A stretch of DNA of 64,000 nucleotides from Verrucomicrobiota bacterium. Lineage in GTDB: Bacteria > Verrucomicrobiota > Verrucomicrobiia > Verrucomicrobiales > DEV007. The stretch covers positions 1 through 64,000 of the forward strand of contig JAGWVU010000005.1 in NCBI GenBank assembly GCA_018970725.1, given 5' to 3'. Under the pieces are notes generated by a model that was not told where the DNA came from, ran no database searches, and worked only from the letters and a program-made list of their open reading frames with translations. A program made the translations under genes and the position numbers. Shown piece after piece: positions 1 to 64,000 of the stretch (its first letter is position 1; every line of letters begins with the position of its first letter).

Positions 1-1939
1 CGAGGTGCCGGAGCTGGTTCGCGGTCAGCAGGCGCAGTGTTTTGGTTCCGGTCACCTCAAGGTTATCGCCAATGACCACCGCCCCGCCCAGCGCATCCAG
101 CCCGGCCGTCTTGCCCAATTCCAGGGTTCCTTGCAAAACCCGGGTCGTTCCCCGGAACACGTTCGCTTGGGTCCCGGTGATTTGCAGGGTGCCTTCGCCC
201 ACCTTGTAGAGGTTGTTCCCGTTGCCCAGCCCGGAGGAGATGACCCCGCTGAGGTTCAACGTGCTTCCGGCATTGACGCCGATGAGGTTGTTCCCCCCGG
301 TCAGTTCGATCCCACCAGACCAAGTGTTGGTCCCGGCCAGGCTGCGAAGGGCTCCGAGACGCGCCAAGGCTGCGGGATCGGCGCCATCGCCGAATCCGAC
401 GCCACCCTCGCGGATCGCCAGCGGGTTGGCGATGATGATCCCGCCGGAGACATGGACCGAGGCCCCGGCCTGCACGGTGACCAGTCCGGTGCTGAACGCG
501 CCACCGTTGGAGGCCACGATCACCCCCTGGCGCAAATCCGTGATCCCTTCGTAGGTGTTGGCGGCGCTGAAGGTCAAAGTGCCACGCCCGAGCTTGGTGA
601 CGCTGCCCGCGCCGTCAATGACCGCGCTCACATTGGTGGCGCCCGCCCCGTCGAAGGTGAGGGCGGACGTGCCGGCCACCGAAGCCGTGCCCGGCAAGGC
701 GCCGGTGCGGATCGGACCGGTCAGGTTCAGGACCGCCCCGTTGTTGGCGTTCATGATGGTCTGCGCGTTGACCAACGTGATATCCAGCGCCACCGTGTTG
801 GTGCCGGTCGTGTGGTTGACCGTCAGGCCCCCATACAATTCAATCGAATTCCCGGTGAGGGTGAACCCGCTCCCGTTGATCTGGATCGTCTGGAACCGTG
901 TGTTGGGAGCAAACCCGCTGAAATCGATGGTCCCGGCCCCGGCGGAACCGAAGACGAGATCGTCCATGGTCGATGGCGCGACGCCGCCCGCCCAGTTGGC
1001 CCCGTTCGCGGCATTGCCGTCCCCGGCCGTTCCGGTCCAAACAAACGCGGCCGTCAGGTATTCCACGCCATCCGCGGCGAGACTCACTTGGGCCCCCTCG
1101 GCCTGACCGGACACTGGAATCCGGCGCTGCCCCGCCTGGAGGAAGGCATACATCACATCGGTCTGCCCCGAGCTCTGGTCCGCAAGGCCGAGGACGTGCC
1201 CTTGCTCGTGCAGCAGCAAGCTAAGCAGGTCGTATCGATCCGACGCCCCCGTTCCATCCAGGGCGTTGACCCCGTCCGAATCCCCGAGATCAAATTCCTC
1301 GTCATGAGAAGCGGTCCGGTCGACGAACCAAGCACGCCCCGCCGCGTCCGAATCGATCACGATCACCATGCCGTCCGCGTATCCGAGGCGATTGCCCGCC
1401 AGGTTTTCGATGCGGTAGGAAATCCGTCCCAGAGCCTCGAGTTGGTCCTGATTCAAACCGGTGCGCGTCCAGCGCGAGACCGATTCCCGGGCCAACTCCG
1501 CGATGTCGGCCGAATTGATCCCCGTTGTATCCGGCGTCCCCACGCCGGTGGTGGACGCTCCGCCCCCGCTCTCCGCCTCAATCCCGAAATCAATCGTGCC
1601 GATCTGGACCGAGGGATCCGCCGCCAGAATCTCGTCGGCCCGAGCCGCCGCCGCCTGATCCAAAGCCACCGCATGGGCCTCAACCGCCGGAAGACTCACG
1701 GAGGGCGGACGCACGGCTTCGGTGGGCAAGGCCTGCGCCACATCGGCCGACTCGGCCTCCGGTTTTGCCTCTTCGACTGGGGCCTCAACCGGGGCGGCGG
1801 AATACAGGATGCGCGGCTCCAGCTGTTCCCACTGCAAACCTGTCCGAGGGTCGAGGGATTTCTTCGAACGACGGTTCGACGTCCGGTTGGACTTTGCCTT
1901 GGCGGGCTGGTCGGACTTGCCTGGCTTCTTCGGTTTCAT
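1..1939 (-). CDS. LEPR-XLL surface protein with metzincin-like zinc site and autotransporter-type beta-strand repeats (partial)
   Basis: The ATG is at 1939 and the frame stays open to position 1, so the C-terminus lies outside the window. The first 40 residues are very basic, followed by QLEPRILYSAAP, a clear match to the LEPR-XLL motif found near the N-terminus of large surface proteins in Planctomycetota and Verrucomicrobiota. Near residue 243 comes HEQGHVLGLAD and then DVMYA. This matches the metzincin pattern HExxHxxGxx(H/D) followed by a Met-turn, so a matrixin-like protease domain of about residues 60-270 is likely. After it come WTGTAGDGNAANGANW and repeated Gly/Asn/Thr-rich beta-strand units typical of autotransporter-associated repeats. 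The first three quarters were translated codon by codon without a stop; the last part was read by pattern. Function beyond secreted surface protein or protease is inference. Confidence 0.85.
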   Translation of the reverse strand, partial: MKPKKPGKSDQPAKAKSNRTSNRRSKKSLDPRTGLQWEQLEPRILYSAAPVEAPVEEAKPEAESADVAQALPTEAVRPPSVSLPAVEAHAVALDQAAAARADEILAADPSVQIGTIDFGIEAESGGGASTTGVGTPDTTGINSADIAELARESVSRWTRTGLNQDQLEALGRISYRIENLAGNRLGYADGMVIVIDSDAAGRAWFVDRTASHDEEFDLGDSDGVNALDGTGASDRYDLLSLLLHEQGHVLGLADQSSGQTDVMYAFLQAGQRRIPVSGQAEGAQVSLAADGVEYLTAAFVWTGTAGDGNAANGANWAGGVAPSTMDDLVFGSAGAGTIDFSGFAPNTRFQTIQINGSGFTLTGNSIELYGGLTVNHTTGTNTVALDITLVNAQTIMNANNGAVLNLTGPIRTGALPGTASVAGTSALTFDGAGATNVSAVIDGAGSVTKLGRGTLTFSAANTYEGITDLRQGVIVASNGGAFSTGLVTVQAGASVHVSGGIIIANPLAIREGGVGFGDGADPAALARLGALRSLAGTNTWSGGIELTGGNNLIGVNAGSTLNLSGVISSGLGNGNNLYKVGEGTLQITGTQANVFRGTTRVLQGTLELGKTAGLDALGGAVVIGDNLEVTGTKTLRLLTANQLRHL

Positions 1940-2668
1940 GTCAGGTGGCGAGCGGAAAAGGGGTTGCGGAAAATTTCAAAAGGATCGGTGCCCCGAATCG
2001 ATTCGGCGGCAAAAAGAGGTGGGGCCGGCGGCGGCCAAAAAGGCGGAATCCACCCAAAGCGTCTTGTCGCGGAAGGCACTTCCGTGACGCAAAGGGGAAG
2101 GAAACGCTCCCGGTCGCGCTTCACGCCGCTGGCGTCGGCGGGCCTTACGACCCGCCACCGGCTCTGGCTCCTCGCTCTCGTCGACTTCCGGCTCCCCTAC
2201 GCCCGGGACGGGGGGGAATGCGGAATCGACGGCGACTCCCGCCGGGATCGAGGGGTGGCAACTGCGACCGCCCGGATCGGGTCGCCCGGACGAACGAGGG
2301 CCCCGCCGGGCCGGAACGGATTCCGTCTTCCCGTAAATCTTGGAGGGAGCCCAATCGGCCGACGCCTCCCGGGAACAGACCGGTACCGCCCCGTCCAGCC
2401 TGAGCCGGAGGGCTTGGGCCTGAAGGGTAAAAAGGTCCGCTCGGCGCGAGCGGAAGGAACGATGAACAAGAGCGGACGGAGTCACAAGGGCGGACTGCCA
2501 TTCAATGGGAAGAGGGCCCTCAAAGGCAAGCAGGAAATCGGAAATTGTCGCGGATGCCGGCACCGCGGCCCGCCGCCCCGGATCCCCTCCTCCTCCGTTT
2601 TCGCACACCCGGACTTGCGCCCCACCCTAACATGCGCCTTACTGCACCTCCTTCCTTCCTCAACCGTT
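1940..2668. other. intergenic region, no supported gene
   Basis: These 729 bases separate the divergent surface-protein and AddB-like genes, so they must hold both promoters. I see no RNA gene, repeat or convincing coding frame. A minus-strand frame at 1976-2608 is open, but a sampled stretch has codon third positions near half G/C, far from neighbouring genes, and its residues resemble no family. Confidence 0.6.
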
Positions 2669-5545
2669 ATGCCCACCACCCGCCGCTTCCTCGATTGGAA
2701 CCGCCCCGTGCTCGAACTCGCGGCCGAGCGCCTGCTGGCCGGGACAACCCCGCCCGTGCTCGACCTGGGGCATCTTCTGGTCGTTGTCCCCACCAAGAAC
2801 GCCGGGCGCCGCCTCCGCGAGATGCTCGCTCATCTCGCCGCGCGGGAGGGCCGGGCGATCTGCCCTCCGCAGGTGGTCCCGCCGGAGTTCCTTCTCAGCC
2901 TGATCTCCGGCCCGGACGACGGCCGGGCCGCCAGCCCGGAGGAAGCATTGCTCGCCTGGGTGACGGTTTTGCAGAAAATCCATTTGGACGATTTTCCAGC
3001 GCTCTTCCCGGTGCCTCCAGCGAACCGGGATTTTCAGTGGGCGCTGGGCACCGCGCGCAGCCTCAACGACCTGCGGAACACCCTCGCGGAGGGAGGGCTG
3101 TCCATCGCCGGCACCTGCGAACTCCTCGCGGAGTCCCTGGAGGAGGCGGCGCGCTGGGAGGATCTGGCCCGGCTTGAGGCGGAGTTCGTGGCCACCTTGA
3201 GGCAGAACGACCGCGAGGACCTGCTGACACGACGTCAGGCGAACCGGCAGTCTCCGCAGCTGCCCGCTGGAATCACGGCCATCCGTGTCATCGCCTGCCC
3301 GGATCCGATCCCCCTCGCCATCGAAGTGCTGGAGCATTTGGGTGAACAGCTTCCGCTCGAGGTCTGGGTGCATGCCCCTGGATCGCTGGCGGACGCCTTC
3401 GACTCCTGGGGCCGCCCGATCCCGGAGGCCTGGGCCCAGCGCCGCATCGAGTTTCCCGGGGGAGAGCTACCGGTCCATGTTCTGCCCGGGCCCGATGCCC
3501 AGGCCGCTCTGGTGGCCGGAGCGATTCCCGACGGTGACACGCCCTCGGCAGTGGTGAGCATCGGCATCCTTGACGACGAGGTGACCGGTCCCTTGCGGCG
3601 CCTCCTGGAGAAGGACGGAAGACCGCCTTTCGACCCGGGCGGGACGCCGCTGCGCTCCGAGGGGGTGCTGCACTTGTTGCGGGTCCTCCGCGAGTTGCTG
3701 GAGAAGAAGGGCATCGAGGCTTTCGCCATGCTCCTGCGGTGTCCGGATTTCGATGCCTATCTGGCCAAAACCCTTCCGCAGTGGAACGCGGTGGAGGCCC
3801 TGCGGGTTCTCGACAGCTCGCGCCGCAAACACCTCTTTGCAGACCTGCCCTCGTTGCAGGGATGGTTTGCGCGACCGGGCGGGAACACTGCCTCCTCATT
3901 GACCGGGGCGCTGGAGGTCACCGGACAATTCCTCGCCAGGTTGGGACAGCAGCCCCTGACCACCTCCCTCCTGGACGGACTCAGGGATCTTCTCGGAAGC
4001 CGCCCTTCTTCCGCCGATCCCCGTCCCGCCCGGGTCCAGCAAACCGTTTCGGAGGCCATGGTGCCCCTGCTCGAAGCGGTGGAAGGCCCAATCGGCACCA
4101 GCTTGAAACTGCGGGCATCCGACCTTTTCGCCCTCCTCCTCGCCACCTTGGAGCAGGAGACGCTTTACGAAGAGCGACGTCCTGGTTCGATCGAATTGCT
4201 CGGTTGGTTGGAACTGCATTGGGACGAGGCGCCCCACCTCATGGTCACCGGCTTCAACGAGGGCTTCGTGCCGGAGTCGCTCACGGGGGACATCTACCTC
4301 CCCGAAGGACTGCGCAAGCGCCTCGCCGAACTCACCCGTTTCCCCACCAACGAGAGCCGATTGGCGCGCGACACCTATCTTTTCGAGGCGTTGCTCCAGT
4401 GCCGCCGGGACGGGGGAAGAGTCGATTTTTGTCTGGGACGACACAGCCGGGGCGGCGATCCCCTCCGTCCGTCCCGCCTCCTTTTCCTCTGCGCGGACGA
4501 GGATCTGCCGGACCGGGTGAGGACCCTTTTCCGCGACGCCCCGCTGCCGCGCGGGAACCTTGCCTGGACGCCCGGGTTCGAACTTCAGCCCTTTCCGGGC
4601 AATCCTCCGCCGTATGCCCCAAAAACCCTGAGCGTCACCGCTTTCAGGGAGTATCTCTCCTCACCCTTCACGTTCTACCTCCGGCGGGTCGAAGGTATGG
4701 AGACGGTGCCCGACGATCCCCAGGAACTGGACGCACTCGGGTTCGGGAATTTCTGTCACGAAGTTCTCCGGCAGTTTGGCGCTCACCCTGAGGCGCGCGA
4801 GTCTTCCGACGCCGCGCAGATCCGGAAATTTTTCCGTGACCGGGTGGACGAACTCGCCGTGAAGACTTTTGGATTCCATCCACCGCTCCCGGTCCGCATC
4901 CAGCTCGACGGGATCCGCGCCCGGCTGGACCAAGCCGCCGAAGTCCAGGCCAGAAGCCGCGCGGACGGTTGGCGCATCATCAAATCCGAATACCAGCTCG
5001 ATAATCCGCCTTTTGTCCTGAAAGGCGTCGAACTCCACGCACGCATCGACCGGATCGACGAACATGAAAAGACGGGGGCGGTCCGTGTCCTCGATTACAA
5101 AACGTCCGACAAAGCGGTAAAGCCGGAGACCGCTCACTGGACCAAGGTAACCAAAGGCACAAAGCTCGACTGGGTGCCGGAGTATGCCAGGTTTTCGATC
5201 GATTCCAAGAATTTTCGGTGGAAGGACCTGCAGCTCCCGCTCTACCGGCTCATGCTCAAGTCCGAATATGGCGACGCGATCGAGTGCGCTTACTTCACGC
5301 TGCCAAAGGCGGTCGAGGAGACGGCGATCCTTCCTTTCACCGAACTGGGCCCATCGGAATGCACCCACGCACAGAATTGCGCCGAAGGCATCATCAAGGA
5401 CATTCGCGAGCGCCGCTTCTGGCCCGCCCCTTCCCCGAAGGCGAAGGATGAATTCCACCGTCTCCATCTCGGCGCACCGCTCAAGACCTTCAATCTCGCC
5501 CCCATGAACTCCCCCCGCCCCGTCCATGAAAAACCTGCGGAATGA
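2669..5545 (+). CDS. AddB-like PD-(D/E)XK nuclease subunit
   Basis: A 958-residue protein, probably the nuclease partner of the helicase-nuclease that follows, for double-strand-break end resection. The C-terminal domain has the RecB-family nuclease signature: GFGNFCHEVL near residue 690, the DRID acidic site near 793, VLDYKTS near 807 and QLPLYRLM near 854. The N-terminal half has VLVVVPTKNAGRRL-like sequence where AddB and RecC-type subunits carry a helicase-like fold, but no intact Walker A is visible. The start at MPTTRRF is chosen because the frame upstream is only the shadow of the opposite-strand surface protein. The stop overlaps the next gene by 20 bases, indicating an operon. Assignment to AddB rather than another PDDEXK partner rests on context. 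Confidence 0.8.
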   Translation: MPTTRRFLDWNRPVLELAAERLLAGTTPPVLDLGHLLVVVPTKNAGRRLREMLAHLAAREGRAICPPQVVPPEFLLSLISGPDDGRAASPEEALLAWVTVLQKIHLDDFPALFPVPPANRDFQWALGTARSLNDLRNTLAEGGLSIAGTCELLAESLEEAARWEDLARLEAEFVATLRQNDREDLLTRRQANRQSPQLPAGITAIRVIACPDPIPLAIEVLEHLGEQLPLEVWVHAPGSLADAFDSWGRPIPEAWAQRRIEFPGGELPVHVLPGPDAQAALVAGAIPDGDTPSAVVSIGILDDEVTGPLRRLLEKDGRPPFDPGGTPLRSEGVLHLLRVLRELLEKKGIEAFAMLLRCPDFDAYLAKTLPQWNAVEALRVLDSSRRKHLFADLPSLQGWFARPGGNTASSLTGALEVTGQFLARLGQQPLTTSLLDGLRDLLGSRPSSADPRPARVQQTVSEAMVPLLEAVEGPIGTSLKLRASDLFALLLATLEQETLYEERRPGSIELLGWLELHWDEAPHLMVTGFNEGFVPESLTGDIYLPEGLRKRLAELTRFPTNESRLARDTYLFEALLQCRRDGGRVDFCLGRHSRGGDPLRPSRLLFLCADEDLPDRVRTLFRDAPLPRGNLAWTPGFELQPFPGNPPPYAPKTLSVTAFREYLSSPFTFYLRRVEGMETVPDDPQELDALGFGNFCHEVLRQFGAHPEARESSDAAQIRKFFRDRVDELAVKTFGFHPPLPVRIQLDGIRARLDQAAEVQARSRADGWRIIKSEYQLDNPPFVLKGVELHARIDRIDEHEKTGAVRVLDYKTSDKAVKPETAHWTKVTKGTKLDWVPEYARFSIDSKNFRWKDLQLPLYRLMLKSEYGDAIECAYFTLPKAVEETAILPFTELGPSECTHAQNCAEGIIKDIRERRFWPAPSPKAKDEFHRLHLGAPLKTFNLAPMNSPRPVHEKPAE

Positions 5546-8500
5546 AATGATCCTCGCCTCGGCCGGATCAGGCAAGACCTACCGGCTAACCAATCGATTT
5601 GTCCATCTCCTCGCCCTCGGCGTTTCCCCGGAGCGCATCATCGCCCTCACCTTCACCCGGAAGGCGGCGGCCGAGTTCCTCGACGAAATCCTCAAGAAAC
5701 TGAGCACGGCCGCCTCGAACCCCGGCTTTGCCACTGAACTGCGCGACCAGCTCGAGCTCGAAAACTTCGGTTCGACGGAGGCGCTGAAACTGCTTCGTCT
5801 GGTAATCGACCGCCTCCACCTGCTCACGCTGGGAACACTCGACTCTTTTTTTCACCGGATCCTGGCCTGCTTCCCGGCCGAGTTCGGTCTCGGCGCCAAG
5901 TTCGAGGTCTTGAGCGACCACGATGCGATCGCGGCGCGCGCCCGGGTCTTTGCGAGCGTCTACGCCAACCGGACAACCGAGGACGAGTTCATTGAGGCCT
6001 TCAAAAAGTCCACGTTCGGCTCCGAGGAGAAGAACCTCCAATCGATTTTGGACGACTTCGTCACCAGCCACCACCAGACCTACCTCCGGCAGCCGAACCC
6101 GAGCCGATGGGGTCGCAAGGAGACGATCTGGCCCGGGAGCGCCCCGTGGCTTGAGCCCCGCTCGACACCGGAGGAAGCCTGTCGCCATCTCCGCGCCGCC
6201 ACAGCCGGTTTCCATCTCGACAAAAAGGCGCTCGCGATGTGGGAGGGCCTCCTCGACTTCCTCGAGCATCTCCCGGGAGCCCAAAAATCAAAGCCTTCGG
6301 ACACGACGCTGGAGCGCTTCCTCCTCGCCTACACCAAGGCGATGCGGGGCGGGCCGGTCGACCTGAAATTCAACCGGAGTCCCTTCACCCTCCCGCCGGA
6401 TCTTTGTGCTTCTCTCGCGGATCTGGGGCACCACTATCTCGCTTTCAAGATCAACCCGTATCTCGAGCGAACCCAGGGGATTCACCAGATCCTGAGAATC
6501 TTCGAAGACACCTACGGCCAACAGATCCGGCGCGCCGGCATGCTGGGATTTCTCGATATCCGCCTGCTGCTCAACGGCACCCTCCTTTCCGAGAACTGGC
6601 ACCAGGAGCTGAGCGCCTGCGGCGGCGAGGGGAAGTTGCATGTGGACTATCGTCTCGATGGAAAATTCGATCACTGGCTCCTCGATGAATTCCAAGACAC
6701 CAGCAACGACCAGTGGCAGGTCATCGCCAACCTGATCGACGAGGTCCTGCAGGATTCCGGCGGGCAACGGAGCCTTTTCTATGTGGGCGACGTCAAACAG
6801 GCGATCTTCGGCTGGTGCGGAGGCGATTCAGCCCTGTTCAATGACATCCGGAATCATTACAATTCCCGTCGCCCCGATTGCATCGCCACCGAGCAAATGC
6901 AGGACAGTCGTCGCTCCGGCCCGGCCCTGATGGAGACCATCAACCGGATCTTCGGGGATACCGCCACCTTGCGCTCGCTCTTTCCCGATCATGAGGAGTT
7001 TCTCCAACGCTGGGAGGCCGATTGGGTCCCGCACACCACCCATCACCAGGATCGTTCGGACTATGTGGAACTCCTGACCCTCGACGAGGATCCGGAGTCC
7101 GAGGAGTCTTCCAAGGAACGGGGATTTGCGGCCGTCGCCGCGCTCGTCGCGGAAATCGCCCCCCACGAGCAAAACCTCTCCTGCGCCATTCTCGTCCGCA
7201 CCAATGACGACGCCTTGGAACTGGCCAACACGATCCGCGCCCGCACCGACGTTCCCGTCACCGTGGAGAGCGATACCCTGATTGGCTCCGACCACCCGAT
7301 CGCTTCCTCTTTTGTTTCGCTCCTCCAGTCCGCCGCCCATCCCGGGGATACCACGGCGTGGCGGCACGTCCTCATGACCCCGGCCTTTGCCGCGCATCCC
7401 TGTCAGGAACACGGATCTTTGCAGCGCAGGATCCAGCGGCGCGTCCTGACCACGATTCACGATTCCGGGTTCGGCGCCACCTTTGCCCTCTGGCTCGATC
7501 TCCTCGCCCAGGGCGGTTTTGTCCCCGACGAATTCGCCCGGCACCGGATCGACCAATTGCGACAATCCGCCGAGGATTTCGATGCCGACGGCAACCGGTC
7601 GATCGCCGACTTCATCCGCACGATCGAAAGCGCCGCCTCGCGCGAAGCCCCGGCGGAAGGCGTGGTCCAGATCATGACGGTCCATAAATCCAAGGGACTG
7701 GGATTCGATGTCGTCATCCTGCCCGATTTCACGGCCGAACGAAACGTGAAGTCCATCACCTCTCCCGGAATCCTTTCCCTCGTCGCCCACCAGAGTGGTG
7801 TCGGTCTGCACCGGGAGATCGACTGGGTTCTCAAGATGCCCAACAAGGACGTCTGCCTCGCGGACCCCACCTTGCTCGAAGCCCGCCAGAAACTGGAGAA
7901 CGAAAGAGCTTACGAGGAACTTTGTGTGCTTTACGTAGCCTTGACCCGGGCGAAATACGCCACTCACATCCTCTGCGTCCCTCCGAAGATGGCCTCCGAT
8001 CCTGACGCCACCCCTAAAGGGAGCACCCGGGAGATCCTCCACACCACCCTGAAACAGGATTCCGGCGTCGGGGCAGCCCGGACACTGGGTGAGGAAGTTC
8101 TCACCCGCGTCTACGCGCTGGGCCATCCGGACTGGCATCACACTCATCGCGGGACCCGCCCGGCCCCGAAGCAGGAGACACGGATCCCGCCGGTCCACCA
8201 ACGGCGCCCGTTCCCTCCGATCCCGCGCGCCCTTCCCTCGAGCGGAGCCGATGATGCGCACGCCGAAAAACAGGGGAGCCACTTCCTTTTTTCACGCCGC
8301 TCAAGGGAAGCCGCGAACCACGGCACCAAGCTCCACGCCGTTTTTGAACGCATCGACTGGCTCGACCACCTCACCCCTTCCACCCTGGAAGAGACCGTCC
8401 TTACAGGGCTCGATCCGGCCGATCCCTCACAGAGCGCCCTCCGCGAAGAAATCCTCACCGCGTTGCGCGCTCCCGCCATCCTCGCTTTGTTCCAGCGCAC

Positions 8501-8789
8501 CCGCTTCGGCCCGGACCCGACCCTCTGGCGGGAGAAGCGTTTTGAGATCATCCATGAAGGATCATGGGTCTCCGGCACCTTCGACCGCGTGGTCCTGACA
8601 GCGGAAGAAGCCTGGATCCTCGACTTCAAGACCAACCGGGTGAGCACGCCCGGGGAAATCGCCGCGGCGGCGGAATCCTACAAATCCCAGCTTGCGGTCT
8701 ATCGCCACGCCTTGTCCCGTCTCACCGGGGTTGCGCCGGAAAACATTCACACGCATCTCATCTTCACAAAGCCAGCGGTGCTGGTGTGA
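5526..8789 (+). CDS. AddA-like UvrD/Rep-family helicase-nuclease
   Basis: A 1087-residue superfamily 1A helicase fused to a RecB-type nuclease. Helicase motifs appear in order: ASAGSGKT (residues 11-18), ALTFTRKAAAEF, LLDEFQDT (about 386), VGDVKQAIFGW (about 420), VHKSKGLGFDVVILP (about 718) and LYVALTRAK (about 801). The C-terminal nuclease shows HGTKLHAVFE (about 932), SGTFDRVV, ILDFKTN (about 1036) and QLAVYRHAL, so both ATPase and nuclease residues look intact. It starts inside the end of the AddB-like gene, implying translational coupling. By family it should unwind and trim DNA ends to load RecA. No RecD-like third subunit is nearby, which fits AddAB rather than RecBCD. Confidence 0.88.
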   Translation: MKNLRNEMILASAGSGKTYRLTNRFVHLLALGVSPERIIALTFTRKAAAEFLDEILKKLSTAASNPGFATELRDQLELENFGSTEALKLLRLVIDRLHLLTLGTLDSFFHRILACFPAEFGLGAKFEVLSDHDAIAARARVFASVYANRTTEDEFIEAFKKSTFGSEEKNLQSILDDFVTSHHQTYLRQPNPSRWGRKETIWPGSAPWLEPRSTPEEACRHLRAATAGFHLDKKALAMWEGLLDFLEHLPGAQKSKPSDTTLERFLLAYTKAMRGGPVDLKFNRSPFTLPPDLCASLADLGHHYLAFKINPYLERTQGIHQILRIFEDTYGQQIRRAGMLGFLDIRLLLNGTLLSENWHQELSACGGEGKLHVDYRLDGKFDHWLLDEFQDTSNDQWQVIANLIDEVLQDSGGQRSLFYVGDVKQAIFGWCGGDSALFNDIRNHYNSRRPDCIATEQMQDSRRSGPALMETINRIFGDTATLRSLFPDHEEFLQRWEADWVPHTTHHQDRSDYVELLTLDEDPESEESSKERGFAAVAALVAEIAPHEQNLSCAILVRTNDDALELANTIRARTDVPVTVESDTLIGSDHPIASSFVSLLQSAAHPGDTTAWRHVLMTPAFAAHPCQEHGSLQRRIQRRVLTTIHDSGFGATFALWLDLLAQGGFVPDEFARHRIDQLRQSAEDFDADGNRSIADFIRTIESAASREAPAEGVVQIMTVHKSKGLGFDVVILPDFTAERNVKSITSPGILSLVAHQSGVGLHREIDWVLKMPNKDVCLADPTLLEARQKLENERAYEELCVLYVALTRAKYATHILCVPPKMASDPDATPKGSTREILHTTLKQDSGVGAARTLGEEVLTRVYALGHPDWHHTHRGTRPAPKQETRIPPVHQRRPFPPIPRALPSSGADDAHAEKQGSHFLFSRRSREAANHGTKLHAVFERIDWLDHLTPSTLEETVLTGLDPADPSQSALREEILTALRAPAILALFQRTRFGPDPTLWREKRFEIIHEGSWVSGTFDRVVLTAEEAWILDFKTNRVSTPGEIAAAAESYKSQLAVYRHALSRLTGVAPENIHTHLIFTKPAVLV

Positions 8790-8803
8790 GGACATCCTCC
8801 CCT

Positions 8804-8839
8804 AAAAACAAAAAACCCCGCCCGGCGAACCGGACGGGG
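8804..8839 (-). terminator. Rho-independent terminator of the 461-residue membrane protein gene
   Basis: Ten-base arms at 8816-8825 and 8830-8839 with one mismatch enclose a four-base loop (cgaa on plus). On the minus strand the hairpin is followed by a T-rich run at 8804-8815. It lies 32 bases beyond the stop at 8871 and reads with that gene, not with the AddA-like gene. Confidence 0.85.
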
Positions 8840-8870
8840 TGAAGGAATGAAACGGAATCAGACCGCCATC

Positions 8871-10256
8871 CTAGACTCTAGCTGTGGTCTCAGATGAGGG
8901 ATCCCGCATGAATCTGGTGAGGTCTCTCGCGGTTCTGCTCTTCTCCTTGTGCATTCTCGTGGGAGAACCACCGAAAGCGCCACGCTTTTTTGCCTCTCTG
9001 ACCGGGCTGATGTGACCGGGTCTGGCGACTGGCCAGCCGGGCCTCTCGGAGCTTGACGGTGCATGGACCCAGCCCTCCCTCGACAAGTCCACTCCCTCGG
9101 GATGAGAATGCGATTCCGAGAAGGGCTCTTCACCCGAAGCCAAACTTGGTGCGATGGATGGCACCGCGGATTCAGCCGATCCGACAGGAAGCGCCGGAAC
9201 CGGCCCTGTTTCCACCGGACCAACCCCGGGCGCGGCCGGGCCTGGGGAAGGCTGTGAAGCAAACTCAACCGCCTCCTGACGGGTCGTCGTGGTCGTCGTC
9301 GAACGCCCGGCCACGGCCACTGGCGCCAGCGAACCTGCTTGCGCGGGAAGCGTCATGGGCTGTGCGGGAATGGAAACCGGAGGCACCGCGGCCACTGGAG
9401 CCATCGGAGCCTGCGCCATCATCGGCTGAACCGGAGCGAGAGCTTGTACGGTGTGCAACTGCTGCTGCAGGAGGTAATGCAGAACCTGGGGCGACAATTG
9501 CGACGCCTGCATCTGTTCCAGGGAGGCATACGCAGGGCTGGAGGCATCGAGGCGCTGACCGCCGTTCCGCCCGTGACCGTGCATGCTCCACGCCAACAGC
9601 GCGAGGGTGAACTCGGGAATGAGGAACACCACTGAAGCCCACATGATCAACCACTGCGCGGGATGCGGATGCTCGTCCGCCATCTGCAGCAGAATGTGCC
9701 GCTCGGCATCGGTGACCGCCGTCGTGGAGGCCGCGGCGATGGTCTTTGCCTGCAAATCATCAACCCTTGCCTGCACATTGGCCAGATCCGCCTTGAGCGA
9801 CTCCGCCAACGCGATTTTCCCGGGAATCAATCCATCGTTGGCCCCATTCCCGTCGTTGTCCATGTTGGTATATTCCTGGACAACCGCCGCGATTTGCGCC
9901 CGGATGGACTCAGCCTGCTCCTGGGTGGACTTCAGCTGGGTCCCGATCGCCCCCTCGTTGGCCGAAGCCGCGTGGAGACCGGAGTTTTGCGTCTCATTGA
10001 GCAACTCCCATACGGACACACCATCCAGGAAGGAGGCGAGCGCCGTCATGAGACACATGGCAACCAGATAGAGCGGGTTGTTTGTGGCTCTGAACTGATA
10101 GGCACACGCGCTGGCGAGGCCCACCACCAATACGGCGATCGCAATCGCCAGATACCACGGAAACAGGGCGGCAGCTCCGATCGCGCTCAGTGTCCCGAGA
10201 GCGAGGAAGCCCACCGTCCAGATGAACCGTGGACCGTTATGGTCTTGTGAATACAT
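8871..10256 (-). CDS. membrane protein of unknown function with coiled-coil and disordered tail
   Basis: A 461-residue protein I do not recognise. Residues about 12-33, 34-50 and 60-78 are hydrophobic and look like three membrane segments. Residues about 95-180 are charged and helical and could form a coiled coil. A fourth membrane segment lies near 205-225 (WLIMWASVVFLIPEFTLAL). After that the chain is low complexity: Gln/Ala/Pro-rich, a run of six threonines, then a Ser/Pro/Arg tail. A GAGGAG sits 16 bases before the ATG, farther than usual. The gene is monocistronic, with an AT-rich leader upstream and a strong terminator downstream. It looks like an accessory gene, but no mobile-element gene adjoins it. 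Confidence 0.65.
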   Translation of the reverse strand: MYSQDHNGPRFIWTVGFLALGTLSAIGAAALFPWYLAIAIAVLVVGLASACAYQFRATNNPLYLVAMCLMTALASFLDGVSVWELLNETQNSGLHAASANEGAIGTQLKSTQEQAESIRAQIAAVVQEYTNMDNDGNGANDGLIPGKIALAESLKADLANVQARVDDLQAKTIAAASTTAVTDAERHILLQMADEHPHPAQWLIMWASVVFLIPEFTLALLAWSMHGHGRNGGQRLDASSPAYASLEQMQASQLSPQVLHYLLQQQLHTVQALAPVQPMMAQAPMAPVAAVPPVSIPAQPMTLPAQAGSLAPVAVAGRSTTTTTTRQEAVEFASQPSPGPAAPGVGPVETGPVPALPVGSAESAVPSIAPSLASGEEPFSESHSHPEGVDLSREGWVHAPSSSERPGWPVARPGHISPVREAKKRGAFGGSPTRMHKEKSRTARDLTRFMRDPSSETTARV

Positions 10257-10453
10257 GGGCCCGTTAATAACACTCCTCTAACAGTAAATCAACATTAACA
10301 TTACGCAAACCTGAACAATCGCTATATCTGAAATTTAAGGCATTCTTTAGTATTTTTCAGAAGCCTCGCCCCGTCCTTCCGACCGTCCACGCCGGCAACA
10401 CCCACCGTGTGTTGGTAAATTCCAAGTTCTGCGATCCACCCCCACCAAAACTC
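10257..10453. other. AT-rich spacer between LysR gene and membrane protein gene
   Basis: The part from about 10262 to 10360 is much richer in A/T than the surrounding 64 percent G/C sequence. It lies directly upstream of the minus-strand membrane protein gene, so it probably holds its promoter. I could not fix unambiguous -35 and -10 boxes. Confidence 0.45.
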
Positions 10454-11392
10454 TCACACTCCCGCCAACAGCGCCGCGATCTGGCGCAGGACCGGCCGAT
10501 AGTTGGCACGCTCCCGGCTCCAGGCCAGCGTCTGTTCCACGTCCAGCACGTCCAGCCCCGGGACGCGAAAGGCCTCCACGTTGGCACTCATGCGGCTCTT
10601 GGCAAAATGTGGCAGAAAAGCGGCATACTCCATTTCCACCGCCTGAGCCACCTGAGTGAGCGAGCTGCACTCCAGTTGGATGTTCGGCTTTGCGCCTGCC
10701 TTGAAGAAGAGCCGCTCGAGGGCCGTGCGGGTCTCCCCCCCGCCCTCCAGCACCGCCAGAGGGTAGCGTTGCAGATCAGCCACCGAGGGACAGTCCGGCA
10801 ACTTGGGCCGCACCCGCCGCAAGACGAAAAAGTGGTAGGTCTCGACCCATTTCCCGGCCGTCTCAAACTCAAGGCGGTCGAGGATCCCCGGCCTGAGGAG
10901 ACCGAAATCGAGCGTGCCGTCCTCCAGTCCCTTCACAATGTCCTGCGTCTTCCGGTTGAGGAAAAGCGAGGTCATCCCCGGATACGCGGTCCGCAGCTTC
11001 GGCAGCATCTCCGGCATAATGATCCACTGGATGAGCCGCTCCCCGGCTCCGATCACGACCCGGCGCGTGCCCGCTGCGCGCGACGCCACGAAGTCGTCCA
11101 ACCCGGCGAGGAAGTTCCGGGACAAGCGCGCCAGTTCTTCGCCTTCCGGGGTGAGCCGGTGCGGTTTTACGCTCCGGTCCAAAAGAGCCACCCGGTTGTC
11201 GCCCCCCAGAAACATCTCCAGTTCCGCGATCTGGCGGCTGTATTGGGACTGCCGGTTTTGCAAGGCGGCCTTGTCGGAAGCAGCCAAACCGTGGCCCGCC
11301 GCCGCCATGATCCCACCATGCTCCGCGACCCGGCAGAGGGTGGCCAGCCGATCCAAGGAAAAGCCCCGTTGTCCGATGAAAGATTCCCACAT
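10454..11392 (-). CDS. LysR-type transcriptional regulator
   Basis: A 312-residue LysR-family regulator. The N-terminus carries the winged helix-turn-helix (FSLDRLATLCRVAEHGG then SRQIAELEMFLG) and the conserved LTPEGEELA that closes the domain. Residues from about 90 form the effector-binding domain (RVVIGAGERLIQW onward). The recognition-helix region is odd: between GGIMAAAGHG and NRQSQYSRQI there are about eight more residues (LAASDKAAL) than in a standard LysR protein. The gene follows the TSUP exporter by 41 bases on the same strand, so it may be co-transcribed with and control the sulfatase/exporter cluster. The ligand is unknown. Confidence 0.85.
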   Translation of the reverse strand: MWESFIGQRGFSLDRLATLCRVAEHGGIMAAAGHGLAASDKAALQNRQSQYSRQIAELEMFLGGDNRVALLDRSVKPHRLTPEGEELARLSRNFLAGLDDFVASRAAGTRRVVIGAGERLIQWIIMPEMLPKLRTAYPGMTSLFLNRKTQDIVKGLEDGTLDFGLLRPGILDRLEFETAGKWVETYHFFVLRRVRPKLPDCPSVADLQRYPLAVLEGGGETRTALERLFFKAGAKPNIQLECSSLTQVAQAVEMEYAAFLPHFAKSRMSANVEAFRVPGLDVLDVEQTLAWSRERANYRPVLRQIAALLAGV

Positions 11393-11433
11393 GATCCTGC
11401 AAGCCGATTACACCGGAAACGCCGCTTGGACAA

Positions 11434-12189
11434 TCAAGAGCCCCATTGTTCCCACAGCAACTTCAAGACCATCGCAAAGACCGCGCCGAGGAAGATCCGG
11501 CGGATGAAGAGGGCGCCGTGCCGCACCGCCAACCCGGCCCCGAGTCTCGCGCCGAGCAGTTGCCCGCCGATCATGGCCCCCGCGAGATCGTAGCGCGCCA
11601 GCCCGGCGGGGAGGAAAACGCAGAGCGCTGCGAGGTTGCTGGCCAGGTTCACCACCTTTGTTGCCGCGGTCGCCCCGGCCAGACTCTTCCCGCGCAGGGA
11701 AATCCAGCCCATCGTCCAAAAAGCGCCCGTTCCGGGTCCGAAAAAGCCATCGTAGAAGCCGAGCGTGGTTCCGGCCATCCAGGCGAACGGTCCTGCCCCG
11801 ACCTTCGGCTCCCGATTTTCTTCCCCGAACCTCGGACTGAATAGCGCGTGCGTCGCCACCAGCAGAAGCAACCACGGGATCACCCGCCCCAAGAGCTCGT
11901 TGTCCACCCGGGTCAGGCAAAGCGTTCCCGCCACGGCGCAGGCAAAGGTCACGCCCACCACCCGGCCCAATTCCCGGCCCTCGACCCACCCCGAGCGCAG
12001 GTAATGCCACACCGCAATCAGCGTGCCCACGCTGCTTTGCAACTTGTTCGTTCCCAGCGCCAGATGCGGCGGCAACCCCGCCCAAAACAAGGCTGGAACC
12101 GAAATCATCCCGCCCCCACCGGCCACCGCGTCGATGAACCCGGCGCAGAGCCCGGCACCGAACAGAGGCAGCCAGACTTCCGCGTTCAC
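11434..12189 (-). CDS. TSUP (TauE/SafE) family anion exporter
   Basis: A 251-residue inner-membrane protein of the sulfite exporter TauE/SafE family, as in YfcA-like proteins. It shows the paired family motif AGFIDAVAGGGG near the start with GTNKLQSSVGT after it, and the second copy GFYDGFFGPGTG with ATKVVNLASN. About eight hydrophobic segments are visible. I choose the GTG at 12189 because it overlaps the sulfatase stop as GTGA; a longer ATG frame would run far into the sulfatase gene. Family members move sulfite, sulfoacetate or other organosulfur anions, so export of sulfur released by the coupled sulfatase is a reasonable inference. Confidence 0.88.
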   Translation of the reverse strand: MNAEVWLPLFGAGLCAGFIDAVAGGGGMISVPALFWAGLPPHLALGTNKLQSSVGTLIAVWHYLRSGWVEGRELGRVVGVTFACAVAGTLCLTRVDNELLGRVIPWLLLLVATHALFSPRFGEENREPKVGAGPFAWMAGTTLGFYDGFFGPGTGAFWTMGWISLRGKSLAGATAATKVVNLASNLAALCVFLPAGLARYDLAGAMIGGQLLGARLGAGLAVRHGALFIRRIFLGAVFAMVLKLLWEQWGS

Positions 12190-13625
12190 TTCGGCTCGAA
12201 CCCGGGGCGGATGGACCCGTCGGGAGCGAGAAGCGGGCGAGGTTGGGGGTGACGTCCCAACGGCCGGCATTCCGGACCGAAACCCGTGGTCCCAAGCCCG
12301 CCCTCCATCTTCCCCGCCAAAACGCGCAACCGCTCCACCTCCGCCGGCCGGTTGGAAGCCAGATCACGCGCTTCCCCCGGGTCCGCTTCCAGATCATACA
12401 ACGCCCCCGGGCCGAGGTGCAGCTTCCACCGCCCCTCGCGGACGGCTTCCAGCACGGCTCCCCGGAAATAATGAAAGACTTCCCGCGGCCTTCCCCCGCC
12501 CGTCAAGGCAGGCCAGAGATCGACACCGTCGAGCACCCGGCCCGGGGGCAGCTCCGCCCCGGCCAATCGAGCCAACGTGGGAAGCCAATCGAGGTGGCCG
12601 GTGATGGCGGTGGTCCGTCCGCCCGCAGGGATCCGCCCCGGCCAGCGGACGATCGTCGGAACCCGGATCCCCCCCTCCCAAGTGCTTGCCTTGAATCCGC
12701 GCAACGGCGCATTGGAACTCCGCGTCGTGCCCCCGTTGTCGCTGGTGAAGATCACCAGGGTGCGGGCATCCAAACCCAATTCTCCCAAAGCCTGAAAGAT
12801 CCGCCCCGTGCTCCAGTCGACTTCTTCAACCCAATCGCCAAGCAACCCGTTCTTCGATCGCCCAAGGAAACCCTCTCCGGGATACAGCGGGAAATGCACG
12901 GCCGTGTGCGCCAGGTAGAGGAAAAAGGGGGAATCCCCCGCCTCCTTGAGAAAGCGCACGGCCTCCTCCGTGTAACGCCTCGTCAGGGACGCCTGCCCTT
13001 CCCGGCCCACCCGCTCGATGACGGTGCCATTCCGCATCAAGGGCAGGGGCGGCTGATCATCGCCGCGCAGCCCTGTCTCGTCCCCCTTCCCACCGGGGTT
13101 GGACTGCGCCTTGGGCGGTTTGGGTTCGGAACCGAAATCACTCTTGGCCCCGTCCTCCCGTGGCCCCATGTCATTCGAGTAGGGCAACCCAAAGAAGGAA
13201 TCGAACCCCTGATCCGTGGGCAAAAGGCCCGGCTGATCCCCCAGATGCCACTTGCCGACGCAAGCCGTACGATATCCCTTTCCCTTGAGCAGCTCGGCGA
13301 TAGTCACCTCGCCGGGATGGAGCCCGACTGCAGCAGCGGGAAAAAGAACATGGGGAATCGGCAGGACCCGCTTGGGATAACATCCGGTCAGGAGGGACGC
13401 CCGCGAAGGCGAACAGACGGGAGCGGCGTAATGATTGGTGAGGCACCTGCCCTCTCCGGCCATCCGATCGAGGTTCGGAGTGGCATTCAGCTTTGATCCA
13501 AAGGGCCCGATATCCGCATACCCCAGATCATCCACATGGATGATCACGAAGTTGGGGACCGTGCTGGCGGAGGAGACCTGTCCCCAACCCCAGGCCAGAC
13601 AGAACCACGGCAGCCACCGCCCCAT
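12186..13625 (-). CDS. secreted type I sulfatase
   Basis: A 479-residue arylsulfatase-family enzyme. The ATG at 13625 gives a short signal peptide (MGRWLPWFCLAWGWG) followed by NFVIIHVDDLGYADIG, whose paired aspartates bind calcium. CSPSRASLLTG at residues 71-81 is the C-x-P-S-R site in which Cys71 is converted to formylglycine, so a maturase encoded elsewhere is needed. GKWHLG and FTSDNGG are further metal/substrate motifs. It starts 4 bases after the hydrolase gene and overlaps the TSUP gene by 4 bases. It should hydrolyse sulfate esters, probably of polysaccharides. The exact substrate cannot be read from sequence. Confidence 0.92.
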   Translation of the reverse strand: MGRWLPWFCLAWGWGQVSSASTVPNFVIIHVDDLGYADIGPFGSKLNATPNLDRMAGEGRCLTNHYAAPVCSPSRASLLTGCYPKRVLPIPHVLFPAAAVGLHPGEVTIAELLKGKGYRTACVGKWHLGDQPGLLPTDQGFDSFFGLPYSNDMGPREDGAKSDFGSEPKPPKAQSNPGGKGDETGLRGDDQPPLPLMRNGTVIERVGREGQASLTRRYTEEAVRFLKEAGDSPFFLYLAHTAVHFPLYPGEGFLGRSKNGLLGDWVEEVDWSTGRIFQALGELGLDARTLVIFTSDNGGTTRSSNAPLRGFKASTWEGGIRVPTIVRWPGRIPAGGRTTAITGHLDWLPTLARLAGAELPPGRVLDGVDLWPALTGGGRPREVFHYFRGAVLEAVREGRWKLHLGPGALYDLEADPGEARDLASNRPAEVERLRVLAGKMEGGLGTTGFGPECRPLGRHPQPRPLLAPDGSIRPGFEPK

Positions 13626-13629
13626 CACC

Positions 13630-14664
13630 TTACTCCCCCACCTTGCATTCTGGATCCCGCGGCACCGCCTTGCCGACCTTCTCAACCGGTTGGGTGTAGA
13701 GGTATTCCCAGACGGGTTCGAAGAGATAGGCGCCGCTCCCATCCTTGGGCGAAGCTCCCCCGGGCATCACCGAAGAATGAGCCCGGTCCGCGTTACCGCC
13801 GACGTCCGCCGCGGAGATGAGGCGGCGCGTGTTGCCGTAGGGTGGTTTCGCCGCATCCACGCTCACGATCTCACCGAATCGGTTCAGGTTCAGCATTTCC
13901 CAAGAGCGGCAGTAATGATCACCCGACCAACCGCCATCCAACACATGACTGAAGCCAAAGTAGCGCGCCGGTTCGGTGGCCGAAGTCCCGCCCTGCCAAT
14001 CCTGATCCTGATCCCGGGGACCACACAACATGACGACCCGGTCCACCTTTTGATGCATCGCAAACCGGGCCGCCGTGGTGGAACCGTGGGAAGCTCCTGA
14101 CAGGATCACCTTGTCCCACAACAAACCCTTGCCGTCGCGCGTCAGGAATTGTTTCCAGCGCCCCACCTCATGCTCTTCGGACAGATGCTTCACCAGTTGA
14201 TAGGACCGTTCCATGATGGAGTCCGGTTTGGGAATGTCGATCTCGTCGCTCACATCCTCACCGATCGCCGCCTCAAGACGGATATCGCCCCTCGCCTTGC
14301 CGTTTTTCGGTTCCGGTTGGCACAACACACCGAACCACTGGTTGGCATAGCTCACCTGGATGGCATGCATTCCATAGCCGTTAAGACGCTCAAAGAGCGC
14401 GTCGTTGTATCCCATCAGCCAGATCACCAGCTTGCCCTTGGGATCCACCCTCGTGTCCACCGTGGCGACCTCCACATCGGTGGCCTTGCCGTCCTTGTTA
14501 AAGACAAAACCAATCTCCGGATGCTCCTTGCAACGCGGGTCGAGTTCACTGGCCCGGAACTGAAGTTTGTAGCGTTGCGGATTCTTGTCGCGATAGGACG
14601 GAGGCCTTTCGGCCGCTTGAGCCACACCGAGCAGGATCGCGAGGGAACAGGATAGGATGCGCAT
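13630..14664 (-). CDS. secreted alpha/beta hydrolase (BPSS1187-like)
   Basis: A 344-residue protein with a signal peptide (MRILSCSLAILLGVAQA) when started at the ATG at 14664. GASHGS in the middle is a nucleophile-elbow motif (G-x-S-x-G variant ending in Ser), followed by RVVMLCGPRDQDQDW as expected after the nucleophile strand of an alpha/beta hydrolase. GYNDALFERLNGYGMHAIQVSYANQW earlier is probably the oxyanion-side strand. The overall layout resembles proteins annotated as the BPSS1187 family in Verrucomicrobiota; that name is from memory. The gene lies 67 bases after the PQQ-like gene and 4 bases before the sulfatase, so it probably acts on the same material, perhaps as a deacylase. Confidence 0.78.
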   Translation of the reverse strand: MRILSCSLAILLGVAQAAERPPSYRDKNPQRYKLQFRASELDPRCKEHPEIGFVFNKDGKATDVEVATVDTRVDPKGKLVIWLMGYNDALFERLNGYGMHAIQVSYANQWFGVLCQPEPKNGKARGDIRLEAAIGEDVSDEIDIPKPDSIMERSYQLVKHLSEEHEVGRWKQFLTRDGKGLLWDKVILSGASHGSTTAARFAMHQKVDRVVMLCGPRDQDQDWQGGTSATEPARYFGFSHVLDGGWSGDHYCRSWEMLNLNRFGEIVSVDAAKPPYGNTRRLISAADVGGNADRAHSSVMPGGASPKDGSGAYLFEPVWEYLYTQPVEKVGKAVPRDPECKVGE

Positions 14665-14731
14665 CACGACGCCGATCTTCTCAGAGAAGCAGGGCAAATC
14701 AAGCGCGATCGCTCGCGAAATCATGAGGCGA

Positions 14732-16024
14732 TCACCGCTTGGGCAAGAGAAAACAGTGGAGGCGCGAGTCTTCCCCGTTGTTTTCACCGACATACAATCG
14801 CCCGCCCGCCAGTGCCGGAATCCCCCAGGTCTCGGGGCGATGGAGCAACTGGCTAATGCCCAAAACCTTCATCCCGGTCCGATCCGGCGCCAGCCAAACC
14901 AACGTCCCTTGTTCCCCGATTCCCAACAACTTTCCATCCACCGCCAGAAGACTGCCACGCCCTAAAAACACCCGCATCCGGCGCCCCTCGAACTCCACTT
15001 CCAACGGGTTCCCGTCCCTCCACAATTCCCGGCCGGAGGCCACCTCCTGACACACCAACTCCGCCCGCGACTCCGAGGCCCCGGAGAATCCGAAAAGCAA
15101 TCCGTCCTGCAGCACCGGAGTGGAGAACTGGGCGGAGAATCCTGGGGCCTCCCAACGAACCGACGGTTCCATCGTTGCCGGCGCAAACTGCAGGAGCACG
15201 CCACCGGGACCGTAACCTTCCGTAAGGAAAACGCCGTCCCCAACGACCACCGGCGAGGCGGCGTTGACCGATGCAAAATTCGTCGCTCGCCAGGGGAACT
15301 CGCTCTCGATCCTCCTTTTTTCCGGATCGATCACCAAGAGCCCTCCGTTCGGTGGATCCGACATGCCTCCGGCGAAGACCAACACCCGCTCCCGCCCGTG
15401 CAAGATTGCGGGAACCGGCGAGGCATAACTTGCGTTCCACGGGTGATCCACGCCCCAAAGAAGTTCCCCGGTGCCCTTGTCAAACCCGGCCACGCACGGC
15501 TTGGATCCGACGTTGACGATCAATTGATTCTTCCAGACCAACGGACAGGAACCGCGCGCGAAAAAGAACGGTGCCTTCCCATACTCCCGATCCAGATTTT
15601 TCTTCCAAACCACCGATCCGTCGCCCAGTCGAAGACACACCAGTTCCCCGGTGAACCCACACACGTGGACCAGATCCCCGTCGATCACCGGACCGCTCCG
15701 GGGCGCGTCGTCGATTCCATAGCTCTGCCCCGGAGTGACCGGCGTGGTGTGGCGCCAAAGCCGTTTCCCGGTGGCCGCCTCAAGACAGTCCACGGTTTCC
15801 TCCCCTTCCCGCAAATGCGCCAGCACCACCCGGTCCCCGACGACCGACGGTGCCGTGTGGCTACGCCCTTTCGGGCAACTCCAGAGAAGGCGGGGCGCTT
15901 GATCCACCGCGAATCCCGTCTCGGCGGACTTCGCGTCGTGATGCGGCCCAAGGAAACGCGGCCAATCGTCCGCCCAACCGGGCAAAACCGCCAACGCAAG
16001 AAAACCGAGAAGGAGCCTGCTCAT
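14732..16024 (-). CDS. PQQ-like beta-propeller protein, secreted
   Basis: A 430-residue protein with a signal peptide (MSRLLLGFLALAVLPGWA) and then DWPRFLGPHHDAKS, the usual opening of outer-membrane-assembly/PQQ-like propeller proteins in Verrucomicrobiota and Planctomycetota. Repeated blades are visible, such as VDCLEAATGKRLWRHTTPV, LGDGSVVWKKNLDREYG and FDKGTGELLWGVDHPW, each with a GxxxW ending. The ATG overlaps the enolase-superfamily stop as ATGA. No quinoprotein dehydrogenase active-site disulfide or metal site is obvious, so I read it as a structural or binding propeller, not a proven enzyme. Confidence 0.87.
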   Translation of the reverse strand: MSRLLLGFLALAVLPGWADDWPRFLGPHHDAKSAETGFAVDQAPRLLWSCPKGRSHTAPSVVGDRVVLAHLREGEETVDCLEAATGKRLWRHTTPVTPGQSYGIDDAPRSGPVIDGDLVHVCGFTGELVCLRLGDGSVVWKKNLDREYGKAPFFFARGSCPLVWKNQLIVNVGSKPCVAGFDKGTGELLWGVDHPWNASYASPVPAILHGRERVLVFAGGMSDPPNGGLLVIDPEKRRIESEFPWRATNFASVNAASPVVVGDGVFLTEGYGPGGVLLQFAPATMEPSVRWEAPGFSAQFSTPVLQDGLLFGFSGASESRAELVCQEVASGRELWRDGNPLEVEFEGRRMRVFLGRGSLLAVDGKLLGIGEQGTLVWLAPDRTGMKVLGISQLLHRPETWGIPALAGGRLYVGENNGEDSRLHCFLLPKR

Positions 16025-17409
16025 GCCACCGCTCCCGGCAGGTCCCTCCGGATTTCGGAAAGACGGTATCCAAATCCGGGACCGGAAACCGTTCCGCGGT
16101 CCAGGACGCCCTCCCGGCGCCGATAGAGCCCCGGGTGCACCGCTTGTTCGGGCAGCGAGGCATCGGGAGAAAACTGCATCCCGTTGCTTTCCACGCCCAT
16201 GATGGTCCCGGCGTGGGCCGCCAGTTCCACATGGGAAATCTGAGCCATCATCGGGTTGGTCAGGTCCTGCACCATCAGGGTCATCCCATGCGCCTTGGCC
16301 CAACAGAGACTGAGCAGTGCCCCGGTCTGGGTCTTGCAGGTCTTCAGCGCGACCCCGCTCCATCCGAGTTCCCGGCCCATCCGGACGAACTTCCAGTCGT
16401 GCGCGCTTTCGTCCATGAACAAAGGCTTGCGGGCGCTCACGCTCCGCACCTCGATCCGGTTGGTCTCCAGATCGTAGGGAAACGGCTGCTCCACATACAA
16501 CGTCTGCTGGAACGTCAGCGGGTCGTCGTCCCGCAGTTGGTCGAGAATCCCGTTCACATACGCCGGTTCCGTCACCGCGCAATTGAAGTCCGCCGTCAAC
16601 CACCGGACGCCCTCCTCCCGACCGATCCGGCCGATCTTCACCATCCTCTCGTAGTCCCAGCCCGCGTCATTCCCCCGCAACTTGATCTTCAGGCAGGTCA
16701 ACCCGTCCCGCCGGATCCAGTCCCGCAACAGCACCGGATACCCATCATCAGGCTCGCTTCCGGTGAGTTCGTCCGCCTCCAGCGGATCCAAGCCGCCCAC
16801 CAAATGCCAGACCGGCAGGCGTTGCGGAGGGGCGACCAAAAAGTCCGCCGGCCGTTTTCCAGCGAAGTCCGCCGGACCACCCGGCACCGGTTCTAAAAAG
16901 GCACTCAGGTCCGGACCGAGGAAGTCCGGGCCGTAGGTGTCGTAGGTCCGGACCCCGTGGACGATTCCGTAAGCGTCGTGCAACGCCAAATCAAAGGCCG
17001 AAAAACTGACCAAGGCCGCCAGATGGGGGAACTGGGCCCCGGCACTCCGCTCCCGGTTAAACGACTCCTGCAAGTCGTGCAACCGCGTCGCGATGAACTC
17101 ATGACCGATCTCCAACGCGTGTCCCCGGGCCGGGAACTCCCGGAAAGCGGAGGCGATCCGCCGGCAGAACTCCGTCATGGCCTCCAGCCGTTCCGCGTAA
17201 GTCAACGGGGCCGGCCAAACCCAGCTCACACTCAGCGGCGTCTCCCCCCAACCGTCCGCGACCGATCCGTCCGCCGCCTCCACCCGGACCCGGACCCGGG
17301 CGCAGACGGACTCCGTGACCACCTGGTTTCCAAATTTCAGGGGCATCCGCATCCGCACCGGAAGGAGGTGCAACGCGGTGTCGAGGATTCTGACGGCGCG
17401 GGACGACAT
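16021..17409 (-). CDS. enolase-superfamily (mandelate racemase/muconate lactonizing-like) enzyme
   Basis: A 462-residue protein with an N-terminal capping domain and a C-terminal barrel. Candidate catalytic residues line up with the superfamily: KIKLRG (K-x-K base), TADFN, YVEQPF and FMDES as metal-binding acidic residues at successive strands, then ALKTCKTQTG with a Lys base on the other side. Such enzymes abstract a proton alpha to a carboxylate, usually in sugar-acid dehydration or racemisation. Substrate cannot be assigned. It is about 90 residues longer than typical members, the extra length lying in the capping part. It overlaps the PQQ-like gene by 4 bases and follows the ThuA gene by 59. 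Confidence 0.87.
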   Translation of the reverse strand: MSSRAVRILDTALHLLPVRMRMPLKFGNQVVTESVCARVRVRVEAADGSVADGWGETPLSVSWVWPAPLTYAERLEAMTEFCRRIASAFREFPARGHALEIGHEFIATRLHDLQESFNRERSAGAQFPHLAALVSFSAFDLALHDAYGIVHGVRTYDTYGPDFLGPDLSAFLEPVPGGPADFAGKRPADFLVAPPQRLPVWHLVGGLDPLEADELTGSEPDDGYPVLLRDWIRRDGLTCLKIKLRGNDAGWDYERMVKIGRIGREEGVRWLTADFNCAVTEPAYVNGILDQLRDDDPLTFQQTLYVEQPFPYDLETNRIEVRSVSARKPLFMDESAHDWKFVRMGRELGWSGVALKTCKTQTGALLSLCWAKAHGMTLMVQDLTNPMMAQISHVELAAHAGTIMGVESNGMQFSPDASLPEQAVHPGLYRRREGVLDRGTVSGPGFGYRLSEIRRDLPGAVA

Positions 17410-17468
17410 GGGGGATCTTCGGAGGAACGCCGCCGCTGGTCAAGCGGAGCAGAGGGCGGGTGTGCCGG

Positions 17469-18389
17469 TCACTTGGCGGCCTTCGGTTTTGGTTTCTCGG
17501 GAAGCCCCTGTCCCGGTTTCAGATCGAGATTGGCCTTCAAATCGTCTTCCGTCACCGTGGAAGCGACCCCAGATTCCGGCACCTCAACGTGCGCCGTCCA
17601 GAGAATCGCGTTCAAGACCAGCTTGCGCTGCCCGTCGTTGCCCCAGCCCCGGTGAAAGTGCCCGCCCGTGAAACCGAATCCACGCCCCCCGTCGGTCCGC
17701 TCGCAGGCCCAGGCCACATGCTGCTTCTCCCCTCGCGCCACAGAGGCCCGGACCGCCGGATTTCCGCTGTGGGGGCCATCGGGCCGCGACATCGTGCTCT
17801 CGGGAGCGCGATCACTCAGAATCGGCGTTACGCCCTCCATTCCCTGCCGGAAACGCATATGGAAATACCATTCGTCTTGGGTCCCGAAGGGCTTCACCCC
17901 TCGGCTGATGGGGTGAGAGGGAAATTCCCGGAAATTTGCGTCCCAGTGAGGATTGACACTCCAATTCGTTTCGAAGCAACCGCCCATCCAAGCGAGGAAT
18001 TCACGGTTGCCCTTCTCCAGCGTGGGCTCCACCGCGTAGTGAAGGGTGAGGAAGCCGCACCCACGCTTCATTTCACGCTCGAGTTGGGCGAGCCGATCCC
18101 CCTGCAACGCCGGGTGCCCGCCGCCGCCGTCCGCGTAGATCACCACCGAGTCCGCTCCGGCCAACTCTTGCGCTGAGGGCCATTCCCCGTTGAGGTGATG
18201 GAGCACGGTCACCTCGCCGCCCGCTCCGGCCTCAAGACACTTTTTCAACAACAGGATCCCCGCGTTGTGTTCGTGCTGTCCGGGACCGTGCGATGGCTTT
18301 CCGGCAATCATGACGATCGATTTCTTTCCGGCCGCCGGAAGCAGACCGGCGAAAAGGAGCGACAGGCAAAACGTGGTGAGGAATTTCAT
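17469..18389 (-). CDS. secreted ThuA-domain protein
   Basis: A 306-residue protein with a signal peptide (MKFLTTFCLSLLFAGLLPAA) from the ATG at 18389. KSIVMIAGKPSHGPGQHEHNAG is the expected opening of a ThuA-like class I glutamine-amidotransferase fold, and GFGFTGGHFHRGWGND near the C-terminus is a strong family match. ThuA proteins were first linked to trehalose use, and this group is widespread as secreted proteins in Verrucomicrobiota and Planctomycetota without a proven reaction. It is the first gene of the minus-strand cluster and faces a second ThuA gene across 144 bases. The C-terminus is Lys/Pro-rich. Confidence 0.88.
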   Translation of the reverse strand: MKFLTTFCLSLLFAGLLPAAGKKSIVMIAGKPSHGPGQHEHNAGILLLKKCLEAGAGGEVTVLHHLNGEWPSAQELAGADSVVIYADGGGGHPALQGDRLAQLEREMKRGCGFLTLHYAVEPTLEKGNREFLAWMGGCFETNWSVNPHWDANFREFPSHPISRGVKPFGTQDEWYFHMRFRQGMEGVTPILSDRAPESTMSRPDGPHSGNPAVRASVARGEKQHVAWACERTDGGRGFGFTGGHFHRGWGNDGQRKLVLNAILWTAHVEVPESGVASTVTEDDLKANLDLKPGQGLPEKPKPKAAK

Positions 18390-18533
18390 GGGTTTGGACT
18401 GGAGTCGACACGTTGCCCCATCCTGCCGCGCTTTCAACGAGTTTGCCGAAGCGACCCGACACACAGCTAAAGGTCTTGCCTCGAGCAGCGGTCAGGAAGA
18501 CAATCCTCCGTATCCATCCCCCCCGCCCTGTCG

Positions 18534-19319
18534 ATGAAATCCCGCCCTTGGCCCGCATTTCTCCTCTTTTTGTCCATGCTCGCGACCGGCCCCGCCACGC
18601 GGGCCGAATCGCGGATCGTCTGCCTCACCGTCGACGAGCCGAACAATTACGACGCCGTCAACACTTGCCGCGGTTTCGCCGACGGGGAGTGGAAAGCGCC
18701 CGGCCACCGGGTCACCGTCATCCAAGGCAACCAAGAGCGTCCCACGCATTTCGAAGGCTTCCTCGAGGCCATGAAGTCCGCCGATCTCCTCGTCGTCTTT
18801 GTGCGACGAGCCACTCCGCCCCAAGACCAACTCGACGCGATCCGCGCCCATCTCGCCGCGGGAAAACCGCTCCTCGGCATCCGCACTGCGAACCACGCCT
18901 TCAGCCCGTTGCCCGGCCAGGCGCCCACCGATCCGGCCCTCGCCTCCTGGCCGGAGTTCGTGCCCGAAGTCCTCGGTTGCCAGAACACCGGTTATGAGAC
19001 TAAGGGACTGCCATATAAAGTGGGGCGCCACCCGCTCGCGCCAGGCGACAGCCCGCTCCTCCGCGGGGTCGACGTTTCCCGGATCCTCGGTCACGTTTCG
19101 CTCTACCGCGTCCTCCCGCTCGCCGCGGATGTCAGTCCCCTATTGCTGGGACAGGCTGAAGGCATCGAGCCCGCCCAACCCATCGCCTGGACCCGGCTCC
19201 ACGGGCCACGGAAGGCCCGCGTGTTCTACACCAGCCTCGGCGCACCCGCGGACATCGTGCAACCTTCCGTCCGGCGGCTGATCGGGAACGCGGTGAACTG
19301 GACGCTTGGAGCCGACTGA
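18534..19319 (+). CDS. secreted ThuA-like protein (second copy)
   Basis: A 261-residue protein with signal peptide (MKSRPWPAFLLFLSMLATGPATRA). SADLLVVFVRRATPPQDQL and AGKPLLGIRTANHAFSPL match the class I amidotransferase-like core of ThuA proteins, and RKARVFYTSLG with LIGNAVNWTLG is the typical ending. It is divergent from the other ThuA gene, so the two may share a control region. It differs enough from its neighbour (no GHFH motif) that it is not a recent duplicate. Its reaction is unknown. Confidence 0.85.
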   Translation: MKSRPWPAFLLFLSMLATGPATRAESRIVCLTVDEPNNYDAVNTCRGFADGEWKAPGHRVTVIQGNQERPTHFEGFLEAMKSADLLVVFVRRATPPQDQLDAIRAHLAAGKPLLGIRTANHAFSPLPGQAPTDPALASWPEFVPEVLGCQNTGYETKGLPYKVGRHPLAPGDSPLLRGVDVSRILGHVSLYRVLPLAADVSPLLLGQAEGIEPAQPIAWTRLHGPRKARVFYTSLGAPADIVQPSVRRLIGNAVNWTLGAD

Positions 19320-19382
19320 CGTTGGTTGGCCACTGGCTCAAGGTCAACTTGCAAGCCGGCTTGACCCATGGAAATTGCCGCC

Positions 19383-20192
19383 ATGGAATTTTGGAAAATG
19401 AACGGGGCGGGCAACGACTTCGTGGTCATCGACAACCGCGACCTGCGCCACCACCTGGATCGCGAAGCCATCGCACGCATCTGTCACCGCCAGCGCGGAG
19501 TCGGGGCCGACGGCTTGTTGGCGGTCGAGCCCGCGCAAAGCGGTGGGGATTACCGTTTCCGCTATTACAACGCGGACGGTGGCGAGGCCGAGATGTGCGG
19601 GAACGGCGCGCGCTGTTTCGGGCAATTCATCAAGCATCGGATCCACGGGGGCCACCTCGCCTCCGCCACGTTTGAAACCATCGCCGGCCTGGTCAGCGTG
19701 GAATTCCCCGGCGACGGGGTCCAGATCGGCTTGAGCACGCCCCACGGTCTCGCGCTGAACCAGGTCATCGAGGTCGATCACCTGCCCCTGACCGTTCATT
19801 CGGTGAATACCGGAGTGCCGCACGCTGTCATCGTGGTGGAAGATCTTGATGCGGCGGAGGTCTTCCGGATCGGACGCATCGTGCGCCGGCACGAGGCTTT
19901 CGCCCCCAAGGGCACCAACGTGAACTTCATGAAGGCGCTCGGGCCTTCGGAAATCGCGATCCGCACCTACGAACGGGGCGTGGAGGACGAGACGCTTGCC
20001 TGTGGAACCGGCATGGTGGCCTGTGCCATCGTGCACCACGAGTTGACCGGGGCCCCGGCCCCCATCTCCGTGCGGGTCCGAGGAGGCGACACGCTCCGCG
20101 TCGAGTTTTCCCGGGAAGCGTCGGGCTATGGAAATGTGCGGTTGACCGGCCCCGCCGAGTTCGTTTTCCGCGGAACCATGGAAACGGTTTGA
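19383..20192 (+). CDS. dapF: diaminopimelate epimerase
   Basis: A 269-residue enzyme converting LL- to meso-diaminopimelate for lysine and peptidoglycan. FWKMNGAGNDFVVID is the family start; the two catalytic cysteines are in EMCGNGARCFG (Cys72) and LACGTGMVAC. I start at the second ATG (19383) because family members begin just before this motif; an ATG at 19368 would add five residues. A GGTCAA/TTGACC inverted repeat (19342-19347 and 19361-19366) lies directly before the start. First gene of a dapF-dapA-dapB-folK-panB run. Confidence 0.96.
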   Translation: MEFWKMNGAGNDFVVIDNRDLRHHLDREAIARICHRQRGVGADGLLAVEPAQSGGDYRFRYYNADGGEAEMCGNGARCFGQFIKHRIHGGHLASATFETIAGLVSVEFPGDGVQIGLSTPHGLALNQVIEVDHLPLTVHSVNTGVPHAVIVVEDLDAAEVFRIGRIVRRHEAFAPKGTNVNFMKALGPSEIAIRTYERGVEDETLACGTGMVACAIVHHELTGAPAPISVRVRGGDTLRVEFSREASGYGNVRLTGPAEFVFRGTMETV

Positions 20193-20278
20193 GACCGGGC
20201 TGCATCTTCGCGCACGTCAGGCTTGCAGTTTGCCCGGCCTGAAGTTCCTTGGCAGGCTTCCGAATCGGAAACCAAAAG

Positions 20279-21157
20279 ATGTTCGCCGGAGTCCACACCG
20301 CCCTTGCCACCCCGTTCCGCAACGGGGAACTCGATGACGCCGCCTTCAAACGGCTGATTGACTTTCAGTTCGACAACGGCGTGCAGGGAGTCGTGCCCGC
20401 CGGAACCACCGGCGAATCCCCGACCCTGACCCACGAGGAGCACGATCGCATCGTGGAACTCGCGGTGGCCTATACCGCAGGGCGCGGCTTGGTCATCGCC
20501 GGCACCGGCTCCAACGCCACTGCGGAAGCCATTCAGATGACGCGGGCGGCCGAGAAAGCCGGGGCCAATGCCTCCCTCCAGGTCTGTCCGTATTACAACA
20601 AGCCTTCGCAAGCCGGACTCTTGGCCCACTTCAAGGCGATCGCCGACTCGACCTCGCTCCCCATCATTCTTTACAGCGTGCCCGGCCGATGCGGGATCGA
20701 GATCGGCGTGGACACCGTGGCCACGCTCGCCGTCACCTGCCGGAACATTGTGGCCATCAAGGAGGCCGGAGGTAGCGCGGAGCGGGTCAGTCAGCTGGTG
20801 ACGGCCACTCCGGAAGGTTTCCAGATCCTCTCCGGTGATGATTCCCTGACCCTCCCGTTCATTTCGGTCGGGGCCTGCGGGGTCATCAGCGTCGCCTCCA
20901 ATCTCATCCCCGGGGTCATGAACGAACTGGTGGCCAAAGCGAACGAGGGGAAATTCGGAGAGGCTCTGGCCATCCACGAACAGCATTACGAACTTTTCAA
21001 CGCGTTCCTCAAGCTCGACTCCAACCCCGTCCCGATCAAGGCCGCCCTCGCCCTGCGCGGACTCATGGAGAACGAGTTGCGCCTCCCCCTCGTGCCTCTC
21101 GATCCCGGCCGCATGGAGCAACTCCGCCACCTTCTGACCGATCTCAACCTCCTCTGA
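20279..21157 (+). CDS. dapA: 4-hydroxy-tetrahydrodipicolinate synthase
   Basis: A 292-residue aldolase-family enzyme condensing pyruvate with aspartate semialdehyde. Visible motifs: GTTGESPTL, CPYYNKPSQAG, LYSVPGRCG with the catalytic Tyr, and NIVAIKEAGG with the Schiff-base Lys. The ATG at 20279 fits the family N-terminus (FAGVHTALATPF); a TTG at 20249 would add ten residues without support. It is 86 bases after dapF and 6 before dapB. Confidence 0.97.
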   Translation: MFAGVHTALATPFRNGELDDAAFKRLIDFQFDNGVQGVVPAGTTGESPTLTHEEHDRIVELAVAYTAGRGLVIAGTGSNATAEAIQMTRAAEKAGANASLQVCPYYNKPSQAGLLAHFKAIADSTSLPIILYSVPGRCGIEIGVDTVATLAVTCRNIVAIKEAGGSAERVSQLVTATPEGFQILSGDDSLTLPFISVGACGVISVASNLIPGVMNELVAKANEGKFGEALAIHEQHYELFNAFLKLDSNPVPIKAALALRGLMENELRLPLVPLDPGRMEQLRHLLTDLNLL

Positions 21158-21163
21158 TCCTTC

Positions 21164-21904
21164 ATGTCCGCCACGGAAATCGTTGTCACCGGCTGCAAAG
21201 GACGCATGGGCCAGGCCGTCATCGAGGCCGCTGCCACCGCGGGGGTCAGGGTCGCCGCCGCGATCGATCTGGGTGATTCTCTGGATCAGGCCCTCGCCGG
21301 GGGCGCGACCGTGATTGATTTCTCCGCCCACGGTTTCACTCCGGTCCTCCTCAAGGCCTGCTTGCACCACGGCAACCGTCTTGTCATCGGCACGACGGGC
21401 CACACCGACGGCGAGCTCGCGCAGATCCGCGAGGCCGCCTCCACCCTGCCTTTGGTCTTCGCTCCAAACTTCAGCGTGGGCGTCAATGTCCTTTTCTGGC
21501 TCACCGCCAAGGCCACCGCCATTCTCGGACCCGACTTCGATCTGGAGGTCGTGGAAATGCATCACCGCCACAAAACCGATGCCCCCAGCGGCACCGCCCG
21601 CCGCCTCGCCGAGATCCTCGCCGAGTCTTCCGGGCTTTCCTACGATCGCGACTGCCGCCACGGCCGCTTTGGCGAACCGGGGGCCCGGACCCGGCAGGAG
21701 ATCGGTGTGCATGCGATCCGCGGCGGGGATGTCGTGGGCGACCACACCGTGATCTACGCCAACGCCGGAGAAAGGGTGGAACTCACGCACAAGGCATCGA
21801 GCCGCCTCACCTTCGCCAGCGGAGCGGTCCGGGCCGCTGTTTGGCTGCAGGGCCGGGCGCCCGGTATTTACGACATGCAGGACGTGCTGGGTCTAAGGGC
21901 ATGA
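21164..21904 (+). CDS. dapB: 4-hydroxy-tetrahydrodipicolinate reductase
   Basis: A 246-residue NAD(P)H-dependent reductase. GCKGRMG is the nucleotide-binding loop, FAPNFSVGVNV and EMHHRHKTDAPSGTA hold the catalytic His/Lys and substrate site. With dapA and dapF it gives three steps of the lysine/meso-DAP pathway in one operon; dapD/E or dapL must lie elsewhere. Its stop overlaps the folK start as ATGA. Confidence 0.97.
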   Translation: MSATEIVVTGCKGRMGQAVIEAAATAGVRVAAAIDLGDSLDQALAGGATVIDFSAHGFTPVLLKACLHHGNRLVIGTTGHTDGELAQIREAASTLPLVFAPNFSVGVNVLFWLTAKATAILGPDFDLEVVEMHHRHKTDAPSGTARRLAEILAESSGLSYDRDCRHGRFGEPGARTRQEIGVHAIRGGDVVGDHTVIYANAGERVELTHKASSRLTFASGAVRAAVWLQGRAPGIYDMQDVLGLRA

Positions 21905-22410
21905 GCAAGCATCACGTGGCCATCGCCTTGGGCAGCAACCTGGGGGACAGACTGGAGCACCTGCGCTTCGGACGTCAGGAACTCCTCGCCCGGGGTGACC
22001 TGCACCGGGTCCGCTCCTCCCCCGTCTACGAAACCGCCCCCGTCGATTGCCCGCCCGGCTCCGGAAGTTTTCTCAATGCCGTTCTCCTCGGCGAGACCAT
22101 CTTCGATCCGGAAGAGTGGCTGGACCTGCTGCTCGCCATCGAGGAAGACGCCGGCCGGATCCGCACCGGGGCCTTCAATGCTCCGCGTCCCCTTGACCTT
22201 GATCTGTTGAGTTGCGGAGACTTCCTCCGCGACACCCCCCGGCTCGTGATTCCCCATCCCGGGCTCCGCTCGCGGAAGTTCGTCCTGCAACCCCTCAGCG
22301 ACCTCACTGCGGATTTTCTGGTCCCGGGCCTCGCCTGCACCGTGAGTCAGATGCTGGGAGCCTGTTCTTCCGCCGAACCGGATCCCTGCCTCTACCTCCA
22401 GGATTGGTGA
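21901..22410 (+). CDS. folK: 2-amino-4-hydroxy-6-hydroxymethyldihydropteridine pyrophosphokinase
   Basis: A 169-residue HPPK of folate synthesis. IALGSNLGDR opens the protein, SSPVYETAPVD and FLNAVLLGET follow, and PRPLDLDLLSCG is the signature with the Mg/ATP-binding D-x-D. The ATG at 21901 overlaps the dapB stop. It sits 8 bases before panB, so pteridine, pantothenate and lysine genes share a transcript. Confidence 0.95.
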   Translation: MSKHHVAIALGSNLGDRLEHLRFGRQELLARGDLHRVRSSPVYETAPVDCPPGSGSFLNAVLLGETIFDPEEWLDLLLAIEEDAGRIRTGAFNAPRPLDLDLLSCGDFLRDTPRLVIPHPGLRSRKFVLQPLSDLTADFLVPGLACTVSQMLGACSSAEPDPCLYLQDW

Positions 22411-22418
22411 CTCCCCTC

Positions 22419-23186
22419 ATGAGCATTCAGGAGCGCATCGCCAATCTGCGACGGAACCGGGTCGTTGCCCTCACCGCTTACGACTATCCCACGGCCCGGA
22501 TCCTCGACGAGGCCGGGGTCGATCTCATCCTCGTGGGGGATTCCCTCGGCATGGTCTTCGCCGGCACCCCGGATACGACCTCGGTGACCATGGAACAGAT
22601 GATCTACCACACCTCGGTGGTTCGCCGCGGGGTCCACAACGCCCTGCTCGTCTCCGACCTGCCCTCCCATAGCTACGACACCGTTGCCGAGGCGGTGACC
22701 AATGCCCAGCGCCTCGTCGCCGCCGGAGCGGACGCAGTCAAACTCGAAGGCGGCCTCGCCGTGATCGACCAAGTCAAGGCCGTGCTGGCCTCGGGCATTC
22801 CGGTGACCGGTCACATCGGCATGCTGCCCCAGAGTCTCCATCGGGAAGGTGGCTACAAGAAAAAGGGGAAGACCGAACCGGAGATCGCCTCGCTTCTGGA
22901 AGACGCGCGGGTTCTCCAGGAAGCCGGCGTCTTCGCGATCGTTCTGGAGAGCATCGTCCCGGCGGTGGCCACACTTATCACCCGCTCCCTGAGCATTCCC
23001 ACGGTCGGGATCGGGGCGGGATCGGGTTGCACCGGGGAGATCGCCGTCGTGCACGACCTGACCGGCTTTTATCCGTGGTTTACTCCACCATTCGCCCGAC
23101 CGAAGGCGGACTTTGCCGGGCAACTCCGCCACGCCGCTGAAGCCTATGCCGCCGAGGTCCGGGCCCAGGATGCCGCGGGCTCCTGA
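22419..23186 (+). CDS. panB: 3-methyl-2-oxobutanoate hydroxymethyltransferase
   Basis: A 255-residue enzyme making ketopantoate for coenzyme A. VGDSLGMV and DLPSHSY hold the Mg-binding aspartates, KLEGG and GHIGMLPQS the substrate site, and VLESIV the catalytic Glu. The ATG at 22419 begins MSIQERIANLR as in relatives; a GTG four codons upstream is possible. The stop is only 5 bases from the convergent accA stop. Confidence 0.96.
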   Translation: MSIQERIANLRRNRVVALTAYDYPTARILDEAGVDLILVGDSLGMVFAGTPDTTSVTMEQMIYHTSVVRRGVHNALLVSDLPSHSYDTVAEAVTNAQRLVAAGADAVKLEGGLAVIDQVKAVLASGIPVTGHIGMLPQSLHREGGYKKKGKTEPEIASLLEDARVLQEAGVFAIVLESIVPAVATLITRSLSIPTVGIGAGSGCTGEIAVVHDLTGFYPWFTPPFARPKADFAGQLRHAAEAYAAEVRAQDAAGS

Positions 23187-23191
23187 CCGAT

Positions 23192-24154
23192 TCACTTGGC
23201 TTCTTGGAGCCGCCCGTAACTGCGGAGCCGCTCGTAGCGCTGGTCGAGCAACTTGTCGATCGACTGCCCCTTCAGCTCATCCAACTGACGGACCACCGAT
23301 TCCTTGAGCCGGGCCGCCGCCGCGAAATGATCGTGATGAGCGCCGCCCGCGGGTTCGGGGATGACTTCGTCGATGATGTTCAGCTCCTTGAGATCTCCGG
23401 CGGAAATGCGCAGTGCCTCGGCGGCCTCGGGCGCCTTCTTCCGATCCTTCCAGAGAATCGCGGCACACCCCTCGGGACTGATGACCGAGTAGTAGGAATT
23501 CTCCATCATGAGGACCCGGTCGGCGATGCCGATTCCCAAGGCCCCGCCGGAACCGCCCTCCCCGATGACCACGGAAACCACGGGGGTCCGGAGCAACGCC
23601 ATTTCACGGAGGTTGAAGGCGATGGCTTCCGCGATGTTCCGCTCCTCGGCCCCGATCCCGGGGAACGCGCCGGGAGTGTCAATCAGGGTCACCACCGGAA
23701 GGCCGAATTTCTCCGCCAGGCGAAAAACCCGCAACGCCTTGCGATACCCTTCCGGATGGGCGCTGCCGAAGTTGCGGTGAAGATTTTCCTTGGTGTTCCG
23801 CCCCTTCTGGTGCCCCGTGACGACCACCTTGTGGTTCCCGATCCGCGCGAAGCCGGACGGCATGGCGGCGTCGTCCCCGAAGTGCCGGTCCCCGTGCAAC
23901 TCCACGAAATCCTGAAAGCTGTGCTGGAGATAGTCCAGCATGAAGGGCCGCTGCGGATGCCGCGAGATCTGAACCCGCTGGGCCGGTGTCAGCTTGCTGT
24001 AGACCTCCGCCCTGGTTTTCTGCAGCTTCCGCTCGATCTCCTCAATTTCCGGCTCCACTTCCAACCGCTGGCCGGAGGATTCGCGCTTCAACTGCTCCAG
24101 TTGACGCTGGATTTCAAAAATCGGTTTTTCGAAGTCAAGGGGCTCGATGTTCAT
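23192..24154 (-). CDS. accA: acetyl-CoA carboxylase carboxyltransferase subunit alpha
   Basis: A 320-residue protein of normal length for AccA, which with AccD moves carboxyl from biotin-AccB to acetyl-CoA. Typical sequence: FEKPIFEIQRQLEQL, RHPQRPFMLDYL, ELHGDRHFGDD, VTGHQKGRNTKE, TLIDTPGAFPGIGAEER and GEGGSGGALGIG. accD is not in the window. The gene lies 44 bases after the LysM membrane protein gene on the same strand, with acpP a little further upstream, so fatty-acid genes are loosely grouped. Confidence 0.97.
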   Translation of the reverse strand: MNIEPLDFEKPIFEIQRQLEQLKRESSGQRLEVEPEIEEIERKLQKTRAEVYSKLTPAQRVQISRHPQRPFMLDYLQHSFQDFVELHGDRHFGDDAAMPSGFARIGNHKVVVTGHQKGRNTKENLHRNFGSAHPEGYRKALRVFRLAEKFGLPVVTLIDTPGAFPGIGAEERNIAEAIAFNLREMALLRTPVVSVVIGEGGSGGALGIGIADRVLMMENSYYSVISPEGCAAILWKDRKKAPEAAEALRISAGDLKELNIIDEVIPEPAGGAHHDHFAAAARLKESVVRQLDELKGQSIDKLLDQRYERLRSYGRLQEAK

Positions 24155-24198
24155 GAATGGAAGCTGGGAATGAGAGGTTCGACTGGATCAGGGCCTTT

Positions 24199-25128
24199 TC
24201 ACTCCGTCAGGCGCAACTCGGTGCCCGTCCGGATGTAGGTATACAATTCGCTCATGTCCCCGGGGGCCAGCAAGAGCCCGGCGTTGCGCTCCACCGCGGC
24301 CCTTTCCGGTTCCTCCGGCGCGGCCTGAACCACCAGCCCGGGCCTTGAGGTCTGCAACCAACGATGCGCCGCATGATAACCCGCCGACCCAAAAGAGGCC
24401 CGCTTTCCGTTGGCCAGCCAAGCCGGTTTGTCGCTGATCTCCGCCGCGGAGGGCAACTTGACCGTGGGAGGCAGATTCGCGTCAAGAATCGGATAGCTCT
24501 TGAAGAAGACCTCCACCGGAGCCACGGAACCGCCTTCCCCGGCGGGCGCGCCCTCCTCACCCTCGCCCGGCTCGATCCGATAGACAATCAATTCCCGTCT
24601 CGCCAACCGCGCTTCCAGCGTGAAAATCAGCGGCATCAGCCAATACTCGTCTCCGGGGTGAATCACGTTCCCGGTCAAGCCGTTGGCGCGCACGATGGTA
24701 TCGACCGTCGTCTTGTAGCGACTCGCAATGGCCGATAAACCGGCATCCCCACTCTTCACCACATACCGGATTTTCCCGGGCATTGGCGCCTCCGAAAGCA
24801 ACAGATCCAGGTTGATCTCGCCGAGCACCCGCTTGGCCTCGCCGTATTTGGCCGACTCCGGGTAATAGCGCAGCACGTGGGCGAGCCGCTGCCTGGCGGA
24901 CTCCGTGTCACCGGCCTTGATGAAGCCGAGGGCGGCCTCGAATTCGCGCGCCCCGGGGTCCGGGACTGTCTCCGGAGCCTCCTGCTGCCGCTTGATGGTT
25001 TGTAACGCCACCTTCTCGGGCTTGATCACCCGCTCGAAAAAATAAGTTACACCGACGATCGCCAACCCCAGGATCCCGAGCGCCACGATGGCAATCAGAA
25101 GGATGAAGGGTTGTGTCCGGGAGGCCAT
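24199..25128 (-). CDS. membrane-anchored LysM-domain protein
   Basis: A 309-residue protein with one membrane segment near residues 8-30 (FILLIAIVALGILGLAIVG). After it comes a helical, repeat-like stretch (FEAALGFIKAGDTESARQR) and a LysM-type domain: YVVKSGDAGLSAIASRYKTT followed by ANGLTGNVIHPGDEYWL. LysM domains bind peptidoglycan, so the protein probably faces the periplasm. The start at MASRTQPF is chosen because the membrane segment then begins at the N-terminus. The C-terminal 120 residues have no recognisable domain. Confidence 0.8.
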   Translation of the reverse strand: MASRTQPFILLIAIVALGILGLAIVGVTYFFERVIKPEKVALQTIKRQQEAPETVPDPGAREFEAALGFIKAGDTESARQRLAHVLRYYPESAKYGEAKRVLGEINLDLLLSEAPMPGKIRYVVKSGDAGLSAIASRYKTTVDTIVRANGLTGNVIHPGDEYWLMPLIFTLEARLARRELIVYRIEPGEGEEGAPAGEGGSVAPVEVFFKSYPILDANLPPTVKLPSAAEISDKPAWLANGKRASFGSAGYHAAHRWLQTSRPGLVVQAAPEEPERAAVERNAGLLLAPGDMSELYTYIRTGTELRLTE

Positions 25129-25147
25129 GGTCCAAGTCTCGCCTGGC

Positions 25148-25672
25148 TCAAAGAAGGCCCCGGCGTTTGAAATCAAAGTGGTTGATCGCTTGGGAGCGTT
25201 CGATCATTTGCAAGGTGAACCGCAACAAGGAGATTTCCCAAGCCTCGTCCACCCCGGAAATCACCGCCACCGAGGGATCCCCATGGTCCCGGACCTCCCT
25301 GACAATCCGGTCCGCCACCACCGCCATGGGATCGTGCACGATGATCTCCGTGATGTCCGAGCGGCGGAAATGGAAGCCATACTGGAGGAAGGCGAACTTT
25401 CCGCGATTCTGACGCAACCAATCCCCGAAGGCTCCGGCCTGTTCACCGAATCCCTCAAACTGGAATTCCGCAAGGAACTCCGGCCGAAGAATCTGGGGCT
25501 TCTCGGCGCTGATGCGGCCCTCCCGGACCCGCACCCGGCTCACGTCATCGAGAAGTTCCGTCACCAAACGAAACGCAAACTGAGTGGACCCGAAGGTGTC
25601 GATCCTCCGATCGGGCTCAAGAAGAACCTGAGTCGACTCGAACGCGAAGTGGATGTCGTCCTCCGAGTACAT
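25148..25672 (-). CDS. conserved-looking protein of unknown function
   Basis: A 174-residue soluble protein that I cannot place in a family. It starts MYSEDDIHFAFESTQ and ends in a basic patch. Charged and hydrophobic residues alternate in a normal globular pattern, with no signal peptide or membrane segment. It lies 19 bases before the LysM gene, so the two may be an operon. Its sequence is more protein-like than any overlapping frame. Confidence 0.7.
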   Translation of the reverse strand: MYSEDDIHFAFESTQVLLEPDRRIDTFGSTQFAFRLVTELLDDVSRVRVREGRISAEKPQILRPEFLAEFQFEGFGEQAGAFGDWLRQNRGKFAFLQYGFHFRRSDITEIIVHDPMAVVADRIVREVRDHGDPSVAVISGVDEAWEISLLRFTLQMIERSQAINHFDFKRRGLL

Positions 25673-25756
25673 AGAGCGCAGTCGGAAATCCTAGACCCGC
25701 GCGACAGCCCGATCCAGCAATATTTGAAGGGAAGCAGCCCGAAGTCCGGCATTCCC

Positions 25757-25790
25757 CCAAAGAAACAGGCACCACCCCGGGGCGGTGCCT
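25757..25790 (-). terminator. Rho-independent terminator downstream of acpP
   Basis: A GC-rich stem formed by aggcacc (25767-25773) and ggtgcct (25784-25790), with C/G pairs inside, is followed on the minus strand by a T-rich run ending near 25757. It lies about 36 bases beyond the acpP stop and reads with it. Confidence 0.75.
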
Positions 25791-25825
25791 CGTCCGATCC
25801 ATGCCAAAGCGCCGGAGATCAGCGA

Positions 25826-26068
25826 TCAACCACGCTGCTTCTCCTCAACGTAGCGATAGACATCACCGACGGACTGAAGTTTTTCCGCGTCTTCATCGGG
25901 CACCTCGATTTCAAACTCCTCCTCGAAGGCCATGACCAACTCGACGGTGTCGAGCGAATCCGCTCCCAAGTCCTCGACGAATTTTGCTTCCGGAACGACT
26001 TGCTCGGCGTTCACGCCCAATTGTTCCACAATGATGTCCTTGACCTTCTCCTGAATACTGTCAGCCAT
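25826..26068 (-). CDS. acpP: acyl carrier protein
   Basis: An 80-residue acidic protein starting [31 protein letters not shown] carries the Ser that receives phosphopantetheine. Length and helical pattern are those of the fatty-acid ACP. The ATG at 26068 is chosen over a longer frame because it is the family start. It is flanked by terminators on both sides, so it is probably a single-gene transcript with its promoter in the 60 bases upstream. Confidence 0.97.
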
Positions 26069-26128
26069 AAAAAGTTCCCTGGGTGAATTTCCGGGTAGCC
26101 ATACAAGCCCCCCCCGGCAAGCGCAACC

Positions 26129-26157
26129 AAAAAACCCCTTTGATACGGAGAAAGGGG
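26129..26157 (-). terminator. Rho-independent terminator between thiS and acpP
   Basis: Perfect seven-base arms, CCCCTTT at 26135-26141 and AAAGGGG at 26151-26157, with a nine-base loop. Read on the minus strand the hairpin is followed by six T (26129-26134). It cannot serve thiS, which is on plus. It would end minus-strand transcripts coming from the GT39-like gene through thiS in antisense, insulating acpP. Confidence 0.75.
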
Positions 26158-26171
26158 ACATTGTGAGGAAA

Positions 26172-26184
26172 AAATACGGTATTT
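26172..26184. promoter_or_regulatory. inverted repeat upstream of thiS, possible operator or promoter element
   Basis: AAATAC and GTATTT form a perfect six-base inverted repeat around a single G, ending 21 bases before the thiS ATG in an otherwise GC-rich setting. This could be a regulator site or part of a promoter. I know no regulator that fits. Confidence 0.3.
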
Positions 26185-26205
26185 TACCCCCCGGCCCTGC
26201 TCAAA

Positions 26206-26406
26206 ATGCTTCTTGTCATCAACGATCAACCCACCCAAGTCCCTGAATCCTGCCAAACCGTCGCCAGCCTTCTGGCGCATCTGGACCTGGGGTATCCGGT
26301 GCTGGTGGAACGGAACGGCACCGCCCTCTTCCTCCGGGAGTTCCCGGAAACCGGTCTCCAAGATGGCGACCGCCTTGAACTGATGCGCATGGTGGCCGGC
26401 GGGTGA
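26206..26406 (+). CDS. thiS: sulfur carrier protein ThiS
   Basis: A 66-residue protein with the ubiquitin-like ThiS fold: it opens with LLVINDQPTQVPE, has TVASLLAHLDL and VLVERNG, and ends in AGG with the C-terminal Gly-Gly that is thiocarboxylated to donate sulfur for the thiazole ring of thiamine. No thiG, thiF or thiH is adjacent, unlike most thi operons. A MoaD-like carrier is the alternative, but length and the LELMRMVAGG ending favour ThiS. Confidence 0.88.
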   Translation: MLLVINDQPTQVPESCQTVASLLAHLDLGYPVLVERNGTALFLREFPETGLQDGDRLELMRMVAGG

Positions 26407-26408
26407 GG

Positions 26409-28130
26409 TCAACGCTCCCGCGGTAGGCAAACCATCAATTCCACCCAACTGGCGCGAGCCACATTGAATCCCTTGATCCGCCGGCTCGCCAGCCCCCTGC
26501 CCTCCATCGCCGCCCCGATCATTTCCCGATCGTCCCGGGACGGCGCACTGACCAACCCGCCTCCCTTCACGAGGGAGTCGATCTGATCCTGCAAACGCCA
26601 CTCGCGCAGCAGGAAGATCAACCCGGCCCTCTCCTTCGCCAACGCCCAGTCAATCGAGGTGGTAACTTCCGCCGGCTTTCTCTTGAACTCCACCGGATGG
26701 GTGACATAGAAAACCAAATTCGGCTCCTCATATCCCCAGGCACGCAAGAGGCGCGGCCGGGCGCCCATCTCGTCGAATGCCTCCAGAATCAGGGGCGCCG
26801 GGTGGACCGAACGGATCACCTCGCAGAGCGCCTGGGTCAGGAGTCCTCCCACCGCCACCGCAGCCAGCGCCCACGGCCAGGTGCGGAAACGCGCGAGGAT
26901 CGCCCAGCTTGCCACGCAAACAAAGAGCAGCGCACCGAGCACCAGAATCAGCCGGATCGCGTCCGCATCCGGTGCGATGGGGAGCCGCGCCCCGAAAATC
27001 GCAATCGGGATCGCGGGAACCAGCACGCTGCCGACGACGAACCAGAACCATCGGCCCGTCCGGGCGAGAACCTTCGGCCCGAACCGGAAGAGCAGCACGA
27101 AAAACGCGGGAAAGCCCGGCAGGATGTAGTGGGGTAACTGGGTCGCGTAGAGGCTGAAGATGAGCACGGGACCCAGCAACCAGCCGAGCAGCAGGGCTTC
27201 GCGTCGCTCCCATTTCCACTGGTCGCCCGGTTTCGGCCATGCCGCCGGCCAGAACGCACTCCAAGGCAGCAGCGAAAGGTTCACGAAGAACAGGTAATAT
27301 AGGATCGGAATCTTCAACCGTCCGTTGAACGACTCCAGCCCCCGGTGCACCACGTGCTCCCCGATGCCCTCATCCCAGAACTGTCCTTTCGTTTTGATGA
27401 GCGCCGGAATGCCCCAGAGTCCCACCAGCAACAAGACGACCAGGACCAGGGACACCGGTTGAAGCCGTCGCCAGGGAATCGGTTCCCGATGCAAGACAAA
27501 GCGCGCCAGAAGAACCGCCACCAAGGGCACCGCGAGGGCGATGGGCCCTTTGGCGAGGAAGCCGAAGGACAATCCGCCCGCGAAGACCCAGAACCATTTC
27601 CCCCAACGGCCCGGTTCCCCGGGTGACTCCAAAAGCCGCAACATCCCCCAAAACGCCACCGTGACCCCAAAGAGCATCGGCATGTCCGCGACACAGAGCC
27701 GACCGTGAATGAGCACTTGAAAGCAGCTCAACCAGCCCGCCCCCGCCCAGAAGCCGGCCTGCAGTGAGTAAAGCCATTTTCCGATCTCCAGGATCACCAG
27801 CGCGCTCAAGATCGCCGCCACCACCGAGTGCAGGCGCGTGGCCAACTCCGTTTTGCCCAACAGGGTGTCGTGGATTCGCATCCACCAGTAGGAGAGCACC
27901 GGTTTGTCGAAGCGATACCGGTCGTTGAAATAGGGCACGAACCACTCGCCCCTTTCCATCATCTCCCAGGTCGCCTGGGCGAACCGCGGTTCATCCCGGT
28001 CCATCAACGGCAGCACGGCGGTTCCGGGCAACAGCAGGGCCAGGCCAAGCAGGATGAGGATGCATCTTGGCCGCCAAGCCTGGAGATACCAAGGGCCGGC
28101 GGCCGGAGAAGGCGGGTGCGTGGCGGGCAT
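26409..28130 (-). CDS. ArnT/PMT-like glycosyltransferase (GT39/GT83 type)
   Basis: A 573-residue membrane protein with about ten or more hydrophobic segments, the first at residues about 22-42. MDRDEPRFAQATWEM after it is the ArnT/PMT signature, with acidic residues in the first periplasmic loop that bind metal and polyprenyl donor, and RFDKPVLSYW follows as expected. Such enzymes move a sugar from a polyprenyl phosphate to lipid A, protein or another surface acceptor. Substrate is unknown. The stop lies 2 bases from the convergent thiS stop. It starts 6 bases after the oxidoreductase stop, so the two are probably co-transcribed. Confidence 0.87.
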   Translation of the reverse strand: MPATHPPSPAAGPWYLQAWRPRCILILLGLALLLPGTAVLPLMDRDEPRFAQATWEMMERGEWFVPYFNDRYRFDKPVLSYWWMRIHDTLLGKTELATRLHSVVAAILSALVILEIGKWLYSLQAGFWAGAGWLSCFQVLIHGRLCVADMPMLFGVTVAFWGMLRLLESPGEPGRWGKWFWVFAGGLSFGFLAKGPIALAVPLVAVLLARFVLHREPIPWRRLQPVSLVLVVLLLVGLWGIPALIKTKGQFWDEGIGEHVVHRGLESFNGRLKIPILYYLFFVNLSLLPWSAFWPAAWPKPGDQWKWERREALLLGWLLGPVLIFSLYATQLPHYILPGFPAFFVLLFRFGPKVLARTGRWFWFVVGSVLVPAIPIAIFGARLPIAPDADAIRLILVLGALLFVCVASWAILARFRTWPWALAAVAVGGLLTQALCEVIRSVHPAPLILEAFDEMGARPRLLRAWGYEEPNLVFYVTHPVEFKRKPAEVTTSIDWALAKERAGLIFLLREWRLQDQIDSLVKGGGLVSAPSRDDREMIGAAMEGRGLASRRIKGFNVARASWVELMVCLPRER

Positions 28131-28136
28131 GAGACC

Positions 28137-29186
28137 TCAGGCGCGCATTTCAGCGATCTTGACCTCGCGTCCCTCGGCAGCCGAGCGATCACAGGCGAAG
28201 ATCACCTCGAAAGACTTGTAGGCCTCCTGCAGACTCGTGAGTTCCATCCGGCGTCCCTCGGCCAAGGCTTCGAAGAAGGCGTCGAACTGCACCTGATACG
28301 GATGATCCGCCACGTCACCGGAATCCATCATCGACATGTGGAGATGGCTCCAACCATCCTTCTTCAACGCGCCAAAGCGCGTCGTGTAGAATTTGTTGTC
28401 GAGCAGGGAACCTTCGCTGCCCACCAGATGGGTGTGGAAATAATAGGGCTGCCAGCAATCGAGGACCGAGGCCGTTTTGCCGATCCGACCGTCCTTGAAT
28501 CTGATGAGGTTCACGGCGGTGGTGGGATACTCGTATTGGCGGAAAGTCGCGTTTTCCGACCCCGTCGCATAGCTCGTCACGCTGTCCACTTCCCCTCCCA
28601 TGCACATCAGCAGGGCATCAAGGGCGTGGCACCCCGCCGAGAGCAGCGAACTGCCTCCGTTCTCCTTTTTGATGTTCCAACGGAACTGCCCATACCAAGG
28701 GCCAACCCCGTGGTAGTAATCGATTTCCCCGTAGTGGATCCGTCCCAGCAACCCTTCGGCGATCAGCTTCCGGGTGGTTTGGAACTGGCCGGAGAAACGA
28801 CACTCGAAACAGACGCAGGCCTGAACCCCGGCCGCCTCGACCGCGTCGAGAATGGCCCGGCAATCTTCCAAGCTCATGGCCAACGGCTTCTCGATGATGA
28901 GGTGCTTGCCTGCACGCGCCGCAGCCACCGCCTGTTGCCGATGCTGGGACGGATAGCTGGTGATGTCCACCACGTTCACCTCGGGATCCTCCAACATCGC
29001 CTCGTAACTGCCGTAAATCCGGACCGGCACTCCATACTTGGCCTCCAATTCGGCCGCAGAGAGAGACGAGGCGCGCGAGGAATACACCGCGCAGACATCT
29101 CCGAGACGGGTGTGACGAATGGCATCGATGTGCGCGGTGGCGGCCCAGCCATAGCCCGCTACACCAACTTTGAAGGGTTTGCTCAT
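28137..29186 (-). CDS. Gfo/Idh/MocA-family oxidoreductase
   Basis: A 349-residue NAD(P)-dependent oxidoreductase. FKVGVAGYGWAATAH is the Rossmann nucleotide loop, HLIIEKPLAMS holds the conserved EKP, and SAGCHALDALLMCMGG is the C-terminal substrate-side motif with its His. Members oxidise sugars, inositols or nucleotide sugars; the substrate is not evident. It precedes the ArnT-like gene by 6 bases, suggesting sugar modification for the cell surface, which is inference. Confidence 0.9.
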   Translation of the reverse strand: MSKPFKVGVAGYGWAATAHIDAIRHTRLGDVCAVYSSRASSLSAAELEAKYGVPVRIYGSYEAMLEDPEVNVVDITSYPSQHRQQAVAAARAGKHLIIEKPLAMSLEDCRAILDAVEAAGVQACVCFECRFSGQFQTTRKLIAEGLLGRIHYGEIDYYHGVGPWYGQFRWNIKKENGGSSLLSAGCHALDALLMCMGGEVDSVTSYATGSENATFRQYEYPTTAVNLIRFKDGRIGKTASVLDCWQPYYFHTHLVGSEGSLLDNKFYTTRFGALKKDGWSHLHMSMMDSGDVADHPYQVQFDAFFEALAEGRRMELTSLQEAYKSFEVIFACDRSAAEGREVKIAEMRA

Positions 29187-29270
29187 GGGTCTGCACCAAA
29201 ACGGCCCCGGGCGGCTCCGTCAACGGAATGGTTCGATTCCGCAAAAATCAGCCTGCGCATCGGTCACACT

Positions 29271-29849
29271 GTGGAAGATGGTGACAATCCCCTGAAAACC
29301 GCCGCCTCCTCCGTGCTGAGCAACGAACAATTTGTCGATCTGGTCCGCGAGCATCAGTCTGGCCTGAGATCCTTCATCCGCTCGCTCGGCGTGGATCCGA
29401 TGTGGGTCGACGACCTCGCCCAGGAAGCCCTCGTCATCGCCTACGAACGCCGCGGGGATTACGAAACCGGGCTCTCCTTCCGCAATTGGGTCTGGGGAAT
29501 CGCCAGGCACTGCGTGCTCAATGAACGACGCAAGTTCGCCCGCCGCAGCCGCATCCTCAACGAGAACGTCACCGACATCCTGCTGGCCACTTCGGGAGAT
29601 TCCCCGGAGGCGGAAGGATCTTCGGACGAGGACAAGCTGCGGGCGGCGGCGCTCAAAGCCTGCCTCGAGGCGATCCCGCAACGGAGCCGTGATCTGTTGC
29701 GGCTGCGCTACGAGGAGGAAATGAAGTCCACGGAACTGGCGGAGGAATTCAACATGAATCCTCCGGCCCTGCGCAAAGCCTTGGAACGAATCCGCCATTC
29801 CATCCGCGACTGCATGGAGGCCCGCCTGAGCCCGGTCGCCAACCGATGA
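29271..29849 (+). CDS. ECF-type RNA polymerase sigma factor
   Basis: A 192-residue sigma-70 family factor of the extracytoplasmic-function type. Region 2 is DDLAQEALVIAYERRGDY with FRNWVWGIARHCVLNERR; region 4 is IPQRSRDLLRLRYEEEM with ALRKALERIRHSIRDC. It matches the Rhodopirellula/Verrucomicrobium sigma subgroup by general appearance. The start is uncertain: GTG at 29271 or GTG at 29313 both keep region 2 intact. It overlaps the FecR-type gene by 4 bases (ATGA), the usual sigma/anti-sigma arrangement. Confidence 0.9.
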   Translation: MEDGDNPLKTAASSVLSNEQFVDLVREHQSGLRSFIRSLGVDPMWVDDLAQEALVIAYERRGDYETGLSFRNWVWGIARHCVLNERRKFARRSRILNENVTDILLATSGDSPEAEGSSDEDKLRAAALKACLEAIPQRSRDLLRLRYEEEMKSTELAEEFNMNPPALRKALERIRHSIRDCMEARLSPVANR

Positions 29850-31507
29850 ACCCTGCCGATCCCACCATGAACCCATCCCCGCCCGAGCCCATCGAGGCTC
29901 TCATCAACGGCTTCATCGAAGGGAATCTCGATGAGGCGGGACACGCCCGGCTGATCGCATGGCTCGCCCTCGATCCCGCCAACGCCGGGAAGCTCCGCGG
30001 GGATCTCGCCTTTGCCGACCTGCTCGAGCAAACCCTCATCGCCCACCGGTCCCGCCCCGCCTTCATCGACGGATTGCAGACGCGCTTCCACGCGGAAGCC
30101 ACCGCCGACGAGTTTCTCGAGGATCTTCTCCCACGGCTCCGCGAGGTGGACGAACGCCTCTGCGGAATTCCCTCTTTCCAGCCCCGGGTCATCCGCTTCC
30201 CCGTTCGCTGGAGCGTCGGGATTGGCCTCGCCGCGGCCGCGGCGCTCACCGTGGCCGCCCTGTTCGGATTCAGCCGGAACCCGGTGGTCCCCGCCAATTC
30301 CCGGGGCGTCGCCAAACTCACGCAGACCTCCTCCGACATCGTATGGTCGGGTCCGGACGGCAAGCCAGGCTCGATCGAATGGGAGCTTGGATCCGCCATT
30401 CCCGCAGGTGCCTCGATCCGGCTCGAATCCGGGACCGCCAAACTCGATCTGGCGGATGGAGGGATTCTCACGCTCGAGGGGCCCGCCGATCTCCAGCTGG
30501 AATCGCCCTCCGAGGCCCGGCTCGTGAAAGGAAACGTTCTGGCCACCGTCTCTCCCGGCGTGACCCCGGTCACCATCCATGCGCCCGGCATGCACTTCGA
30601 GGTCGATGGTTCAACCACCGGAGTCCGCACCTTGGAAGGGGACAAACTCGAGGCGTCCGTCCTTTCCGAAACCGGCAAAGTGACCGCCATGGCCGGGGAA
30701 AACACGGAAAGCAAGAAGGCCATCGGCCCCAAGGAGGCCCTTCTCACCCACGCGGAGGAAGGCCTCAAGGAGCTGGTTCCGGTCGATCCGGCGACTTACC
30801 GGAACCATTTCAACCTCCTCGCGGGCATCACCAGCCACAGCCCGGAGGTGGCGGTGGAGATTCCGGAGCAGCAACTCCCCTCCACCCGTGCCCCCATTGT
30901 GGTGGCTCTCGAAAACGACCGGGTGGAAACGAAGTCTCCGGTTCCCGTGGACATCACCCCGTCCCACGCCCTGCCGCTCTCCCATACCCGGAATCTCTCC
31001 CTGCCCAATCGCCCCGCCCTGACAGCCGGCACGAAAATGCGGGCCTATGTCGTCGATGTCGGCCCTCTCCCGCTCGATCCAAAAAAGAATCAGGCTGAGG
31101 AGGCCTTCATCCAATTCGACAAACGCATCCTCGGGATCGCCGCCACCCCGGACACCATGAACAACAGCGATGCCGTCGTCGGTCCCCAACCCGCCGACGC
31201 CAACCCGCTCCGGGGCCTTCCGGAGGGCGATGCCCTGTCGATCGGTGCGGACGGCAGAACCCTGCGGATCCGGCTCAAGGAGGGGGATCGCCGCTCACTG
31301 GCCAGCTTCCGCGTCTTTGTGCAAGACCAAGCGATCTCGGCACCGGGCCCTGCCACCGGGACCGCTTGGGCCACCCCGCGCGTGCTCCCCCGGGAGTCTC
31401 CCGACCTCACTGGCAAGGATCCGGACGGCAGGGCGCCGACCAAGCCAGTGCCGCCCCCGAAGCCCCAACCGGGGTTCCGCCCCCTGCCGCTGCCTTTGAA
31501 GAACTAA
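29846..31507 (+). CDS. FecR-domain anti-sigma factor
   Basis: A 553-residue single-pass protein. Residues 1-110 are cytosolic, with the short helical ALINGFIEGNLDEAG opening common in verrucomicrobial FecR proteins. A membrane segment lies near 122-143. Next comes a FecR-like beta domain (AKLDLADGGILTLEG, HAPGMHFEVDG), then an unassigned region ending in a Pro-rich tail. It should hold the upstream sigma factor until a periplasmic signal arrives. No TonB-dependent receptor is adjacent, and many FecR partners in this phylum lack one. Confidence 0.86.
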   Translation: MNPADPTMNPSPPEPIEALINGFIEGNLDEAGHARLIAWLALDPANAGKLRGDLAFADLLEQTLIAHRSRPAFIDGLQTRFHAEATADEFLEDLLPRLREVDERLCGIPSFQPRVIRFPVRWSVGIGLAAAAALTVAALFGFSRNPVVPANSRGVAKLTQTSSDIVWSGPDGKPGSIEWELGSAIPAGASIRLESGTAKLDLADGGILTLEGPADLQLESPSEARLVKGNVLATVSPGVTPVTIHAPGMHFEVDGSTTGVRTLEGDKLEASVLSETGKVTAMAGENTESKKAIGPKEALLTHAEEGLKELVPVDPATYRNHFNLLAGITSHSPEVAVEIPEQQLPSTRAPIVVALENDRVETKSPVPVDITPSHALPLSHTRNLSLPNRPALTAGTKMRAYVVDVGPLPLDPKKNQAEEAFIQFDKRILGIAATPDTMNNSDAVVGPQPADANPLRGLPEGDALSIGADGRTLRIRLKEGDRRSLASFRVFVQDQAISAPGPATGTAWATPRVLPRESPDLTGKDPDGRAPTKPVPPPKPQPGFRPLPLPLKN

Positions 31508-31539
31508 TCTCCGGGGATGCGGGCGACCTCCCCGCGCGC

Positions 31540-32187
31540 TCACCCGCCCCGAAGCTCCAACAGCTGCCGACGGAGGGCCGTGGCGACGACTGCGGCGAAA
31601 CGCTCCACGGTCCACTCTTGGCCCGACTCCCGGACCACCGAGGTCATGGTCACGCCTTGGATTCCGCACGGAACAATCGGCGTGAAGCCTTCGAGATTGT
31701 CCGCCACGTTGATGGCGAACCCATGCATGCTGATCCAATGACGCACGCCGACGCCGATCGATGCCAGTTTGCGGTCCTCCACCCAGACCCCGGTGAGACC
31801 GGGACGGCGCGAAGCCGCAACCCCCACGGCGGCGCAAGCTTCGATGAGACTTTCCTCCAAGGCGCGCAGGTAGCGGTGCAGATCACGACCGTAGGCGTTC
31901 AGGTCAAGAATCGGGTAGCCGACCAGTTGGCCGGGCCCATGGTAAGTCGCCTGCCCGCCCCGGTTGATCTCCACCACCGGCAAGCCCATGGCCTCGGTCT
32001 CGCGCAAACTTGAGCGGTCCCGGGTCCGCCCGATGGTGTAGACGGGATCGTGCTCCAACAACAGCACCGTGTCCGGAACCGCGCCCTGTCTCCGGGCCTC
32101 GACCAACTGGGACTGCAGACTCCATGCGGCTTCGAATCCCAGCCGCCGCTCCCAACGAAAATCAATCCCAACCTCCTCGTCCGCCAC
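31540..32187 (-). CDS. lipB: lipoyl(octanoyl) transferase
   Basis: A 215-residue enzyme that moves octanoate from ACP to lipoyl domains. RGGQATYHGPGQLVGYPI is the signature; KLASIGVGVRHWISMHG holds the catalytic Lys, and PCGIQG the catalytic Cys. It starts 3 bases after ruvC. The lipA partner is not in the window. Confidence 0.95.
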   Translation of the reverse strand: MADEEVGIDFRWERRLGFEAAWSLQSQLVEARRQGAVPDTVLLLEHDPVYTIGRTRDRSSLRETEAMGLPVVEINRGGQATYHGPGQLVGYPILDLNAYGRDLHRYLRALEESLIEACAAVGVAASRRPGLTGVWVEDRKLASIGVGVRHWISMHGFAINVADNLEGFTPIVPCGIQGVTMTSVVRESGQEWTVERFAAVVATALRRQLLELRGG

Positions 32188-32190
32188 GGT

Positions 32191-32730
32191 TCAGATCTCC
32201 CGCTGCCCCTCACCGAACAGCGCCCGGTTGCCGGCGGTGTAGAGGTGCGTCATCCCCACCGCGAGAGCGTCGGCCGCATCCGGAGACGGGGTTTCGCTCA
32301 AGCCGAGAAGCGCCCGCATCATGAAGGAGACCTGCTCCTTGGAAGCCGCGCCCTTGCCGACGACCGCTTGTTTGACCCGCTTCGGTGGGTATTCGTGAAT
32401 CGGAAGACCGGCTTCGGAAGCCGCGATCAATGCGGCGCCCCGGGCGGCGCCAAGGGTGATGGCGGTCTTGAAGCTCTGGACGTAGATCACCGACTCCACG
32501 GCACAGATTTCCGGTTGATGCGCGGCGATGACCTCCGCCAACTGGCGCCGGATGGCGACGAGGCAGGCGGACTGGGGCAGATCACGGTGGTTCCGGATCA
32601 CGCCGTAAGTCACGGCGGTGTGCACCGGCTGACGGGTCCCCTCCCGGCGTTCCAGCACGGCGTAGCCCGTGTTTCGCAAGGCTGGATCCACGGAGAGGAC
32701 ACGGATGATGGCCTCCGGAGCGTGATTCAT
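32191..32730 (-). CDS. ruvC: Holliday junction resolvase RuvC
   Basis: A 179-residue endonuclease. The four acidic active-site positions appear as VLSVDPALRNTG, AVESVIY and DAADALAVG (two Asp). KRVKQAVVGKGAASKEQV is the DNA-binding stretch. The start overlaps the DEAD-box helicase stop by 4 bases. ruvA and ruvB are not adjacent. Confidence 0.96.
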   Translation of the reverse strand: MNHAPEAIIRVLSVDPALRNTGYAVLERREGTRQPVHTAVTYGVIRNHRDLPQSACLVAIRRQLAEVIAAHQPEICAVESVIYVQSFKTAITLGAARGAALIAASEAGLPIHEYPPKRVKQAVVGKGAASKEQVSFMMRALLGLSETPSPDAADALAVGMTHLYTAGNRALFGEGQREI

Positions 32731-33968
32731 CGGCGCTTGCGGCGCGGAGCCGAGCTCTTCCGCTTGACTCTGGGCGGTGCCAGATTGTCATCCAACAGCG
32801 CCGTGTAGACATAATCGAAGTCCTCGAGGCGACGTCGTTCCACCTGCCGCCCAATCATCCGTTCCACCGCCTGGGCAAACTCAAGTTCGTCCGCGGAGAG
32901 GATGGTGAAGGCGTCTCCCTCCTTCTCCGCCCGTCCGGTGCGCCCGATGCGGTGCACATAGTCCTCGGGGTTCTCGGGAACGCGGTAATTGATCACATGG
33001 CTCACCCCGCTGATGTCCAAGCCGCGGGCGGCGATGTCCGTCGCGATGATCACATCGTATTCCCCCTCCCGGAACCCACGCAAGGCGCGCTCCCGCTTGT
33101 TCTGGGGGATATCACTGTGGAGAACGGTGACCCGGTGATCCGTCTGGCGGGTGATGATCTCGAACAACTCATCCGCCTCACGCTTCGTCCGCGTGAACAA
33201 CATCACGCTGGCGAAATCGGTGCGCCGGAGGAGTTCGAGGACCAAGTCATCCCGTTGATCGATCGAGACCGGATAAAACGCATGGTTGATGGTTTCGGCA
33301 ACGCTGCGGCGGGCCCCGATCTCGATCTGGACCGGATCGCGCAAGGCCCAGCCGGCGAGACCGGAAATCTCGGGCGGCATCGTCGCGCTGAAGAGCAAGG
33401 TCTGGCGCTCCCGGGGACACATTTCCACGATGCGCCGGACGTCCGGAAGGAACCCCATGTCCAACATGCGGTCGGTCTCGTCGAGGACCACGTAGCCGAT
33501 CGACTTGAGACTGAGAGAACGGCGTTCGATCAGATCGAGGAGACGCCCGGGCGTTGCGATGATGAAGTTGGCCCCCTTCTGGAGGGCCTCGAGTTGGTCC
33601 TGGTAACCGACGCCCCCGTAAAGCAAGGCCGCCCGGTTATGGGTGAACTTGCCCATGGCGCGGAACGCATCGAACACCTGGCTGGCCAGTTCCCGGGTCG
33701 GTTCCAGAATCAGCACGGACGGGGTCTTGCAAGGCTCGATCCGGCTGAGGATGGGAAGGAGGAAGGCCGCGGTCTTGCCCGTCCCGGTCTGGGAAGCGCC
33801 GATCACATCACGCCCGGAGAGGACGGCGGGAATCGATTGCTGCTGGATTGGCGTCGGCTTTTCATAGCCGAGAACGCGGATGGCGGCCAAGACGCGCTCC
33901 GAGAGGCGCAAGGATTCGAAGGTGACGGGTTCGGGGGAATTCAATTCCTCCCCGGGATGACTGGACAT
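32727..33968 (-). CDS. DEAD-box-type RNA helicase with a DETD motif II
   Basis: A 413-residue RNA helicase core of RhlE-like layout. Motifs in order: FESLRLSERVLAAI with the Q motif PTPIQQQSIP, ASQTGTGKT, PTRELASQ, TPGRLLD, motif II, SATMPPE, RGLDISGVSHVINYRVPE and HRIGRTGRAEKEG. Motif II reads VVLDETDRMLDMGF, so the usual Ala is Thr. The tail is short and basic (KRKSSAPRRKRR), fitting RNA binding. It is the first gene of a helicase-ruvC-lipB operon. Confidence 0.93.
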   Translation of the reverse strand: MSSHPGEELNSPEPVTFESLRLSERVLAAIRVLGYEKPTPIQQQSIPAVLSGRDVIGASQTGTGKTAAFLLPILSRIEPCKTPSVLILEPTRELASQVFDAFRAMGKFTHNRAALLYGGVGYQDQLEALQKGANFIIATPGRLLDLIERRSLSLKSIGYVVLDETDRMLDMGFLPDVRRIVEMCPRERQTLLFSATMPPEISGLAGWALRDPVQIEIGARRSVAETINHAFYPVSIDQRDDLVLELLRRTDFASVMLFTRTKREADELFEIITRQTDHRVTVLHSDIPQNKRERALRGFREGEYDVIIATDIAARGLDISGVSHVINYRVPENPEDYVHRIGRTGRAEKEGDAFTILSADELEFAQAVERMIGRQVERRRLEDFDYVYTALLDDNLAPPRVKRKSSAPRRKRR

Positions 33969-34020
33969 AAGAGCTTGGCCGGACTTGTAAGCCCGCTCCC
34001 GGTCTGAAGCAAACTCCAGA

Positions 34021-35322
34021 TCAGATTATGGTGTTTGAAGGAATCACCGCGCCCTTGGGGACCACGACGATGCCGTCCCGGATGTAGTAATTTTCCCCAT
34101 CCAACTCGGACGGCTTGCCTTCGGGGTTGATGATCACGTGATTGCCGATCCGCGCGTTTTTGTCGACGATCGCCCGGCGGATGAAGCAATGGCTGCCAAT
34201 CCCGACTGGCGGGAGATGCGTCTCCATCTCGCTCGCAGGCCGCTCCTTTTCGTAAAAGTCGGCCCCCATGATGACGGAATCGACGATGTGCGTCTTCGAC
34301 TCGATCAGGGAGCGGACGCCAAGAATCGACCGTTCGATTCTGGCGTCGGTGATGATGCAGCCGTCGGAAACGATCGACTGTTCGATGTGGGCCGCGTTGA
34401 TTTTGCTGCCGGGAAGAAAGCGCGGGTTGGTGTAGATGGGGCTGCGGGCGTCGAAGAAATCGTAATCCGGAACGATTTTGGCGAGGTCGAGGTTGGCCTC
34501 GAAGAAGGACCGGATGGTTCCGATGTCCTCCCAGTAGCCCTGGAAGACGTGGCTGAGGACGTCGTAACGTCCGATGGCCTGCGGGATGATGTGCTTGCCA
34601 AAGTCGGCGAGATCGTTGTCCAGGCATTCCTCGAGGACCGACTTGTTGAACAGGTAGATGCCCATGGAGGCGAGGTAACGGTCCTGCCCGGCTTCCAGCT
34701 TTGCGGTCTGCAGCTGCGCGGGAGACATCCGCAAGCCATCCAGGATCTCCTCCTGTTTCGGTTTCTCGACAAAGCGCCGGATGCGCCCGTCCTCATCCGT
34801 CGCCATGATGCCGAATCCCTTGGCCGCCTCGCGCCCGACGGGGATGGTGGCGATGGTGATGTCCGCCCGGGCCTCGAGGTGACGGGACAAAACCTCGCCG
34901 AAATCCATCCGGTAGAGCTGGTCGCCACTGAGGATGAGGAAATACTCGAACGGTTCGCGGAGGAAGTAACGGAGATTCTTGCGGACGGCATCGGCAGTTC
35001 CCTCATACCAGGTGCTGCCCTGGGGCGTCTGCTGCGCGGCCAGAATCTCGACGAAGTTCGGCCGGAAGTGATCGAACCGGTAGGCCGAGTTGATGTGCCG
35101 GTGCAACGAAACGCTGTTGAACTGGGTGAGGACGTAAATTTGGAACAGGCCCGAGTTGAGGCAATTGCTGATGGGGATGTCCACCAACCGGTATTTCCCG
35201 CCGAGCGGCACCGCCGGTTTAGACCGATCCTTGGTCAACGGGAACAAACGGGTTCCGGCCCCGCCTCCCATCACGATCGAGAGCGTTTGCTGCTGGGCCT
35301 TCTGTAGAGTAGACTCATCCAT
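34021..35322 (-). CDS. glgC: glucose-1-phosphate adenylyltransferase
   Basis: A 433-residue ADP-glucose pyrophosphorylase of glycogen synthesis. MGGGAGTRLFPLTKDRSKPAVP is the nucleotide-binding start, GTADAVRKN and LSGDQLYRMDF follow, and FVEKPKQEE is the sugar-phosphate site. A beta-helix C-terminal domain ends in DGIVVVPKGAVIPSNT, which looks more like cyanobacterial and plant enzymes than E. coli GlgC. It diverges from glmS across 113 bases. Confidence 0.95.
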   Translation of the reverse strand: MDESTLQKAQQQTLSIVMGGGAGTRLFPLTKDRSKPAVPLGGKYRLVDIPISNCLNSGLFQIYVLTQFNSVSLHRHINSAYRFDHFRPNFVEILAAQQTPQGSTWYEGTADAVRKNLRYFLREPFEYFLILSGDQLYRMDFGEVLSRHLEARADITIATIPVGREAAKGFGIMATDEDGRIRRFVEKPKQEEILDGLRMSPAQLQTAKLEAGQDRYLASMGIYLFNKSVLEECLDNDLADFGKHIIPQAIGRYDVLSHVFQGYWEDIGTIRSFFEANLDLAKIVPDYDFFDARSPIYTNPRFLPGSKINAAHIEQSIVSDGCIITDARIERSILGVRSLIESKTHIVDSVIMGADFYEKERPASEMETHLPPVGIGSHCFIRRAIVDKNARIGNHVIINPEGKPSELDGENYYIRDGIVVVPKGAVIPSNTII

Positions 35323-35435
35323 GGTTTCAAGTCGTGGGAACTAAAGCTTGCCGGGAAAAGAAAACAAATGAACTGGGGACAGAGCGCAGGCCCGCCTCGT
35401 TCGCTTAAACGACCTCTCTCAGAATCACAACTACT

Positions 35436-37289
<1,854 letters not shown>

Positions 37290-37317
37290 GTTCCCTGCCC
37301 ACTGAAAAACCGCTCCC

Positions 37318-37791
37318 GTGGAACAGCCCGAACCGCCCTCCAGCGTCACCCTGCCTCCAGGCACCCCCGTCGTCCAACTCTCGGTCTTCCTCGAGAACCG
37401 GGTCGGCGCCCTCCTCTCCATCGTGCGCACCATCAATGATTGCCACGTCGATGTCGTCGGACTTTCGGTGGTCGATTCCATGGATGTGACCATCGTCCGG
37501 CTCATTCTCACTGATCCGGATGCCGTCGGAACCGTTTTCATCGAGCGGGGCATCCCGTTTTCCGAGACCCGGCTGACCGTGGTCCAGTTGGACGAAGGAG
37601 CCCACGGGCTTTCGGACTGCCTCACCGCCCTTCTCCAAGGGGAGACCAACATTCATTTCAGTTATCCCCTCCTTTCCCGTCCCAACGGCAAGGCCGCGCT
37701 CGCGCTGTGCCTGGAGGACAACGAGTTCGGCATCTCCGTCTTGCGCCGGAGCGGGTTCACCCTGCTCTCCCAGGAGGACTTGAGCCGCTGA
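37318..37791 (+). CDS. ACT-domain protein
   Basis: A 157-residue protein from a GTG, 28 bases after glmS. VVQLSVFLENRVGALLSIVRTI is an ACT-domain ligand-binding strand-helix start, and a second half with LCLEDNEFGISVLRRSG may be a second ACT-like unit. ACT domains bind amino acids and regulate enzymes in trans or cis. No catalytic domain is attached. Its place after glmS suggests a regulator of amino-sugar or amino-acid supply, which is inference. Confidence 0.82.
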   Translation: MEQPEPPSSVTLPPGTPVVQLSVFLENRVGALLSIVRTINDCHVDVVGLSVVDSMDVTIVRLILTDPDAVGTVFIERGIPFSETRLTVVQLDEGAHGLSDCLTALLQGETNIHFSYPLLSRPNGKAALALCLEDNEFGISVLRRSGFTLLSQEDLSR

Positions 37792-37804
37792 CCCCGGATC
37801 CCGC

Positions 37805-39316
37805 TCAGCCCGGAAAATCCGGCGCGCGCACCTGCTGGACGCGGATCTTCCGCGTCGCCAAGGCCTTCTCGAATGCGGCCCAAAGCCCGGCTCCCGAGCG
37901 ACCGGAGAACAACTTCAGCCTGGCTTCCTCCTCGGCGGCCTTCACATCCACGGGCACATTCCCGTCCGGATTGTCCGCCAGAATCGGCGGCGGCGCCGGT
38001 TTGGGGGGCGGCTCGGGAGGCGCGCCCGGCCGCGGCCCGGGATCGATCCGCTCCGCCGCGGCGAACCCGGCGCGGACCTGCTGGTTGTAAACCTCGACCT
38101 TCTGGTTGTAGGCCACCGTCTCCATCCGGTGAAGGATCAAAGCCTTGTTGTAGGCTTCCGCCCACCCGATCAGTTCCCGGCGGTGGCGCTCGACCGCCTC
38201 GTTGTATTCCGCCACGTAACGCTCCCGTTTGAGTTCCCACCCGCGGGTCTCATGAAAGTAGCGGATGAGGGACGCCGCATCCCCCCCGCCATCGAGATGC
38301 GCGAGGTAATACAGCAGCAGGAGCCCGGACCGGTAGAAGAGGCCGGCGTTGCCCGCTCCCGACACCGCGCGCGACCAACGGCCGTGGCTGATCTCCATGA
38401 GTTCCCCGGGAGCGAGAACATCGACCGCCAACCATCCGCCACTGGTCGGAACGGCTCCCCCCGCCCGAAGCAGATGCTCGCGGATCCCCTCGTCGATCCG
38501 CTCGAAATCAAAGCGGCTCGACGAAAACGGAACCGCGGAAAGATACTCGGCCATGCCCTCGCAAAACCAGATCGGGAACACATCGAGCCAACGGTGCATC
38601 AACTGGTGCGTGATCTCATGCACCAGCGGGGACGGCTCGAATGTCTCCGGGTTGAAGGCCACCTGCTCGCCGATCACCCGGACGCCCAACGAAGCCAAGG
38701 GCACGAGGATCTCCCGGCTCGCCGGAAGATAGACCCCACCCGAGCCCTCGATGCCACCGGCCGAGAGAAAGTCCGCGTGTTGCCGGAACAGACGCACCCC
38801 GAAACGCCCCTCGTCCTTGGGCCCGGAGATGCGCATCGGAAGGATGCCGATGACCTGGTGCGTGGCCTCGAAAATCCTTGCGTATTGGTTGATCAAGCTC
38901 GGCGCCAGTTTCACATCCGCCCGGAAGGAGAAATGCGGGGTCCGGTAAACACGCCCCCCGCCTTCCCCGGCCACCTCTTCCACCGAAAACTCCTCCGCCG
39001 CCACCACCTCCCCGGGCCATCCCGGCACCGGAAGCGGTTCTCCGGGGGGCGCGAAAAGATGCTTCCGCCCGGCCACATACTCCTGATCCGCAGCGGTGAG
39101 ATTCCCCACCGGCATCTCGATGACCTTTCCGTCGAACAGCAGACGCAACTTCACCGAACCGTTCTCCCAACCGACCATGCGCGCCCGGATCTGATTCGAC
39201 CGGGAATCGGTCCAGTCCCGGAAAGGAAGATCCTCCCCCCGCACGGAAACCAGACCGGCCGCCGCCAACGTCAACAAGGCCAGCGGACGCAGCCATGCCG
39301 GAAAGAGTGTGCACAT
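37805..39316 (-). CDS. secreted protein with SLA1-homology domain and HExxH peptidase-like domain
   Basis: A 503-residue protein with a signal peptide (about residues 1-27). Residues about 30-80 (FRDWTDSRSNQIRARMVGW and PVGNLTAADQEYVAG) match the SLA1 homology domain common in Planctomycetota and Verrucomicrobiota secreted proteins. Further on, LVHEITHQLMHRW carries HExxH, and FCEGMAEYLS about 20 residues later supplies the third Glu of a gluzincin zinc site. The tail is long, helical and Pro/Glu-rich. It is probably an extracytoplasmic metallopeptidase; substrate unknown. It converges with the ACT gene across 13 bases. Confidence 0.82.
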   Translation of the reverse strand: MCTLFPAWLRPLALLTLAAAGLVSVRGEDLPFRDWTDSRSNQIRARMVGWENGSVKLRLLFDGKVIEMPVGNLTAADQEYVAGRKHLFAPPGEPLPVPGWPGEVVAAEEFSVEEVAGEGGGRVYRTPHFSFRADVKLAPSLINQYARIFEATHQVIGILPMRISGPKDEGRFGVRLFRQHADFLSAGGIEGSGGVYLPASREILVPLASLGVRVIGEQVAFNPETFEPSPLVHEITHQLMHRWLDVFPIWFCEGMAEYLSAVPFSSSRFDFERIDEGIREHLLRAGGAVPTSGGWLAVDVLAPGELMEISHGRWSRAVSGAGNAGLFYRSGLLLLYYLAHLDGGGDAASLIRYFHETRGWELKRERYVAEYNEAVERHRRELIGWAEAYNKALILHRMETVAYNQKVEVYNQQVRAGFAAAERIDPGPRPGAPPEPPPKPAPPPILADNPDGNVPVDVKAAEEEARLKLFSGRSGAGLWAAFEKALATRKIRVQQVRAPDFPG

Positions 39317-39427
39317 TGCTCGCTTTGAGTGTATCCCATCCCCCCGTTCACGCCAAGGGAATCGTTTTTTTCAAACGAATGTGCGACTTGGCGCCGCGGG
39401 TGGAGTTGAATCAAGCAGCCAGACCGG

Positions 39428-39823
39428 ATGAAGGAGCCACGCCATACGGAAAACAAATCGTCGCCGGACGCCCCGCTCAGCGAGGAAACCGACGGCGTGT
39501 GGCAACTGCTCGCGAAATCACCGCCCCACCCCGCTCCCCCGTGGTTCGTCCTGAGGACGGTGCGCGCCGCCCGGGAGGAACCGGCCATCTCGCGAATGCC
39601 CCTCTGGTGGGCCCATGCCTGGGCTCCCGCCACTTTGATCGTAACCCTCGGGCTGATCCTCCGGTTCACCCTCCCCCTCCCGGTCCAACCTCGGATTTCC
39701 GAAGAATCCCGGAGCACGGAGCTGCTCCGCGAAGAACTCCACTTGATGACTTACGTCGATGAGTTGCTGACCGTTTCCGATCCGGCCACGCTGGATGACG
39801 CGGGGTTGGCCGAACTGTTCTGA
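39428..39823 (+). CDS. small single-pass membrane protein of unknown function
   Basis: A 131-residue protein with a polar N-terminus, one membrane segment near residues 64-84 (APATLIVTLGLILRFTLPL) and an acidic helical C-terminus. The layout resembles small anti-sigma-like or accessory membrane proteins of Verrucomicrobiota, but no sigma gene precedes it. Its last 73 bases are antisense to the end of the WecA/MraY-like gene. I cannot assign a role. Confidence 0.6.
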   Translation: MKEPRHTENKSSPDAPLSEETDGVWQLLAKSPPHPAPPWFVLRTVRAAREEPAISRMPLWWAHAWAPATLIVTLGLILRFTLPLPVQPRISEESRSTELLREELHLMTYVDELLTVSDPATLDDAGLAELF

Positions 39824-40812
39824 GCCGCGCCCCCCGGAGTGGGCCGGACGGCAAGATACCAGATCACGGCCGCGCCCGCCGCCAGCACCTGGAGGAGCGC
39901 CCCCCATCCGTCGCCCCCGCTCCGCAGGGCTTGCCATGCGACGGCCCCCGACAGGACCGTGCCAAGGTGCAACACGATCGTCACCACGGGCCCTTTCCAG
40001 CCGAGGGCCAGCAACTGGTGGTGGATATGTTCCGCGTCCCCCCGGAGAACCGGGCGCCGCCGCAGCAGCCTCCGCAGAAAGGCGTGGACGGTGTCCAGCA
40101 GAGGCACGCAAAGAACCGTCGCCAGAAACGGAATGCCGCGCCCGTCCTCCCGGACCAAGGCCCAGGCCGCGAACAAAAAACCCGACAGGTAGGCCCCACC
40201 ATCCCCCAAAAACATCCGGGCCCGGGGAAAGTTGAACAGGAGAAATCCGGCGGCCGCACCGGCCATTCCCCAGGCCATCCCGCCACCACCGGGCGTCAGG
40301 ACCGACAAAAACCCCATGCCGATCATCACGATGCCCGTAGCGAGCCCGTCCAGCCCGTCGATCAGGTTCATCGCATTGGTCCAACCGACCAGCCAAAGGA
40401 GAGTGAACGAGAACGACAGCATCCAGGGTAAATCGACGGCCGTCCCTGAAAAAAACGGCCAGCTCTCGATCCGTAATCCGAGGGCATGGGTCAAAGCGGC
40501 GGCGGCCACTTGAACAAGCAACTTCCGACGGCTGTCGACCCTCACCAGATCGTCACAAAAGCCCAGTAAGAACAGCAGAACGCCCCCAAGCCAGATGGCG
40601 GCCGGTTGTCCTTGGAACCAACCGATGACAATCCATGCGACGAATAGCGCCAGCCCACCGGTCCGCGGCTTCGGCCCCAAGTGCATCTTGCGCGCTTCAT
40701 CCGGATGGTCCAAACCCCATCCGGGCCGCCGGGAGAGCAGGGCCCATGCGCACAGCGCGGAGAGACCGCTTCCGAGAAAAAAGAGGGGGGCATTGGCTTG
40801 GAGACCGATCAT
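39751..40812 (-). CDS. WecA/MraY-like undecaprenyl-phosphate sugar-1-phosphate transferase
   Basis: A 353-residue membrane enzyme of the polyprenyl-phosphate GlcNAc/MurNAc-pentapeptide transferase family. HPDEARKMHLGPKPRTGG is the N-terminal motif, FCDDLVRVD the first Asp pair, NLIDGLDGLA and MFLGDGGAY the catalytic/Mg motifs, and DAEHIHHQL the C-terminal His loop. WecA-type is favoured over MraY because no mur genes adjoin. It would start glycan assembly on undecaprenyl phosphate, and it diverges from the glycan gene run across 118 bases. Confidence 0.93.
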   Translation of the reverse strand: MIGLQANAPLFFLGSGLSALCAWALLSRRPGWGLDHPDEARKMHLGPKPRTGGLALFVAWIVIGWFQGQPAAIWLGGVLLFLLGFCDDLVRVDSRRKLLVQVAAAALTHALGLRIESWPFFSGTAVDLPWMLSFSFTLLWLVGWTNAMNLIDGLDGLATGIVMIGMGFLSVLTPGGGGMAWGMAGAAAGFLLFNFPRARMFLGDGGAYLSGFLFAAWALVREDGRGIPFLATVLCVPLLDTVHAFLRRLLRRRPVLRGDAEHIHHQLLALGWKGPVVTIVLHLGTVLSGAVAWQALRSGGDGWGALLQVLAAGAAVIWYLAVRPTPGGAAQNSSANPASSSVAGSETVSNSST

Positions 40813-40930
40813 GCGGGAACCATCTGGGACATACCGTCGCCGCCCTTACACCAGAACTTCAACCGATTGTTGCACGGGTCCGCCATTTTCCGCGCATTCC
40901 GCGTGATTCCATGTTACCGGGTGCGCGGCG

Positions 40931-42121
40931 ATGAGTCCGGATTGGATCTGCAGTCAGCTGGGAGCCCGGGAGCACTACGCGATTCCCCGCGCCCTGCATC
41001 GCGCCGGAAGGTTGCGGGAGCTGCACACCGATCTTTGGTCGGCCGGACTCTGGCGCCATGCCCGCTTCCTCGGTGCCCCGGGACGTGATTTGGCCGGGCG
41101 GTTCCATCCGGAATTGGACCGGGCCGCGGTGCGCGCCCACCCGTTCACCGCCATCCCGATGGTGGGAGCCGCCCGACTCGGCCGGGCCGCCGATTTCGCC
41201 GGGAACGTCTTCCGCCAAAGTCTCCGGCTCGACCGGATGACCGCGGATCGTCTGCGTGCTCCGGGGATTTTCTTCAGCTACACCGGGACGTTTCTTGAGT
41301 CGGCCGCGCGCATCCAGGAACTCGGGGGCCGGGCCATCCTCGGTCAGGTCGATCCAGCCGCCACCGAGGAGGAGATCGTGGCGCGGGAGAGAGAGCGCCA
41401 CCCGGGTTGGGAACCGGGCGCGGTCCCACCGCCTCCCGGCTGGACGGAGCGGCGTCGCGCCGAGTGGGACCGCGCGGATCTGGTTGTGGTGAACTCCGCA
41501 TGGTCGCGGACCTGCCTCGAACAACAGGGAGTGCCGCCGTCGAAACTACGGGTGGTTCCTCTGGCCTACGATCCGCCCACCGAAACGGCTCGGGCCAGGG
41601 TTCGGGCCCGGGGGGCCGGAGTGCGGGTTCTCTGGCTGGGGCAGGTCATCCTGCGCAAAGGAATTGCCTGTCTGCTCGAGTCCGCCCGCCGCTTGTCCGC
41701 CCTTCCCGTGGAGTTTGTCATCGCCGGCCCCATCGGGATCTCGCCCGCGGCGGTGGCGGCGGCACCGGAGAACGTCCGCTTTCTCGGACCGATTTCCCGG
41801 ACGCTCGTCTCCCGGGTCTACGCCGGAGCCGATCTCTTCGTGCTGCCAACCTTGTCCGACGGATTCGCCATCACCCAACTCGAGGCGATGGCCCATGGAT
41901 TGCCGGTCATCGCGACCCCCCGATGCGGCGAGGTGGTGGTCCCGGGACAGAGCGGGCTCATCGTCCCCCCGGGCGATGCGGAGGCCCTCGCGGCGGCCAT
42001 CGCCGGTCTGGTTCAAAACCGGGAAGCCCTCGCTGCCATGGCTCTCGAGGCTCTCGAACGTTCCAGGCATTTCGGGCTTGACCGGCTGACCGGGGCGTTG
42101 CTGGATCTGCTGCCCGAATGA
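40931..42121 (+). CDS. glycosyltransferase family 4 (group 1)
   Basis: A 396-residue GT-B enzyme. The C-terminal donor domain shows VRVLWLGQVILRKGI, FVIAGPIG, VRFLGPISR, VYAGADLFVLPTLSDGF and AITQLEAMAHGLPVIATP, the E-x7-E region of retaining GT4 enzymes. The N-terminal acceptor domain is divergent. The stop overlaps the sulfotransferase start as ATGA. It probably adds a sugar to the lipid-linked repeat begun by the WecA-like enzyme. Confidence 0.92.
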   Translation: MSPDWICSQLGAREHYAIPRALHRAGRLRELHTDLWSAGLWRHARFLGAPGRDLAGRFHPELDRAAVRAHPFTAIPMVGAARLGRAADFAGNVFRQSLRLDRMTADRLRAPGIFFSYTGTFLESAARIQELGGRAILGQVDPAATEEEIVARERERHPGWEPGAVPPPPGWTERRRAEWDRADLVVVNSAWSRTCLEQQGVPPSKLRVVPLAYDPPTETARARVRARGAGVRVLWLGQVILRKGIACLLESARRLSALPVEFVIAGPIGISPAAVAAAPENVRFLGPISRTLVSRVYAGADLFVLPTLSDGFAITQLEAMAHGLPVIATPRCGEVVVPGQSGLIVPPGDAEALAAAIAGLVQNREALAAMALEALERSRHFGLDRLTGALLDLLPE

Positions 42122-42897
42122 AACCAGGATACCGCCGGATCCGGCCCGATGAGCTCGCGGAAATTGGCGATCCCGTGGTGGTCGCCACCTTCATGCGCTC
42201 GGGCACGCACCTCACCATCGATCTTCTGCGCCGGCAGTTCCGCGCGTTCGAATCCTCGAAGCGCCCTCTTGAACCGCTTGATTCCCTCTATCTTCCGGTG
42301 GACGTCCTTCTTCCGGGTTGGGAACCCCCGGACTGGAGCACGGACCGGGTTTTGGAGGTGTTGCGGCGCCCCCGGCGTCCGGTGATCAAGACGCATTTCC
42401 TCGATCCCGGTCTGACCAACCTCCGCGAAACCCAACCGGTCTTGGCCGATTGGCTGGCCAGCCGCGCCGTGTTCCTCCACGTGACCCGGGATCTCCGCCG
42501 GGTCATTCCCTCGTTGTGGGCCTTTCTCCAGGACTGGCGGCCTCAGGAGAGCGCTCCCTTCGATGAGACGTTCGCCCGGCATTGGATCGGGCAGGCTCTG
42601 GAGCACCGTCAGGCATGGGCGGCACGCGACGATTCGCGTAGCCTCGATTACGGCCAACTCACCGGAGATCCGATGGACAGTCTCCGCCGCCTCGGCGAAT
42701 GGTTGCAGGAACCCCCGCTCCTGCGTCACCCGCTCTTGCCCCGCCCTCTCAAATCCCGCTGGCAATCCCGATTCCTGCGCCTTTGCGCCTGCGGGAGCGA
42801 GTCGACCGCCATTCTGGCATCGCGCGAAACACCGGTTTGGAACCCGGCATGGGATTCTCTTCTGCCGCCACCATGTCCCCGGGAATCCTCCAGTTGA
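42118..42897 (+). CDS. sulfotransferase-family protein
   Basis: A 259-residue protein with both PAPS-binding elements: VVATFMRSGTHLTIDLL (5'-phosphosulfate loop) near residue 21 and HVTRDLRRVIPSLWAF (3'-phosphate motif) near 121. It should transfer sulfate from PAPS to a hydroxyl, here most likely on a glycan. The extreme C-terminus is Pro/Ser-rich and runs 25 bases into the next gene, so the last residues may be poorly conserved. PAPS synthesis genes are not in the window. Confidence 0.85.
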   Translation: MKPGYRRIRPDELAEIGDPVVVATFMRSGTHLTIDLLRRQFRAFESSKRPLEPLDSLYLPVDVLLPGWEPPDWSTDRVLEVLRRPRRPVIKTHFLDPGLTNLRETQPVLADWLASRAVFLHVTRDLRRVIPSLWAFLQDWRPQESAPFDETFARHWIGQALEHRQAWAARDDSRSLDYGQLTGDPMDSLRRLGEWLQEPPLLRHPLLPRPLKSRWQSRFLRLCACGSESTAILASRETPVWNPAWDSLLPPPCPRESSS

Positions 42898-44009
42898 CCG
42901 ACTCCATCTCCCGGCTGGGCGGAGGCGTGGCCGAAAGTGTCCGCGGTCTGACCCGGGGCTTGGTCGCCACGCCGGGCCAGGGTGAGTGGGCCCTTGCGGC
43001 GACATCGGATGCAGCCACCGATCTCGACCGTCATGAGTTCGATCATCTGGAGCGGGTCAAGACCTTCCCGGTTTGCGGTTTCGGTCCGCTGAAGTGGAGC
43101 CGGAAGTTGACCCGCCATCTGGCGGAATCCGAGGCCGACCTGATCCATCTCCACGGGTTGTGGGGGCCCTCCGGCCGGGCCTTGGCGGGTGCCCTGGGTT
43201 CCCGGTCCGATGCCCCGCCCTGGATCATTTCCCCGCATGGCATGCTTGAGCCGTGGGCCATGCGCCAGGGAAAACTGAAACGTCACATCGCTTGGAAACT
43301 TTGGGACGGAAGGATCCTCCACCGCGCGGCCTGCCTCCACGCCCTCTGCTCCGAGGAATGGGTCGGCTTGCGCGCCCTCGGGCTGGAGAACCCGGTCGCC
43401 CTCATTCCCAACGGCGTCGATCTCCCTGCGGAACCGGTCACGTCCTTGGGCGAACCGTTTCTCTTTCTCGGCCGGATCCACCCGAAAAAGGGACTGGCCG
43501 AGTTGATCAACGCCTGGGCCCTGCTTCCGGACCCTCCTCTTTTGCGGATTGCCGGTTGGGACGACGGCGGTCATTTGGAAAGCCTGCGCCGCCTGCGGGA
43601 TGGCCTCGGACTGGCGGAACGGGTGGAATTCACCGGCCCCGCGTTTGGCGCGGCCAAGGAACGCCTCTTCCGCGAGGCCGGGGCCCTGATTCTTCCCAGT
43701 CACAGCGAGGGCTTGCCGATGACGGTGCTGGAAGCATGGGCCTACGGTCTCCCGGTCCTGATGACGGATCATTGCCATCTGCCGGAAGGTTTCACTCTTG
43801 GAGCCGCGCTGCGTGTCGAACCGCTCCCCTTCAGCATCGCCGACGGCATCCGCCAATTTTGCGATCTCCCGGCCTCCGAACGCCTCGCCATGGGAGCGCG
43901 GGGTCGCGCACTGGTGACCGCTAGGTATTCCTGGATCTCGGTGGCCAAATCCTTCCGGTCCGTCTATGACTGGTTGTTGGGCGGGCCCAAGCCTTCTTGT
44001 GTGCAATGA
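42873..44009 (+). CDS. glycosyltransferase family 4
   Basis: A 378-residue GT-B enzyme. ILQLTDSISRLGGGVAESV is the acceptor-domain opening; FLFLGRIHPKKGLAELI, ALILPSHSEGLPMTVLEAW and AYGLPVLMTDHCHLP are donor-domain motifs with the retaining E-x7-E pair. The start is ATG 42873, or possibly ATG 42849 eight codons earlier. It overlaps the sulfotransferase by 25 bases and the polymerase gene by 4. Confidence 0.92.
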   Translation: MSPGILQLTDSISRLGGGVAESVRGLTRGLVATPGQGEWALAATSDAATDLDRHEFDHLERVKTFPVCGFGPLKWSRKLTRHLAESEADLIHLHGLWGPSGRALAGALGSRSDAPPWIISPHGMLEPWAMRQGKLKRHIAWKLWDGRILHRAACLHALCSEEWVGLRALGLENPVALIPNGVDLPAEPVTSLGEPFLFLGRIHPKKGLAELINAWALLPDPPLLRIAGWDDGGHLESLRRLRDGLGLAERVEFTGPAFGAAKERLFREAGALILPSHSEGLPMTVLEAWAYGLPVLMTDHCHLPEGFTLGAALRVEPLPFSIADGIRQFCDLPASERLAMGARGRALVTARYSWISVAKSFRSVYDWLLGGPKPSCVQ

Positions 44010-45418
44010 ACCTTCCCGACTGGCGGTCCACCGCGATCTTTCTCTCCGTCCTCGGCGTGGCGGCCCTCCGCACGACCGGAACCCACGCCACGGTCATGGC
44101 CTCGGAGGTGGCCTGGATCGTCTTGGCCGGCCTCGGTGCCGCGTGTCTCCGTGAGGTCGTCACCCAACCGCCACGCCAATGGTTCCGGCTCGATTTGGCC
44201 GCGCTCGCCGGGGCCTATTACCTCACCCTGGCCGAATTCCTTGCCCCCCAACCCCAATTCGCCGGAGAAGTGACCCCAGCTTCCGCAGCCTTCGCCTTGC
44301 GCCTCGTGTTGCTGGGGTTGGCAGGGCTCGCGCTGGGACGGCATCTGGTCCTGCCAGATGCCCGGAAGGCCCCCTCCGGATGGCCCGACCCGGGAGTCAG
44401 GACATGGACCGCCCTGTTGTGGACCGCTTTCCTTCTGGCCAATCTCCACCTCTTCCTCAGCGTCCAATTCAACCCGGTTACTCTCCTCCGGGAGCTTGCC
44501 GCTCCACGATTCAGTCAGTCCTGGAGCCGTGAGCGCCTCGGGGACGGACGGGCGTTGCTCTCCGAGTGGCAACTCCTCAATTATCTGATCCCTCCGATCA
44601 CCGCCTGGCTCCTCACCCGGAGGGCACCTTCGGCCTGGCATCGCGCCCTCTGCGCCCTTCCCTTCGCCTTCGTCCTGACCATCTCCTTTTGCAGCGGAAC
44701 CCGTTATCTGATGGCGACCCATGCCGCCTCTTTCGCTCTGGCGCTGGCCTGGTCGCTGCCCAGCCTCTCCCGGCTCCATGCCGCTCTCCTGCTTTTTCTC
44801 CCTCTGGCCTTGCTTCTCATCGTCACCGTGGTGGCCTTGCGCTTCCGACACGAGGGACTCGGCCGCACCCTGACCCCGCACCGCACGGAATCGCGGGCGA
44901 TCGCCCCTCCCAAACGATGGATTGTCGATAACAACGTCCGCACCATCGCCAAACTGACGGAGACCTTTCCGGCCCGGCATCCCTATCTCGGCCCCGAAAT
45001 TCCCTGGCTCATGCTCGTCCGGCCGATCCCGCGCGCGTTTTTCCCGGCCAAGCCCACGAAACCGAGCCTTTCGATGGAAGAGATCATCGGGATTCCGCAG
45101 ACCACGATCGCGGCGAGCTTCGTCGGGGAGGGTTTTCTCATGGCGGGAGCGCCCGGAACCTTCCTCTTCGGATTGGGACTGGGAATGCTCTGCGCCCTGT
45201 GGGGCCGGATCCCGGCGGACACCGGCAGCTCCTTTGCCATCATCCTCCACGCCTCCGGCGTCGTCTGGACGTTTCTCGCCCTCCGCAGCCCGATCTGGAT
45301 TTCCGTTGGCTTGTTGCCCTGTGTCGCGCTCTGGTTGACAGTGAAAATTGCATTCCCGGTTGCCCTGCGCCTGCTTCCGGCACAGGGTGGATCGGACCAT
45401 GGACCTCCTCGCCTTTGA
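44006..45418 (+). CDS. Wzy-like O-antigen/exopolysaccharide polymerase
   Basis: A 470-residue membrane protein with about ten to twelve hydrophobic segments and a large polar loop between about residues 290 and 360, the usual layout of Wzy-type polymerases. The ATG at 44006 overlaps the previous stop. Sequence identity in this family is low, so the call depends on topology and on being surrounded by glycosyltransferases. A flippase (Wzx) is not seen in the window. Confidence 0.75.
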   Translation: MNLPDWRSTAIFLSVLGVAALRTTGTHATVMASEVAWIVLAGLGAACLREVVTQPPRQWFRLDLAALAGAYYLTLAEFLAPQPQFAGEVTPASAAFALRLVLLGLAGLALGRHLVLPDARKAPSGWPDPGVRTWTALLWTAFLLANLHLFLSVQFNPVTLLRELAAPRFSQSWSRERLGDGRALLSEWQLLNYLIPPITAWLLTRRAPSAWHRALCALPFAFVLTISFCSGTRYLMATHAASFALALAWSLPSLSRLHAALLLFLPLALLLIVTVVALRFRHEGLGRTLTPHRTESRAIAPPKRWIVDNNVRTIAKLTETFPARHPYLGPEIPWLMLVRPIPRAFFPAKPTKPSLSMEEIIGIPQTTIAASFVGEGFLMAGAPGTFLFGLGLGMLCALWGRIPADTGSSFAIILHASGVVWTFLALRSPIWISVGLLPCVALWLTVKIAFPVALRLLPAQGGSDHGPPRL

Positions 45419-45974
45419 AGCGACCAAAGCCAGTTTCGACCGGGGCGCCCCCCGATGGAAGGAGGCCTTGTGGGGCTTGGTCAGGATCCTCTTTTTCCTT
45501 TCTCCCTGGCCCTGGCCTTCCGCTTTCAAAGCCTCCCTGCTCCGCCTCTTCGGGGCCCGGGTGGGCCGCGGTGTGGTGATCCGCCCCCGCGTGCAGATCA
45601 GCTTTCCCTGGAGGCTCGAGATCGGCGATCACTCCTGGCTCGGGGAGGAAGTGCTTCTCCTCAATCTCGCTCCGGTCCGCATCGGCTCGCATTGCTGCCT
45701 CTCCCAACGCGCCTTTCTCTGCACCGGCTCCCACGATTTCCATGCCGCCGCTTTTCCCTTGGTCACCGCCCCGATCCAGATTCTCGATCGTTCCTGGATC
45801 GCCGCCGGATGTTTCGTGGCCCCGGGCATCACCTTCGGGCCGGACGCCATGGCGGCCGCGGGGAGCGTGGTCACCCGCGATGTGGCGCCACTCACCATCG
45901 TGGCGGGAAACCCCGCCCGGGTCAACGGTGAACTCCGGACGGATCCCGACGCCACCTTTTCCCAACCAGCATGA
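45399..45974 (+). CDS. WcaF-like hexapeptide acetyltransferase
   Basis: A 191-residue left-handed beta-helix O-acetyltransferase. KASLLRLFGARVGRGVVIRP, EIGDHSWLGEEV and APVRIGSHCCLSQ are hexapeptide repeats, CTGSHDF holds the catalytic His, and SWIAAGCFVAPGIT with AAGSVVTRDV ends the helix. It matches colanic-acid WcaF-type enzymes in layout. It overlaps the polymerase gene by 20 bases and the oxidoreductase by 4, so an acetylated polymer is likely. Confidence 0.92.
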   Translation: MDLLAFEATKASFDRGAPRWKEALWGLVRILFFLSPWPWPSAFKASLLRLFGARVGRGVVIRPRVQISFPWRLEIGDHSWLGEEVLLLNLAPVRIGSHCCLSQRAFLCTGSHDFHAAAFPLVTAPIQILDRSWIAAGCFVAPGITFGPDAMAAAGSVVTRDVAPLTIVAGNPARVNGELRTDPDATFSQPA

Positions 45975-46996
45975 ACCCGATTGAACCATTGCGGATCGGC
46001 GTGGCCGGTCTTCACCACGATCACGCCTGGGGCCTCCTCCACAGCGCCTTCGCCCTGCCGGGGATCCGGATCGTCGGGGCTGCGGATCCCTACCCCGCCC
46101 TGCGCGAGCGATTCGAGCGGGATTTCCATCTGCCCTCCCATGACAGTTACGAAGCCATTCTGACCGACGAGACGCTCGACGCCGTCTGGATTTTCACCGA
46201 CAACCGCGCCAAAGCCGATCTCGCCTGCGCCGCGGCCGCCCGGGGCTTGCATGTCCTCGTGGAAAAACCGCTCGCGGCCGATGGCGCGGACGCGCGACGC
46301 ATGATCGAGGCAGTGCAAAAGGCCGGGGTCCGCTTGATGGTCAATTGGCCCTACGCCTGGTGGCCCGCCTTGCAACACGCCATCCGGCTCGCGGGCGAAG
46401 GCCATCTCGGGAGGATCTGGCACGTGCGCTACCGGGGCGCCCATCAGGGCCCCGAAAACTGCGGCTGCTCCCCATATTTTCAGGAATGGCTCTTCGACGC
46501 CCACCGCAACGGCGGCGGCGTGCTCGTCGATTACTGTTGCTACGGAGCCAACCTCGCCAGCACCCTGCTCGGCCCGCCTCAATCCGTGACCGGCTTCACC
46601 GCCACCCTGACCAAACCCTATTTCCCGCTTGAGGACAACGCCACCCTGATCGTTCGCTATCCGGAGGCCATGGCCACTCTGGAGGGGTCATGGTCCCAGG
46701 TGGGCAAGCTCTCCAGCTATCTAGCGGTCATCCAGGGAACCGTCGGGACCTTCCTCGCGGAACCCTACCGGGAAGGGCGTCTCCTTCATGCCACCGCCGA
46801 ACGACCCGATGGCGTGGCCCTCGACCTGCCGGAACCGGCGCCCGAAGCCTCTGACCCGGCGGCCCACTTTCTTTGGGCCCTGACCGAAGACAAACCGTTT
46901 CATCCTCTCTGCGATCCCCTGACCGGACTCCAAGCCCAATTGATCCTCGACGCGGGCGCCAAGGCCGCCTGGGAACACCGGGAGATCTCCCTTTGA
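45971..46996 (+). CDS. Gfo/Idh/MocA-family oxidoreductase of the polysaccharide cluster
   Basis: A 341-residue NAD(P)-dependent oxidoreductase. IGVAGLHHDHAWG is the nucleotide loop with a His-rich variant, HVLVEKPLAADG holds EKP, and NGGGVLVDYCCYGANL is the C-terminal motif, with Tyr-Cys where His is common. It overlaps the acetyltransferase start-to-stop by 4 bases. It may make a nucleotide-sugar precursor for the polymer, but its substrate is unknown. Confidence 0.88.
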   Translation: MNPIEPLRIGVAGLHHDHAWGLLHSAFALPGIRIVGAADPYPALRERFERDFHLPSHDSYEAILTDETLDAVWIFTDNRAKADLACAAAARGLHVLVEKPLAADGADARRMIEAVQKAGVRLMVNWPYAWWPALQHAIRLAGEGHLGRIWHVRYRGAHQGPENCGCSPYFQEWLFDAHRNGGGVLVDYCCYGANLASTLLGPPQSVTGFTATLTKPYFPLEDNATLIVRYPEAMATLEGSWSQVGKLSSYLAVIQGTVGTFLAEPYREGRLLHATAERPDGVALDLPEPAPEASDPAAHFLWALTEDKPFHPLCDPLTGLQAQLILDAGAKAAWEHREISL

Positions 46997-47003
46997 ATCC
47001 TGC

Positions 47004-47020
47004 GGGCGGAAAATCCGCCC
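47004..47020 (+). terminator. hairpin after the polysaccharide run, possible terminator
   Basis: Perfect seven-base arms GGGCGGA and TCCGCCC with a three-base loop, starting 8 bases after the oxidoreductase stop. The following ctcttcgc is only weakly T-rich, so termination is uncertain. Confidence 0.4.
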
Positions 47021-47198
47021 CTCTTCGCAACCGAAAAGCACCGTCCTCGTCAAAGAAGAGGAACCTTTCATCCCCGCCCCCCAAGTTTTTTGTGCCAATA
47101 TCTTTTCAAAGGCAACTCCGGAGAATCATTGACTGCAAACCCGGTTTCCGATACGGGAGTGGTGGCTGTCGTAAACTAACCTTCCCCTCGCCAGAACC

Positions 47199-48275
47199 AT
47201 GAACACGAGGATCGTCCTTGCTCATCTACTCTTTCTCGGCGGTCTGGCCCATGCGCAGACCGTCTCGACCAACCCCGTCGGATTTATTCCCGTCACCGCC
47301 AAAGGGAATTCCGACACCTACCTCTCCATGCCACTCCACCGGGATGCGGTCTACCAAGGTCAACTGGCTTCAGTCAGCGGAGACACCCTGACCGTGAGCA
47401 ACGCCACCTTCACGAACGGCCAGTTCAACGGCACGCACTACGTGCTCATCGCTTCCGGCGCCAAGGAGGGGATGTGGTACGCCGTTTCGGGGACCGGGAC
47501 GGCCAACGTGACCATCGATCCCGCCGGCGATACCCTCGGCACTGCCGTGACCACCGGGACGAGTGTCCGCATCATCCCGTTCTGGACGTTGGACACCCTC
47601 TTCCCGGACGGGGCCGGTCTGAATCCTTCGCCCAACCTCCTTCCCCAGACCTCCATCCTGATCCCGGATCATGCCCGGGCCGGCATCAATCTCGCACCTT
47701 CCCAATCGTTCTTCTATTACTCCGGCACCCAGTTCGGAGGTGAGGGATGGCGCCGCTTCGGCAACGACCCGAACACGAAGTTCGATAGCTACACCCTGCT
47801 CCCGGATTCTTTCTTCGTCGTTCGTCACCATGCCGCCGGCGATACCACCATCAACCTGCCCGGCACCGTGCAAATGACCTCGCTGGCCACCGTGATCGGA
47901 ACCTTGACCTCCGGCAAGGCGCAGGACAACGCAATCGCCTTCAATGTGGCCGTCCCCACCTCGCTGGGTGCCTCCGGTCTCTATGAGTCGGGCGCCTTCA
48001 CCGGAAGTTCCACCATCGATGTCCCCGCGGACCAATTGCTCGTCTTCGACAATGCCACCGCCCAGTTCAACAAGGCACCCTCCGCCATCTACTACTACTT
48101 CACGGGCAGCACCAACGGAGGGCCGGGGTGGCGCCTCAAGGGAAACCTTTCCACCGTCCAAAACAGCACGCTCGTCTTTGAACCGGCCGCCGGCTACATC
48201 ATCCGCAAGGCCTCCGCCGTCACCCCCGGCACCAGCGTCTGGACCGTCCGCCCCGCTTACGTGACGACCCCCTGA
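47199..48275 (+). CDS. TIGR02597-like secreted protein
   Basis: A 358-residue protein with a signal peptide (MNTRIVLAHLLFLGGLAHA) followed by QTVSTNPVGFIPVT, the standard beginning of the TIGR02597 family, which I know only from Verrucomicrobiota. The remaining sequence is Thr/Gly/Asn-rich beta-strand with repeated FYYSGTQFGG and YYYFTGSTNGG units. Function is unknown; family members are often next to very large secreted proteins, as here, 51 bases upstream. Confidence 0.85.
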   Translation: MNTRIVLAHLLFLGGLAHAQTVSTNPVGFIPVTAKGNSDTYLSMPLHRDAVYQGQLASVSGDTLTVSNATFTNGQFNGTHYVLIASGAKEGMWYAVSGTGTANVTIDPAGDTLGTAVTTGTSVRIIPFWTLDTLFPDGAGLNPSPNLLPQTSILIPDHARAGINLAPSQSFFYYSGTQFGGEGWRRFGNDPNTKFDSYTLLPDSFFVVRHHAAGDTTINLPGTVQMTSLATVIGTLTSGKAQDNAIAFNVAVPTSLGASGLYESGAFTGSSTIDVPADQLLVFDNATAQFNKAPSAIYYYFTGSTNGGPGWRLKGNLSTVQNSTLVFEPAAGYIIRKASAVTPGTSVWTVRPAYVTTP

Positions 48276-48326
48276 CCGCGGCCAACCCGGATCGCCCTCC
48301 CGACGCTCCCCCCACCGCTCCAACCG

Positions 48327-51300
48327 ATGCACCGCCCCTCGCTCCTACTCGCGTCCCTCTTCCTCCTCGCCTGTGCCGTTCCGCACCTCGAGGCCACCGT
48401 GACGCTTCAACTGGCCGCAGATCGCCTCAACACCAGCAGCGGCACCGCCGCACCATCCTCCACCCTCGTCCTCGTCGTCGCCGACACCACCCGCGACGGC
48501 TTGGCCACCGCCGTGCAGGGGAGCATCGCCACCGGCGCCGTGCTCCCTGGCGGCGGACTCGACGACCTCGTGGTTTTCCGGACCGACCTTTCGGCCCTCG
48601 CCACCCCGGGTGTTCTCTCCTCCCTAGCCACCGGAATCGATTTCTCGATCGATCCTCAGTGGAACTGGGACGCAGGCGACCCTCTGTATCTCCTCTGGTT
48701 TCCCAGCCTGACCACGGCGACCACTTCCCTCTCCGCCGGAGTCTCCTACGGCCTCATCTCGCTCGGGTCGACACCACCCGACGGCGGGATTGGGGATTAC
48801 CGTTATGTCTCCCCCACCAACACCGGAACCTTCGGGAGCACCCCAATCCCCTCGAACGCAACCAATACCGCGGCCGACCAGACCTCCGTCGTCCCGCCCG
48901 CACCCGAGATCGCCCTCAGCGGGAACGGCAGCGGGATCGTCAGCGGCACGACCGTGACGTCGACGGCGAATCATACCGATTTCGGTTCCACGCCGGTCGC
49001 CGGGGGATCGGTCGTGCGCACATTCACCATCACGAATTCGGGGACAGCCCCCCTCACCCTCTCCCTCCCGGTTTCCATCAGCGGCCCTCAGGCGGCTGAA
49101 TTCACGCTTCTCACGACGCCTTCCCTCTCGGTCGCGGCCGGAGGAGGAACCACCACGTTTCAAGTCTCGTTCGATCCCGCCGCAGCCGGTTCACGGAGCG
49201 CTGTCCTTAGCTTCGACAACAATGACGCCGACGAGAATCCCTTCTCCTTCGCCATCGGAGGCACCGGCACCAACTCGGCTCCGACGGACATCGCGCTTTC
49301 CAACGCGACTCTGGCCGAGAATGGCTCCGCCAACGCCGTGATCGGCTCCTTCAGCGCCACGGATGCCGATCCCGGGGACAGTCACACCTATTCCCTGGTG
49401 ACAGGCACGGGGAGCACCGACAACAGCGCCTTCAACATCAGCGGAAGCAACCTCAGGATCAACGCCGGGGCGAATTTCGAGGCCAAAGCCTCCTACAGCG
49501 TCCGGGTCCGCGCCACCGACAACGCGGCAAGTCCCGCGTTTTTCGAAAAAGCCTTCGTCATTTCGGTGACCGATGTGAATGAGGCCCCTTCCAATCTTTT
49601 GCTTGGCACCAGTTCGCTGAACGAGGGAAGCCCGGTCAATACCACCGTCGGAGTCCTCTCCGCCACCGACCCCGACGCCGGAGAGGCACTCACCTACTCG
49701 CTGCAGGCCGGAACCGGGGATGACGATAATTCAAGTTTCACGATTGCCGGGGCGGCCCTGAAAATTGCCATCGTCACGGATTTTGAGACGAAGAATTCCT
49801 ACTCGATCCGGGTCCGGGCCACGGACAGCGGCAATCCGGGGCTCTTTACGGAGGCCACCTTCACCATCAGCATTTTGGACGTGGATGAGACCCCCGGGGA
49901 GATCGTCCTTTCGGACGCGAATCTCGACGAGAACAGCCCGGCCGGGAGCACTGTCGGGAGCCTCTCGCTCAATGATCCGATCGCCACCCCGCCCGCGTCT
50001 TTCACCCTGGTAGCCGGTGACGGTGCGACCGACAACGCGGCTTTCGCCATCAGCGGCAGCGACCTCAAATTCAGCGGCGTTGCCAATTTCGAAGCGAAGA
50101 GAAGCTACAGCGTTCGCATCCGCTCCACCGACCGCAGCTCCACCCCGAGGGTCGTCGAGGAGACCTTCGTTATTGCCATCACGGACCTCAACGAAGCGCC
50201 GACCAACCTGCAACTCTCAGCGCTCACCCTTTCCGAAGATGCCGGAACCGATGCCTTGGTCGGCGCGCTTTCCGTATCGGACCCGGACGCGGGAGACCTG
50301 GCCCAGTTTGCCCTTGTCCCGGGAACCGGTGACACCGACAACGCTGCGTTCAGCATCCAAGGGTCCGGACTCCGTTTCAACGGGGAACCGGATTTTGAAA
50401 CCAAATCAAGCTACCAGATTCGTATCGAGGCGAGCGATTCCGGCACCCCCGCCCTGAGCGTGGACAAGGCTTTCACCATCACCGTGAGGGATGTGAACGA
50501 GCCGCCCACGTTTGTTGCCGGAGCGAACCAATCCCTTCCGGCCGGCACCACCGGATCGCAGAGCCTCGCGAATTGGGCGACGGCAATCGACGATGGTGAC
50601 GCCTTGGCGACTCAAGCCCTTTCGTTCTCTGTCGATGTCGTCTCCGGAGCCTCCCTCTTTGCCGTTCCCCCCGCCGTCAGCCCAACGGGAACCCTCACCT
50701 TCCGGTTGACCGGTTCGCCGGGCTTGGCCGAACTCAGTGTCACCCTCACCGACGACGCGTCGATCAACGGAACATCCGCCATCGAATCCTCTCCCCAGAC
50801 GTTCAGCATTGCGGTCACCTCGGGTGACATCACGGTCACGGGCAATGGATTCGCCATCGGGCATGGCGATGCGACACCGGACTCCGTGGATGATACGGAC
50901 TTTGGCATCGTCGATATTTCCGGCGGTGGCGAGGTCGGGACGTTCACCCTCACCAACGCCGGGGACGGGGTCTTGACCCTCGGCACCGTGGTTCTCCAGG
51001 GCACGAACAAGGAGGGCTTCACGATCACCCAGGTTCCGGATTCCACTTTGGATCCCGGCGCGTTTACCACACTTGAGGTTACCTTTGATCCAGCGACCGT
51101 CGGCGAGCGTTCCGCCACCGTTGTCATCCCCTCCAATGATCCGGATCGCGGCTCTTTCACCTTCGCCATCGAGGGAGTCGGTGGAGCCCCGGACATTGTG
51201 GTCGAGGACGACGGCACCAGCCTTCAGGATGGCTCCACCCTTTCGTTTGCCAGCGTGGCCCTCGGCGGTTCGACGGTGAAAACTCTGAGCCTCCGCAACG

Positions 51301-53867
51301 CCGGAGCCATTCCCCTGACCGGCCTGGCGGTTAGTTTGGATGGCCCGGACGCCGAAGAATTCGTCGCGTCCGACCTCACGGCCGATTCCCTCAACCCAAT
51401 GGAGAGCGTGGAGATCGCCCTGACCTTCACCCCGGCTTCCACCGGCCAGCGGACCGCGACCCTGCGGATTGACAGCGATGATCCGGATGAGGCTCCCTTC
51501 CTGCTCACCCTGTCCTGCCTCATCGATGGACGCGATGGAAAGGTGGTGGCCCGGCCCGACACCGAAGCCGCGGACCCGGACCTCGAAGATTCCGACTGGG
51601 AGAGCGGCGCGGCCGGTCTTTACGAGGGGCTGCTCTACGTGAGCGATGCGTTAAAAGGGGCGGTGTCCAACTTGCGGATCACCGCGCCGTCCCCAAGCTC
51701 CACCGCCGGGGGCACCGTCTCCGCCACGGTGCGGCTCAACCGCACCACCGCCACCCTCAGGGGAAGTTTCGATTCCGCAGGGCGCTTGGTTTCGGCTCCC
51801 GGAGCTTCGCTGGCCTTTGATCTTCAGTTGAGAGGCAACGACGACGATTCCGCCTACGCCCTTACCGGAACCGTAACCCTCGGCGGAGTGACGGCCGATG
51901 CCTATTTGCCGAGGACCCCGTATTCAACCAAGATCCCGGTGCCCGAGGATCGTTTTGGGATCGGTCCTTACACGCTTTTGCTTCCTTCGAATCCGGGCGC
52001 CGGAGACACAACTCCCGGCGGGGACGGTTGGGCCACCGCCAACCTGTCGCGGAGTGGCAGTTTCAGCGTCACAGGCCGCCTTGGAGACAACACCAGGTTC
52101 ACCGAGACAGCCTACCTCACGGCGGAGGGCGAGCTCTTCCTCTTCACCGAGTTGTATCCGAGCACGCCAGGGAAGGGATTGTTTGGCGGAAAGCTCACCC
52201 TCCGCGACCTCACCGGCAGCGATCTGGACGGTCGCATGCAATGGATCAAGGCGCTGGATACCCGGACGGGGAGGCGTCGCGAACATTCCTATCCGGAGGG
52301 CTTCAGTCAGGAGGTCTGGGCCATCGGCTGTCGTTTCACACCGCCCCTTTCCGGCGTGCGAGCCCTCGATGACCTGGCGGATCAGTATTACAACGCGGAG
52401 ATTTCTCTCATCGGGCCCTCCGGTCCAGGCCTCAATGCGGCCGGACTGGACGCGGTGGCCACTTGGTTTCCCACCAACCAAATCAAGCATTTCGGCCCCC
52501 GCCCCATCGACGCCTCGGTGAACCCCCGGAACGGTTCCTTCACCGGAACGTATTCGGATGCGCCGGCGCGGTTGACGATCAGCTTTGATGGCGTGGTCTT
52601 CCAGAAACAGGAAATCGCCGCGGGCGTCTTCATCAATGCCAACAAGACCGGCGCGGTCCGGATCAAACCGGGAGTCGGCTTGACTTACCCCGGCAGCGAG
52701 GACGCGGGCCTCCTGACTCGACTTGAGAAGCCCTCCCCCCCAGCCTCCGCACCCAACCTCACTCCGGAGCCCACCTTCCCATCCGCTGCTGCCGGCACTT
52801 ACAACGGCGTGCTTTCGGTGGCCGAAGCCGGGACCGACGCCCCTTGGCCCCTCCAAACCGCAGGTGGCCTCGAATCGATCGTCGTCACCTCCTCGGGCGG
52901 GTTTTCTGGTGCCCTTTGGCTGGACGGGGCGCGGTATTCCGTCCGGGGAACCATCGGCCAAACCACCACTCTCTCCAACGGCATCACGCTTGAGTTAACC
53001 CTATCGTCCATGACCGGAGTCACGGGCGGCTTCGTTCTGGAGGGAGCCGTCACCAGAGACACGGACGAGTTCATTCTGAGCGGCCAACGCCGTCCCACCC
53101 ACACCCGCTCCAATCCCTCCCCCTGGAAGAATTCCTACACCATGGCGGTCTGTGCGCCCGCCGGGGCGGACGCCGCCAACCAACCCGCCGGTGACGGCTA
53201 CGGCAGCCTTTCCGTCGCCTTCAGTGGCAGCTGTTCGGGGATGGTCACGCTTGCGGACGGCACCAAAGTCACCTTGGGTGGTCATATCGGCCTTCCTTAC
53301 ACCGATGCCACCACCCAAACCGCCATCTGGAGCTTCCATCGCGGAATCTACGGTCGCACCCCCAAGGGCTATGTTGCCGGAGCGATCACCTTCCGCACCG
53401 TGGCCGGCGTCTCCAGTCTCGACGGGGAATGGCGCTGGGTGAAGCAGGGTGGCGCGAGCCCTGCCTCCGTGTATCCCGACGGAATCGACATAACGACCGA
53501 GGTGCTTGGTTCCATCTATGTCCCTCCGGCCAAAAACGTCCAGGCCATGACCGGTCTCGACCCAACCCTGGACAACGTCTGGCTGCGTTTTTCGAAGACC
53601 GACCTTTCAACATTGGCCAGTCTGGAGTTGACCGGGAAGGACCTTGCCGGTACCTGGCAAGCCGACAACAAGATTATCCACTACGGTCCGCAATCCGTCA
53701 CGATGACCTTCAACGCTTCCACCGGACTGCTCACGGGGACTTACAAGGATACCGCCAACGGGATCAATTTCTCCTTCGGCGGGGCCCTGATCCAATCCCA
53801 GAATCTCCTCACCGGTTCCTTCCTGACCCAAAACAAATCAGGACTTTTCGTCATCGAAAAGCGCTGA
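48327..53867 (+). CDS. very large secreted protein with choice-of-anchor-D and cadherin-like repeats and a duplicated C-terminal module
   Basis: An 1846-residue protein with a signal peptide (MHRPSLLLASLFLLACAVPHL). Residues about 190-316 and 831-1065 are choice-of-anchor-D/ASH-type domains (FGSTPVAGGSVVRTFTITN, FDPAAAGSRSAVLSF and similar). Residues about 318-724 are four cadherin-like repeats of about 100 residues, each with a LxENGSANAVIGSF-like start, FEAKASYSVRVRATD and DVNEAP. Residues about 1096-1445 and 1489-1846 are two diverged copies of one uncharacterised beta-rich module. No PEP-CTERM, LPXTG or type IX signal is visible at the C-terminus (GLFVIEKR). Likely an adhesin or surface-matrix protein. 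Confidence 0.9.
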   Translation: MHRPSLLLASLFLLACAVPHLEATVTLQLAADRLNTSSGTAAPSSTLVLVVADTTRDGLATAVQGSIATGAVLPGGGLDDLVVFRTDLSALATPGVLSSLATGIDFSIDPQWNWDAGDPLYLLWFPSLTTATTSLSAGVSYGLISLGSTPPDGGIGDYRYVSPTNTGTFGSTPIPSNATNTAADQTSVVPPAPEIALSGNGSGIVSGTTVTSTANHTDFGSTPVAGGSVVRTFTITNSGTAPLTLSLPVSISGPQAAEFTLLTTPSLSVAAGGGTTTFQVSFDPAAAGSRSAVLSFDNNDADENPFSFAIGGTGTNSAPTDIALSNATLAENGSANAVIGSFSATDADPGDSHTYSLVTGTGSTDNSAFNISGSNLRINAGANFEAKASYSVRVRATDNAASPAFFEKAFVISVTDVNEAPSNLLLGTSSLNEGSPVNTTVGVLSATDPDAGEALTYSLQAGTGDDDNSSFTIAGAALKIAIVTDFETKNSYSIRVRATDSGNPGLFTEATFTISILDVDETPGEIVLSDANLDENSPAGSTVGSLSLNDPIATPPASFTLVAGDGATDNAAFAISGSDLKFSGVANFEAKRSYSVRIRSTDRSSTPRVVEETFVIAITDLNEAPTNLQLSALTLSEDAGTDALVGALSVSDPDAGDLAQFALVPGTGDTDNAAFSIQGSGLRFNGEPDFETKSSYQIRIEASDSGTPALSVDKAFTITVRDVNEPPTFVAGANQSLPAGTTGSQSLANWATAIDDGDALATQALSFSVDVVSGASLFAVPPAVSPTGTLTFRLTGSPGLAELSVTLTDDASINGTSAIESSPQTFSIAVTSGDITVTGNGFAIGHGDATPDSVDDTDFGIVDISGGGEVGTFTLTNAGDGVLTLGTVVLQGTNKEGFTITQVPDSTLDPGAFTTLEVTFDPATVGERSATVVIPSNDPDRGSFTFAIEGVGGAPDIVVEDDGTSLQDGSTLSFASVALGGSTVKTLSLRNAGAIPLTGLAVSLDGPDAEEFVASDLTADSLNPMESVEIALTFTPASTGQRTATLRIDSDDPDEAPFLLTLSCLIDGRDGKVVARPDTEAADPDLEDSDWESGAAGLYEGLLYVSDALKGAVSNLRITAPSPSSTAGGTVSATVRLNRTTATLRGSFDSAGRLVSAPGASLAFDLQLRGNDDDSAYALTGTVTLGGVTADAYLPRTPYSTKIPVPEDRFGIGPYTLLLPSNPGAGDTTPGGDGWATANLSRSGSFSVTGRLGDNTRFTETAYLTAEGELFLFTELYPSTPGKGLFGGKLTLRDLTGSDLDGRMQWIKALDTRTGRRREHSYPEGFSQEVWAIGCRFTPPLSGVRALDDLADQYYNAEISLIGPSGPGLNAAGLDAVATWFPTNQIKHFGPRPIDASVNPRNGSFTGTYSDAPARLTISFDGVVFQKQEIAAGVFINANKTGAVRIKPGVGLTYPGSEDAGLLTRLEKPSPPASAPNLTPEPTFPSAAAGTYNGVLSVAEAGTDAPWPLQTAGGLESIVVTSSGGFSGALWLDGARYSVRGTIGQTTTLSNGITLELTLSSMTGVTGGFVLEGAVTRDTDEFILSGQRRPTHTRSNPSPWKNSYTMAVCAPAGADAANQPAGDGYGSLSVAFSGSCSGMVTLADGTKVTLGGHIGLPYTDATTQTAIWSFHRGIYGRTPKGYVAGAITFRTVAGVSSLDGEWRWVKQGGASPASVYPDGIDITTEVLGSIYVPPAKNVQAMTGLDPTLDNVWLRFSKTDLSTLASLELTGKDLAGTWQADNKIIHYGPQSVTMTFNASTGLLTGTYKDTANGINFSFGGALIQSQNLLTGSFLTQNKSGLFVIEKR

Positions 53868-54019
53868 ACCGGACCTGACAAGGGACAGGACCGCCTTGCA
53901 GGCCCGCGGCGATCCATCGCCACAGCGCCATGCCTCAAAGGCTCCCCGGTTCCCGCCCATCCTCGCCCGACGGGCCGGATCGAACAAACTCACTGTTAGG
54001 GAGAACCCGTCGCGAGCCC

Positions 54020-54047
54020 TGAAAAAGGCAATGCAGGCGCTCCCTGC
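54020..54047 (-). terminator. possible terminator of the tRNA-Arg gene
   Basis: On the minus strand GCAGG and CCTGC (54033-54047) form a five-base stem, followed a few bases on by five T (54022-54026). It begins about ten bases after the tRNA 3' end. The stem is short, so confidence is modest. Confidence 0.5.
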
Positions 54048-54056
54048 TTTGACGAG

Positions 54057-54130
54057 CGCACCCGTAGGGATTCGAACCCCAAACCTTCTGATCCGTAGTC
54101 AGATGCTCTATCCAATTGAGCTACGGGTGC
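54057..54130 (-). tRNA. tRNA-Arg (anticodon ACG)
   Basis: The minus strand folds into a full cloverleaf. The acceptor arms GCACCCG and CGGGTGC pair perfectly, the D arm is GCTCAATTGGATAGAGC, the anticodon stem TCTGA/TCAGA encloses CTACGGA with anticodon ACG, and the T loop is TTCGAAT. The discriminator is G and CCA is not encoded. The ACG anticodon (A34, normally edited to inosine by TadA) reads CGN Arg codons. Confidence 0.95.
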
Positions 54131-54279
54131 CGCACGGCCACTGGCCGGAGGGGAAAGGTGCGTGGAAACCGGACCGAATCAAGGACTTTCCGCTTCAAAT
54201 TCAGGCCAGACCTCTTTTCCTGACATTCATCCCATTTGATTGCTTGCCTGAATGAAATGTTTAGGCCATAGCGTGATCC

Positions 54280-55731
54280 GTGGAACTTAAGGATCTCCAG
54301 GAATTCCTCGGCAAGTCCCCGGCCGTGCGCCTTCTCCGCGCGAACCACGGAGCCGTCATCCTGCATTTCCTGCATCGGGAGTTCAAGGAGAGCCAGCGTT
54401 CCCTCGTTTCCCATGAGCAAATCAGCGCCGACCTCGCGGAGTATCAGGCTTGGCTCGCCGGGTCCGGTGAAGCCGAAGCGTCGCTCCTCGGTGAGCCGTC
54501 CGAGTATCTCAACCAATGGTGCAAGAGCGAGGTCCGTTTCCTCCAGAGGTTCTACCAGAGCGGGAGCGAGGAACCCGTCTACCAGCTCACCTCGCCCGCC
54601 GAGACCGCCCTCCGGTTCGTGCGCGAGGCTCTCGCCAGTGATGGCCAGTTCGTCGGTGCCCAGAGCCGCATGAGCCTCATCGTGGAGACCCTGCGCGAGA
54701 TCTCCGTCTTCGCCCAGGACAACCCGGACCGCCAGATCGAAGCGCTCGAAGCCGAAAAAACGCGTCTCGAGGCCCGGATCGAACGGATCCGCAGCAGCGG
54801 TCAGGCCGAGCGCATGGATTCCACCCAGGTGCGTGAGCAGTTCCATTTCGCGATCGATCTCCTGCAACGGGTGCTCGGGGATTTCCGACATGTGGAAGAC
54901 AAGTTCAAAGAGATCACCCGCGAGGTGCAGGACCGACAGATGGCCGGTGACCGCCGGGGCGGGCTCCTCGAGTTCGTCCTTGATGCGGAGTCGCTCCTCA
55001 AGGAATCCGATCAGGGCCGGACGTTCCATGGGTTCGTCAATCTCATTCTTTCTCCGGGCCGACAGGAGAAGCTGCGGCAGTTGGTCGATGCGATTCATCA
55101 GGTCCCGGACCTTGCCGGGTGTGGCGAGGGCTTGGAGATGCTGCGCCAAATGATGCCCGCGCTCACTGCCGAAGCCGAGCAGGTGATGCAGACCAACCAA
55201 CGCCTCTCCGCCTCGATCCGGCGGCTGCTGGACGGAAGGGTGGCCGATGAGCGTCGCAAGATCGCCCTGACGATGGACGAGATTCTCAATCTGGCCCGCC
55301 AGAACCGGAACGCGCCTCCGGGCGAGGAGGAGATCGACCTTGAAGTCGAGGATCCCATCCGCGTCTTCTCCTGCTTCAGCCGGCAGTTCTGGACTCCGGC
55401 GGCCGAGGTTGAATCGGTCAGTCTGGTCACGGACGCGATCTCCGCCGAGGATGTGGACGAGGCTTTCGACCTCTTTGCCGGGATGCAACGGCTCGATTGG
55501 GGAGCGATGCGCCGCACCATTGGAGAGCTCACCGCGCGGGAACCATCGGTCTCCCTCCCCCGCCTCCTCGAAGTCCGTCCCCCACGAAGCGGGGTGGTCG
55601 AGGTGCTCGGCTACATCCAAATCGCCTCGGACGACGACCACGTGCTCCTCGGCGAGGAGAGCGATGTCGTCCACGTGCCCGGCTCGTGCGCCCTGCAGGT
55701 TCCCCGGGTCATTTTCCGTCAGCCGGTCTAA
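54280..55731 (+). CDS. jetA: Wadjet type I protein JetA (DUF3375, MukF/kleisin-like)
   Basis: A 483-residue protein from GTG 54280. ELKDLQEFLGKSPAVRLLRA and HFLHREFKES at the start, YQLTSPAETALRFV near residue 105 and a long charged helical middle (about 140-240) match the DUF3375 family, the kleisin-like JetA of type I Wadjet (MksF/EptA type). With JetB and JetC it should form a ring-shaped SMC complex that extrudes loops on small circular DNA. It precedes jetB by 22 bases. The tRNA-Arg lies 150 bases upstream on the other strand. Confidence 0.9.
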   Translation: MELKDLQEFLGKSPAVRLLRANHGAVILHFLHREFKESQRSLVSHEQISADLAEYQAWLAGSGEAEASLLGEPSEYLNQWCKSEVRFLQRFYQSGSEEPVYQLTSPAETALRFVREALASDGQFVGAQSRMSLIVETLREISVFAQDNPDRQIEALEAEKTRLEARIERIRSSGQAERMDSTQVREQFHFAIDLLQRVLGDFRHVEDKFKEITREVQDRQMAGDRRGGLLEFVLDAESLLKESDQGRTFHGFVNLILSPGRQEKLRQLVDAIHQVPDLAGCGEGLEMLRQMMPALTAEAEQVMQTNQRLSASIRRLLDGRVADERRKIALTMDEILNLARQNRNAPPGEEEIDLEVEDPIRVFSCFSRQFWTPAAEVESVSLVTDAISAEDVDEAFDLFAGMQRLDWGAMRRTIGELTAREPSVSLPRLLEVRPPRSGVVEVLGYIQIASDDDHVLLGEESDVVHVPGSCALQVPRVIFRQPV

Positions 55732-55753
55732 GCCTGACCGCCCCATTTTCCCC

Positions 55754-56356
55754 ATGAGCTTGTTGCCCGAATTCCACGAATCCAGTATTGCCTCGGTGAA
55801 ACTCCTGCAAGGAGCCGTCTACAGGGACGACACCAAGGCATGGGACATCATCCTCACCAACCGGTCCCGTCTCGAGAGCTACTTCGGCCGCGTCGGTCTC
55901 GTTTTGGTGATCGATGAGCCGGAGGGTTTCGCCTACCTGCGCCAGCTGGAGGAACACGAGTTCCCGGATGGTTACGACCGCATGCCGAAGCTGATCCGCA
56001 AGAGCCGGCTCGGCTATGACCTGACCCTGTTCTGCATCCTCCTCCGGGACGAACTGCGGCGCCATGAGGAACAGGGAGCCGAGGTGGGACGATGCATCGC
56101 CGATCTCGATGATCTCTTCGTCCGGTTGCGCGAACTGATGCCCGATGCCGAAGACGAGGTTCGCTCCCGGAAGAAGTTGGATCATCTCGTCGTCCGCGCG
56201 CAGGAACTGGGTTTTCTCCGCCGCCTGCCCTCCGAGCCGCCCGTTTACGAGATCAAACCGATCCTCAAGGCCCGCATCACGGCGGATCGTCTGGAGGAAT
56301 TGAAGGAACAACTCGCCGTCTTCACCGCCGCCCGCAAAGAAACGCTCCATGCATGA
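55754..56356 (+). CDS. jetB: Wadjet type I protein JetB (DUF4194, MukE/kite-like)
   Basis: A 200-residue protein. ASVKLLQGAVYRDDTKAWD at the start, FGRVGLVLVIDEPEGFAYL, RLGYDLTLFCILLRDELRR and KLDHLVVRAQELGFLRRL match the DUF4194 family, a winged-helix kite subunit of the condensin-like complex. The ATG at 55754 gives the family's normal length; the longer open frame upstream overlaps jetA and is not protein-like. Its last 8 bases overlap jetC. Confidence 0.9.
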   Translation: MSLLPEFHESSIASVKLLQGAVYRDDTKAWDIILTNRSRLESYFGRVGLVLVIDEPEGFAYLRQLEEHEFPDGYDRMPKLIRKSRLGYDLTLFCILLRDELRRHEEQGAEVGRCIADLDDLFVRLRELMPDAEDEVRSRKKLDHLVVRAQELGFLRRLPSEPPVYEIKPILKARITADRLEELKEQLAVFTAARKETLHA

Positions 56357-59300
56357 CCCCACCTTTTCCCCGAACGCCCTGCCAGGGTATCGTCTGGCCA
56401 AGGTCCAAGTGATGAACTGGGGAACCTTCGACTCTTCGAAGGGCCAGATCCACACGGTTCGTCCGGACGGCCGGACCTCCCTGCTCATTGGCCAGAACGG
56501 CAGCGGCAAGTCCACCTTGGTCGACAGCATCCTCACGCTTCTGGTGAGGCCGGGGGTTCGGAATTACAACGTGGCGGCCGGATCATCCGGCGGAAAGCGG
56601 GAACGGGACGAGCGCTCCTACCTGCTGGGGGCGTTCGGCCATGCCAGTTCGGACAGCGAAAACAAGGCCTCCACCCTCTACCTGCGCAAGGAGGGACGCC
56701 ACCTCAGCATCCTCCTCGCGTATTTCCACAACGCCCAAACCGGCCGGGGTTTCACCATGGCCCAGGTGCTTTATTCCGGGGTCGATGGCAAGATCGAGAA
56801 GATCTTCTGTTTCGCCAAGGGGGAAAAGGATATCGCGGTCGACTTCGAAGGGCTCAAGTCCATCGATCAGATCTGTCCGAAACTCGAGTCCCGCGGCATC
56901 AAGACCACCCGGACCTTCCTGCAGTATCACAAATGGATGTTGGCCGAGACCCAGATGCGCGGCAAGGCGATGGACATCTTCAATCAAACGGTCGCGGTGA
57001 AGGACATCCGCAGCCTGACCGAGTTCATCCGTTGCCACATGTTGGAGGCCAGTGATTGGCAGGATCGGATCGACGACATCCTCAACCACTTCCAGCAACT
57101 CTCGGATTCCCACCGGATGCTCGTGGACGCCCGCGAACAGGCGGAAGCCCTTCAGCCGGTGGTGGCAGCGGGAGTCGACTACCAGAACCTCAAGGCATCC
57201 CTCAACGTGCGTGAAACGGTTGAGCGGGCCTCGGAGACCTTTTTCCGCACCCGCACCGCCCAGCTTTTCGGCCAGGCCAGGGCGGCCCGGCTCGCCGAAC
57301 AGGAGGCCCTCGTCAGGGAAGTCACGCAAACCGGTCAGGATCTTGAACAGGGTGAGGATCAAATCCGCAGGCTGCGCAACGACATCGAGCACGCGGGCGG
57401 CGAGCGCCTGCGATCGCTCCCATTCCTCGTCCAACAGAAAGAGCAGGACAGCCGCCGGCGCCGGGAACGCGGCGAACGCTACCACAAGGCCTTGGCCAAG
57501 GCCGGTTTGCCCGGACCCGTGGAAGACCCTGCCACCTTCGAGATGCTGGAGCGCCAACTGGCCGGGCTGCGGGCCGAGGTCGATGAACTGGTTCAGGCTA
57601 CCGATCAATCCCGCTTTGAAAACGCGCTCAAGGCCCATGATCTCAACCAACGCCGCGAGCACCTCGAGCGTGAGATCCGGGCGCTCGAGGAACGGCGCTC
57701 CAACATCCCCGAGTCGTTCCTGCGCCTCCGCCGGGATCTCTGTCAGGCTCTCTCCCTGGAACCATCCGACCTCCCGTTCGCGGCGGAACTCATGATGGTC
57801 CGCCCCTCGGAAAACCGCTGGCAGAGCGCCGCCGAAACGGTGCTCCGCAGTTTCGGCCTCGGTCTTCTGGTCCCTTCCCAACATTACCGGGAGATCAGCG
57901 CCCACCTCGACCGAACCAAGCTCCGCGACGCCACTGGCCGCGGCCAGAGACTGGTCTACCACCGGGTCGGGGAGATTTCTCCCGCCGCTCAGGAACTCGT
58001 CCAAGCCGCCACCCCGGATTCCCTGTTGCAAAAGATCGATTTCAGCCGGGAACATCCCTTTTCCGAATGGGTGCGGGCGGAGATCGCCCAGCGCTTCAAC
58101 TACCGTTGTTGCGATACCCTCGAGGCCTTCCATGAGCAGCGTGCCATGGCGCTGACGCCGGACCGGCATGTCAAATCAAGCGTCAACCGTCTGGAGAAGG
58201 ATGATCGTGAACAGGTCTCGGAGCCGCGCCATTTCATCCTCGGCTGGGACAACCGGGCCAAGCTCGATACCCTGCGAGGGGATCTGGGACTGATCCTGGC
58301 CGATATCCAACGCCTTGTCATCCAAGCGCAGCATCACGCGGATCACATCGCCGAGTTACAGGCGCGCCGCGAAGCCATCCAGCAGGCCCTCGAGGTCAAG
58401 GCCTTCGCGGAGATCGATCATGCCACGCCCGACCGTGAGATTTCCGCGCTCCTCAAGGAAAAGGAGGGTCTGGAAAACACCGACCAGATCGTCGCCACCT
58501 TGACCCAGCAACTTCAGGCGACCAGCGATCGCAAACACCGGCTCAAACAGCGCGAGTCCGAAATCACGAAACGCCTCGGGGTCATCGAACGCGAAATCGC
58601 CCAGGCCGCCCAATTTGTGGACGCCGCCGAACGACGACTCGCCGAAGCCCGGGCGCTTGGGGAACTTGAAGGGCACCAAGCCCACTTCCATCAGATCGAG
58701 ACGGATCTCGCCGCCGCGGGCATCGTGCTCACCCCGGAAACACTCTTCGCCGGGGAGAACGCCTTCCTCGCCGGTCTCCGCGAGGCCATCGCCCGCATTC
58801 GCGCCGAGCTCGAGCCGCTCGAGAAATCCCTTCTTCAGTCCATGGGACGGTTCCTCCGGAAGTTCCGCAATTTTGAACACGAATTGCGCGACGACCCGGC
58901 CTACATCGAAGACTTCATCCGCCTTCACGATACCCTCGAGCATGAGGACCTGCCCAAGCACGAGCAACGATTCAAGGAGCGCCTCAATGAGAAAGTGACC
59001 ACCGAGCTGGGCATCCTCAACAACCAGCTCACCAACGAACGAGAGGACATCCTCACCCGCATCGCCACGCTGAACCGATGCCTTGAGACGATCGATTACG
59101 ACCCGCTTGCCGGAACCTTCATGCAGCTCGATCCCAAACCGGTTCGGGACAAGGAAATCGATGAATTCCAGAAGCTGCTGCGGGACTGCCTCAGCGACGC
59201 TTTCGACGGCGCGTTCGAGTCCGACGAGGCCCGCTTCCAGAAGATCGAAGGCCTGATCAACCGGTTGCGCGAGGAACCGCGCTGGCGGGAGAAGGTGACC

Positions 59301-59849
59301 GACGTGCGTCGCTGGTTCGACTTCGGCGCCCGCGAAACGGTGCGGGCCACCGGCGAGGAGCGGGGTTACTATTCCGATAGCATGGGCCAGTCCGGTGGGG
59401 AGAAGGCCAAGCTCGCGTTCACCATCCTCGTCGCGGCCGTGGTCTACCAGTTCGACATCGATCCGGAAGCCTCCATCAGCGACCGCTTCCATTTCGTCGT
59501 GGTCGACGAAATGTTCTCCAAGATTGACGATCGCTACGCGGAATACGCGATGCGCCTCTTCCAGAAATTCGGCTTGCAGTTGCTCATTGTGGCCCCGTTC
59601 GACGCCAAGGCCAAGGTCACGGAACCGTTTGTCGACTACTACATGCACGTCATCAAGAAGAACAACCGATCCCGGGCTCTCACGATGTCCTCCGGGGAAT
59701 TCAACGGGCGGTTCGGTCAGGGAGACGTGGAGGGCATCGGGCCCGCGGCCGTCCCGGGGCCCCCGCCGCTTCCGTCGACACGGGTCGTCGCCATCGCCGA
59801 GCCACGCCTCCACCCGTTCTCAGCGGACGACCTGCCCCTGAACTCTTGA
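56349..59849 (+). CDS. jetC: Wadjet type I protein JetC (SMC/MukB-like ATPase)
   Basis: A 1166-residue SMC-like ATPase. YRLAKVQVMNWGTFDSSKG and SLLIGQNGSGKSTLVDSIL give the N-terminal Walker A (about residues 48-56). Long Gln/Glu/Arg-rich coiled coils occupy about 280-560 and 640-940, with a hinge-like globular part between. The C-terminal head has SMGQSGGEKAKLAF (ABC signature) and FHFVVVDEMFSKIDDR (Walker B). All ATPase motifs appear intact. A roughly 45-residue Pro-rich tail (after about 1120) has no clear counterpart. jetD, the nuclease gene normally next, is absent. Confidence 0.93.
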   Translation: MHDPTFSPNALPGYRLAKVQVMNWGTFDSSKGQIHTVRPDGRTSLLIGQNGSGKSTLVDSILTLLVRPGVRNYNVAAGSSGGKRERDERSYLLGAFGHASSDSENKASTLYLRKEGRHLSILLAYFHNAQTGRGFTMAQVLYSGVDGKIEKIFCFAKGEKDIAVDFEGLKSIDQICPKLESRGIKTTRTFLQYHKWMLAETQMRGKAMDIFNQTVAVKDIRSLTEFIRCHMLEASDWQDRIDDILNHFQQLSDSHRMLVDAREQAEALQPVVAAGVDYQNLKASLNVRETVERASETFFRTRTAQLFGQARAARLAEQEALVREVTQTGQDLEQGEDQIRRLRNDIEHAGGERLRSLPFLVQQKEQDSRRRRERGERYHKALAKAGLPGPVEDPATFEMLERQLAGLRAEVDELVQATDQSRFENALKAHDLNQRREHLEREIRALEERRSNIPESFLRLRRDLCQALSLEPSDLPFAAELMMVRPSENRWQSAAETVLRSFGLGLLVPSQHYREISAHLDRTKLRDATGRGQRLVYHRVGEISPAAQELVQAATPDSLLQKIDFSREHPFSEWVRAEIAQRFNYRCCDTLEAFHEQRAMALTPDRHVKSSVNRLEKDDREQVSEPRHFILGWDNRAKLDTLRGDLGLILADIQRLVIQAQHHADHIAELQARREAIQQALEVKAFAEIDHATPDREISALLKEKEGLENTDQIVATLTQQLQATSDRKHRLKQRESEITKRLGVIEREIAQAAQFVDAAERRLAEARALGELEGHQAHFHQIETDLAAAGIVLTPETLFAGENAFLAGLREAIARIRAELEPLEKSLLQSMGRFLRKFRNFEHELRDDPAYIEDFIRLHDTLEHEDLPKHEQRFKERLNEKVTTELGILNNQLTNEREDILTRIATLNRCLETIDYDPLAGTFMQLDPKPVRDKEIDEFQKLLRDCLSDAFDGAFESDEARFQKIEGLINRLREEPRWREKVTDVRRWFDFGARETVRATGEERGYYSDSMGQSGGEKAKLAFTILVAAVVYQFDIDPEASISDRFHFVVVDEMFSKIDDRYAEYAMRLFQKFGLQLLIVAPFDAKAKVTEPFVDYYMHVIKKNNRSRALTMSSGEFNGRFGQGDVEGIGPAAVPGPPPLPSTRVVAIAEPRLHPFSADDLPLNS

Positions 59850-59876
59850 GACCGCAGCGGATCCTCAAGAGCCGGT

Positions 59877-60818
59877 TCAATACCCGTGGGCGAACTGGAT
59901 GTCGAGGGTCTGCAGGTAGGTATGGAATCCCGCGTCTTGCACGGGCAAGACGATGGCGTCCTCGTCGCTTTCGTTGTGATGGGAGTGCCACCAACCGGGC
60001 GGCGTCACAAAGGCTCCGCCGGCCACCCAGTTGGCGCGGACCGGGTTGATGATGTTGCCATCACTGTCGAGATCACGTCCGATCATCGTGTAGACGCCCT
60101 CCGTGGCTTTCACGGCAAAATCGAGGGCGACGGAGTTGTGCCGGTGCGCCTTCTGTTTGCTCCTCGCGGGCAGCAAATTGTAGAGCGACCACATGGAGTG
60201 CGTCAGCGTCTTCGTCTGCGGGCAGTCTGGATTCGCCAGCAGGATGCCGTTGCGATTCTTGTCCTTGCCGTGGTTTTCCTGCCGCACCTTTTCCAGTTCG
60301 CTGGTGAGCCGTTCTCGAGAGAAATAAAGCGGGCGGAATCTCGGAACGACCGGCCGGGCCCCGAGGAAATCCATCAGTGGCTGGTCATTGACCCAGTAAA
60401 ACGCGCTGTCCTCGCTCGCGCCGTGCCGGATTTCGCCGGTGCAGGGTAGCGCAAACAGATCCCCTGTCTTCCAGCTCAGCTCTTGACCGTCGATCACGCT
60501 GCAACCCGCACCGCGGATCACATAAAAGACCTGGCTGCTGGCGTGGCAGCTGGTGGTCAGCTCCTCTCCGGCCGCAATGTGGATGAAACTCGCCAACAAG
60601 CTGGGACCGGTGACCGGATACGTTGTTTCGAGCTGACGGGACAACTCCAACGGGATGATCCGGGTCCCGGCGATCTGATGCAGCGCCGGCGGGAAGACAT
60701 CGATCGCGATCCGGGGCATCCGCGGATTCGCGGCACTGCCATACTCGAAGAACAATCCATGCTGTTCCCATTCGTGATTGCAGGTCGGGACGATGTCCGG
60801 GGCGGTGGTTGGGCTCAT
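59877..60818 (-). CDS. double-cupin protein (gentisate dioxygenase-like fold)
   Basis: A 313-residue protein with two cupin domains. The first (about 75-150) has SSQVFYVIRGAGCSVIDGQ and TGDLFALP; the second (about 215-300) has KAHRHNSVALDF, GAFVTPPGWWHSHHNES, supplying His ligands for a metal. Two-domain cupins of this type include gentisate and 1-hydroxy-2-naphthoate dioxygenases, but the substrate cannot be assigned. It is 85 bases after the LctP-family permease on the same strand and converges on jetC, with stops 27 bases apart. Confidence 0.8.
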   Translation of the reverse strand: MSPTTAPDIVPTCNHEWEQHGLFFEYGSAANPRMPRIAIDVFPPALHQIAGTRIIPLELSRQLETTYPVTGPSLLASFIHIAAGEELTTSCHASSQVFYVIRGAGCSVIDGQELSWKTGDLFALPCTGEIRHGASEDSAFYWVNDQPLMDFLGARPVVPRFRPLYFSRERLTSELEKVRQENHGKDKNRNGILLANPDCPQTKTLTHSMWSLYNLLPARSKQKAHRHNSVALDFAVKATEGVYTMIGRDLDSDGNIINPVRANWVAGGAFVTPPGWWHSHHNESDEDAIVLPVQDAGFHTYLQTLDIQFAHGY

Positions 60819-60903
60819 GGGGATGAAGGGTTCGGTGCAGCACAGCTTATGAACACCTTAAAAATCCCATCCAAGGCAAACTTGTCAATCGGTCAAGCCC
60901 CGG

Positions 60904-62535
60904 TCATTGCGCTACGATCCAGGGCATGAAGCAGGCCTGCACCGCCACCACCACGCCCATGAGGAGCGCCAGCGCGATGCTGTGCCAGAACACGCTGCGC
61001 AGCACCGTGCCGGCATCAGGACTGTCCGCATGACCTCCCGTCGCCACGGCGGCAACGACGAGGCTCTGCGCGTCGATCATCTTGCCCATCACCCCCCCGC
61101 TGCTGTTTGCAGCCGCCATGTGCACCGGAGACAACCCGAGTTGGTTCGCGGTGACCTGCTGCAGATTGCCGAACAGCACGTTGGAAGCTGTGTCGCTTCC
61201 CGTGAGCGCCACCCCGAGCCAACCGATGATCGGCGAGAAAAAGGGAAACAGAATGCCGCTGCCCGCCATCATCAGGCCCATCGTCGTGTCCGTGCCGCTG
61301 TAGCGCGTCACATAGCCGAGGGCCAGCATCAGCGAGATCGTCAGCAGCGGCACATGCAGCTTCCACGCCGTCTCCGTGTAGAGTCTGGCAATACGCCCCG
61401 GTCCGAGTCCGAGACAAAAACCCGCGAGGATGCCCGCCAGCATCGCGGCGGTCCCTGTCGCTGAGAGAACGTTCAATTTGAACACGGCCTTCTCCAACTC
61501 CGCGTGAAGCACCACCGGCGGCACTTTCTCGACTGCCCGATGCAACCACGCTACCTCGATCTCCCGATTCAAGATACCGTTCAGGCCGCTCTTCACCTGG
61601 GGCAATCCCCACGCAAAGACAAACACCGTCAGAAACACCCAGGGCACCCAAGCCTTCCAAGCCCCGCGCGACAGGCTTCCGGCCGGTTCCCGATCCACGT
61701 CATCCGCTCCCTCCTCTTCCGTCTCCGGCTTCCAAATTTTCAGGAACAAGACCAGCGCAGCCATCGCCACCACGGCACTCACGATGTCCACCAGCCACGG
61801 GCCGTGGTAGTTGCTGATGGAAAACTGCATCACGCCGAAACTCAGTCCCGTCACGAGGCAAGCGGGCCAAACGCCGAGCATCCCACGCCAGCCAACCTGC
61901 GCCGCCACCAGCCAGAACGGTACGATGAGCGAAAAGAGCGGCAACTGTCGCCCGACCATCGCGCTAAGAAGCTGCAGATCGAGCCCCGTGACGTCCGCCA
62001 GCGTGGTCAACGGCGTGCCGAGTGAACCAAAGGCCACCGGCGCCGTGTTCCCGATCAAGGCCAGCTTCGCGGCTTCGAGCGGCCTGAACCCGAGCCCGAT
62101 CATCAGGGCGCTCGTGATCGCCACCGGTGCCCCGAAACCTGCTGCGCCCTCAATGAACGCGCCGAAGCTGAACGCGATCAGCAGCGCTTGGATTCTCCGA
62201 TCCCCCGACAAGCCCGCGATCTGCCTCTGCAAAACCGCGAACTGCCCTGTCTCCACGCTCAACTGGTAAACAAACATCGCGTTGAGGACGATCCAGCCGA
62301 TCGGAAAAAGTCCGAACGCCGCGCCATTCACCGCCGCCATGCCCGCGAGCTGGACCGGCATGTGGTAGACCCCGACCGCAATGGCCCCGGCCACGAGCAA
62401 CCCCGCGAGGGCCGCGAGTGGAGCCCGCACATGCCAGAACGCCAGCAAACCGAGTAACACCACCACCGGCACTGCCGCCACGAGCGAGGAGAGAACGAGG
62501 TTGTCGAGAGGATCGTAGTTCTGGGAGAAGGTCAT
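60904..62535 (-). CDS. L-lactate permease (LctP) family transporter
   Basis: A 543-residue membrane protein with about twelve to fourteen hydrophobic segments. SFGAFIEGAAGFGAPVAIT is the clear family signature; GNTAPVAFGSLGTPLTTLA and GVALTGSDTASNVLFGNLQ are further conserved stretches, and NSSGGVMGKMIDAQSL a third. LctP proteins import lactate or glycolate with protons. The neighbouring cupin gene suggests that a related hydroxy acid could be the substrate here, which is speculation. Confidence 0.93.
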   Translation of the reverse strand: MTFSQNYDPLDNLVLSSLVAAVPVVVLLGLLAFWHVRAPLAALAGLLVAGAIAVGVYHMPVQLAGMAAVNGAAFGLFPIGWIVLNAMFVYQLSVETGQFAVLQRQIAGLSGDRRIQALLIAFSFGAFIEGAAGFGAPVAITSALMIGLGFRPLEAAKLALIGNTAPVAFGSLGTPLTTLADVTGLDLQLLSAMVGRQLPLFSLIVPFWLVAAQVGWRGMLGVWPACLVTGLSFGVMQFSISNYHGPWLVDIVSAVVAMAALVLFLKIWKPETEEEGADDVDREPAGSLSRGAWKAWVPWVFLTVFVFAWGLPQVKSGLNGILNREIEVAWLHRAVEKVPPVVLHAELEKAVFKLNVLSATGTAAMLAGILAGFCLGLGPGRIARLYTETAWKLHVPLLTISLMLALGYVTRYSGTDTTMGLMMAGSGILFPFFSPIIGWLGVALTGSDTASNVLFGNLQQVTANQLGLSPVHMAAANSSGGVMGKMIDAQSLVVAAVATGGHADSPDAGTVLRSVFWHSIALALLMGVVVAVQACFMPWIVAQ

Positions 62536-62628
62536 GAAATGGGGGACCGCGTCAGGATATTGGAAGCGCCCCCTCCACCGTCAAGTTGCAAGATGGGCCG
62601 TTGACGGTGGTCTCCCGGGACAACCTGC

Positions 62629-63726
62629 TCAATTTTTTCCCACCGCCCCTTCTTTCTCCCGCGCGATGAAGACGCTGGTTCCGCGGGGGTTCGCGGCGCG
62701 TCCGGACTCGACCATGGATTCCCATCCGCCCTCCTCGAGGATGCGCTTGGTGAAGTCGATCTTGAGGTTCGCCGCGTGGCCGAAGAGAGCGTTTGCGGTT
62801 CGTTGCGGCGAAGTGGCTTTGATGCCGACTCCGGAACCATTGCTGTAATAATCGGTCAGGCCGTTCCAAACGTCGTAGCGGGTTCGTCCCTGGTTCCCGC
62901 TCCCATCGCTGAAAAGACGGCAAATCTCCCCAATGGCATTCCGGGTCCGCGCGGACATGACCGGCGGTTTTCCCAATCTCTCGTATTGCCAGCCCGTGAT
63001 GACATCGCGGGTCTCCTCCTCGTTCACCCGTTTCCGGGCCAGCCCATCCAAAGCGGTCGCGAAACGGCCGCGTCCTTCCAGCACCGTGTTCAGGACTTCG
63101 GAAATATGCGTCAGTTGCGTCTCCGCGCCTGGCAGGTGCCGAATCTTGACCTGCATGGTTTTGGCCCCCACAAGCGACATGTTGAGGGTGTTGTTGCAGA
63201 CAATCCGGGTCGTGCTGTCGTAAAACTGCAGCGCGACCGTGCCGTCGTGCGAGGTGACAAAGTTCAGGTAAGACAGATACCTGTCACCCCCCGCCTCAAA
63301 ACCGGGAAATTTCTCGAGGGCCACGGTGACGAAGAAACGACGGCATCGATCCAGCGTCCCCGCCGTGGTGACGCGGTGCTCAAGCCCATCCAAGGCGCGC
63401 TCCACCGCCTGGAAGACCGTCTCGTTCTCAATGATTCTGTATTGGTCGGTCAAGACCGCCATGGGAATGATGTCAGGATTCCCATTCAGATCGCCACGCC
63501 CTCGCAAATCGGCCACGATGCCCTTGGATTCGGGAAACCGCACCACACACCCGTTTCCAGCAAGTCCCGTCACGGCGCCCTCGATCCAATCGGTCTCGAT
63601 CAGCTTGAAAAACAAGGGACTCAAGGTCTTGCGATTGATCCGCTTGACGACCCGTGCCAAGCCGTGCCATTCCTTGCCTTGATCCGAAAACACGATGTCG
63701 TAGGGAGATTCGATCCGGTGTGCCAT
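62629..63726 (-). CDS. DUF932 (phage/plasmid-like TIGR03299) protein
   Basis: A 365-residue soluble protein. AHRIESPYDIVFSDQGKEWHG is the typical opening, YLSYLNFVTSHDGTVALQF and TRIVCNNTLNMSL the core, and TRYDVWNGLTDYYSNG the end motif of the DUF932 family, found mostly on plasmids, phages and integrated elements. Function is unknown. It is 93 bases upstream of lctP and 65 downstream of hisD on the same strand, with no phage genes next to it in the window. Confidence 0.85.
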   Translation of the reverse strand: MAHRIESPYDIVFSDQGKEWHGLARVVKRINRKTLSPLFFKLIETDWIEGAVTGLAGNGCVVRFPESKGIVADLRGRGDLNGNPDIIPMAVLTDQYRIIENETVFQAVERALDGLEHRVTTAGTLDRCRRFFVTVALEKFPGFEAGGDRYLSYLNFVTSHDGTVALQFYDSTTRIVCNNTLNMSLVGAKTMQVKIRHLPGAETQLTHISEVLNTVLEGRGRFATALDGLARKRVNEEETRDVITGWQYERLGKPPVMSARTRNAIGEICRLFSDGSGNQGRTRYDVWNGLTDYYSNGSGVGIKATSPQRTANALFGHAANLKIDFTKRILEEGGWESMVESGRAANPRGTSVFIAREKEGAVGKN

Positions 63727-63791
63727 GACAGGATTGGTGGCACGTGAGGAAGAAGTTGTTCGAATTTCCTTGGAAGGAAGAGCATTTCCCG

Positions 63792-64000
63792 TCAGGAAAC
63801 GCCGTCCAGCCGGATCGACGCGCTGCGCCCGTGGGCATCGAGCCCCTCGATTCGCGCGAAGGCCTCGATCACGGGTAGGGAGCGGGCGAGTGATTCCCGG
63901 TCCAGCCGCACAAACCCGGTGCGCCGTTGGAATTGATCCACGGTCAGCCCGGCAAACCCCTTGCAGGCGCCGCCGGTGGGCAACTCGTGACTCGGTCCGG
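63792..64000 (-). CDS. hisD: histidinol dehydrogenase, C-terminal part (partial)
   Basis: The frame is open to the window edge, so only the last 68 or so residues are present. They read GPSHELPTGGACKGFAGLT, then VDQFQRRTGFVRLDRESLA and end in HGRSASIRLDGVS. This matches the C-terminus of HisD, whose PSHxLPTGG loop and HAxAxxIRL ending hold active-site and zinc residues. HisD oxidises histidinol to histidine. The N-terminus lies beyond position 64000. Confidence 0.88.
   Translation of the reverse strand, partial: GPSHELPTGGACKGFAGLTVDQFQRRTGFVRLDRESLARSLPVIEAFARIEGLDAHGRSASIRLDGVS

Follow-up and report, generated by a model that had tools for sequence, protein, structure and literature searches.

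Type I Wadjet systems (JetABCD, also named EptABCD or MksBEFG) associate a DUF3375 kleisin, JetA, a DUF4194 KITE subunit, JetB, and an SMC ATPase, JetC, with the nuclease JetD. Their motors extrude DNA and switch JetD on when a plasmid has been extruded in full (PMC12647877). In Corynebacterium glutamicum MksG contacts MksF, the homologue of JetA (PMC7083940), and plasmid restriction in Bacillus subtilis needs all four Jet subunits (PMC10586767). Complexes of similar build are also found at work on chromosomes. Pseudomonas aeruginosa uses MksBEF beside SMC; there, the complex contributes to organising and segregating the chromosome and can substitute for SMC in some activities (PMC7485682). 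In enterobacteria, MukBEF has apparently replaced SMC-ScpAB (PMC10586767). The MksBEF of P. aeruginosa is thought to derive from JetABCD through loss of JetD, and a review even speculates that MukBEF and MksBEF both had defence systems of the Wadjet kind as ancestors (PMC10586767).

The locus described here belongs to a Verrucomicrobiota bacterium known from a draft genome of 4.9 Mb (96.5% complete, 0.35% contamination). The window, namely the whole stretch of 64,000 nucleotides that was analysed, forms the beginning of a contig of 170,958 bases. Three genes follow one another on its forward strand in the order jetA-jetB-jetC, all of them intact according to the list of open reading frames and to profile matches. 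The first, jetA (54280..55731), begins with GTG and encodes a 483-residue DUF3375 kleisin resembling MukF and MksF (PF11855, 300 bits; PADLOC JetA1, 323 bits; best PDB match to JetA chains). After 22 bases comes jetB (55754..56356), coding for a DUF4194 KITE subunit of 200 residues that resembles MukE and MksE (PF13835, 118 bits; PF21980 MksE, 50 bits; PADLOC JetB1; PDB JetB chains), which overlaps by 8 bases the gene jetC (56349..59849), coding for an SMC ATPase of 1166 residues that resembles MukB and MksB (PADLOC JetC1, 1021 bits; PDB JetC chains). JetC keeps its Walker A motif GQNGSGKST (residues 48-56), its signature QSGGEKAKL (1014-1022) and its Walker B motif HFVVVDEMF (from 1048). An earlier note, made on the sequence of the window, had described complete and closely spaced genes with preserved ATPase motifs, followed after 27 bases by a convergent cupin gene. 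The profile matches, the motif check and the coordinates of the open reading frames agree with it on each point, and the gap in question (59850..59876) is too small to hold jetD. Beyond the cupin gene lie an L-lactate permease gene (PF02652) and a DUF932 gene. On the other side, a tRNA-Arg (acg) gene (54056..54130), predicted by ARAGORN on the reverse strand, and hence opposite to jetA, is the sole neighbour of jetABC that is also kept in a sister species. Further upstream, positions 48327-53867 code for a very large repeat-rich protein of 1846 residues, apparently secreted, with an orthologue set amid other genes in another genome of the genus (G073:C100:7668-13229). Positions 5526-8786 encode a UvrD-type helicase with a PD-(D/E)XK nuclease domain, AddA-like, which fits the remark of the earlier note on an AddAB-like pair.

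No JetD was found to complete the set. A search of the whole 96.5%-complete genome for proteins of the JetD family with two Pfam models, JetD_C (PF09983) and DUF3322 (PF11795), returned no match, and the C. glutamicum control was matched by the same search. An alignment of 19 JetD sequences taken from related loci served to build a custom profile, which finds complete JetDs with E values of 1e-125 to 1e-154, even where they sit on a contig other than that of jetC. It gave nothing at E<=1 in the genome of the window, nor in G073 or in the family relative G027, and in the sister species G074 its only match was at chance level (E 0.25, 46 positions). Furthermore, an adjacent jetD is excluded, since in both species the contigs are long and continue beyond jetC with unrelated genes. 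The earlier observation that the window holds no JetD-like gene is thus extended to the genome as a whole, and the suggestion that jetD might reside elsewhere in it has to be abandoned, as far as the 96.5%-complete assembly allows.

The sister species is the main point of comparison. A scan of the genome collection returned a single match (L012, 87% JetC identity), on the contig G074:C16 of a genome of the same genus, 96% complete. There, the tRNA-Arg gene and jetABC are arranged as in the window, also without jetD, and a strong hairpin lies directly 3' of jetC. All other neighbours differ on both flanks, the tRNA-Arg gene being the only flanking gene in common; tRNA gene and operon have either travelled together or stayed together. 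A comparison of flanks for an empty site was attempted: neither G073 nor G074 has the gene order of the window at the locus, and no scar of insertion or deletion could be read. Between the two species, DNA identity over window positions 54040-59714 is 79%, and protein identity reaches 88.6% for JetA, 93.0% for JetB and 87.8% for JetC, above the 84% of HisD, an ordinary enzyme. The ratio dN/dS is 0.040 for jetA, 0.020 for jetB and 0.035 for jetC with dS near 2, as against 0.08-0.15, at lower dS, for pairs of loci that have JetD; with dS so close to saturation these values are approximate, and they are not strictly comparable across pairs of different age. Values of 0.02-0.04 with near-saturated synonymous sites mean that the unit devoid of JetD is old and strongly maintained. 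The complex has been kept for long under strong purifying selection and is no fresh remnant, even though the intact unit is carried by two genomes only, both drafts, and represents one evolutionary event. Faster evolution of JetC after the loss of JetD was looked for in this pair and was not seen. JetC keeps 124 of 130 conserved positions. Of the positions conserved in JetD-bearing systems, those of JetA changed more often (10 of 44, against 6 of 130 in JetC, p=0.001, a weak and post hoc contrast), among them residues 113, 117, 152 and 166 in the genus, and no such excess of JetA over JetC change appeared in the JetD-bearing rows that were tested. As a small sign in favour of the condensin reading given below, this concerns the subunit whose homologue, MksF, is contacted by MksG in C. 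glutamicum.

Gene order in other relatives, which the earlier note had proposed to compare, indicates what was there before. Among the 75 genomes of the family, DUF3375 is present in ten and JetD in six. In G052 (JetC identity 44%) the locus is spread over two contigs and jetD comes immediately after jetC; in G703 (40%) jetD also lies behind jetC. More distant relatives in the phylum mostly end in jetD, and so do plasmid copies in Thiodictyon and Streptomyces, of other phyla. In a JetC tree of 27 rows, the window and G074 pair together (100/100) within a supported clade that also holds G052, G027 and G703, the order of splits inside this clade being weakly supported (81/59). Because relatives on neighbouring JetC branches, G052 and G703 as well as these plasmid copies, have jetD, the gene was lost in the present lineage. 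To explain the tree, the state of JetD must have changed three times or more, which we interpret as one loss each in this genus, G027 and G122. The Wadjet locus of G027 (L042, L067) is apparently decaying: jetA stands alone on another contig with unrelated neighbours, jetB has an in-frame stop, jetC is intact and jetD is missing. In G122 (L050, on G122:C121), jetABC is followed by tyrS with no adjacent JetD, its JetC being 88% identical to that of the JetD-bearing locus of G113, and the same genome has a second, complete JetABCD of another subgroup (L053). In yet another genus, g23, jetD is found on a contig different from that of jetC in G624, G717 and G523 (L105, L106 and L107, respectively); there, jetC is followed by an apparent type I restriction gene in G523 and by a transposase-like gene in G624.

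Absence of a second component sets the genus apart. SMC-ScpAB was looked for with models of Smc (TIGR02168) and ScpA (PF02616). None of the three genomes that represent the genus has canonical Smc, and none has ScpA; the genus being a single lineage, this counts as one event and not three. Outside the genus, Smc is present in 67 of 72 genomes of the family (40 of the 42 that are at least 90% complete, and all 21 that are at least 94% complete), and it is kept in every JetD-bearing genome as well as in G027; ScpA is present in both relatives tested, G027 and G052. A divergent Smc in the genus was considered and rejected, as the best matches to TIGR02168, of 40-49 bits, are confined to its coiled-coil portion. 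In G000 and G073, the best such match, a spurious one, is to a coiled-coil protein of about 770 residues common to both (L154:371-2662 and L156:839-3193, both on the reverse strand). Two family genomes about 90% complete, G044 and G064, have no Smc match while their congeners have Smc, and these are probably assembly gaps. Judging from these profile searches, the genus seems to have no SMC-ScpAB.

We think it probable that the locus encodes a type I Wadjet motor which has lost its nuclease and now acts as an MksBEF-like condensin, doing some or all of the work of the missing SMC-ScpAB. After the lineage lost JetD, JetABC would have been retained as a working SMC-kleisin-KITE complex, with JetC dimers, JetB and the JetA kleisin presumably still binding DNA and extruding loops at the expense of ATP, as Wadjet motors do. 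Without JetD, extrusion would no longer end in a cut, and the complex would act on the chromosome in the manner of MksBEF or MukBEF. The lack of Smc and ScpA in the genus strengthens this reading, and a replacement of SMC-ScpAB by JetABC is plausible. Whether a plasmid-defence complex became the sole condensin of the genus, with JetD lost, the chromosome taken over by JetABC and SMC-ScpAB gone, is a bolder proposition, to which we would give somewhat less than an even chance. The earlier note had left three readings side by side. A condensin of the MukBEF or MksBEF type is now the best supported, with a sister species likewise devoid of JetD, purifying selection and the missing Smc and ScpA in its favour; a distant jetD is excluded within the limits of the 96.5%-complete assembly, and a substitute nuclease has no support, since the flanks of the two JetD-less loci have nothing in common but the tRNA-Arg gene.

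Among the alternatives, the one that survives best, while still rather unlikely, is that JetABC serves the chromosome as a minor or accessory condensin and that the genus lost SMC-ScpAB for unrelated reasons. P. aeruginosa, with its MksBEF beside SMC, provides a precedent for an accessory role, and for Akkermansia muciniphila a complete lack of recognisable condensins has been reported (PMC10197239). In the third genome of the genus, G073, which is 81% complete, neither SMC-ScpAB nor JetABC was found; either the genome truly lacks them or they fell into a gap, for which the chance is about one in five. Loss of SMC-ScpAB may thus need no substitute, and its coincidence with a JetD-less complex may be fortuitous. 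Against this stands the constancy of Smc in the rest of the family, where almost all genomes keep it, including those that have JetD and also G027 with its decayed locus.

It is less likely again that JetABC, though deprived of JetD, still protects the cell from plasmids or other small DNA circles. In this scheme it would extrude and trap them, silence them through compaction, a mode of action proposed for Smc5/6 on extrachromosomal DNA, or recruit an unrelated nuclease encoded elsewhere. All motor subunits are indeed intact, and the relatives of another genus in which jetD lies away from jetC indicate that partners need not adjoin. However, the flanks of the two JetD-less loci have no nuclease gene in common, an arms-race gene would not be expected to combine so low a dN/dS with such conservation, and the requirement for all four subunits in B. 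subtilis speaks against restriction by three. More doubtful still is an artefact of assembly or detection, by which jetD, smc and scpA would be present in gaps or too diverged to be recognised. The genomes of the genus are all drafts, in 108-210 contigs, and of the 42 family genomes outside the genus with a completeness of 90% or more, 2 gave no Smc match; yet Smc and ScpA are each missing three times out of three, in each of the two species jetC is followed on a long contig by unrelated genes, which excludes an adjacent jetD, and the profiles readily recover distant JetDs. Finally, a decaying Wadjet remnant, with JetD gone and the remainder not yet eroded, is very improbable, for despite the loss of JetD at two other loci of the phylum, one of which (G027) is falling apart, here two species have the whole set of three genes intact, at a dN/dS of 0.02-0.04 after near-saturating synonymous change.

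Returning to the preferred reading of a converted condensin, two features of JetB that might have been expected to help place the complex turned out to be uninformative. The match of the jetB product to the MksE model is shared by most JetD-bearing relatives tested, so that it is no mark of condensin identity. The N-terminal IFDR motif, a feature of JetD binding, is absent here and equally absent in the JetD-bearing relatives of the same subgroup, so that its absence is no sign of lost binding; it was seen only in another subgroup, as IFDR in L038 and in similar form in L053 and L054. With type I Wadjet systems, the locus has in common the DUF3375 domain of JetA, the DUF4194 domain of JetB, the ATPase motifs of JetC, the order of the three genes, strong matches to PADLOC JetA1, JetB1 and JetC1, and solved JetA, JetB and JetC chains as its structural counterparts. 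It differs in that JetD is found neither in the operon nor in the genome, and in that its genus has no detectable Smc or ScpA. Since JetD was searched for and not found, it would be wrong to class the locus as a Wadjet system; it represents a variant of type I Wadjet without the nuclease. Its gene set (SMC, kleisin and KITE, with no MksG or JetD) is that of MksBEF, likewise a three-subunit, MukBEF-like complex without nuclease, but P. aeruginosa retains SMC-ScpAB alongside, whereas Smc and ScpA were not found here. With MukBEF of enterobacteria it shares the situation of a different SMC complex in genomes devoid of SMC-ScpAB. However, Pfam models of MukB, MukE and MukF have no match at E<=0.001, and the complex is still recognisably Wadjet, with JetD-bearing kin in the same family. 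The known MukBEF and MksBEF cases are very diverged. Because the present complex remains so close to type I Wadjet and to such kin, the conversion of a defence system into a condensin can be tested on it part by part, and a lineage whose genomes gave no match to the usual condensin would thereby gain a candidate for one. Should JetABC prove to be the sole condensin of the genus, the origin proposed for MukBEF and MksBEF would have been repeated independently, with JetD-bearing relatives still living in the same family.
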